From assembly GCA_025458125.1 (NCBI GenBank), contig JALOTA010000009.1:1-41102 (forward strand): a DNA stretch of 41,102 bases, in the 5' to 3' direction. Both the position numbers and the translations under genes were made by a program. Shown here piece after piece: positions 1 to 41,102 of the stretch. A model generated the notes under the pieces. It did not search any database. It saw only the letters and a program-made list of their open reading frames with translations, and was not told the DNA's origin. Origin of the DNA: Hyphomicrobium sp. (GTDB taxonomy: Bacteria; Pseudomonadota; Alphaproteobacteria; Rhizobiales; Hyphomicrobiaceae). Numbering within the stretch: the stretch's first letter is position 1; every line of letters begins with the position of its first letter.

Positions 1-165
1 TTCCCCAGGCAGGACCGAGCCCCGGCCATCGAGCCGGTCGATGCCGGCGAACTCCGCCGGCATATCGCGGCAGAGCCGGCACTTTCAACCTTCCGCGAGG
101 CTCATGATTTCCGCGTCGACAGCGGATTTTATGTGTCCTCGGCGATGGAGCTGCGTAGAGCATGA
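1..165 (+). CDS. bchM: Magnesium protoporphyrin IX O-methyltransferase, C-terminal end (truncated by window start)
   Basis: Frame 1 reads FPRQDRAPAIEPVDAGELRRHIAAEPALSTFREAHDFRVDSGFYVSSAMELRRA*, a BchM-like C-terminus; ATGA overlap with lhaA, matching the usual bchM-lhaA order. Confidence 0.85.
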   Translation, partial: FPRQDRAPAIEPVDAGELRRHIAAEPALSTFREAHDFRVDSGFYVSSAMELRRA

Positions 166-1598
166 CCGGCTTCAACGACAAGCTGCTGAAAGCCTGGGGG
201 AGCGTCAGTCCACGGTTCCTGCCGTTTGCCGACGCGGCAACCGCTGAGTTGCCTCTCGGCCGGCTACTGAGGTTGTCGCTGTTCCAGGTCACGGTCGCGA
301 TGGCGTTCGTGCTTCTCAACGGTACGCTCAATCGCGTGATGATCGTCGAACTCGGTGTTCCCACGTTCGTGGTCTCGATAGCGGTCTCGCTGCCGCTTCT
401 GTTCGCGCCGTTCCGCGCGCTTGTCGGCTTCAAGTCCGACACCCACAAGTCCGCACTCGGCTGGAAACGCGCACCTTACATCTGGTTCGGCTCGTTGCTG
501 CAATTCGGCGGGCTGGCGATCATGCCGTTCGCGCTGCTCGTTCTATCGGGCGATACCACCGGCCCCGCTTGGATTGGATATGCGGGCGCAGCACTTGCGT
601 TTCTTCTTGTCGGCGCCGGTCTGCATACGACGCAAACCGCCGGTCTGGCTCTCGCAACAGATATCGCACCCTCTCACGCCCGCCCGCGTGTGGTGGCCTT
701 CCTCTATGTCATGCTGCTGCTCGGCATGGTCGGCAGTTCGATTGTTTTCGGCTGGCTTCTGTCGGAATTCAGCCAGGTGCGGCTCATTCAGGTGGTTCAG
801 GGCGCTGCCGCACTGACGATGGTGCTCAACCTGGTTGCGCTGTGGAAGCAGGAAGTCCGCGATCCCTCCAAGACCCGCGGCCGCGGCGAGGATGAGCCCG
901 GGTTCGTGGAGGCCTGGAAAGCCCTGACGGCTTCGGGGCCCTGGATGCGCGTGCTGGTGAGTGTCGCTCTGGGCACTGCGGCCTTCAGCATGCAGGACAT
1001 TCTGCTTGAACCCTACGGTGGCGAGGTGCTGCACCTGAGCGTCGGCCAGACTACGGCTCTGACCGGGCTTCTGGCAGGGGGAACCCTGTTTGGGTTCCTC
1101 GTTGCATCAGTGGCACTCAGTGCCGGCTTTGATCCGTTCCGCCTTGCCGCGCTCGGCGCCGTCGCGGGGCTTGCCGCCTTCCCGCTTGTCATCGTATCCG
1201 CGCCGACGGAATCCGTGACCGCGTTCCGTGCCGGTGCGGTTCTGATCGGTTTCGGAAGCGGCCTGTTTTCGGTCGGCACCTTGACCGCAGCCATGAACTT
1301 GTCGGCCGGGGCGGCCAACGGCCTTGCGCTCGGCGCGTGGGGTGCCGTGCAGGCTTCGGCCGCCGGACTGGCGATTGCGATCGGCGGTCTGATCCGCGAC
1401 GCCGTCAGTGCACTCGCCGTATCGGGCCGGCTCGGAGAAGCGCTTTCCAGCCCGGCCACGGGTTACACGACGGTCTATCACATCGAAATCATCCTGCTCT
1501 TCGCGACGCTCGTTGCGATCGGCCCTCTGGTGGGGCTGGAGCGGATGAACAGGTCACACATGCCGGCAAAGTTCGGTCTCGCCGAATTTCCCGGTTAA
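162..1598 (+). CDS. lhaA: LhaA/PucC-family light-harvesting complex assembly MFS protein
   Basis: 478-aa multi-TM protein with PucC/LhaA-like sequence (LSLFQVTVAMAFVLLNGTLNRVMIVELGVP, FRALVGFKSDTHKSALGWKRAPYIW); lies between bchM and puhA. Confidence 0.95.
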   Translation: MTGFNDKLLKAWGSVSPRFLPFADAATAELPLGRLLRLSLFQVTVAMAFVLLNGTLNRVMIVELGVPTFVVSIAVSLPLLFAPFRALVGFKSDTHKSALGWKRAPYIWFGSLLQFGGLAIMPFALLVLSGDTTGPAWIGYAGAALAFLLVGAGLHTTQTAGLALATDIAPSHARPRVVAFLYVMLLLGMVGSSIVFGWLLSEFSQVRLIQVVQGAAALTMVLNLVALWKQEVRDPSKTRGRGEDEPGFVEAWKALTASGPWMRVLVSVALGTAAFSMQDILLEPYGGEVLHLSVGQTTALTGLLAGGTLFGFLVASVALSAGFDPFRLAALGAVAGLAAFPLVIVSAPTESVTAFRAGAVLIGFGSGLFSVGTLTAAMNLSAGAANGLALGAWGAVQASAAGLAIAIGGLIRDAVSALAVSGRLGEALSSPATGYTTVYHIEIILLFATLVAIGPLVGLERMNRSHMPAKFGLAEFPG

Positions 1599-1622
1599 CT
1601 GAAGAATTCATGGAGGTGAAAT

Positions 1623-2405
1623 ATGAAGGGTGAAATTTTCGGCATCTTCGATGTCGCTCAGGTTACGCTGTATGTGTTCTTCATCTTCTTCATAGGGCTG
1701 GTGTTCTATCTCCAGCGCGAGACGCGGCGGGAGGGCTATCCGCTCTTCTCCGAGCCGTCAAACACGTTGAAGCCTGGAGACGACTACTTCATTCCCGCGC
1801 CGAAAGTGTTCCGGCTCGTTGATGGCAGCGAAGTTCTAGCTCCGGATGATTCTCGCATCGACACGAGCCTCGGGAATGCCCGGAAAATCGGACCGTGGCC
1901 TGGGGCGCCGATCGAGCCCACCGGAGACCCGATGCTCGCGGAAGTCGGACCCGGCACCTACGCGAAGCGTGCCGACGTCCCCGACAAGCTTTTCGACGGC
2001 AGCGTGAAGATCCGTCCGTTCCGTGTCGCCACGAACTTCGAGGTCAACGTGGCCGATCGCGATCCGCGCGGGTTTGCTCTGGTCGGTGCGAACGGCGTCA
2101 AAGTCGGCACGATCAAGGACCTCTGGATCGACCGGGCCGAAATCATTGTCCGGTATCTGGAAGCCGAGCTGAACGCCGCCGGCGGCAAGCCCGGCCGCAC
2201 GGTTCTGGTTCCGGTGAATTTCTCCAAGATCGACAACCGGAAGAGCGCCGTCAACGTGCAGGCCCTGATGGGTTCGCAGTTCGGCAACATTCCCGAGTTG
2301 AAGAACCCCGACCAGATCACGCTGCTCGAAGAAGAGAAGGTCACCGCTTACTTCGGTGCCGGCACGCTCTACTCCGATCCCTCTCGCTCGGAGCCGCTGC
2401 TGTGA
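1623..2405 (+). CDS. puhA: Photosynthetic reaction center subunit H
   Basis: 260 aa, single N-terminal TM then YLQRETRREGYPLFSEP and the PRC-barrel body typical of RC-H. Confidence 0.97.
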   Translation: MKGEIFGIFDVAQVTLYVFFIFFIGLVFYLQRETRREGYPLFSEPSNTLKPGDDYFIPAPKVFRLVDGSEVLAPDDSRIDTSLGNARKIGPWPGAPIEPTGDPMLAEVGPGTYAKRADVPDKLFDGSVKIRPFRVATNFEVNVADRDPRGFALVGANGVKVGTIKDLWIDRAEIIVRYLEAELNAAGGKPGRTVLVPVNFSKIDNRKSAVNVQALMGSQFGNIPELKNPDQITLLEEEKVTAYFGAGTLYSDPSRSEPLL

Positions 2406-3073
2406 GCCACGAGTACGACTTCGAGCCCGTACCGGGGCTACCTGCGAACCTGCCGGAGGGCGAACAGCTCCTCTGGCAGGGATCGCCCTCCGCCGCTGCG
2501 ACGGCAAGACAGGTTCTTCATGTTGGCCTCGTCGCGGCCTACTTCGGCGCGCTTGTCCTCTGGCGGCTCGTTTCCGGCTTGTCGGATGGCCATGCGCTGT
2601 CGCAGATCGCCGTCGACAGTCTTCCCCTGCTCGGCATGGCTACGGCAGCAATCCTCATTCTTTCCCTGCTTGCCTATTTGATCGCCCGGACGACCATTTA
2701 TTCCATCACCAGCCGCCGCGTGGTGATGCGCTTCGGGGTGGCGCTTCCGATGACGGTCAACATTCCGTTCAAAGCGATCCGTAGCGCCGACGTGGCGTTG
2801 CGTTCGGACGGGACGGGAGACGTGGCACTGGAGGTCGATGATCTGGGCCGGCTGTCTTACTTCCACCTCTGGCCGCATACGCGGGCCTGGTACGTACGCA
2901 AAGCCCAGCCGTCGTTCCGCGCTGTCCCTGATGCTCAGAACGTGTCTTCACTCCTGTCGCGGGCACTGCACTCGGCCGCCGGGTCGCCGGAGATGGCGAA
3001 GCGTCCGCAGGCCGTGGTCCGGCCGGCCACAACTCAAACAGTTTCGGGCGGCGCTGCGCCCGCGGCTGCCTGA
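2402..3073 (+). CDS. puhB: Photosynthetic complex assembly protein PuhB (GTG start)
   Basis: SHEYDFEPVPGLPANLPEGEQLLWQGSP start, PH-like domain with TM segments; GTGA overlap with puhA stop. Confidence 0.93.
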   Translation: MSHEYDFEPVPGLPANLPEGEQLLWQGSPSAAATARQVLHVGLVAAYFGALVLWRLVSGLSDGHALSQIAVDSLPLLGMATAAILILSLLAYLIARTTIYSITSRRVVMRFGVALPMTVNIPFKAIRSADVALRSDGTGDVALEVDDLGRLSYFHLWPHTRAWYVRKAQPSFRAVPDAQNVSSLLSRALHSAAGSPEMAKRPQAVVRPATTQTVSGGAAPAAA

Positions 3074-3090
3074 ACCAACGGAGGCGTGCC

Positions 3091-3552
3091 GTGCACGAAG
3101 AAGCGATCGACGCCAAGCCATTTCCCAGGGGTATGCTGATCGCCGCTGGAGCCATGATCGGCCTTTCGCTCATTTTCGCGGCGTCGGCCCGGCTGTGGGA
3201 CTTCGGCGCGACGCGCGTCGTCTATGCGCCGGTGGTCGAGCAGCGCGACTTGATGTTTGCCGATGCCGTTAATGGCTCGGTCGACGTGATCGATGCCGGA
3301 AAGAAACAGCTGATTGCCGAGTTGAAGCCCGGCCAGGACGGTTTCGTCCGCGTGGTGATGCGCAGCATGGCCCGCGACAGGACCGTGCTCGGCGGACTGC
3401 CCGACAAGCCATTCCGGCTGGCCCGGCATTCGGATGATGCTCTGACACTTACGGATTTGGCGACAGGCGAGGTCGTCATGCTGAACGCGTTCGGTGGGAT
3501 GAACAGAAAGTCCTTCGAACAATTTCTCGCCATGGGGAGAACGAAGCCATGA
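3091..3552 (+). CDS. puhC: Photosynthetic complex assembly protein PuhC
   Basis: 153 aa, one N-terminal TM, position after puhB, RFxLARHxDDALTLTDLATGEVVMLNAFG-like region; GTG start. Confidence 0.88.
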   Translation: MHEEAIDAKPFPRGMLIAAGAMIGLSLIFAASARLWDFGATRVVYAPVVEQRDLMFADAVNGSVDVIDAGKKQLIAELKPGQDGFVRVVMRSMARDRTVLGGLPDKPFRLARHSDDALTLTDLATGEVVMLNAFGGMNRKSFEQFLAMGRTKP

Positions 3553-3851
3553 TGTCCGTCTTTCGCGGACCACCACCTGAGGTGGTCAATTGCACGATTG
3601 AAATCGAGAATACGTTCGAAAGTCTGCATGCCCACGTCGACCTGCACGGAACGAGGCCGGTCGAGGCCGGCGACGAGGTGCTCGTCCACGGCGACCCGAT
3701 CCGCGTGCCGTATGGCGAAAAGCGTGTGATTGAACGGCAGGCGACCGTGACACGCGCTTCGCCTATCGAGCGGTTGATGACGAAGATCGCCGCGAAGCTG
3801 GAAATCACAGAGCTTTATGAAGTCAGCTTTTCCTCAGGGAGGAAGCTATGA
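3549..3851 (+). CDS. Small protein of unknown function in the puh-acsF interval
   Basis: 100-aa ORF overlapping puhC stop and acsF start by ATGA junctions, so very likely translated. Confidence 0.8.
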
Positions 3852-4915
3852 CCATCGAAACATTCGGGCGTGCCCCGAACGAGACAACGGCAGCCGCCGT
3901 CAGCGAAACGATCCTGAGCCCGCGCTTCTATACGACGGATTTCGATGAGCTCGACCGGATCGACGTGTCGGCACTCAGGAAAGAATGGGATGCGCTTCTG
4001 GCTGAAATGCGCGCGGATACCAATCGCGGTCATTTTCGGCGCACCGATGCCTGGGACGACTTCGATCTGAATTCTCTGCCAGAAGGTTTGCGCAAGGAAT
4101 TCATCGATTTTCTCGTCAGCTCCCTGACGTCGGAGTTTTCCGGCTGCGTTCTCTACGCAGAGATGAAGAAACGCGGCAAGAACAAGGATCTTGTCGAGCT
4201 TTTCAAGTTCATGAGCCGCGATGAGGCGCGTCACGCCGGGTTCATCAACGACACGTTGCGCGATTTCGACATCGGCATCGACCTGGGCTTCCTGACCAAG
4301 GCGAAGAAGTACACATTCTTCAAGCCGAAGTTCATTTTCTACGCGACGTATCTTTCCGAGAAGATCGGCTACGCGCGCTACATCACGATCTTCCGGCATC
4401 TGGAGCGCCATCCGGACCGCCGCTTCCACCCGATCTTCAAGTGGTTCGAAAAGTGGTGCAACGACGAGTTCCGTCACGGCGAAGCCTTCGCCCTGCTGAT
4501 GCGGGCCAATCCGCACCTGCTCGAAGGGGTCAACAAGTTCTGGGTTCGCTTCTTCGTCCTGGCGGTCTACGCCACGATGTATGTGCGCGACCATGCACGC
4601 CCTGAATTCCACAAGGCCATCGGGATCGATCCGACGGACTACGACATGCGGGTATTCCGGCTGACGTCGGAAATCTCGCGTCAGGTGTTCCCGGTCGAAC
4701 TCGACATCGACAATCCGAAGTTCCTGAAGCGGCTGGAGAAGCTGCGTGTGATCAATGACAAGATCAACGCGCTGGAAGGCCAGGACGGGATCGGCGCCCG
4801 CATGCGCCGGTATGGTCTGGGCGCTTCGGCGATGGCGACATTCGCGCGTCTCTATCTGATGAAGCCGCGCGAGAATCCGTTGCCGCAGCAGATCCGTCTC
4901 GAGCCGATCTGGTAA
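3848..4915 (+). CDS. acsF: Magnesium-protoporphyrin IX monomethyl ester (oxidative) cyclase, aerobic diiron type
   Basis: 355 aa with diiron-type motifs ([27 protein letters not shown]), AcsF family. Confidence 0.97.
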
Positions 4916-4943
4916 GTCCCTCGAGCGCCCGAAGGAGAAAGCG

Positions 4944-5801
4944 TTGCTGGTCTACGGTCTGCCCGTTCTGTTTGTCCTCTTCACCTGGTGGTTCCTCACC
5001 GGTGCGGTGCTCTACGTCGTGGGGCTGCCGCGGACGACTGTACGCTGGACCATAGGGGCGGCAACTCTGGTCGCCATCGCGGCGCTCGCAGTGCTCTGGC
5101 AGACGTCCGGCGATACATCGCCGGGCGCTGCCTACGCCGCGTTCCTCGCGGCCCTGCTCGTGTGGGGCTGGCACGAGATCAGCTTTCTCACGGGTCTCGT
5201 GACCGGCCCCAGAACAACAGAAGCGCCGCGCATCTTGGGCGGCAGGGCGGGACTTTGGCCCGCGATCGAGACCTTGCTCTATCATGAGCTCGCCATTCTG
5301 GTGACCGCTCTTGGCCTGTTCGCCATGCTTTGGGGGTCTCCGAACGAAACCGGTCTGTGGGCCTTCGTCATTCTCTGGGTGATGCGGATCAGCGCCAAGC
5401 TCAACGTCTACCTCGGCGTTCCCAATCTCACGGAAGAGTTCCTGCCGCCGCACCTGACTTATCTCAAAACCTACTTCTGCAGACGCAGTATGAATCTGCT
5501 GTTTCCGGTTTCGGTAACACTCTCGACGGTCGGGACATTCATGCTGATCAGCGAGGCAGGGACGTTGACCGGCGTCTTCGACAAGACCGCTTTTACTTTT
5601 CTCGCAACGCTCATGGCTCTCGCGCTGATCGAACATTGGTTCCTGGTGGTGCCGCTGCCCTCGGCGGCGCTGTGGTCATGGGGGCTGTGGTCGCGTGAAG
5701 ACGAGAATGCCGGTGAGACGGCTGCGGCACCCGTTCTGGCGAGGGCGAGTGTGGCTATTCAACCCGATCCGCCGCAACGTGTCAGCGCAACCATCTTCTA
5801 A
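4944..5801 (+). CDS. puhE: Photosynthetic complex assembly protein PuhE (TTG start)
   Basis: Multi-TM protein, WWFLTGAVLYVVGLPRTTVRWT and VYLGVPNLTEEFLPPHLTYLKTYF; located between acsF and hemA. Confidence 0.92.
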   Translation: MLVYGLPVLFVLFTWWFLTGAVLYVVGLPRTTVRWTIGAATLVAIAALAVLWQTSGDTSPGAAYAAFLAALLVWGWHEISFLTGLVTGPRTTEAPRILGGRAGLWPAIETLLYHELAILVTALGLFAMLWGSPNETGLWAFVILWVMRISAKLNVYLGVPNLTEEFLPPHLTYLKTYFCRRSMNLLFPVSVTLSTVGTFMLISEAGTLTGVFDKTAFTFLATLMALALIEHWFLVVPLPSAALWSWGLWSREDENAGETAAAPVLARASVAIQPDPPQRVSATIF

Positions 5802-5866
5802 CGAAACATCGGACCAAGAGCCGGTAAGAGAAACGGCCGCAAGCGTACAGAAACCGGAGACAAAAA

Positions 5867-7099
5867 ATGGACTACCTGTCGATCTTCCGCGAGCAGCTCG
5901 ACGGCCTCAAGGCCGAAGGGCGCTACCGCGTTTTCGCGGATCTGAAGCGGCAGTGCGGGTCGTTTCCGACAGCGATGTATCATACGGCGGCGGGCGCCCA
6001 TCCCATTACGGTCTGGTGCTCGAACGACTACCTGGGGATGGGGCAGCATCCTGTCGTTCTCGCCGCGATGCATCAGGCCATCGACGAGGCGGGGGCGGGC
6101 TCCGGCGGCACGCGTAACATTTCGGGCACGACCCGTTATCATGTGGAGTTGGAGAACGAGATCGCCGATCTGCACGGGAAAGAAGCAGCTCTCCTGTTCA
6201 CTTCGGCCTATGTCGCCAACGAAGCCACGCTCTCGACGCTGCAAAGGCTCATTCCGGGCGTGATCGTGTTTTCGGACGAGAAGAACCATGCATCGATGAT
6301 CGAGGGTATCCGGCATGGAAACGGGCCGAAGAAGATTTTCCGGCACAACGACGTCGAGGACCTTGAGAAGAAGTTGAAGGAAGCCCCGATCGGGGCGCCG
6401 AAGCTCATCGTCTTCGAGAGCGTCTACTCGATGGATGGGCATATCGCTCCGATGGCTGCGATCGCGGATCTTGCAAAAAAGTATGGCGCCATGACCTACC
6501 TCGACGAGGTTCATGCGGTCGGCCTCTACGGTCCGCGCGGCGGCGGCATTGCCGAACGCGAGGGCCTGATGGACCGGATCGACATCATCAACGGCACGCT
6601 CGCGAAGGGCTTCGGTGTGATGGGTGGTTACATCGCCGCCAAGCGGGAGATCTGCGACGCGATCCGGTCGTTCGCTTCCGGCTTCATCTTTTCCACGTCG
6701 CTCGCGCCTGCGATCACGGCCGGTGCTCTCGCCAGCATTCGTCATCTGAAGTCGAGCACGGTCGAACGGGAACGGCATCAGGAGCGCGCGCGGACGCTGA
6801 AGTCGCGACTGAAGGAAGCCAGTATTCCGTTCATGGCCAACCCCAGCCACATCGTACCGGTCATGGTCGGTGATCCGGTGCATTGCAAGGCTGTGACGGA
6901 CACGCTGCTCGGCCATTACGGCATCTATGTGCAGCCGATCAACTATCCGACGGTACCGAAGGGAACCGAACGGATGCGGCTGACGCCGGGCCCAATGCAT
7001 ACGGACCAGCAGATGTCGGTTCTGGTGGCGGCGCTGAGCGATCTTTGGAATGCCTGTCCGATGGCGAACGGCAAGTTCGTCCGGCTTGCCGCCGAATAG
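5867..7099 (+). CDS. hemA: 5-aminolevulinate synthase
   Basis: [28 protein letters not shown]...[18 protein letters not shown]-dependent ALAS family. Confidence 0.97.
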
Positions 7100-7124
7100 C
7101 TCCCAGCCAGTTTAGAACCGTAAC

Positions 7125-7164
7125 AACAGATCCAGCCGCAGCGCCCTGCGGCTGGATTTGTTTT
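7125..7164 (+). terminator. Rho-independent-like terminator after hemA
   Basis: Perfect 12-bp stem ATCCAGCCGCAG (7130-7141) / CTGCGGCTGGAT (7146-7157), loop CGCC, stem extensible by further A-T/G-U pairs, followed by TTGTTTT. Confidence 0.85.
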
Positions 7165-7205
7165 GAGCGCCCGCACAGAAGCGAGGCAGAAGAATCCTTC
7201 GCCGT

Positions 7206-7219
7206 TTGACCGGTATCAA
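7206..7219. promoter_or_regulatory. FNR/FnrL-type box upstream of bchE
   Basis: TTGAC-CGGT-ATCAA, one mismatch from TTGAT-N4-ATCAA, 60 nt upstream of the bchE start. Confidence 0.75.
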
Positions 7220-7278
7220 ACGCGACCACGGCGCTAGACGTAAAGTGCGCTGGACACTTGGCTTGCGGAGGTCGTCTG

Positions 7279-9069
7279 ATGCGCGTGCTCTTCATTCATC
7301 CCAACTATCACTCGGGCGGAGCCGAGATCGCGGGCAACTGGCCGCCGGCCTGGGTCGCCTATCTCGCCGGTGCGTTGAAGGCGAACGGAATCGACGACGT
7401 CCACTTCATCGACTCGATGACGCATGACATCGGGGATGACCGCCTGAGGGAAATGATCGAGGAGCTTCAGCCGGACATCGTTGGTGTCACGGCTATTACG
7501 CCCTCGATCTACAAGGCCGAGAATGTTCTCAAGATGGCCAAGGATGTCTGCCCGCGCGCGGTTACCGTGCTCGGCGGCATTCATGGTACCTTCATGTACC
7601 GGCAGGTTCTGTCCGAGGCTCCCTACATCGACGCGATCGTGCGCGGCGAAGGCGAGGAAATCATGGTCGAACTCGCCAAGGCAGTTGCCGAAGGCCGCTG
7701 GCCGGAAGCACGCGCATCGATCAAGGGGCTCGCCTACGTCGTCGACGGCAAGGTGATCGCAACGCCGGCCGCGCCGACTGTTAAGAATCTCGAGGCGATC
7801 AAGGCCGACTGGAGCATCCTCGACTGGCCGAAATACCAGTACATTCCTCTCGGGGTTCGCGTGGCCATTCCCAACATGGCGCGTGGATGCCCGTTCACAT
7901 GCTCGTTCTGCTCGCAGTGGAAGTTCTGGCGCGACTATCGCATCCGCGACCCGAAAGCGGTCGTCGACGAGATCATCGAGTTGCGCGACAAGCATCAGGT
8001 AGGTTTTTTCATCCTGGCTGACGAAGAGCCGACGATCAATCGCAAGAAGTTCGTTGCGTTTTGCGAGGAGCTGATCAAGCGCGACGTCGGTCTTCTGTGG
8101 GGCATCAATACGCGCGTCACCGATATCCTGCGCGATGAAAAGCTCTTGCCGTTGTATCGCAAGGCGGGCCTCATCCACGTTTCGCTCGGTACCGAGGCAG
8201 CCGCGCAGCTCAAACTCGATCTCTTCAACAAGGAAACCACGGTCGCGCAGAACAAGAAGGCCGTTCAGCTTCTTCGTGACGCTGGAATCGTGGTCGAGGC
8301 CCAATTTATCGTGGGCCTTGAAAACGAAACCGCGGAGACACTCGAAGAGACTTATCGCATGGCCTGCGACTGGAAGCCGGATCTTGCCAACTGGTCGATG
8401 TACACGCCATGGCCGTTTTCCGATCTCTTCAAGGAACTCGGCGACAAGGTGGAGGTGTTCGACTACGAGAAGTACAATTTCGTGACGCCCATCATGAAGC
8501 CGGACTCGATGGACCGGGCGGAACTTCTCGACCGCGTGATGAACAACTACCGCCGCTTCTATATGAAGAAGGCGCTGTTTTCTTATCCCTTCGCAGGGAC
8601 CGGCGATCGCCGCAAGTATCTCTGGGGATGCCTGAAAGCCTTCCTCAAGGCCGGTTTCGAGCGCAAGTTCTACGATCTCGGTAAGGTGGACTACTGGGGC
8701 CCGCAGTCCAAGAAGAAGGTCCATTTCAATTTCGATACCACTCGCCAGCGTGCCAATGACGAGGATGTCGAGTGGCAGGTGACGCACAATCGCAAGACCA
8801 ACACCATGCACGAGGCCGCCCTGGCGATGGCGTGCGGCGGCGGCAAGGAGCAAATGGACGACGACGGCGTGCCACTGATGGGCGCGGCAATGCACGGCTC
8901 CAAGCAGCAGATGGCTGACCACGTGCATGAGGCGGGCGCGTGCGGCTGCGGGTCGGGATGCGACTGCGAAGATGGGAAAGCGAAGTCTGGTCCGCCGAAG
9001 ACCACCTTCACTGTCGGGGGCGCAAAGCCTCAGCCCATCAAGGTGACGCATGAAAGCGCTGGTGTTTGA
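7279..9069 (+). CDS. bchE: Anaerobic Mg-protoporphyrin IX monomethyl ester cyclase (B12-binding radical SAM)
   Basis: [31 protein letters not shown] start; radical SAM motif [18 protein letters not shown]. Confidence 0.97.
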
Positions 9070-9694
9070 GGGGAGCGGGGCCGGCGTGTCTTATGGGCAC
9101 GCCGGCTCTTCGGCGCGTATCGGGCCGAATGCCATCATTCAGATGGGCGCGGCCGTAACCGCGCGGCTCGGCCCCGTGGCCTGGGCCGATATGCTGAGTT
9201 CGGCGGGGCTCAGCCACTATATCGCCGGCGCGCCCGAGAGCATGGTGGACGAGGGCGAGGTGGTGGCGCTGCATCGCGCCTTGCGCAGCAGCATTTCAAC
9301 GCCGTTGCGCCGCGAAATCGCCTACGAGGCAGGACTTCTTACGGGTGACTACATCCTTGCGCACCGGATTCCGAAGCCGGCGCAATGGGTATTGAAGGCT
9401 CTGCCGCGGCGCTTGGCAGCGCACGTGCTGACGTCGGCCATCGCCAAGCACGCCTGGACCTTCGCAGGCAGCGGACATTTTCGGGCCATTTCGACGACGC
9501 CGCTTGTGCTCGAGATCGAAGACAATCCGCTTTGCCGTGGCGAGGCGTCCGCCGTGCCCATGTGCGACTACTACGCCGGAACATTCACGCGGCTTTATTG
9601 CGCGCTGGTCGACCCGCGCATGAGGATCGAGGAGATCGCCTGTGGCGGCATGACGGGCGGCGCCTGCCGCTTCATGGATGTCGCGACGGACTAG
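9050..9694 (+). CDS. bchJ: BchJ, V4R-domain bacteriochlorophyll synthesis protein
   Basis: Follows and overlaps bchE; C-terminal V4R-like [27 protein letters not shown]. Confidence 0.92.
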
Positions 9695-9747
9695 TCAGGC
9701 CGGCTACCCCGCCGTTCAGCCTGGGCTGGCGCCGCTGTGGACGCTTC

Positions 9748-10692
9748 ATGACAGACGCTCCGACGGAGACACGGGACAACCTGGCGCTTGATCGGCACGC
9801 TGCGCTCTTCTACGCACGCAGCATGAGCGAAAAGGCAGATATCCCGATCATCACATCCATCGCGCCGCTTGCGGAAGGCCGGACGGCCTGGCTCGTGGAC
9901 ATCTGGGGCGTCATGCATAACGGGGCAGCGCCGTATCTCAAAGCTGCCGAAGCATGCGCGGAATTCCGTGGGCGGGGCGGGACGGTTCTTCTCTTGTCGA
10001 ACGCGCCGCGTCCGGCGGCGTCGGTCGTCGAGCAACTGGACCGTATCGGGGTGCCGCGTACGGCGTACGATTGCGTTCTGACGTCGGGCGATGCCTCGCG
10101 CGACATGATCCGGCGCGCAGCCGCCGGCGGGCGTTCGATCGGGCATATCGGCCCGGAGCGGGATCTCGGACTGTTCGATGGTGCCGGCGCGCCGGTCCCC
10201 CTCCAGCAGGCCCAGACCGTCGTCTGTTCAGGGTTGTTCGATGACGAACGGGAAACACCGGAAACCTATCTGGAAATCCTGGCGCTGCTGAAAAAGCGCG
10301 GCGCCGACATGATCTGCGCCAATCCCGACCTGACGGTGGAGCGGGCAGGGCGGATCGTCTACTGCGCGGGGGCGCTGGCGCAAGCTTATGAGCAGATCGG
10401 TGGCAGCGTTGCCTACGCGGGCAAGCCGTACTTGCCGGTCTACCAACTGGCCTTCGAACAGATCGAGAAACTGCGCGGTGCGCCGGTCGAGCGGACCCGG
10501 GTGCTTGCTATCGGTGACGGTGTGGGAACAGACATCGCCGGGGCGGCGGCGGCCCAGATCGATTCCGTGTATGTGGCGAGCGGTGTGCATGCCGGCCCTG
10601 GCGGGCGGATCGACGAGGCCGCGCTGGCGCAGATTTTTGCCGGCGTCGAAGCCGTACCCATTGCGGCCATGAACGGTCTGGCGTGGCGTTGA
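9748..10692 (+). CDS. HAD-superfamily class IIA hydrolase (start 9748 or 9823)
   Basis: AWLVDIWGVMHNGAAPYLKAAEA ... LLLSNAPRPA ... AYAGKPYLPVYQLAFE ... VLAIGDGVGTDIAGAAAA motifs of TIGR01459-like HAD proteins. Confidence 0.87.
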   Translation: MTDAPTETRDNLALDRHAALFYARSMSEKADIPIITSIAPLAEGRTAWLVDIWGVMHNGAAPYLKAAEACAEFRGRGGTVLLLSNAPRPAASVVEQLDRIGVPRTAYDCVLTSGDASRDMIRRAAAGGRSIGHIGPERDLGLFDGAGAPVPLQQAQTVVCSGLFDDERETPETYLEILALLKKRGADMICANPDLTVERAGRIVYCAGALAQAYEQIGGSVAYAGKPYLPVYQLAFEQIEKLRGAPVERTRVLAIGDGVGTDIAGAAAAQIDSVYVASGVHAGPGGRIDEAALAQIFAGVEAVPIAAMNGLAWR

Positions 10693-10705
10693 TCGCGTTG
10701 GGTCT

Positions 10706-11881
10706 TTACGAGCGCCGCGCAGGCACCAGCTCGAATTGATGCACGTCGGTACGCCCGAGCGCGAATGCCCCCGCGCACATGGCGAGATAAAGGCGCCACC
10801 CGCGCAGGAAGCCCTCTTCGTAGCCGAGAGCCCGAATGTCGGGGAGGGCGCTGTCAAAACGGTGCAGCCACTCGCGGCAGGTGCGGGCGTAGTCCTGACC
10901 GAACGAGAACACGTCGCGGACGGCCAATCCGGCGCGTTCCGATTCCTGCTGGAAGCGCGGGACGGACGGCAGCATGCCGCCCGGAAAAATGTGGTGACGG
11001 ATGTAATCGCTGGACAGGCGGTAACTCGGAAAGAGCTGCTCGCTGATGCTGATGGTCTGGATCACGGCGACGCCGTTTGCCGTCAGGCGTTCGCGAAGTG
11101 TCTGGAAATAAGTCGCCCAGTAGCGTTCGCCCACGGCTTCGAACATTTCGATCGACACGATCGATGAAAACGTCCCGCGCTCCTTGCGGTAATCCTGCAG
11201 CTTGATATCCGCAGAACTGCCGACGCGAGCTTTCGCGTAATCGTGCTGGCGCGGAGAAATGGTCAGCGCCGTTACGCCATGACCCTCTCTGACGGCGGCT
11301 TCCGTGAAGCCGCCCCAGCCGCAGCCGATTTCAAGAACCGGGCCCTGCTTTGCGCCGATACGTTCAAGGATGCGGGCGTACTTGGCTTTTTGCGCGCTTT
11401 CCAGGTCGATCCCTGGCTCTGCAAAGATGGCGCTCGAATACGTCATCGTGGGATCGAGCCAGCGCGAATAGAAGTCGTTGCCCACGTCGTAGTGGGCCAT
11501 GATGTTACGCTTCGAACCCTTCAGCGAATTGCGGCGGAACGCCCATTCGAGCAGCACCGACCGGATACGGTGAAGGTAGGAACCCCAGGCGAGACGGCCC
11601 AGCCCGTCCATGTTGAGCATGAGGACCTTGAGCAGATCTTCAAGGCCAGGGCTTTCCCACCATCCGGCCATATAGGCATTGCCCAACCCGATGTCGCCTT
11701 CCGCCAGGGCAGCGTTGATCGTGCGCCAGTCGTTGATGACGATGGTGCCGTGCGGCCCCGGCTCGGGTCCCGCCATCGTCCGTTCGATGCCTTCCGGCGT
11801 AACGACGGTCAAGGTTCCAAACCGGACCGATCTCTCGAGTGTGCGCAGAGCCTTCTGGCCGAGGTATGGAATCGTCGTCAT
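10706..11881 (-). CDS. Cyclopropane-fatty-acid-phospholipid synthase-family SAM methyltransferase (copy 1)
   Basis: AHYDVGNDFYSRWLDPTMTYSSAIF ... VLEIGCGWGGFTEAAVREGHGVTALTISPRQ. Confidence 0.92.
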   Translation of the reverse strand: MTTIPYLGQKALRTLERSVRFGTLTVVTPEGIERTMAGPEPGPHGTIVINDWRTINAALAEGDIGLGNAYMAGWWESPGLEDLLKVLMLNMDGLGRLAWGSYLHRIRSVLLEWAFRRNSLKGSKRNIMAHYDVGNDFYSRWLDPTMTYSSAIFAEPGIDLESAQKAKYARILERIGAKQGPVLEIGCGWGGFTEAAVREGHGVTALTISPRQHDYAKARVGSSADIKLQDYRKERGTFSSIVSIEMFEAVGERYWATYFQTLRERLTANGVAVIQTISISEQLFPSYRLSSDYIRHHIFPGGMLPSVPRFQQESERAGLAVRDVFSFGQDYARTCREWLHRFDSALPDIRALGYEEGFLRGWRLYLAMCAGAFALGRTDVHQFELVPARRS

Positions 11882-12702
11882 TTCTGCTCCGAAGGGACTA
11901 GCGTCGCCGCGGCGCCGGGCGACGGCGTCACCAGGTCCGCGGGCGGTTCGGGTTTCGAGAAGATCTTGAGGCCACGCATGTAGAGCCGCGCCGCGTGATA
12001 GTGAATGAGCAGCAAGACCTGCAGTGTCGGGAAGGGGTGACGCAGGAAGCTTTTCAGCATCGCCCGCGAGGACAGTGTCGAAAGGCGGCCCGCGATGGTG
12101 GCTGAGAGGACGCGGGCGTCATCGCGGTAGAGATCGACGCGAATGGCGACGCGCTCTGGCTTCTCGATGAAGCGGAACCTGTATTGCCCGTCGGTCGGCA
12201 GGAACGGCGAGACGTGAAAGACCTTTTCGGCGGCGATTTCTTCATCGGCTGCGATCGGTACGCCGCCGGGCTTGCGGCAGAGATAGCAGTGGCGCTCGCC
12301 AAACGTGTTGTTGACCTCGGCGAGGACTGCGGCAAGCGCGCCGCTGCGATCGTGGCACAGCCAGAAGCTGACCGGGTTGAAGCCGAAGCCGAGCACCCGG
12401 GGCAGGGTGACAAGCGTCACTTCTCCGTCCGGCAACGTTTCGCCCGCGCTCTCAAAGGCAGACCGCAGCCATTCGGTCATGCCGGTGCTGCGATTGCCGT
12501 AGTCGCGGTCGTTGAGTGCGAACAGGCCCCAGCCGTTCCGGTTCAGGAACCGGCGCTTCAGAACGGGGAGCGACCCCACTGGAATGTGCAGGTAGGTGAG
12601 TTTGTGCGAGAGCGTGTAGGGTTTCGGTGAGAAGCGCGCATGTGTGATCCGCGCGTCGAGAAGACCGCGCGCGATCGGAATCTCACCTGCCGGTGCGCTC
12701 AC
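11878..12702 (-). CDS. DUF1365-family protein (probable GTG start at 12702)
   Basis: LLDARITHARFSPKPYTLSHKLTYLHIPVGSL ... RVLGFGFNPVSFWLCHD; neighbours FAD oxidoreductase and CFA synthase. Confidence 0.88.
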   Translation of the reverse strand: MSAPAGEIPIARGLLDARITHARFSPKPYTLSHKLTYLHIPVGSLPVLKRRFLNRNGWGLFALNDRDYGNRSTGMTEWLRSAFESAGETLPDGEVTLVTLPRVLGFGFNPVSFWLCHDRSGALAAVLAEVNNTFGERHCYLCRKPGGVPIAADEEIAAEKVFHVSPFLPTDGQYRFRFIEKPERVAIRVDLYRDDARVLSATIAGRLSTLSSRAMLKSFLRHPFPTLQVLLLIHYHAARLYMRGLKIFSKPEPPADLVTPSPGAAATLVPSEQK

Positions 12703-13967
12703 CGCCACGGGATGGATACTCCCCTGGCTTCGGCGACCCGCACGGCGCTCCACAGACCGTCCTCATGGAATCCGTTGCGCTGCCACGCGCCGCAGAACCA
12801 CAGTCCGCGCTTGCCCTGAATGGAGGGGATTTCCTCCTGGGCGGCAATCGCAGCCCGCGAGAAGACCGGGTGGCGGAACACGTGCCGGTCGATCACTGCC
12901 GCCGGATCGATCTCACGGTCCGGATTGAGACTGACGAACACGTCGCCGCCGGGCAGCGACTGCAGGCGGTTCATCCAGTAGGTGACGGACACGCGATCTC
13001 CCTCCGCCGGGCCGCCCGCGGCGTAAACCCAGCTGGCCCACGCAGCCTTGGCCTGAGGCATCAGTCTGGCATCGCCGTGCAGAACGGCCTCGTTGTCGCG
13101 GAATTGAAACGCGCCAAGAATCCGGCGCTCATCCGGCGTGGGGTCGGCGAGCATTGCGAGGCTGGCGTCGGCATGCGCCGCCAACACGACCTCGTCGAAA
13201 TTATCCTTCTCTCCTGACCCAGTCACAACTTCAAAACCGTTCTCCGATGCGCGCACCTGACGAACCGGGGCGCTGGTCCGTATTTTCGAACCGAGACGCT
13301 CGGCGATGCGGCGGACGTATTGCTGGCTGCCCCCATCGACGGTGCGCCATGGATGATGCCCATTGACGGACAAAAGTCCATGGTTCTGAAAAAACCGGAC
13401 AAAGGTTTTCGCCGGGAAATCCAGCATCTGCCGCGGCGGGGTGCTCCAGATGGCCGCCCCCATCGGGACGAGAAACCGGTCCTTGAACCAGGCGCCGGGC
13501 GCGAGGCGCTCGACGAATTCGCCCAGGGTAGGATCGCCGGGTTCGTCGAAGACGACTCTTGCCGAGCGGAAGAAGCGCAGGATGTCCGCCAGCATGCGCA
13601 GGTAGCGCGGAGACAGTGCATTCTTTCGTTGCGCGAAGAGACCGTCGAGGGAACTGGCGCAGAACTCCAGTTCGCCGTTGCCGTAACGGACGCCGAACGA
13701 CATGTCGCTGGGCTTGGTCGGAACTGACAGTGCCGCGAAAAACTTCGTCAGAAGCGGGTAGTTCACTTCGTTATAGACGATGAAGCCCGTATCGACCGGA
13801 AGAGGACCGCCGGCGCGGGGCACCATGACGGTGCGCGAATGTCCGCCCGGGCGCGGCCCGGCCTCGAACAGGACAACGTCGTGAGCCCCGCTCAGCAGAT
13901 GAGCGCACGAGAGCCCGGAGATCCCCGACCCGACGACGGCAATGCGCGGCACGCTTAATTTCCCCAA
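12699..13967 (-). CDS. FAD-dependent amine-oxidase-like protein
   Basis: RIAVVGSGISGLSCAHLLSGAHDVVLFEAGPRPGGHSRTV dinucleotide-binding motif; NAD(P)-binding Rossmann/amine oxidase family. Confidence 0.9.
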   Translation of the reverse strand: MGKLSVPRIAVVGSGISGLSCAHLLSGAHDVVLFEAGPRPGGHSRTVMVPRAGGPLPVDTGFIVYNEVNYPLLTKFFAALSVPTKPSDMSFGVRYGNGELEFCASSLDGLFAQRKNALSPRYLRMLADILRFFRSARVVFDEPGDPTLGEFVERLAPGAWFKDRFLVPMGAAIWSTPPRQMLDFPAKTFVRFFQNHGLLSVNGHHPWRTVDGGSQQYVRRIAERLGSKIRTSAPVRQVRASENGFEVVTGSGEKDNFDEVVLAAHADASLAMLADPTPDERRILGAFQFRDNEAVLHGDARLMPQAKAAWASWVYAAGGPAEGDRVSVTYWMNRLQSLPGGDVFVSLNPDREIDPAAVIDRHVFRHPVFSRAAIAAQEEIPSIQGKRGLWFCGAWQRNGFHEDGLWSAVRVAEARGVSIPWR

Positions 13968-13971
13968 TCCT

Positions 13972-14080
13972 GTCCAAGTTGATCTACGAAATCAGCTTCG
14001 TGCTGGTTCACGGCGATCCGTTTGCCCTGTCCAGCCGTTCCGGAATTATCGTAATTGCCGGAAAGTGTACAAACTTGGAC
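13972..14080. repeat. 9-bp inverted repeat pair spanning the divergent promoter region
   Basis: GTCCAAGTT at 13972-13980 and its reverse complement AACTTGGAC at 14072-14080. Confidence 0.7.
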
Positions 14081-14902
14081 CTGCTTGTCGCCCTTATCGT
14101 CAGCCTCGCCGTGCTTTCGCTGGTCATGGCCGGGGGGTTCGGGATCGCGATGCGCTCCGGAAACGGGGGTTGGGCTGACACGGTTTGGACGTTCGGGGTG
14201 GGAATTGCCGCGGTGATCGCGGTCGTGATCGCAGCTGGGTTGCAGATGGGGCCGAGACACTGGCTCGTCGCGCTGCTCGCCGGCCTGTGGTCGCTACGGC
14301 TCGGCTCGTACCTCTTTTTCCGGACAAGAGGCAAGAGTGAGGATGCCCGCTACGCCGACCTGCGGCGCGAGTGGGGCGAGGCTCATCCAAAGCGCTTGTT
14401 CCTTTTCTTGCAGGCGCAGGCAGTCGCGGCTCTCCCGCTGGTCGGCGCCATCCTCCTTGCAGCGAACCGCCCCGGTCCTCTCGACCTGTTCGATGTTGCG
14501 GGCGCCGCCCTTCTGGTGGCTGGCGTCGTGGGCGCGGGAGTATCGGATTATCAACTCGCCCGGTTCAAGGCAGATCCGGCCAACAAAGGCCGGATCTGCG
14601 ATGTGGGCCTGTGGAGCCTGTCACGCCATCCGAACTATTTCTTCGAGTTTCTCTCCTGGTGCGCCTGGCCGGTGATCGCGTTCGATCCCCTGGGCTATCC
14701 GCTCGGACTGCTTGCCTGCGCGGCGCCGGCGTTGATGTACTATCTGCTCGTGCATGTATCCGGCGTTCCGCCACTGGAAGCTCACATGGCGCGGTCGCGG
14801 CCCGATGCATTTGCGGACTATCAGGCCCGCGTGCCGGTTTTCTTTCCAAAGCTTTCTGCAATTATACCGGGCGACGGCCGCCGCGTGGGAGGTGTCCAAT
14901 GA
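14075..14902 (+). CDS. DUF1295-family membrane protein (probable TTG start near 14075; ORF opens at 13979)
   Basis: Multi-TM with CDVGLWSLSRHPNYFFEFLSWCAWP steroid-dehydrogenase-like DUF1295 motif. Confidence 0.85.
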   Translation: MDLLVALIVSLAVLSLVMAGGFGIAMRSGNGGWADTVWTFGVGIAAVIAVVIAAGLQMGPRHWLVALLAGLWSLRLGSYLFFRTRGKSEDARYADLRREWGEAHPKRLFLFLQAQAVAALPLVGAILLAANRPGPLDLFDVAGAALLVAGVVGAGVSDYQLARFKADPANKGRICDVGLWSLSRHPNYFFEFLSWCAWPVIAFDPLGYPLGLLACAAPALMYYLLVHVSGVPPLEAHMARSRPDAFADYQARVPVFFPKLSAIIPGDGRRVGGVQ

Positions 14903-15939
14903 CAGTCATGCCGCAATCGTTGATCACGGGAGCGATCCGGGCTGTCGAGAACGTGACGCTGCCGGACGGGGTCCTGCGGTTTGGCGTTCAGTCTCTCATT
15001 GCAACGCGCGAGCGGGCACGCGAGCCCGATCCCGCCGTCGACCGCGCCTTCGCCGAGGATATGCGCCGGCTTGCCATCGCGGTCCATACGAATGCAGCCA
15101 ACGAGCAGCATTACGAGTTGCCCGAAGCCTTCTTCGGCCTCACGCTCGGGCCGCATCGCAAATATTCCTGCTGCTATTACGAGACCGGCCGGGAGACGCT
15201 TGGTGAAGCGGAAGACGCCGCCCTGAAGATGACCTGCGACCGCGCCGCAATCGATGATGGTCAGCGGATCCTGGAATTGGGTTGCGGTTGGGGGTCGCTT
15301 ACGCTGTTCATGGCGGCGCGCTATCCCAATGCCAGCATCACGGCCGTCTCCAACTCCGCGAGCCAGCGGCGCTACATCGAGGAAACCGCACGGGCGCGCG
15401 GGCTGTCGAATGTCCGGGTCATCACGTGCGACATGAACGCGTTCGCCCCAGAAGGCCGCTTCGACCGGGTCGTTTCGGTCGAGATGTTCGAGCACATGTC
15501 GAACTGGGACGCGCTTCTCTCGACCGTCAGCAAGGCGCTCAATCCCGGCGGACGGCTCTTCATTCACGTTTTCTCGCATCGCGCGACGCCCTACCGGTTC
15601 GACCATACCGATCCGACGGACTGGATCGGCCAGCACTTCTTCACGGGCGGCATCATGCCGAGCGATGGCCTGATCCGGCAATTCTCGCGGCTGGTCGAGG
15701 TTGAGGACGAATGGCGCTGGAGCGGAACGCATTACGCGCGCACGGCCTCTCAATGGATCGAGAATTTCGATCGTAACGAAGCTCAGATCGACGTCATCCT
15801 GCGCGAAGTCTACGGAGCGAATGCCGCGTTATGGAAGCGGCGCTGGCGGCTTTTCTATCTGGCTACCGAGGGACTTTTCGGCCATGCGGGCGGCAGCGAA
15901 TGGGGCGTGAAGCACTACCGTCTGCGCGCCACCGGCTGA
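14899..15939 (+). CDS. CFA-synthase-family SAM methyltransferase (copy 2)
   Basis: NAANEQHYELPEAFFGLTLGPHRKYSCCYY ... ILELGCGWGSLTLFMAARYPNASITAVSNS. Confidence 0.92.
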   Translation: MTVMPQSLITGAIRAVENVTLPDGVLRFGVQSLIATRERAREPDPAVDRAFAEDMRRLAIAVHTNAANEQHYELPEAFFGLTLGPHRKYSCCYYETGRETLGEAEDAALKMTCDRAAIDDGQRILELGCGWGSLTLFMAARYPNASITAVSNSASQRRYIEETARARGLSNVRVITCDMNAFAPEGRFDRVVSVEMFEHMSNWDALLSTVSKALNPGGRLFIHVFSHRATPYRFDHTDPTDWIGQHFFTGGIMPSDGLIRQFSRLVEVEDEWRWSGTHYARTASQWIENFDRNEAQIDVILREVYGANAALWKRRWRLFYLATEGLFGHAGGSEWGVKHYRLRATG

Positions 15940-15943
15940 GTTC

Positions 15944-16357
15944 TCATCCGGCCGCTCCCGCGTACCAGCGCGCGGCGAGCGTGCCGACGACGGCGGCCGA
16001 AGCGGTCAGCAGCGTTCCCCAGGTCATGTCCATCACCGTGATGAACGCCGGCCAGACCTTGAGGGTGGCGTGGTTGGTCAGATCGTAGGTTCCGTAGCAT
16101 ACAAGACCGAGAAGCGCGCCGTTCACGGCGGCCGTCTGAAGGCTGCCGCCGTTACTGAGCGCGGGTGTCACGGCAAACCAGACGATTCCGAAAATGTACA
16201 AAAAATAGAATAGGATGGCTGGGATAATGCGAATGCTGTCAGGCAACAGCAACTCGCCGATGTTCTGGCGGTAGACGTTGATCATCGACGTCAGCCACAC
16301 ACTGTCGACGAGGGCCATGTAGAGGCCCGTGGCAACGTAGGCGACGACAAACTTCAT
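15944..16357 (-). CDS. DUF2177-family membrane protein
   Basis: Four-TM-like protein with VNGALLGLVCYGTYDLTNHATLKVWPAFITVMDMTWGTLLTA. Confidence 0.88.
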   Translation of the reverse strand: MKFVVAYVATGLYMALVDSVWLTSMINVYRQNIGELLLPDSIRIIPAILFYFLYIFGIVWFAVTPALSNGGSLQTAAVNGALLGLVCYGTYDLTNHATLKVWPAFITVMDMTWGTLLTASAAVVGTLAARWYAGAAG

Positions 16358-16438
16358 GATCGATCTCTCCTATTCTCCGCAAGGCCCGACGGGTGACTTG
16401 GAAAGTAAACGGAGCCAAGCCGGTCGCGGTTCACCGCT

Positions 16439-17026
16439 TCATACCCAGGACATGCGGCCATCGTCGAGAAGCAGCACCCTGTCCTGGGGGCTTTCCAGCG
16501 ACGGAATTGTCTCGCGATCGAGGCCGAGGACGTAGGCTCGGAGGCAACGAGACACGCCACCGTGGGAGGAAATCACCGTGTCGCGTTGAAGCGTTTCGGC
16601 CCACTCGATCGTCCGTCGCAGCAGATCCTCATAGCTTTCGCCGCCGACAGGGCGCCAACGGAACGGATCGATCTTGCGTTCGGCGAGGCCTGCCGGGTCG
16701 GTTCGGGGCAAGTGCGCCTGAAGCTGGCCTTCCCACGATCCGTATGAGAGTTCGATCAGACGGCGATCAACACGATAACCGACAGGGTCGAGCCCCAGCG
16801 ATTGACGCAGGATTTGCATCGTCTCGCGTGTGCGGCCCAGGGGACTTGCGACGAAATCGGCTTGCGCGACGTCCGGGAGGAACGATCGCAGGGCCTCACC
16901 GTTGCGCTGAGACTGAGCCCGGCCGCGAGTATTGAGAGGGATATCTGTCTGCCCCTGGTAGCGGCGTTCAGCGTTCCAGTCGGTCTCGCCGTGACGAACG
17001 AAATAGAGTTTCAGGCCGGGCCGCAT
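16439..17026 (-). CDS. Histidine phosphatase family protein
   Basis: LYFVRHGETDWNAERRYQGQTDIPLNTRGRAQ RHG motif. Confidence 0.92.
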   Translation of the reverse strand: MRPGLKLYFVRHGETDWNAERRYQGQTDIPLNTRGRAQSQRNGEALRSFLPDVAQADFVASPLGRTRETMQILRQSLGLDPVGYRVDRRLIELSYGSWEGQLQAHLPRTDPAGLAERKIDPFRWRPVGGESYEDLLRRTIEWAETLQRDTVISSHGGVSRCLRAYVLGLDRETIPSLESPQDRVLLLDDGRMSWV

Positions 17027-17102
17027 CGTACTGCCGGATCACTTGCGAAATTGAAACTCGAAGGGACTTCTGTCCGCAAGACGCGATCCGCCGAACGCTT
17101 TG

Positions 17103-17951
17103 TCAGGTGTCGCTCTTGACGACGGAAATGTCGGGTGCGTCTTCGTTCTTCATGCCCTGGACGTGGTAGCCGCTGTCGACGTGATGAACCTCGCCCGTGA
17201 CGCCACGAGACAGGTCGGACAGGAGGTATAATCCGGCGCCGCCGACGTCTTCGATGGTAACGGTGCGCCGGAGCGGAGAATTGTACTCGTTCCACTTCAG
17301 GATGTAGCGGAAGTCGGAGATGCCGGAAGCAGCCAGCGTCTTGATGGGGCCCGCCGAGATGGCGTTGACGCGGACGCCCGTGCGCCCAAGGTCGGAGGCG
17401 AGGTAGCGCACGCTCGCCTCGAGCGCGGCCTTGGCAACACCCATGACGTTATAGTGCGGCATGACCTTTTCGGCGCCGTAATACGTCAGCGTGACGATCG
17501 AGCCGCCGTTGGTCATCAGCTTTTCCGCGCGCTGGGCCAGAGCCGTCAGCGAGTAGCAGGAAATGAGCATGGTCTGGGTGAAGTTGGCTTCCGACGTATC
17601 GACGTAGCGGCCGTCGAGTTCGTTCTTGTCGGAAAATGCGATGGCGTGGACGAGGAAATCGAGCCGGCCCCACTGCCGTTCGATGTCCGCAAACAGAGCG
17701 TCGATCGATGCCCGGTCGGACACGTCGCATGGCAATACGAGGTTGGTACCGAGTTCGGCCGCGAGCGGTTCGACCCGCTTCTTCAGAGCGTCGCCCTGAT
17801 AGGTGACGGCCAGTTCCGCGCCCTGGGATGCGACGGCGCGCGCAATGCCCCAGGCAATTGAACGGTTGTTCGCGATGCCCATGACGAGGCCGCGCTTGCC
17901 GGCCATGAGATTGCCTGCCGGCATGCCGTCACCTGCTCCTGGTTCAGCCAT
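17103..17951 (-). CDS. fabI: Enoyl-[acyl-carrier-protein] reductase (NADH)
   Basis: GKRGLVMGIANNRSIAWGIARAVASQGAELAVTYQGD; YYGAEKVMPHYNVMGVAKAALEASVRYLASDLG. Confidence 0.95.
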   Translation of the reverse strand: MAEPGAGDGMPAGNLMAGKRGLVMGIANNRSIAWGIARAVASQGAELAVTYQGDALKKRVEPLAAELGTNLVLPCDVSDRASIDALFADIERQWGRLDFLVHAIAFSDKNELDGRYVDTSEANFTQTMLISCYSLTALAQRAEKLMTNGGSIVTLTYYGAEKVMPHYNVMGVAKAALEASVRYLASDLGRTGVRVNAISAGPIKTLAASGISDFRYILKWNEYNSPLRRTVTIEDVGGAGLYLLSDLSRGVTGEVHHVDSGYHVQGMKNEDAPDISVVKSDT

Positions 17952-18187
17952 GAGCTCCCCAATTCCTTCATGTCTTTGCGTGTGAATGTGGCGGCATCCT
18001 ACACAAAAGCCCTGTGCGGTCCAGTCAGAGCTGGGCATCCCGCGCGTGCCGGTCCGGCGCCCTTGCCAGCCATCGAAGATTCCCGCTAAATCTCTGATCT
18101 GCAACTCATAACCGCGTCCGTCGGCGGCCCGGTTCAGGTCCGCAGAGGGCGCGGCTGATCGCCCCGCCGGCCGGCATGGGGAGGGGC

Positions 18188-18664
18188 TCAGCCTTCCAGG
18201 CTCCAAACCCCGCCGGCTCCGCGGCAGGCGATCCCTTCGGTCTTGCGGGTTTTTTGCCCGGTCGTCAGCATGACGACGACATGACGGCAGATCGAACCCT
18301 CGACGTTCTTGAACGACGAAGTCGGTCGGATGAGGCCGGAAACCCGCCCATTGCTTCTGTGCCAGATGTAAGAGCCGCCGTCCGCGGTGCCCGAGAGGGC
18401 ATCGTGGATGCTCGACAGCACAGCCATGTGGTCGCTGGCGTCGAGGGGGTTTCCATCATCGGGGACGGGCTTGAGTTCGGCGAACTTCGGACGCTGCGGC
18501 CGGCTCGACGTGCCGGGGCAGGTGCATGCCGCGGGGGGGCGAGCATTGGAACGGGCTTCCTCGCCGGCCCGAACCGTTCCAGACGGCATGAAAATCACGG
18601 CAAGGAGCGCGAACGCCGTCAAACCGCCCGCCGCGAGCGGCAGAAGTGGGGTACTCTCACGCAT
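18188..18664 (-). CDS. 17-kDa surface-antigen-like exported protein
   Basis: N-terminal signal-like segment; C-terminal GLIRPTSSFKNVEGSICRHVVVMLTTGQKTRKTEGIACRGAGGVWSL resembles surface antigen 2 domains. Confidence 0.6.
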   Translation of the reverse strand: MRESTPLLPLAAGGLTAFALLAVIFMPSGTVRAGEEARSNARPPAACTCPGTSSRPQRPKFAELKPVPDDGNPLDASDHMAVLSSIHDALSGTADGGSYIWHRSNGRVSGLIRPTSSFKNVEGSICRHVVVMLTTGQKTRKTEGIACRGAGGVWSLEG

Positions 18665-18854
18665 GATCGGTCTCATACTCAACAGGGGACGCGGACATCG
18701 GCCGTCATGGCCTTTCACTCATCCTGGACGATCATGGATAAAAAAGTCTCAACGGGTGTATCGATCGGAACGGCTCGTTACCGCCGTTAGGAAAATGTGA
18801 ATGCAGGGGCGTGCAGGTTGCGCAAACCGTGTCCGCCGCAGGGAAGCCGAAGAC

Positions 18855-19496
18855 ATGAGCCAGCAAACCAGCGAACCGCACCCCGGTGATTTCGCCGACG
18901 CCGTGGAACCTTTCCTGCTTTTCGAAAGCTGGTTCGGGGAGGCACGCGAAAAGGAAATCAACGATCCGAATGCGATGGCACTGGCAACGGCGGATAAGGC
19001 CGGGTTGCCGAATGTTCGCATGGTTCTGCTGAAGGGCCTGGACGGGCCGTCAGTGCCACAACGGGGTTTCGTGTTCTACACCAACCTGGACAGCGCGAAA
19101 GGACAGGAGCTGAGCGCCAGTCCGAAGGCGGCCATCGTGTTTCACTGGAAGAGCCTGCTCCGGCAGGTTCGCGCGAGGGGGCTCGTCATTCCCGTCTCGG
19201 CGGAGGAAGCGGATGAATATTACGCATCGCGGCATCGCACGAGCCGGATCGGGGCCTGGGCATCGAAACAATCGCGTCCGCTGGAAAGCCGTCTTGCGTT
19301 GGAGAAAGCCGTTGCGATCGAGACGGCCCGGTTCGGGATCAGTTCAATTCCGCGCCCGCCGCACTGGTCGGGGTTCCGCCTGACGCCCCTTGAAATCGAG
19401 TTCTGGTCGGACAGGCCGTTCCGGCTGCACGACCGCGTCGTCTTCCGCAGATCGAAGCCGGACGAGCACTGGACGAAAACGCGGCTTTATCCCTGA
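18855..19496 (+). CDS. pdxH: Pyridoxamine 5'-phosphate oxidase
   Basis: [23 protein letters not shown] ... [16 protein letters not shown] ... [19 protein letters not shown]. Confidence 0.94.
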
Positions 19497-19507
19497 CGTG
19501 TCCGCGA

Positions 19508-20296
19508 TCAACCGGCGACCAATGTCCGCATGGCTTTGACCATGTATCCATTGCCGGCGATGATGTCGCCCTTGTCCAGCATCTTGTCGGAGCCCTGCAG
19601 ATCCGTCGCGATGCCGCCTGCTTCACGAAGGATCACGATGCCGGCCGCCATGTCCCAGGGCTTCAGATTGCGTTCCCAGTAACAGTCGAACCGCCCGGCT
19701 GCCGTCCAGGCGAGATCGAGGGCTGCGGAACCGGTGCGGCGGATGCCGGCGACTTCGCGCATGGCCGTCGACATCTCCTTGATGAAGCCCGGGTGACCGG
19801 GCCGACCGCGGTGGGGAATGCCGGTCGCGACAACCGCGTCGCCCACGGTGCGGCGGGCGGCGACGCGAAGGCGGCGCTTCTCGTTGAGGAACGCTCCCTT
19901 GCCTTTCTCGGCGGTGAAGAGTTCGTCGGCTATGGGGTTATAGATCAAACCGGCGACCAGCTGTCCCTCGCGCTCCAGTCCGATCGAAATCGCGAACATG
20001 GGAATGCCGTGCAGGAAGTTCGTGGTTCCGTCGAGCGGATCGATGATCCAGCGATGCGTCTTGTCGGCCCCTTCGACCACTCCGCCTTCTTCCATCAGGA
20101 AGCCATACTGTGGGCGGGCCTTGTTCAATTCCTTGAACAGGATTTCCTCGGCCCGGTGGTCGGCGACGGAGACGAAGTTCGCGGGTCCCTTCAGGGAGAC
20201 CTGCAACTGTTCGACCTCGCCGAAGTCGCGCACGAGTGAGCGTGCCGCCTTGCGGGCGGCCTGCGTCATGACATTGAGGAGGGCGGATGCGGGCAT
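19508..20296 (-). CDS. Inositol monophosphatase family protein
   Basis: LMEEGGVVEGADKTHRWIIDPLDGTTNFLHGIPMFAISI motif. Confidence 0.94.
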   Translation of the reverse strand: MPASALLNVMTQAARKAARSLVRDFGEVEQLQVSLKGPANFVSVADHRAEEILFKELNKARPQYGFLMEEGGVVEGADKTHRWIIDPLDGTTNFLHGIPMFAISIGLEREGQLVAGLIYNPIADELFTAEKGKGAFLNEKRRLRVAARRTVGDAVVATGIPHRGRPGHPGFIKEMSTAMREVAGIRRTGSAALDLAWTAAGRFDCYWERNLKPWDMAAGIVILREAGGIATDLQGSDKMLDKGDIIAGNGYMVKAMRTLVAG

Positions 20297-20366
20297 GTGA
20301 CTTGTGACTGGCGCATGTGATTGGAACCACGCGGATGCAGCGGATCCGCAAGCCGGGGTTCACGCT

Positions 20367-21368
20367 CTAGCGGAGTGTGAAGCTTTTGTCGCGCCATTCC
20401 TGCGCGGCCTTTTGAGCGGCCTTCTTTTCACTGTCTGAAAGCGCATCGACAAGCAGGTCCAGCCGGTCGTCGGCAATGCCGCCCGCCTTGGCAAGCAATC
20501 GCCATTTGGCGGCCTCGGCTGGATTTTTTGGAACACCGCCGACGCCCTCCTGGTGGATCCAGGCCAGCCGGTTCTGCGCCCCGGCGATCCCCTTTTCCGC
20601 TGCGGTCTGGAGAAGCGGGATCGCTTTCTTTTCATCGTCCTTCAGTCCGAAGCCGCGAAGCAGCATCACGGCGTACTCGTATTGTGCGGCAACGAGCCCC
20701 TGAGCCGCTGCCTTCGACATCCAGGTCGCGGCTTCATATGCGTTCGCCTCCACGCCGACACCCTTCTGGTAAAGTGCGGCCAGATCATACTGGGCCTGGG
20801 GTATGTTTTTCTCGGCGGCGAACTGGATATGCTTGGCGGCCCGGTACGGATTTTCCGGCTTGCCGTCGCCTTTCAGGAAGAGAATTCCCAGATTGTAGTT
20901 GGCAAGCGGGTCGCCCGTGATGGCGGCCTTTTCGTAGAGCTCGGCGGCGGCGGCGCGATCCTTGCCGACGCCGCGGCCCTCGGCCAGCATGTTACCGAAT
21001 GCAAGCATGGCCGGAACGTCGCCCAGTTCGGCCGCCCTCGCATACCAACGGGCCGCGGTAATGTCGTCTTTTCCGACACCCAATCCGCCTTCGTAGATTC
21101 TCGCGACAAGGGTATGGGCCTGCGGGTCGCCGCGCGCGGCTCTGGCTTCCGCAAGTGAGAGGGCGGTCAAATACTGGCCCTGGTCGAAGGCGCTATAGGC
21201 CGCGTCGTCATCGGTCTGGTTCTGTCCCGATGAGGCCGCGGGTGCGCGGTCGCCGTTGATCGAAGGTTCGGGAAACGGCAGGGTCAGCCGACCGGTTGCG
21301 ACCATCATTCCGGCCGCCCCCGCAACTGCTCCGACAATCAATAGAACGGCCAACACCGCTTTGTTCAT
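20367..21368 (-). CDS. Sel1/TPR-like repeat protein with N-terminal membrane segment
   Basis: Repeated Axxxx-YEKAA-GDPLANYNLGILFLKGDG Sel1 units; start at MNKAVLAVLLIVGAVAG. Confidence 0.9.
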   Translation of the reverse strand: MNKAVLAVLLIVGAVAGAAGMMVATGRLTLPFPEPSINGDRAPAASSGQNQTDDDAAYSAFDQGQYLTALSLAEARAARGDPQAHTLVARIYEGGLGVGKDDITAARWYARAAELGDVPAMLAFGNMLAEGRGVGKDRAAAAELYEKAAITGDPLANYNLGILFLKGDGKPENPYRAAKHIQFAAEKNIPQAQYDLAALYQKGVGVEANAYEAATWMSKAAAQGLVAAQYEYAVMLLRGFGLKDDEKKAIPLLQTAAEKGIAGAQNRLAWIHQEGVGGVPKNPAEAAKWRLLAKAGGIADDRLDLLVDALSDSEKKAAQKAAQEWRDKSFTLR

Positions 21369-21378
21369 CGGCAAAGCC

Positions 21379-22032
21379 TCAGGTCGCCGCCGCTGTGCCG
21401 GAGAAGATTTGCGCAAACGGTGTCAGAAACCCCGCGACCGCCGTTGCCGGCACGTCCGCGGGGACCCGGACAGCGATGAAATCTGCGCCGGCCTCGGCCA
21501 ATTCGCGCGCGTCGTCCGGTGTTTCCACATCGAAGGCGACACAGGGCGGCTCGAAGATTTCCGACCACCATCGGATCAACTCCAGACGCCGGTTGCGGGC
21601 GGTGTCGCGGTCTTCGACATGGGCCGGGATGCCAAAAGCAATGTAATCGGCGCCCTCTTCGCCCAGGACCATTGCGTCGTGCCGCGTGCGGCCGACGTCG
21701 ACGCCCACGATGAACCGGCCGCCCAGAATGTCTCGGGCCTCGCGGTAGGAGGTGAGAGCGGTTTTGGACGGAGGCAGATGGACGCCGTCGGCCTTGACGA
21801 TGCGGGCGAGGGCGGCGTCGCCCGAGATTAGGGTTGCGATGCCTGCAGCTTGTATCGCGGCCACGGCGACTGCCAATTCACCCGGTGAAACGGGATCATT
21901 CTGGTATGCTTCGAGCACCACCGTCGCGATCAGGCCGTCGAATTTGCCGATCTGTCCGGCCAGTTCTGACGCCAAGCCCGGCCGCGCGCCAAGGACAAGC
22001 ACCAATCGAGGAGAGACCTTATCGGCGGCCAT
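21379..22032 (-). CDS. Thiamine phosphate synthase-family protein
   Basis: TIM-barrel, ADGVHLPPSKTALTSYREARDILGGRFIVGVDVGRTRHDAMVLGEEGADYIAFG. Confidence 0.8.
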   Translation of the reverse strand: MAADKVSPRLVLVLGARPGLASELAGQIGKFDGLIATVVLEAYQNDPVSPGELAVAVAAIQAAGIATLISGDAALARIVKADGVHLPPSKTALTSYREARDILGGRFIVGVDVGRTRHDAMVLGEEGADYIAFGIPAHVEDRDTARNRRLELIRWWSEIFEPPCVAFDVETPDDARELAEAGADFIAVRVPADVPATAVAGFLTPFAQIFSGTAAAT

Positions 22033-22341
22033 TCGGCAACTCGAGTGGAGGGGGATCGGCCGGGCCGTTGTTGCGGCCAGCGGCCATGTTCAACAAGGCA
22101 GCCGGAGGCGGATACCGCAGGGTGCTTGCAATCTCAAAGATTTTCATCGACGCCGTGCGCTATCCGGGCTGATTGGGGCAGAAACGTGACCTTGTCCATG
22201 GACCGGCAATAAGGCGGGTATAAGGACGATGCCCTGATTGGCAGCCCCCCACCAAATCGCCATTATCGCGGTAGACTTTCGCGCCCCGCGATCAAAGTAT
22301 TCCACGTTCACGAACGTGATTCGTCTCCGGAGACCTCTCGA

Positions 22342-24252
22342 ATGAGCCTCGTGCCTTCTTTCCATCATGCGCTCGCGGCTGGTCTCGTGGGACTGATCTG
22401 CTTTGGATCAGCCGGGAACGCAGGGGCAACGGCGGGCGATGCCGGAACGGTACCGGCCGCGGCTGATGCTCAGGGCGCCTCGGCTGCCACGGCGCCGGAT
22501 GCTTCTCCGGCAGTTCTGGCGGCAATCAGTCAACTGCAGGACAAGGCTTTTATCGGAGGCTTCGCGAAGGACGATGTTGCGGCCGCGCTACAGTTCTACT
22601 CGGCGCGCAAGGACCCGCTGTGGATCGATGCCCAAGGGTTCACCGCAAGGGCCAAGGGACTTGCAGACGAGATCTCCAAGGCGGAGCAATGGGGCCTCGA
22701 TGCGAAGTCTTTTCCATTGCCGGATCTTTCCCAGCCGCCTGCCGGGGCGGATGCTCAGGGCCGGGCCGAGGTTCAACTCTCGCTCGTGGCACTGACCTAT
22801 GCCCGGCACGCGAAAGGCGGTCGCGTCCGGCCGCTGTCGATCAGCCAACTGCTCGATCTGACGCCGCCCGTTCGCGATCCCGCCGCTGTTCTGAAAGAGC
22901 TTGAAACCGCGGCCGATCCGGCCGCCTACCTCGTCGGGCTGCATCCCAAGCATGAGCAGTTCCAGCGGCTGAGGGCCGAACTCGTCAAGCGGATGGGCCC
23001 CGTCGAGGCTCCGCCACCGGTCGATCCGGCGCTTCTGGTCAAGCTTCCCTCCGACGGCGCCACCATCAAACCCGGGTCGCTGCATCCCCATATCGCACTG
23101 CTTCGCAAGCGGCTGAAGCAGCCGGCAGCGTTCGCCGGTCAGGAGACCCTCTACGACGAGAAGCTGGCCGAAGCCGTCAAGGCGTTCCAGGCCGGGAAGG
23201 GACTTAAAGCCAACGGGCAGCTGAACAACCGGACGCGCACGGCGCTCAACCGAGAAGGTGAGCCGGCTGCCAAGGACAACCAGCGCGATACCCAGCGGAT
23301 CGTCGTGAACATGGAGCGCTGGCGCTGGATGCCCGACGATCTCGGCGCCACGTACGTCATCAACAACGTGCCGGAGTACGTCACCCGGATGTACAAGGAT
23401 GGATCGGAGATCTTCAAAGAGAAGATCATCGTCGGTTTGCCGGAATGGCCGACGCCGTCGTTCTCGGCTGAAATGAAGACCATCGTGTTCAATCCCTCCT
23501 GGGGCGTACCGGACGGGATCAAGGCCAAGGAATTGAAACCACGGCTGCAGCGCGCAGGCGGGAACGGGTTCTTTGATCAGTTGTTCGGTGGCGGTGGCGG
23601 CGCTTCGATCATCCGGGCCTACGGCTTCACGCCTTATCGCAACGGCCGGCCGGTCGATCCGGATTCCGTGGACTGGTCGACCGCTGATCTGCGCCAGTAC
23701 AGCTTCATCCAGCCACCGGGCGGAGAGAATCCGCTCGGCTTTGTGAAGTTCATGTTCCCCAACACGCACGACGTCTACATGCACGATACGACGCAGCGCC
23801 ACCTGTTTGCGCAGTCGCGTCGCCCGTTCTCGCATGGGTGCATCCGCGTGAACGATCCGATGCGTTTTGCAGAAGTGATCCTGGAACAGGACAAGGGTTG
23901 GGGCCGGGATCGCGCCGCTGCGGCACGCCGTTCATCTGAAACCGTTACTCTCGACAATCACATCTGGGTCCATAACGTCTATCTGACGGCCTGGGTGGCC
24001 AGCGACGGAGACGTCATGAACTTCGGTGACGTTTACGGCCTCGACAACCGTGTCTCCCAGGCGCTCGGTGGCCGGTCGATCCGGCCGGTTGAAACGGTGG
24101 CGGACGACGTCGAAACGGCGTCGATCGCCGACGAGGAGGCTCCGGTTCAGCCGTCGAAAAAGAAGAAGCAAGGCGGCGGGGCTGCCAAATCCAAGCCGAT
24201 GACCGTGCCGAGCAGCTTCGGGGAAGCAATGTCGGGTCTGGTTGCCAACTGA
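22342..24252 (+). CDS. L,D-transpeptidase (YcbB-like) with peptidoglycan-binding domain
   Basis: YDEKLAEAVKAFQAGKGLKANGQLNNRTRTALN PG-binding; catalytic SHGCIRVNDP. Confidence 0.94.
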   Translation: MSLVPSFHHALAAGLVGLICFGSAGNAGATAGDAGTVPAAADAQGASAATAPDASPAVLAAISQLQDKAFIGGFAKDDVAAALQFYSARKDPLWIDAQGFTARAKGLADEISKAEQWGLDAKSFPLPDLSQPPAGADAQGRAEVQLSLVALTYARHAKGGRVRPLSISQLLDLTPPVRDPAAVLKELETAADPAAYLVGLHPKHEQFQRLRAELVKRMGPVEAPPPVDPALLVKLPSDGATIKPGSLHPHIALLRKRLKQPAAFAGQETLYDEKLAEAVKAFQAGKGLKANGQLNNRTRTALNREGEPAAKDNQRDTQRIVVNMERWRWMPDDLGATYVINNVPEYVTRMYKDGSEIFKEKIIVGLPEWPTPSFSAEMKTIVFNPSWGVPDGIKAKELKPRLQRAGGNGFFDQLFGGGGGASIIRAYGFTPYRNGRPVDPDSVDWSTADLRQYSFIQPPGGENPLGFVKFMFPNTHDVYMHDTTQRHLFAQSRRPFSHGCIRVNDPMRFAEVILEQDKGWGRDRAAAARRSSETVTLDNHIWVHNVYLTAWVASDGDVMNFGDVYGLDNRVSQALGGRSIRPVETVADDVETASIADEEAPVQPSKKKKQGGGAAKSKPMTVPSSFGEAMSGLVAN

Positions 24253-24260
24253 GCAGTGGC

Positions 24261-24590
24261 CTATTGGGGTTCGTCCTTCAGGGACATGATGAATTCCGCC
24301 AGTTCCTGCATCTCGTCCTGTGAGAGATGGTGGTTTGGCATCATCGGCGGTACGGACCGCAGCCAATCCATGATTGCGTCGACCGTCTGGCCCGGCCGGC
24401 GGGCCACGGCGTAGAATCCCGGAATTTCCCCCTGCGCTCGTTTTTCGCCCTGTCCCGGACCCATGTGACAGGTGGCGCAGAGGCGCTGGGCAAGGACGCG
24501 GCCCTTGGCTGCCGCGTCCTCGGCCCCCGAAGGTGTCGTCGCTGCGGCGATCGCAGCAAGCGCTGTCATTGTCCTGACGAACTTCACCAT
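24261..24590 (-). CDS. Small exported c-type cytochrome
   Basis: Signal peptide then CATCH haem-binding motif (LAQRLCATCHMGPGQ). Confidence 0.87.
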   Translation of the reverse strand: MVKFVRTMTALAAIAAATTPSGAEDAAAKGRVLAQRLCATCHMGPGQGEKRAQGEIPGFYAVARRPGQTVDAIMDWLRSVPPMMPNHHLSQDEMQELAEFIMSLKDEPQ

Positions 24591-24694
24591 AGAGAGAATG
24601 TTTGCCCAGGGTGCCGGCGTTGTTCCTTGCGACGGATCAAGAACCGTCGCGATCGCGTGCTATGATGATCAGTACATACCGTTGGGAGGGTTCC

Positions 24695-24889
24695 ATGGCA
24701 TTCGAAGGTCTCCAAGCAGAAATTGCCTCGCTGCTCATTCGCATGAACGAGCAACCGGAAGACATTCGCGAGGTGGAATTGCTTCTGCGCGAAAAGCTGA
24801 ACGAGTTCCGCGCGTTCGGAATGCCTTTGCCGGAGGATCTCGCCGAACTGGAACGGGCGCTCGACGAGAGCTTGTCGCAAAGATCCTAA
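24695..24889 (+). CDS. Small conserved-looking protein
   Basis: MAFEGLQAEIASLLIRMNEQPEDIREVELLLREKLNEFRAFGMPLPEDLAELERALDE, 64 aa, RBS GGAGGG upstream. Confidence 0.6.
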   Translation: MAFEGLQAEIASLLIRMNEQPEDIREVELLLREKLNEFRAFGMPLPEDLAELERALDESLSQRS

Positions 24890-24955
24890 CGGTCCGGCGC
24901 GCCGGCACCGGCGCCGATCCGGCGTCCAGAGCCGATATTGCCCGCCCGCTGATGG

Positions 24956-25990
24956 TCAGGCCGCCTTTTCCTGCTTCGCATCCCACTTGCCGAGGGCAGC
25001 GAGGCTGTTCATCCGAGCGCGGTGCGTGAAGGCGCGCTGACCGGCGGCGACATTCTCCGGCTTGCCGCCCCAAGCCTGCAAAGCGGCTGCCTGCAGCGCC
25101 CGCCCATAGGAGAAGGTTAGCGCCCACGGCAGGTTGCCCATGGCGTTCATCAGGGACAGATGTTCGGTGGCGGCTTCGTCAGACTGGCCACCGGAGAGGA
25201 ACGCGATCCCCGGCACCGAGGCCGGTACCGTCGATTTCAGGCAGCGCACCGTTTTCTCCGCGACCTCGGCGGCCGATGGCTGCTTGGTGCTCTTCTGGCC
25301 GGCGATGACCATGTTCGGTTTCAGGATCATTCCTTCGAGCCGGACACGGGCGTCGTAGAGCTCGCGGAAGACCGTGCGCAGAGTCCACTCCGTCACGCGA
25401 TGGCACTCGTCGATGTCGTGGGAGCAATGGGCTCCGTCCATCAGGATTTCGGGCTCGACGATCGGCACGATTCCGGCTTCCTGGCACAGAGCCGCATAGC
25501 GGGCGAGAGCATGTGCGTTCGCCTTGACGCAGTTCCATGTGGGCAGACCGTCCGAAATCGTAATGACGCCGCGCCACTTGGCGAAGCGAGCCCCGAGCGC
25601 GTGATATTCGGCAAGCCGCTCGCGCAGGCCGTCGAGGCCTTCGGTCACGGTTTCGATCTTCGACGTCGGACCCGCGAGCGGCTTGGCTCCGGTATCGACC
25701 TTGATGCCCGGTATCGAGCCGGCAGCCTTCATGATGTCGACGAGCGGCGTGCCGTCTTTGGCCTTCTGGCGGATCGTCTCGTCATAGAGAATCACTCCCG
25801 AGACGTAGTTCTTCATGGCATCCGTCGAACGGAAGAGCATCTCGCGGTAGTCGCGGCGGTTGTCTTCGGTGGAAGCAATGCCGATCTTGTCGAAGCGCTT
25901 CTTGATCGTGCCGGAACTCTCGTCAGCGGCCAGAATACCCTTACCCGGCGCCACCATGGCGATCGCAATGTCTTCCAGTCTCTCGGTCAT
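24956..25990 (-). CDS. Class I fructose-bisphosphate aldolase
   Basis: AIAMVAPGKGILAADESSGTIKKRFDKIGI; GMILKPNMVIAGQKS; GIAFLSGGQSDEAATEHLSLMN. Confidence 0.95.
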   Translation of the reverse strand: MTERLEDIAIAMVAPGKGILAADESSGTIKKRFDKIGIASTEDNRRDYREMLFRSTDAMKNYVSGVILYDETIRQKAKDGTPLVDIMKAAGSIPGIKVDTGAKPLAGPTSKIETVTEGLDGLRERLAEYHALGARFAKWRGVITISDGLPTWNCVKANAHALARYAALCQEAGIVPIVEPEILMDGAHCSHDIDECHRVTEWTLRTVFRELYDARVRLEGMILKPNMVIAGQKSTKQPSAAEVAEKTVRCLKSTVPASVPGIAFLSGGQSDEAATEHLSLMNAMGNLPWALTFSYGRALQAAALQAWGGKPENVAAGQRAFTHRARMNSLAALGKWDAKQEKAA

Positions 25991-26072
25991 CGTGGCCTCC
26001 GTCGGCGCGTCGAAAATTGGCGTCCAATACACAAAGAGGGCGCCGTTGTGAAAGGCGCCCTCCCGTTTACCT

Positions 26073-27080
26073 TCATATGAGCTTTGCCATGGCGACGGCT
26101 GTGTCGCTCATGCGGTTGGAGAAACCCCATTCGTTATCGTACCAGGAGAGGACGCGCACGAGCCGGCCATCCATGACCTTCGTCTGGTCGAGGTGGAAGA
26201 TCGAAGAGCGGCTGTCGTGGTTGAAGTCGGTGGAGACGTTGGGTTCATCGGTGACGCCCAGGACGCCTTTAAGCGGCCCGGCGGCTGCGTTGGTGATGGC
26301 CGCGTTAATCTCGTCTTTGGTCGTCTCGTTGCGGGCGATGAACTTGAAATCGACCACAGAGACGTTCGGGGTGGGAACGCGGATCGCGGTGCCGTCGAGG
26401 CGGCCGTTGAGTTCGGGAAGAACTAGGCCGACGGCCTTGGCCGCACCGGTCGAGGTCGGGATCATCGAAAGCGCGGCCGCGCGGGCGCGATAGAGATCCT
26501 TGTGCATGGTGTCGAGGGTGGGCTGATCACCGGTGTAGGAGTGGATCGTCGTCATGAACCCCTTGTCGATGCCGACAAGGTCGTTCAGCACCTTGGCGAC
26601 CGGCGCCAGACAGTTCGTCGTGCACGACGCGTTGGAAACGACCAGATGATCTTTCGACAGCTTGTCGTGATTGACGCCGTAGACAACCGTCAGGTCGGCA
26701 CCGTCGGCAGGAGCCGACACGAGCACGCGCTTTGCGCCGGCGGCGAGATGCGCCGCTGCCTTGTCCCTGGACGTGAAGATGCCCGTGCACTCCATCGCGA
26801 CGTCGACGCCCATCGCGGCATGGGGCAATTCCGCCGGGTTCTTGATTGCCGTGACCTTGATCGGGCCGGTGCCGACGTCGATCGTGTCACCTGAGACTGT
26901 CACTTTGCCGGGGAAGCGTCCGTGGACGCTATCGAAGCGCAGCAGGTGAGCATTTGTTTCTACAGGCCCGAGATCGTTGATGGCGACGACCTGAATATCG
27001 TTCCGGCCGCTTTCGACGATGGCTCGCAACACGTTGCGGCCAATGCGTCCAAAACCGTTGATCGCGACCTTCACTGCCAT
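26073..27080 (-). CDS. gap: Glyceraldehyde-3-phosphate dehydrogenase
   Basis: [50 protein letters not shown]. Confidence 0.97.
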
Positions 27081-27383
27081 CTCGTTCGTCCTTTCGACGT
27101 CTGGGGCCGTAGCGGATTGCTCGAATCTGCGGGGGGCGCCGTGGATACGAAGGCTCAGAGCCTTGTTTTTCGGGCCGCATTAAGTGGAGGCACCCCGTGC
27201 CTGTCAATGCGTCATCGGGATTAGTCCAGATGCAGGAATCCGACACTTGTGGCTTGTGTCGAGATTGGCGGCTGACGTTTGTTGCGCGCCACGTGCTTAA
27301 GACCTATGGTCAACGACTGGAAACGGGGGGCCGCGGCCGAGGGCAACGCGCGCCGCACCTTCGAACATCGATTGGGTTAGCCG

Positions 27384-27641
27384 ATGGTTCAACGTGCGCG
27401 AGAAGCGCGGGTGGGCGCGAAACGTGTCCCTTCGCGGAAGGATCAGTCTTTATCGTCCGTCAACGTGCCCGATCCGGCGCAACGGCTGCAGATGGTCGAA
27501 GCGGAGAGGGATAGGCTGAAGGAGCGGCTTCAGGAAGCCGAGGCGCGGATCGCTGCGCTGGAGAAAGCGCGAACGCTGGTCGTCAATAGGATCGACTGGT
27601 TGATCGACACGCTCGATTCCGCACTCGAAAAGAGAATCTGA
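27384..27641 (+). CDS. Small coiled-coil protein
   Basis: 85-aa ORF ending RLQMVEAERDRLKERLQEAEARIAALEKARTLVVNRIDWLIDTLDSAL. Confidence 0.65.
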   Translation: MVQRAREARVGAKRVPSRKDQSLSSVNVPDPAQRLQMVEAERDRLKERLQEAEARIAALEKARTLVVNRIDWLIDTLDSALEKRI

Positions 27642-27661
27642 ACAGCGCACGTCAGTGAATA

Positions 27662-27684
27662 GGCGTGAGGCCATGCCTCACGCC
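27662..27684. terminator. Strong hairpin between convergent genes (possible bidirectional terminator)
   Basis: Perfect 10-bp stem GGCGTGAGGC-CAT-GCCTCACGCC between the ORFs ending at 27641 (+) and 27702 (-). Confidence 0.6.
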
Positions 27685-27701
27685 GTTCTCGAATTTCACA
27701 C

Positions 27702-28115
27702 TTACATCAGCACGCGCAGCAGACGGCGGCCGGCCAGCGAATTGAGCTCGCGGCAGTCGATGGTGCCGTCGTCGTCACGGTTGGCGCGCTCGAAGCGATG
27801 CTTCACGAGCGCCAGGAATTCGTGCTTGTCGAGCGTGCGGTCGCGATCCGGATTGAAACGGGCGATCGAGAGAATACCGACGCGGCCGCGCAATTCGGCG
27901 GCGTCGAGTGTGCCATCGTGGTCGGGATCGAGGGTGTGGAAAAGGCGAACAGCCGCGCGGCGGGCCTCATGCCAGTCGATCGTGCCGTCGTGATCGGGGT
28001 TCAGCGCGGACAGTTCCGCTTTGCAGTCACCGCGGTGGCCGGCAGACGCCGGGGCAATGATGGCCGAAGCCGCGATGGCGGCGGCGGCCAAGAGTGATGA
28101 AAGGGTCATTCTCAT
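27702..28115 (-). CDS. Exported EF-hand protein
   Basis: Four DxDxDG-type loops (NPDHDGTIDWHE, DPDHDGTLDAAE, NPDRDRTLDKHE, NRDDDGTIDCRE) after a signal peptide. Confidence 0.9.
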   Translation of the reverse strand: MRMTLSSLLAAAAIAASAIIAPASAGHRGDCKAELSALNPDHDGTIDWHEARRAAVRLFHTLDPDHDGTLDAAELRGRVGILSIARFNPDRDRTLDKHEFLALVKHRFERANRDDDGTIDCRELNSLAGRRLLRVLM

Positions 28116-28224
28116 TGTGTAAAACCTTCCGTTGCTCATGTCGTTAGGTGTGTCTGTTGCGACGGCGACTGAATACTCCCGCTAACGCTTACGTCCAATC
28201 AAGTCTGAGTGCGGCAAACTGGCG

Positions 28225-28410
28225 AAAGTGGCTAACCTCCCGCCTGGGGCTCGATTTTTGTGCATGAGACGCCTACAGTGATCGGGCTGCGGGGTTCGTC
28301 AGGAACACATGAATCTCCAGGGCCTATAAGATCTGCCAGGGAGCTGTCCCTGTCCGGAGCCGTGGTTCCGGGCACACGGCGCCCCCAACGGCCACCGCGG
28401 CACTTATTTC
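28225..28410 (+). ncRNA. ssrS: Probable 6S RNA (ends approximate)
   Basis: Structured GC-rich leader directly upstream of 5-FCL (established 6S context), with GAGCCGTGGTTCCGGGCACACGGCGCCCCC 3' segment resembling 6S 3' arms; not verified by covariance model. Confidence 0.5.
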
Positions 28411-28445
28411 CCCTCTCTCCGCCTTGCAAACCCGAGGACGTACCG

Positions 28446-29099
28446 TTGACCGACGCGCTGCCCGATTCCGAAACGATAAAGTCGGAAAAAAAGGCGCTGC
28501 GTAGTCTCATGAAGGCGGTCCGCGCCGAGGCGGTCGCAGCGCACGGCGCTGCTGCTGCGGTGCGGCTGGCCGAACTTGGGATCGGCTTTGCGGGTCGGCC
28601 GCCTCCCGCCTGGGTTTCCGGTTTCCTGCCGATCGGAGAGGAACTTGATCCCACGCCGCTGATGCTGCGGCTCGCCGGACTGGGGTATGGCCTGTGCCTG
28701 CCTGTCATGGAGGCCAAGGGCAAGCCGCTTCTCTTCCGGGCGTGGTCACCGGGCGATCCTTTGGAGGAAGTGACATGGGGCATCCGTGAACCGCGAGCGT
28801 CCGCGCCTCACGTCGAACCGGATGTTCTTCTCAGTCCGCTTCTGGCGTGCGATCCGGCCGGTTATCGTCTGGGATATGGTGGAGGCTTCTACGACCGGAC
28901 GCTGTCGCGCCTGCGTTCGCTGAAGCCTGTCGTTGCCATTGGGCTGGCCCTGGACGAGCAAATGGTCGACGCGGTGCCTCATGCCGATTATGACGAGCGG
29001 CTGGATTGGGTCCTGACACCGTCGGGGCCGCGGCGTTGCGGATCGCGTCGGGCGGTCCGGCCGGAAGGTCGTGGCGGAGCTGCTGCCGCAGTTGCGTGA
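28446..29099 (+). CDS. 5-formyltetrahydrofolate cyclo-ligase (C-terminal tail apparently aberrant)
   Basis: KKALRSLMKAVRAEAVAAHG; LLACDPAGYRLGYGGGFYDRTLSRLR; LDWVLTPSGP; TTG start near 28446. Confidence 0.87.
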   Translation: MTDALPDSETIKSEKKALRSLMKAVRAEAVAAHGAAAAVRLAELGIGFAGRPPPAWVSGFLPIGEELDPTPLMLRLAGLGYGLCLPVMEAKGKPLLFRAWSPGDPLEEVTWGIREPRASAPHVEPDVLLSPLLACDPAGYRLGYGGGFYDRTLSRLRSLKPVVAIGLALDEQMVDAVPHADYDERLDWVLTPSGPRRCGSRRAVRPEGRGGAAAAVA

Positions 29100-29856
29100 G
29101 CGCTGGGCGCTCGACTGCGTGGTGATCAATGCCGAAAATGCGGCCGGGGGCTTCGGCATCACCGAGAGCATCCTGGAAGATCTGATCGATGCCGGTGCGG
29201 ATGCCGTGACGCTTGGCAACCATGCCTTCGACCAGAAAGACGCCCTGGTGTTCATCAACCGGCAGCCGCGTCTGGTGCGTCCCATCAATTTTCCCAAGGG
29301 CACGCCGGGGCGCGGTGCGGCGCTTGTCCGGCTGAGAAACGGAGCCGACGTACTGGTCATCAACGCGATGGGCCGGGTTTTCATGACGGAACTCGATTGC
29401 CCGTTCCGCGCCATCGACAACGAACTCTCGGCCTGCCAGCTGAAGCAGGGGGCCGATGCCATCCTGATCGATTTCCACGCCGAAGCCACCAGCGAGAAAC
29501 AGGCGCTGGGGCTGTTCGTCGATGGACGGGCCAGCGTCGTGGTGGGAACGCACACGCACACGCCGACGGCGGATGAACGGGTTTTGCCGTCGGGCACGGC
29601 CTACATGTCCGATGCCGGTATGACGGGCGACTACAATTCCGTTCTCGGGATGGACAGCGAAGAGCCGCTCAATCGCTTTCTCACGCGCATTCCCCGCGAA
29701 CGGTTCGAGCCGTCGAACGGCGCCGGGACGCTGGCGGGGCTGGCCGTCGAGATCGACGACAGGACGGGACTGGCGGTCTGGGCGCGTGGCGTCCGGCTCG
29801 CGGGGGCGCTGCAGCCGTCCGCTTCGCTCCCATGGGACGTGCAGACAACCGCCTGA
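29071..29856 (+). pseudogene. YmdB-family metallophosphoesterase, N-terminus apparently lost
   Basis: CVVINAENAAGGFGITESILEDLIDAGADAVTLGNHAFDQKD; upstream in frame ADRVGRSGRKVV is recognisable but has no start codon. Confidence 0.65.
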
Positions 29857-29860
29857 AAAC

Positions 29861-30060
29861 GATGGCGGCTCGGTGTTCCTGTGGAACCGACCGAGCCGCT
29901 CGGGTTGGGCGAGAGATTTTACGTCGTGGCTTCGAGCATCGAGATGAAGAGCGGGCCTCTTCATCGGGATGGGGCAGGTCGAACAGACCCGCCGTTTGGT
30001 GCGACTGCCTGCTGGGCAGCTCCGGCAGTCCCCTGTGAGAAGGTGCGAATCACCTTCCGA
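29861..30060. ncRNA. Candidate structured RNA element (series of hairpins; strand unknown)
   Basis: Stems CGGCTCGGT/ACCGAGCCG (29866-74/29890-98) enclosing GTTCC/GGAAC, GATGAAGAG/CTCTTCATC (29943-51/29957-65), GACTGCC/GGCAGTC (30003-09/30024-30), GAAGGTG/CACCTTC (30039-45/30051-57). Confidence 0.4.
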
Positions 30061-30083
30061 GGCCAGAGTCTCGACGGCAATGG

Positions 30084-30098
30084 TTAACAAATGGTTAA
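30084..30098. promoter_or_regulatory. CtrA-type box TTAA-N7-TTAA upstream of yebC
   Basis: TTAACAAATGGTTAA. Confidence 0.65.
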
Positions 30099-30188
30099 CG
30101 CGCCACAGCCGCGGCGGGCTTGACCGGCGCCGCCGGGTCGCTCGATAACGCCTACTCTTCCCAACTCTCAAGATCGACGGGACCCGCC

Positions 30189-30938
30189 ATGGCCGGCCAT
30201 TCAGCCTTCAAGAACATCATGCATAAGAAGGGCCGGGCGGATGCCGCCCGATCCAAGATGTTCGCCAAGCTGTCACGTGAAATTACCGTTGCCGCAAAGC
30301 TCGGCAGTCCGGACCCTGCCATGAACCCGCGCCTGCGTCTGGCCATCCAGGACGCGCGTGCGGAGAACATGCCGAAGGACAACATCGAACGTGCCATCAA
30401 GAAGGCGGCGGGTAACGAAACGGAGAATTACGAGAACGTGCGCTACGAAGGCTACGCGCCGGGCGGCGTCGCCGTGATCGTGGAAGCCCTGACCGATAAC
30501 CGCAACCGCACGGGGGGCGTGGTGCGATCCGTGTTCACCAAGTACGGCGGCAATCTCGGGTCGACGGGTTCGGTGAGCCACATGTTCCAGCACGTGGGTG
30601 AAATCACATACAAGCCCGCCGCAGGTACGGCGGATACGGTTCTGGAAGCGGCCATCGAGTGTGGTGCGGACGACGTGCAGTCGGATGAGAACGGCCATCT
30701 CATCACCTGTGCCTTCGATACGCTCGGAACGGTTGCCGGCGCGCTGGAAGAGAAGCTGGGGCAGCCGCAAAGCGTCAAATCTGTCTGGAAGCCGGGGCTT
30801 ACGACTCCGGTGGAGGAAGACGCGGCGCAGTCGATCATGAAAATGATCGCGGCGCTGGAAGACGACGACGACGTTCAGAACGTGTTTGCGAACTTCGAAA
30901 TCTCCGATGAAATCATGAAGCGGCTCACCGCGGCCTGA
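30189..30938 (+). CDS. yebC: YebC/PmpR-family protein
   Basis: [39 protein letters not shown]. Confidence 0.96.
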
Positions 30939-30981
30939 ACGCGACAGCCGCGAATCAAAGGCCGTGTTATGCGTGCCAGTC

Positions 30982-31506
30982 ATGAGCGGCACGACAACAC
31001 GTATTCTGGGATTGGACCCGGGACTGAGGCGCACGGGATGGGGCGTCATCGACAGCGACGGCGTGCGCCTCAGTTATGTCGCATCGGGTATTATCACATC
31101 CGACGGCGACGACGAACTGGCGTACCGGCTTGCCGAACTCTATCGCGGCATTGCCGCGGTGATCGCTGCGCATGACCCCGTCGAGGTCGCGGTGGAAGAG
31201 ACGTTTGTGAACGAAAACCCGCGCTCGACGCTGAAGCTCGGACAGGCCCGTGGGATGGCCCTGCTGGCGCCCGCCATGAAGGGATTGCTGGTGGCTGAAT
31301 ACACGCCGAACCTCATCAAGAAGAGTGTGGTCGGCGCGGGGCACGCCGAGAAACACCAGATCCAGGCGATGATCAGCTTTCTGTTGCCGCGCGCAAAATT
31401 CGATAACGCGGACGAGGCGGACGCCTTGGCAATTGCGATTTGCCACGCGAGCCACCGTGCTGCGCGGGCGCTTGCCAGGCGCGTCGCCAGGGAGGCCGCC
31501 CGATGA
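30982..31506 (+). CDS. ruvC: Holliday junction resolvase RuvC
   Basis: [39 protein letters not shown]. Confidence 0.96.
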
Positions 31507-32129
31507 TTGGCAAGCTCAAAGGCGTTGTGGATGCGATTGGGGAATCGCACGCCATCATCGACGTGAACGGGGTCGGCTACGAGGTGCAGCTATCGGTGCG
31601 CACACTGCGCAACCTCCGCCTCCAGGAAACGGCGAGCCTCACCATCGATACGCACGTCCGCGAGGACGCCATCCGTCTTTACGGTTTCACGAGCGAAATC
31701 GAGCGCAGCTGGTTCCGCACGTTGCAGACGGTACAGGGCGTGGGATCGAAGGTGGCTCTCGGCGTGCTCGGCGTCTTGTCGACAAACGATCTGGCAAACG
31801 CGATCGCACTTCAGAATTGGGCCGCCGTAGAGCAGGCGCCCGGGGTCGGAAAGAAACTCGCCCAGCGGATCGTGGCGGAGCTGAAGGACAAAGCGCCGGC
31901 GCTTTCGGTCGCGGGGCTCGACGTGGCTGCTGCCGCAAAGGGCACGACGGCAGGGACCGATGTTGCCGGGGAAGGCCTGGCGGCGGCGGAAGCAATCTCA
32001 GCGCTCTCCAACCTCGGCTATAATCCGGGGCAAGCGTCGGCGGCTGTCGCTGCCGCGCTGAAAGAACTCGGCGCCGGAGCCGATACCGCTCAGCTGATCC
32101 GTCGCGGTCTGAAGGAACTTTCGCGCTGA
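31503..32129 (+). CDS. ruvA: Holliday junction helicase subunit RuvA
   Basis: [35 protein letters not shown] overlap with ruvC. Confidence 0.96.
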
Positions 32130-32146
32130 ACCCAGCAAGGACCCCC

Positions 32147-32374
32147 ATGCGTACTGCTGCGTTGCTCATCGGTCTGGTTTGGATAGCGGCCGTGCTTTGG
32201 TACGGATGGACGACGCTCCCGCACCTGCCACTGGATGTCAGCGCCAGCGACCCGGCGACCGCCGCCGCGCTTCAGTCCGCTCAACTGAAGCACGTCCTGC
32301 TTTATGCCGCCGTAGCCTTGCTGCCGGCAGGAGCTCTCATCTGGCTCGGCGGCCGCGTCGGATCATCCGATTAA
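32147..32374 (+). CDS. Small membrane protein
   Basis: 75 aa with two hydrophobic segments, immediately downstream of ruvA. Confidence 0.6.
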   Translation: MRTAALLIGLVWIAAVLWYGWTTLPHLPLDVSASDPATAAALQSAQLKHVLLYAAVALLPAGALIWLGGRVGSSD

Positions 32375-32385
32375 GTCTCTATTAA
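32371..32385. promoter_or_regulatory. CtrA-type box TTAA-N7-TTAA upstream of PilZ gene
   Basis: TTAAGTCTCTATTAA, about 100 nt before the PilZ start. Confidence 0.65.
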
Positions 32386-32485
32386 TCAAAACGCTGAGCA
32401 GTTCCTTAAGGTCTTGCCAACGATTATGGCGTGCGGGGCGGAGAGGGCCTCGCTGTCTTTCGATCTGCGGGGAGGCTTTGTTTCC

Positions 32486-32854
32486 ATGATCCTCGGACCT
32501 GTTGCGCTGCCGGGAACTGTGCCACAGCAAAGCGACTTGGACTCGCTGGAAGACAGTGAGCGGCGTATTGCGCGCCGAAAGGCAGCCGGAACCAGTGCCG
32601 TGATCTTGAGCCCATCGGTCAGCGTGCCGATTTCCTGTCTCGTCAGGGACTATTCTCCGACCGGCGCGCGGCTGGAAATCGTCGCCACTCCTGAAAATCT
32701 GCTCGGGGGCCGGGTCAAACTGCCTGCTCATTTCAAGCTCCAGATGCGGCTGGACCGCATGGAAATGGATTGCGCCATCATGTGGCGGCGCGGCGCGTTC
32801 GTCGGCGTGAAATTCCTCGCGACACCGCGTGTCGTCGGCAAAAACGGGCGCTGA
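32486..32854 (+). CDS. PilZ-domain protein
   Basis: ERRIARRKAAGTSAVILS ... CLVRDYSPTGARLEI ... RRGAFVGVKF PilZ pattern. Confidence 0.85.
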   Translation: MILGPVALPGTVPQQSDLDSLEDSERRIARRKAAGTSAVILSPSVSVPISCLVRDYSPTGARLEIVATPENLLGGRVKLPAHFKLQMRLDRMEMDCAIMWRRGAFVGVKFLATPRVVGKNGR

Positions 32855-32881
32855 GCGAACTCCGCCATTTCGAGGACATCG

Positions 32882-33445
32882 TTGGCGCCCATGGTGCCGG
32901 GGCTTGTCGTCCCGATCCTGGAACCTGTCATCCCGATCGTCATGTCATTGAACGTCTTGCCGACCTTCGCCCTGCGCCTCTGGTCTCTTGTCCGGGCGGT
33001 TCTTCCGACCATTCTGGTGTTTCTGGTCGTCGGTCCCATTGCCGGGTACTTCGCGATCTTCCTGCCGATTTCACTGACCGCCGTGCCCGGGACCTTGGGG
33101 ACCGTGCAGGGATTGCTGGGTATGGTGGCGATGATGCCGATCGGAATCCCGATGGCCTATGTAATGGGCTACGTGCCTGCCGTCGTGACGGGAGCAGTGG
33201 TGGCGGCGCTCGACTGCATCTTCGACTGGCGGGGATACCGGGTGCCTGTGGCCATCGTGCTGGGTTGCTCGATCACCGTTCTGCTTCTCTACCGGTTGAT
33301 CGAATCCGACATCGCGATGGACGACGGTCAGTATTCCACCGCGCTGGTCGTCGCCGGCGCGACCGGTGCAATAGCGGCCGGGGTCTCTGCACTCCTGGCG
33401 CCCCGGCGCATTCCGGCCCCGCGGCTTGACGCAGGCAGCGAATAG
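32882..33445 (+). CDS. Multi-TM membrane protein of unknown function (TTG 32882 or ATG 32891 start)
   Basis: Several hydrophobic helices, RBS-proximal to ruvB. Confidence 0.7.
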   Translation: MAPMVPGLVVPILEPVIPIVMSLNVLPTFALRLWSLVRAVLPTILVFLVVGPIAGYFAIFLPISLTAVPGTLGTVQGLLGMVAMMPIGIPMAYVMGYVPAVVTGAVVAALDCIFDWRGYRVPVAIVLGCSITVLLLYRLIESDIAMDDGQYSTALVVAGATGAIAAGVSALLAPRRIPAPRLDAGSE

Positions 33446-33460
33446 AGCCACGAACAAAAC

Positions 33461-34507
33461 ATGACCGACCGGATGATCTCGTCGACGAAACGCGAGGCCG
33501 ATGCCTTCGAGGCATCGATCCGTCCGCAGTCGCTCGATGAGTTCATCGGTCAGGAGCAGGCGCGCGCCAATCTCAAGGTGTTCATCCAGGCGGCGAAGGC
33601 GCGCGGCGATGCGCTCGATCACGTTCTGTTTGCCGGTCCGCCGGGTCTGGGCAAGACGACGCTCGCCCAGATCATGTCGAAGGAACTCGGGGTGGGTTTT
33701 CGCGCCACGTCGGGACCCGTGATCTCCAAAGCCGGCGACCTGGCCGCGCTGCTCACGAACCTCGAAGACCGCGATGTTCTGTTCATCGATGAGATCCATC
33801 GCCTCAATCCGGCGGTTGAGGAGATCCTCTATCCGGCGATGGAGGACTTCAAGCTGGACCTCATCATCGGCGAGGGGCCGGCGGCGCGGTCGGTGCAGAT
33901 CGATCTTGCCAAATTCACGCTGGTGGGCGCCACGACACGCGCCGGGCTTCTGACGACGCCGCTGCGGGACCGGTTCGGAATTCCGGTTCGGCTCAATTTC
34001 TACACGATCGAAGAACTGGAACTTGTGGTGACCCGAGGAGCGCGTGTCCTCGGGGCTCCCCTGCGGGCGGACGGAGCGCGAGAGATCGCGCGGCGGGCGC
34101 GTGGAACGCCGCGGATCGCCGGGCGTCTACTGCGGCGGGTCAGAGATTTCGCGGCGGTTGCGGGCGTCGAGACGATCGATGCCGGAATCGCCGACACGGC
34201 GCTCAGGGCGCTCGAAGTCGACAGCGAAGGGCTCGATGCCCTCGATCACCGGTATCTGATGTGCATCGCCAAGAATTACGAAGGTGGTCCCGTCGGCATC
34301 GAGACACTCGCGGCGGCGCTCTCCGAACCGCGTGATGCGCTAGAGGAAATCGTCGAGCCGTACCTGCTGCAGCAGGGTTTCGTTGGGCGGACGCCTCGCG
34401 GCCGGGTGATGACCTTGAAAGCGTGGCGTCACCTCGGTCTTTCCGGTCCGCCACGCAATGCCGCCCCGGATCTCTTCTCTGGCCCCGACGAGGCCGGCGA
34501 TCCGTGA
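33461..34507 (+). CDS. ruvB: Holliday junction branch migration helicase RuvB
   Basis: [52 protein letters not shown]. Confidence 0.97.
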
Positions 34508-35415
34508 TCAGCCGCCGCACATTCCTGCGCGGCGCGGGCGTTGCGGTCGCGGCCGGCGCCGGCTTCGCCGGTTATGCATTCGGTTATGAGCCGCGCTACC
34601 GGCTGTCTGTCTCGAGGTATTCGATTTCGCCGCCGAATTGGCCGACCGGTTTGAAAGCGACGCTGGCACTCGTTGCAGACGTGCATGCGTGCGAACCTCT
34701 GATGGGGGCCGAGCGGATCGAAGGCATCGTTGAATTCACCAATGGGCTCGGCGCCGATGCTATCCTGATGCTTGGAGACTATGAGACGAACGCCCGGTTC
34801 ATCGACCGGCCGCTGATGCCTGACGAATGGGCGCCGATTCTTGCCAGGCTGAAGGCGCCGCTGGGCGTGCATGCCATTCTCGGGAACCACGACTACTGGG
34901 ACGATCCCGATGTTCAACGCAATCGTGGAGGGTCGCCGCGGGCACGCCGTGCCCTGGAACGAGCGGGCGTGCCGGTCTACGAAAACGACACCGTGCGGCT
35001 GACGAAGGACGGGCGGCCGTTCTGGCTTGCGGGCCTTGCGGACCAACTCGCATTCCCCGACACCGGCAACGACGCCAAAGGGAAGGGCGTGGGGCTCGAC
35101 GATCTGGACGGGACCCTGGCAAGGATTACGGACGATGCTCCCGTGATCCTGATGGCGCACGAACCGGACATTTTTCCCAAGGTGCCGGAGCGCGTGGCGC
35201 TGACCGTTTCAGGTCACACGCACGGCGGACAGGTGCGTCTCTTCGGCTGGTCCCCGATCGTTCCTTCCGTTTACGGCAACCGCTATGCCTACGGGCATGT
35301 CGTGGAGGGCTCCCGCCATCTCGTCGTGTCGGGCGGTCTGGGCTGTTCCATCACGCCGATACGCCTGGGCGTGCCTCCCGAAGTCGTTGTCGTTGAACTT
35401 GGAGCAGATGCTTGA
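34504..35415 (+). CDS. Metallophosphoesterase with Tat-like signal (GTG start)
   Basis: [22 protein letters not shown] signal; [31 protein letters not shown]. Confidence 0.9.
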
Positions 35416-35924
35416 TGCCGCCGCAAAACTGGCCGGATCTTTCCGGGCGCATCGTCGAGGACGGGACCGGCCGATGGCACGTTCTTCCGATCCGCGTCTA
35501 TTTCGAGGATACGGACGCGGGAGGCATTGCCTATCACGCGTCTTACATTCGCTGGTGCGAGCGGGGGCGGACCGACTTCCTGCGGCTCCTGGGTACGGAC
35601 AGCCGGAGGCTCATCGACGGTTCGAGCAGCCACGAGCCCGCGGCCTTCGTCGTCAGGCGGATGAACTGCGAGTTCCTGCGGCCCTCCCGGATGGACGACA
35701 TTCTGGAGGTGGAAACCCGGGTGAAAGCGCTGGGCGGGGCCAGCGTGACGCTCCTGCAGACCGTGCGCCATGCCGGGCGGGCGGTCTTCGAGGCAGAGGT
35801 GACGGTGGTTCTGGTGGCGGTTTCGGGCAAGCCGTTGCGCCTTACGAGCGCCATTCGTGCCGGGTTTGGTGACGTTCCGGACGGGGCGCCCCTGGGCGGG
35901 GTGGCTGGACAACAGGACGGGTGA
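35412..35924 (+). CDS. ybgC: YbgC-family acyl-CoA thioesterase (tol-pal associated)
   Basis: PIRVYFEDTDAGGIAYHASYIRWCERGRTDFLR. Confidence 0.9.
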   Translation: MMPPQNWPDLSGRIVEDGTGRWHVLPIRVYFEDTDAGGIAYHASYIRWCERGRTDFLRLLGTDSRRLIDGSSSHEPAAFVVRRMNCEFLRPSRMDDILEVETRVKALGGASVTLLQTVRHAGRAVFEAEVTVVLVAVSGKPLRLTSAIRAGFGDVPDGAPLGGVAGQQDG

Positions 35925-35969
35925 GCTAGAAGATGGAACGGCCCACTGTATGCGTATCCGGGTAGGCTC

Positions 35970-36677
35970 ATGACCACGAAGACCGACCAGCACGGCATCG
36001 ATCTCGATATCAAAGACGCGATGGAGGGGTACGAGCGCTTCAGGCAGCGTTTCGAACGGGACCGGAACTTCTACACGCGCCTCGCACATTCCAAGCAGAA
36101 GCCCAAGATATTGTGGATCGGTTGCTGCGACAGCCGCGTCATCCCTTCGCAGATCACGTCGGCCGACCCTGGTGAATTGTTCGAGATTCGCAATATCGCG
36201 AACTGTGTTCCGCCGGCCGGCTGCGAGGCCTCCGTCGGAGCGGCCATCGAGTATGCGCTCGGGCATCTGGGCGTCGACGATATCATCGTCTGCGGGCATA
36301 CCGGTTGCGGCGGCATCGAGGCGCTCATCGAGCCTGCCGCATGCGAACCCACGGCGCATCTCGGGCGCTGGGTGGACTACACACGGCCCGCGCATGAACT
36401 GGTCCGCGCCGCCGGCATCGAGCCGCGCAACCGCCTGATGGCGACGATCGCCGCCCACATCCAGTTCCAACTCGACAATCTGATGTCCTATGAGATCGTC
36501 CGTCGTGGGGTGGAGGAAGGCCGGGTCGGTGTCCACGGCTGGCTCTACGACATGGAAACCGGCGAGGTCGTGATCTACGACCGGAGCCGGGGAGAATGGC
36601 GGGAATTGCTTGCCGAAGGCGCGCCGGGGCGGGGGGCCCGAATGAACGGCCATCAGGCCGCCTGGGAGAAGGGCTGA
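35970..36677 (+). CDS. Beta-class carbonic anhydrase
   Basis: ILWIGCCDSRVIPSQI; ICGHTGCGGIEAL. Confidence 0.94.
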   Translation: MTTKTDQHGIDLDIKDAMEGYERFRQRFERDRNFYTRLAHSKQKPKILWIGCCDSRVIPSQITSADPGELFEIRNIANCVPPAGCEASVGAAIEYALGHLGVDDIIVCGHTGCGGIEALIEPAACEPTAHLGRWVDYTRPAHELVRAAGIEPRNRLMATIAAHIQFQLDNLMSYEIVRRGVEEGRVGVHGWLYDMETGEVVIYDRSRGEWRELLAEGAPGRGARMNGHQAAWEKG

Positions 36678-36861
36678 AAGGCCCCGGCTTATTCCCGCGC
36701 AAGCCTCTCTTTCGTCATATTGCGCGGCAACATGCGTGTTGGCGGTATCGGGGAATACGGGGCAAGCTTTTCATCGTGTCGCGAACAAGGTTCCGTCATC
36801 ATCGACCGGCGCGTAAAGCACTCTTCAAGTCCTCAACGGATCCTCGAACGGCGGAAGACCC

Positions 36862-37575
36862 ATGAACCCAGCGGACGTCGCCCAGGCGACCCTCCCGGCC
36901 GCAGCGCCGGGCGTTTCGTTTTATGAGCTATTCATTCATGCCTCACTCACCGTTCAGTTGGTGATGACGGGCCTGTTCATCGCCTCCATCTGGTCGTGGG
37001 CGATCATCGTGGAAAAGCTGTTCGCATTCCGCAAGGCGCGCATCGAAGCCGACCGGTTCGAGCAGACCTTCTGGTCCGGTCAATCTCTCGATGAACTCTA
37101 CAACCAGTTGTCGCGCGGACCGACCATTTCCATGGCGGCACTGTTCGTTGCGGCCATGCGCGAGTGGAAGCGGTCAGTGGAGGGCAACATTCGCGCCATG
37201 GGTGGCATTCAGATGCGCGTCGAGAAGGTGATGGATGTCACCATCAGCCGCGAGATGGAGCGGCTCGACCGGCGGCTTCTGTTTCTGGCGACCGTGGGAT
37301 CCACGGCGCCCTTCGTCGGACTCTTCGGCACCGTCTGGGGCATCATGGTGAGCTTCCAGGCCATAGCCATTTCGAAGAATACCAACCTCGCCGTCGTGGC
37401 GCCGGGCATCGCGGAAGCGCTCTTCGCAACGGCCCTGGGCCTGCTTGCGGCCATTCCGGCGGTCGTCTTCTACAACAAGTTCTCCGCCGACAGCGCCGCC
37501 ATCAGCCAACGGCTGGAAGCGTTCGCGGATGAATTCTCGGCGATCGTTTCGCGCCAGATCGACGTCAGGAGCTAG
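36862..37575 (+). CDS. tolQ: TolQ, Tol-Pal proton channel subunit
   Basis: ERLDRRLLFLATVGSTAPFVGLFGTVWGIMVSFQAI. Confidence 0.96.
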   Translation: MNPADVAQATLPAAAPGVSFYELFIHASLTVQLVMTGLFIASIWSWAIIVEKLFAFRKARIEADRFEQTFWSGQSLDELYNQLSRGPTISMAALFVAAMREWKRSVEGNIRAMGGIQMRVEKVMDVTISREMERLDRRLLFLATVGSTAPFVGLFGTVWGIMVSFQAIAISKNTNLAVVAPGIAEALFATALGLLAAIPAVVFYNKFSADSAAISQRLEAFADEFSAIVSRQIDVRS

Positions 37576-37581
37576 GCCGAG

Positions 37582-38034
37582 ATGGGCGCCAGTATCAAAA
37601 TGAACACCGGTGGCGGGGGCGGACGGCGCCGCCGACGCAGCCGCAAAGCCCCGATGAGTGAAATCAACATCACGCCGATGGTCGACGTGATGCTCGTGCT
37701 TCTCATCATCTTCATGGTGGCCGCGCCGATGCTCACCGTGGGCGTACCCATCGAACTGCCGCAGTCGCAGGGCAAACAGCTGGAAAGCTCGAAAGAGCCG
37801 CTGACGATTTCCGTCTCGGCCAGCGGCGAGACATTCATCGGCGAAACGAAGGTGCCGCTGAACGAGATCGCTGAAAAGCTCAAGGCCATCGCCAAGAACG
37901 GTGTCGACGAGCAGATCTACGTGCGGGGCGACAAGGGAATCGACTATGGCACCGTCATGAAGGTGATGGGCCGGATCAGCTCGGGCGGCTTCAAGAAAGT
38001 CTCACTCGTCACGGAAGTCGAAGACGGAGGTTAG
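37582..38034 (+). CDS. tolR: TolR
   Basis: MSEINITPMVDVMLVLLIIFMVAAPMLTVGVPIELPQSQG. Confidence 0.95.
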   Translation: MGASIKMNTGGGGGRRRRRSRKAPMSEINITPMVDVMLVLLIIFMVAAPMLTVGVPIELPQSQGKQLESSKEPLTISVSASGETFIGETKVPLNEIAEKLKAIAKNGVDEQIYVRGDKGIDYGTVMKVMGRISSGGFKKVSLVTEVEDGG

Positions 38035-38041
38035 AGCAGCG

Positions 38042-39060
38042 GTGGGCGCCGGGCTCTTCATATCGATCGTGATGCATGCGGCGCTGCTGGCGTGGTCGAT
38101 CATCTCGATCCAGCGAACGCCATCGCCGTCGCCATGATTACGCCGTCCGAATTCCTGCGCATGAAGCAGGGAAGCGAGACATCGAAGGAACTGGAAGCCA
38201 AGGCGAGCGAGAAGCCGGCTGATGTCCAGTCCGTGCTCGAAGCGGAAAAACCAAAGCCGGTTCTGGCGCCGACGCCGCCCGCGGAACCGGAGCCGGCGAA
38301 GCCCGATCCCGCGCCCGAGCCGCCGAAACCGGCCGAGGCCACGCCGCCTCCCGAACCTCCCAAACCCGATCCGATTGCCGAGAAGTTGGCCGAGGCTCCG
38401 CCGCCACCGCCGGGACCGACGCCCGATGAACTGAAAAAACAGGAGGAGGAGAAAAAGGCCGCCGAAGAAGCTCAGAAGAAGGCTGAGGAAGAAAAGAAGA
38501 AGGCCGAGGAAAAGAAAAAGGCGGAGCAGAAGAAAAAAGCCGAAGAGGCGAAAAAGAAGGCCGCCGAGGCCAAGCGCAAGAAGGAAGAAGACGAGAAGAA
38601 AAAGCAGGCCGCTGTTTCAGACCGGCTCGCGGCGCTTCTCGACAAGGATCCGACCAAGAAGGGTGCGCAGGCGACCGCGACCGAACCGACGAAGCCGACC
38701 GAGTACCGTGGGCCGACAGCGGGAACCGAGACGGGCAACGAAGCGGTTCTTTCGGTGCGCGAACAGGATCTTCTGCGTGGCATGCTGCGGACGCAGATCG
38801 CGCGCTGCTGGCGACTGCCGGGAGGCGGCGGTGGAGCGGAGACCCCGATCGTCACGCTGCGGTGGCGGATGCGTCCGGATGGGACGCTGGAGGCCGATCC
38901 TCGTGTCGAAAAGCCAGCTTCCGGCCCGCTGGCAGCTCTGGCCACCGAGTCGGCCATGCGCGCCGTAAAAGGTTGCCAACCCTATGATTTGCCGAAGGAC
39001 CTCTATGAAAGCGGCTGGCAGGAGATCATCTGGGAGTTCGATCCGAGCGAAATGCTGTAG
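38042..39060 (+). CDS. tolA: TolA, with apparent frameshift between TM anchor (38042-38137 frame) and body (38092-39060 frame)
   Basis: Frame of 38042: VGAGLFISIVMHAALLAWSIISIQ (TM); body frame: NAIAVAMITPSEFLRMKQGS, Pro-rich, Lys/Ala/Glu coiled coil, C-terminal TolA domain. Confidence 0.8.
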
Positions 39061-39166
39061 TGAGACGGAAAGTCTTCCTAAGCGCCGTGGTTTGACCCTA
39101 TTCGCAGGTCAGATGCATCTGTAACGCTAAGGACCGTTCCCGCCGGACCCCAAGCCCAGCCATCAT

Positions 39167-40543
39167 ATGTCGAACAGCATGATTTCCCTTTCGCCTACCT
39201 TCGCAGCGCCCACTCGATCACCGCGATGTGCCCGGCAGTCATCAAGTTGGATGGCCGGGGGCCTTGGTCTCGTTGTCGCGGCGATAAGCGCGCTTCCGGC
39301 TGCGGCGCAACTCACCGGGCGTCAATCGGAAGGGTCGCTGTCGCCCATTCCGATCGCCATTCCCGAGTTTGTCGGCGACGATCCGCGGCTGGCGACGGAG
39401 ATTTCCAACGTCGTGGCCAACGATCTGGAAAGTTCCGGCCTTTTCAAACCTTTGGATCGCGGTTCATTTCTTGAAGCGGTGCGTGACATCAATCAACCGC
39501 CGCGAATGGTCGACTGGCGCTCAATCGGCGCGGACGCGCTGGCGGTTGGGCGCGTAACCCGGGATGCCAGTGGCCGGCTGTCTTCGGAGTTCCGGCTGTG
39601 GGACGTCGCGACGGGCAAGCAGCTCGCCGGCCAGCGATTTGCGACGGCGGAGGCCAACTGGCGCCGCGTCGGGCACATCATCGCCGACCAGATCTACGAA
39701 CGTCTGACGGGTGAGAAGGGCTATTTCGACAGCCGTGTGGTCTTCATCGACGAGACCGGTCCCAAGGACAAGCGCGTCAAGCGGCTCGCCATTATGGATC
39801 AGGACGGCGCCAACGTCCGAATTCTCTCAAAAGGCGCGGAGATCGTTCTCACGCCGCGGTTTTCGCCGACCCGTAACGAAATCACGTTCATGTCCTACAC
39901 GCGCGACCAGCCGCGCGTGTTTTTGCTCAACCTGGAGACCATGCAACGCGAAGTCGTCGGGGACTTTCCCGGCATGACGTTCGCGCCACGTTTTTCCCCT
40001 GATGGCCAGCGGGTGATCTTCTCCGTGCAGTCGGAGGGTTCGAGTTCGATCTTCGAAATGGACCTGAGGACCCGCCAGACCCGGCGCGTCACCCAGACCG
40101 ACGCCATCGACACGGGGCCCTGCTATTCGCCAGATGGGCGGCAGATCGTGTTCGAGAGCGACCGGGACGGGACCCAGCAACTCTACCTAATGAACTCGGA
40201 CGGCTCGGGGGTTCGCCGGCTCAGCTACGGGGAGGGGCGTTACTCGACGCCGGTCTGGTCCCCGCGCGGCGACTATATTGCCTTTACAAGGCAGCTTGCG
40301 GGACGTTTCATCATCGGTGTCATGCGCCCCGACGGCTCGGGCGAACGGGTGCTGACCGACGGATTTCATAACGAAGGCCCGACGTGGTCCCCCAACGGGC
40401 GAGTCGTGATGTTCTTCCGGGAAGGCCAGGGACCGAACGGCGGACCGCGAATCTTTACGGTCGACATCACGGGCTACAACGAACGAGTCATTGCAACGCC
40501 ATCGTTCGCGTCTGATCCCGCCTGGTCGCCTCTCCTGAATTGA
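39167..40543 (+). CDS. tolB: TolB
   Basis: Signal-like N-terminus, [15 protein letters not shown]40-like beta-propeller repeats ([25 protein letters not shown]). Confidence 0.96.
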
Positions 40544-40551
40544 GACACGAC

Positions 40552-40566
40552 TTAAGGGAAGTTTAA
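40552..40566. promoter_or_regulatory. CtrA-type box TTAA-N7-TTAA downstream of tolB
   Basis: TTAAGGGAAGTTTAA. Confidence 0.6.
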
Positions 40567-40813
40567 GGAATATCCGGCAATCTGTTGATCAGTCCGGGGC
40601 GTCACGGCCTCGGTCTTTTCTTGTGTAATTCCAAACGGTTGATTAACTTTCGCCTGGGCGGAGTTTTTGACCTGAGGAGCGTAAAACACGGCGTTGCATT
40701 TTCGCATCTAGGTTGGTGGAAAACGGCTCTCGAGCCGCCTCCGTTCTTGATCGAACAAGTGCATGCCGGTACCCCAGTATGTGGTTGGGCGTCAGTAGCA
40801 ACAGGAGATCGCT

Positions 40814-40988
40814 ATGCAGGGTATCAAGGGGCTTATCGTTCTCTCCGCCGCCATCATGGCTGTTGCTGGGGCTTATCGTTCTCTCCGCCGCCATTGTGGC
40901 TGTTGCTCTTGGCGCTTGCCGTCGCGAAGAAGCGGCACCGATGAAGCTCGGTGCCGAGTTTCCGGCCGCCACGAATGTGGCTCGCTAA
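40814..40988 (+). pseudogene. Small entericidin-like lipoprotein gene interrupted by tandem duplication
   Basis: ATG at 40814 with RBS ACAGGAGA; lipobox LGACRREEA is in a different frame because of a 40-bp duplication. Confidence 0.65.
40828..40907 (+). repeat. Tandem direct repeat, 2 x 40 bp (two mismatches)
   Basis: GGGGCTTATCGTTCTCTCCGCCGCCATCATGGCTGTTGCT then GGGGCTTATCGTTCTCTCCGCCGCCATTGTGGCTGTTGCT. Confidence 0.97.
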
Positions 40989-41028
40989 TCCCTCCCGGTT
41001 TTGTCTGGGACACTACAGGAGAAAGACT

Positions 41029-41102
41029 ATGAAGGGCGCTATCGTTCTCGCCGCCGCTATCGTGGCCGTTGCTCTCGGCGCTTGCCGCCGTGAAGAAGCT
41101 GC
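41029..41102 (+). CDS. Small lipoprotein, intact paralog (truncated by window end)
   Basis: RBS AGGAGA; MKGAIVLAAAIVAVALGACRREEA with lipobox LGAC. Confidence 0.75.
   Translation, partial: MKGAIVLAAAIVAVALGACRREEA

What the first reader, a model, noticed from the sequence alone, without database searches (positions are those of the whole stretch)
40814..40988. 40-bp tandem duplication puts a small lipoprotein gene out of frame (possible phase-variation switch)
Two adjacent 40-bp units (40828-40867, 40868-40907) differ at two positions. Because 40 is not a multiple of 3, translation from ATG 40814 leaves the lipoprotein frame. Removing one unit restores MQGIKGLIVLSAAIVAVALGACRREEAAPMKLGAEFPAATNVAR*, closely matching the paralog at 41029. 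The two mismatches argue against a trivial assembly stutter. Copy-number change could switch the ORF on or off; this last step is inference.
Basis: partly seen in the sequence, partly recalled or inferred. Interest (0 to 1): 0.6.

Follow-up and report, generated by a model that had tools for sequence, protein, structure and literature searches.

The report
Probable assembly artefact in lipoprotein gene
A 40-base stretch is written twice in a small lipoprotein gene next to tolB in a draft metagenome-assembled bacterial genome, but none of the related genomes checked shows it, and it looks like two overlapping assembly pieces joined without merging rather than a genetic on/off switch.

Summary
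Two abutting 40-bp units (40828-40867, 40868-40907; 38/40 identical) shift the frame of a 44-aa lipoprotein gene (40814-40988) between tolB and a second lipoprotein gene (from 41029). The phase-switch reading is not supported. The window is a whole contig of a fragmented, MAG-like Hyphomicrobium-like genome (180 contigs, 89% complete, 5% contaminated). It ends 195 bp past the duplication, inside the second lipoprotein gene, which resumes on another contig through an exact 36-bp overlap. All five congeners carry one unit and an intact gene. None of 63 named Hyphomicrobiaceae tolB loci has a tandem duplication in the gene. The junction is blunt, with no extra base of homology. In sampled contigs of the same genome most overlapping contig ends share exactly 99 bp (IDBA-UD-like, k=100), but two pairs share only 36 and 29 bp without being merged. 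A second blunt 30-bp duplication in a conserved gene is absent from congeners and from the genome's own paralogue. The simplest account is an unmerged overlap between two alleles of the same site, a documented type of local assembly error. The real gene is then probably intact. Reads would decide. A genuine private duplication remains possible (about 20%).

The parts
39167..40543 (+). tolB (Tol-Pal beta-propeller protein), upstream neighbour
   Evidence: NCBIfam TIGR02800 E=2.6e-132; Pfam TolB_N and PD40; tolQ and tolR also identified upstream
40673..40813 (+). conserved non-coding leader or promoter region of the lipoprotein gene, with ribosome-binding site AGGAG near 40803
   Evidence: blocks conserved across 22 Hyphomicrobiaceae loci; no Rfam match; almost no covariation
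40814..40988 (+). first small lipoprotein gene (lipo1), out of frame as written because of the extra 40 bp
   Evidence: intact single-unit orthologues at the same place in 5 of 5 congeners; profile hits at 40814-40873 and 40869-40985
40828..40867 (+). unit 1 of the 40-bp duplication (allele with ATCATGG)
   Evidence: absent from congeners
40868..40907 (+). unit 2 of the 40-bp duplication (allele with ATTGTGG, the form nearest to relatives)
41029..41102 (+). second small lipoprotein gene (lipo2), truncated by the contig end
   Evidence: contig C173 is 41102 bp; the gene continues on contig C152 (L002)
41067..41102 (+). last 36 bp of the contig, identical to the first 36 bp of contig C152, which carries the rest of lipo2 and pal: an unmerged overlap
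   Evidence: pal by TIGR02802

Best explanation
The tandem copy is most likely an assembly artefact. In the organism, tolB is followed by two intact tandem small-lipoprotein genes and then pal, as in its relatives. Short reads could not be assembled cleanly through the pair of similar genes, probably because of sequence variation between strains or low coverage. One piece ended inside lipo1 and the next piece began 40 bp earlier in the same gene, from a slightly different allele. They were joined end to end without merging the overlap, so 40 bp are written twice with two differences and the frame is shifted. The next join, into lipo2 36 bp from the end, was not made at all, and there the contig stops. 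Shown: blunt repeat, single unit in relatives, contig end inside lipo2, unmerged short end overlaps in the same genome, a second blunt private duplication. Inferred: the joining step, the strain alleles, and the identity of the assembler.
For: Fragmented genome of 180 contigs, 89.2% complete, 5.15% contaminated; the contig ends 195 bp past the repeat. Window end and C152 start overlap by exactly 36 bp. Of 17 end-overlap pairs among 183 contig ends examined, 13 are 99 bp, 2 are 88, and single pairs are 36 and 29 bp. Overlaps of 99 bp are expected for IDBA_UD with maxK 100 (PMC10914622). Duplicate sequence left at scaffold joins despite overlap, seen with IDBA-UD, is described in PMC7111523. Zero extra homology at the junction. 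All 5 congeners have one unit; no tandem duplication in the gene in 63 named tolB loci; family-wide profile matches listed have no internal stops. A second blunt exact 30-bp duplication in contig C52, in a gene of a di-haem-cytochrome-like protein, is missing from 4 congeners and from the genome's own paralogue. Contigs of some other genomes also begin or end inside lipo2 (L088, L047, L066; G087:C74), so the gene pair looks like a recurrent assembly break point.
Against: No reads were available, so read support was not tested. The repeat has no Ns, whereas the published error type has Ns at the join. The 80-bp array is shorter than the inferred k of 100, so a real array covered by reads could have been assembled correctly. 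Only two candidate artefacts of this kind were found in 1.36 Mb examined. Tandem duplications that look natural also occur in this genome.
Confidence: 0.77

Rival explanations
1. A genuine, recent tandem duplication private to this strain or species has inactivated lipo1. It is an ordinary loss-of-function mutation, perhaps tolerated because lipo2 is a near-paralogue.
For: The repeat lies inside a contig with no Ns. Other short tandem duplications exist in this genome. The number of lipoprotein copies varies from one to three among relatives, so loss of one copy is tolerable.
Against: It would be the only broken lipo1 seen in a gene otherwise intact in the family. There is no junction microhomology. 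The remainder of lipo1 shows no decay: unit 2 onward is open and conserved to the stop. The location next to a contig break is a suspicious coincidence.
Confidence: 0.19
2. A phase-variation switch: gain or loss of one 40-bp unit by recombination or slippage turns the lipoprotein on and off.
For: 40 is not a multiple of 3, so unit number would decide the frame.
Against: No relative has more than one unit. There are only two units and they are imperfect. No unit-number variation has been seen anywhere. A small lipoprotein beside Tol-Pal is not a typical phase-variable surface antigen (general knowledge).
Confidence: 0.03
3. The shifted 72-aa ORF is a real product, and its TGA overlapping the ATG of lipo2 couples translation of the two genes.
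For: The ORF is open and ends at 41032, overlapping the lipo2 start codon at 41029.
Against: It depends wholly on the duplication and so has no counterpart in relatives. No Pfam or NCBIfam match.
Confidence: 0.01

Closest known systems
Local assembly errors of short-read metagenome assemblies, with duplicate sequence left at a join of overlapping pieces (PMC7111523)
   Same: An end-to-end repeat of an overlap, in a fragmented draft genome whose contig-end overlaps fit IDBA-UD, close to a contig end, absent from relatives
   Different: The published description has Ns between the duplicate flanks; here there are none, and read support could not be examined
Phase variation by change in tandem-repeat number
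   Same: Unit length is not a multiple of three, so unit number would set the frame
   Different: Only two imperfect 40-bp units, no variation in number in any relative, and no population evidence
Tol-Pal gene cluster (tolQ-tolR-tolA-tolB-pal)
   Same: The lipoprotein genes lie between tolB and pal, downstream of tolQ and tolR
   Different: The small lipoproteins are an extra gene type that no Pfam or NCBIfam model describes

Membership tests
Phase-variable gene by tandem-repeat number | Repeat number varies between strains or cells | tested here: not met
   One unit in 5 of 5 congeners; no tandem duplication in the gene in 63 named loci. Variation within the source population could not be tested.
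Phase-variable gene by tandem-repeat number | Array of several near-identical units prone to slippage | tested here: not met
   Two units, 95% identical
Phase-variable gene by tandem-repeat number | A change of one unit changes the reading frame | tested here: met
   40 bp; frames read
Assembly artefact (unmerged overlap) | Repeat absent from relatives | tested here: met
Assembly artefact (unmerged overlap) | Blunt junction without extra homology | tested here: met
Assembly artefact (unmerged overlap) | Unmerged short end overlaps elsewhere in the same assembly | tested here: met
   36-bp and 29-bp overlaps against the usual 99
Assembly artefact (unmerged overlap) | Junction lacks support from reads | not testable with these tools
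   no reads available
Bacterial lipoprotein | Hydrophobic signal peptide ending in a lipobox with Cys | tested here: met
   ..VALGAC in lipo1 and lipo2; Gly-Ala-Cys invariant in the 18-row alignment
Described lipoprotein family (Pfam or NCBIfam) | Score above a curated cut-off | tested here: not met
   only weak hits below the cut-offs

The most novel reading that the evidence does not exclude
A real two-unit array switches a small Tol-Pal-linked lipoprotein on and off by 40-bp unit loss in this one lineage.
Probability: 0.03. Interest if true: 0.45.

Novelty: not a real feature. Interest (0 to 1): 0.1.

Why it matters
It matters mainly as a caution. A frame-breaking imperfect tandem duplication in a draft metagenome assembly can mimic a phase-variation switch, and mismatches between the copies do not exclude an assembly fault. 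The by-product of more lasting value is a small, undescribed lipoprotein family kept between tolB and pal across Hyphomicrobiaceae.

Tried and rejected
Rfam scan of the region: no match. Pfam and NCBIfam for the lipoprotein and the shifted ORF: nothing above the cut-offs. Consensus fold of the leader: 17 pairs, only one with a two-sided change, so a structured RNA is not supported. The one N gap found (L140) shows no overlap of its flanks, so it neither supports nor weakens the join hypothesis. In one search the pal query was read in a wrong frame; one search replaces its pal counts. Literature searches for this lipoprotein gave nothing relevant.

Full report
OBSERVATION. The duplication is present exactly where reported: 40828-40867 and 40868-40907, 38 of 40 positions identical, none expected by chance. 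It shifts the frame of the gene that starts at 40814. The two mismatches are adjacent (40855-40856, CA in unit 1, TG in unit 2). The array is exactly 2.0 units long, and the match at offset 40 ends at both outer edges, so there is no junction microhomology.

CONTEXT. The window is the whole of contig C173 of a 2.92-Mb genome in 180 contigs, 89.2% complete and 5.15% contaminated. The relatives found by sequence are Hyphomicrobium and other Hyphomicrobiaceae, mostly MAGs. Gene order is tolQ, tolR, a tolA-like gene (assigned by position and composition only), tolB, lipo1, lipo2. The contig stops at 41102, inside lipo2 and 195 bp after the repeat. Contig C152 begins with the same 36 bases, completes lipo2 (..MKLGADLPVASEAR*) and carries pal.

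RELATIVES. All five congeners have a single unit and an intact 44-aa lipo1 followed by an intact 40-aa lipo2. In the family 97 of 103 genomes have a match to the lipoprotein profile, and none of the matches listed has an internal stop. Of 71 named loci, 63 have tolB upstream and 56 have both tolB and pal. In those 63 the only tandem duplications between tolB and pal lie outside the matched lipoprotein gene (L046, L049, L087). The two-unit form is thus seen in this one assembly only.

IS IT THE ASSEMBLY? I examined 1.36 Mb of the same genome in stretches. Of 17 overlapping pairs of contig ends, 13 share exactly 99 bp, the signature of a de Bruijn assembler with largest k of 100 (IDBA_UD) or 99 (metaSPAdes, MEGAHIT) (PMC10914622). 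Exceptions are two of 88 bp, one of 36 bp (this window's end) and one of 29 bp. Both ends of C152 are exceptional (36 and 88). Short unmerged overlaps therefore do exist in this assembly, and their lengths resemble the repeat here. There is one other blunt perfect duplication in a conserved gene, 30 bp in contig C52. The homologous stretch is about 30 bp shorter in four congeners and in the genome's own paralogue. [quoted passage not shown] Contigs of some other genomes also begin or end inside lipo2 (L088, L047, L066, G087:C74), so this gene pair looks like a recurrent break point.

INFERENCE. An overlap of 40 bp between two pieces carrying slightly different alleles, laid end to end, predicts each feature: a blunt repeat, two point differences, a broken conserved gene, a nearby contig end and absence in relatives. 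The two differences are both transitions; one is silent and one is Val/Met in the hydrophobic signal peptide, as expected of strain alleles. A genuine private duplication predicts the same sequence without explaining the coincidences. I put about 0.77 on the artefact, 0.19 on a real inactivating duplication and 0.03 on a switch. The assembler's identity and the joining step are inferred; read support could not be tested.

WHAT IS REAL. The lipoprotein pair is a small conserved family without a Pfam or NCBIfam model, in one to three tandem copies between tolB and pal, preceded by a conserved non-coding region of about 130 bp. Its function is not known from anything found here; a role in the Tol-Pal envelope system is suggested only by position.

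Noticed in passing
window 40814-41102 and L002 1-84; loci L031-L101: An undescribed family of about 40-45-aa lipoproteins (LGAC-RRE...P-(M/L)KLG...) lies between tolB and pal in most Hyphomicrobiaceae, in one to three tandem copies, with no Pfam or NCBIfam model.
   Followed up: partly
window 40673-40813: The non-coding region before lipo1 has blocks conserved across the family (GCATTTTCGCATC, CTTGATC, GGTACCC, AGGAG). It looks like a promoter or leader; no Rfam match and little covariation.
   Followed up: partly
L211 2359-2418 (contig C52): A perfect blunt 30-bp tandem duplication, in frame, in a conserved gene; the matching stretch in congeners and in the genome's own paralogue is about 30 bp shorter. 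Probably the same kind of assembly fault.
   Followed up: yes
L225 4664-4779 and L219 11717-11824: Tandem repeats of 54-56 bp with the core CAGGGAGCCGGCCG, possibly an intergenic palindromic repeat family in this genome.
   Followed up: no
L081, L091-L094, L099, L101 and G000:C125:4848-4967: More distant relatives of the lipoprotein; the L loci named here have no tolB match beside them, and the neighbourhood of the C125 match was not examined.
   Followed up: no
L140 (contig C80): Contig with a 14-N gap whose composition looks unlike the rest by eye; it may be a contaminant in this 5%-contaminated bin.
   Followed up: no
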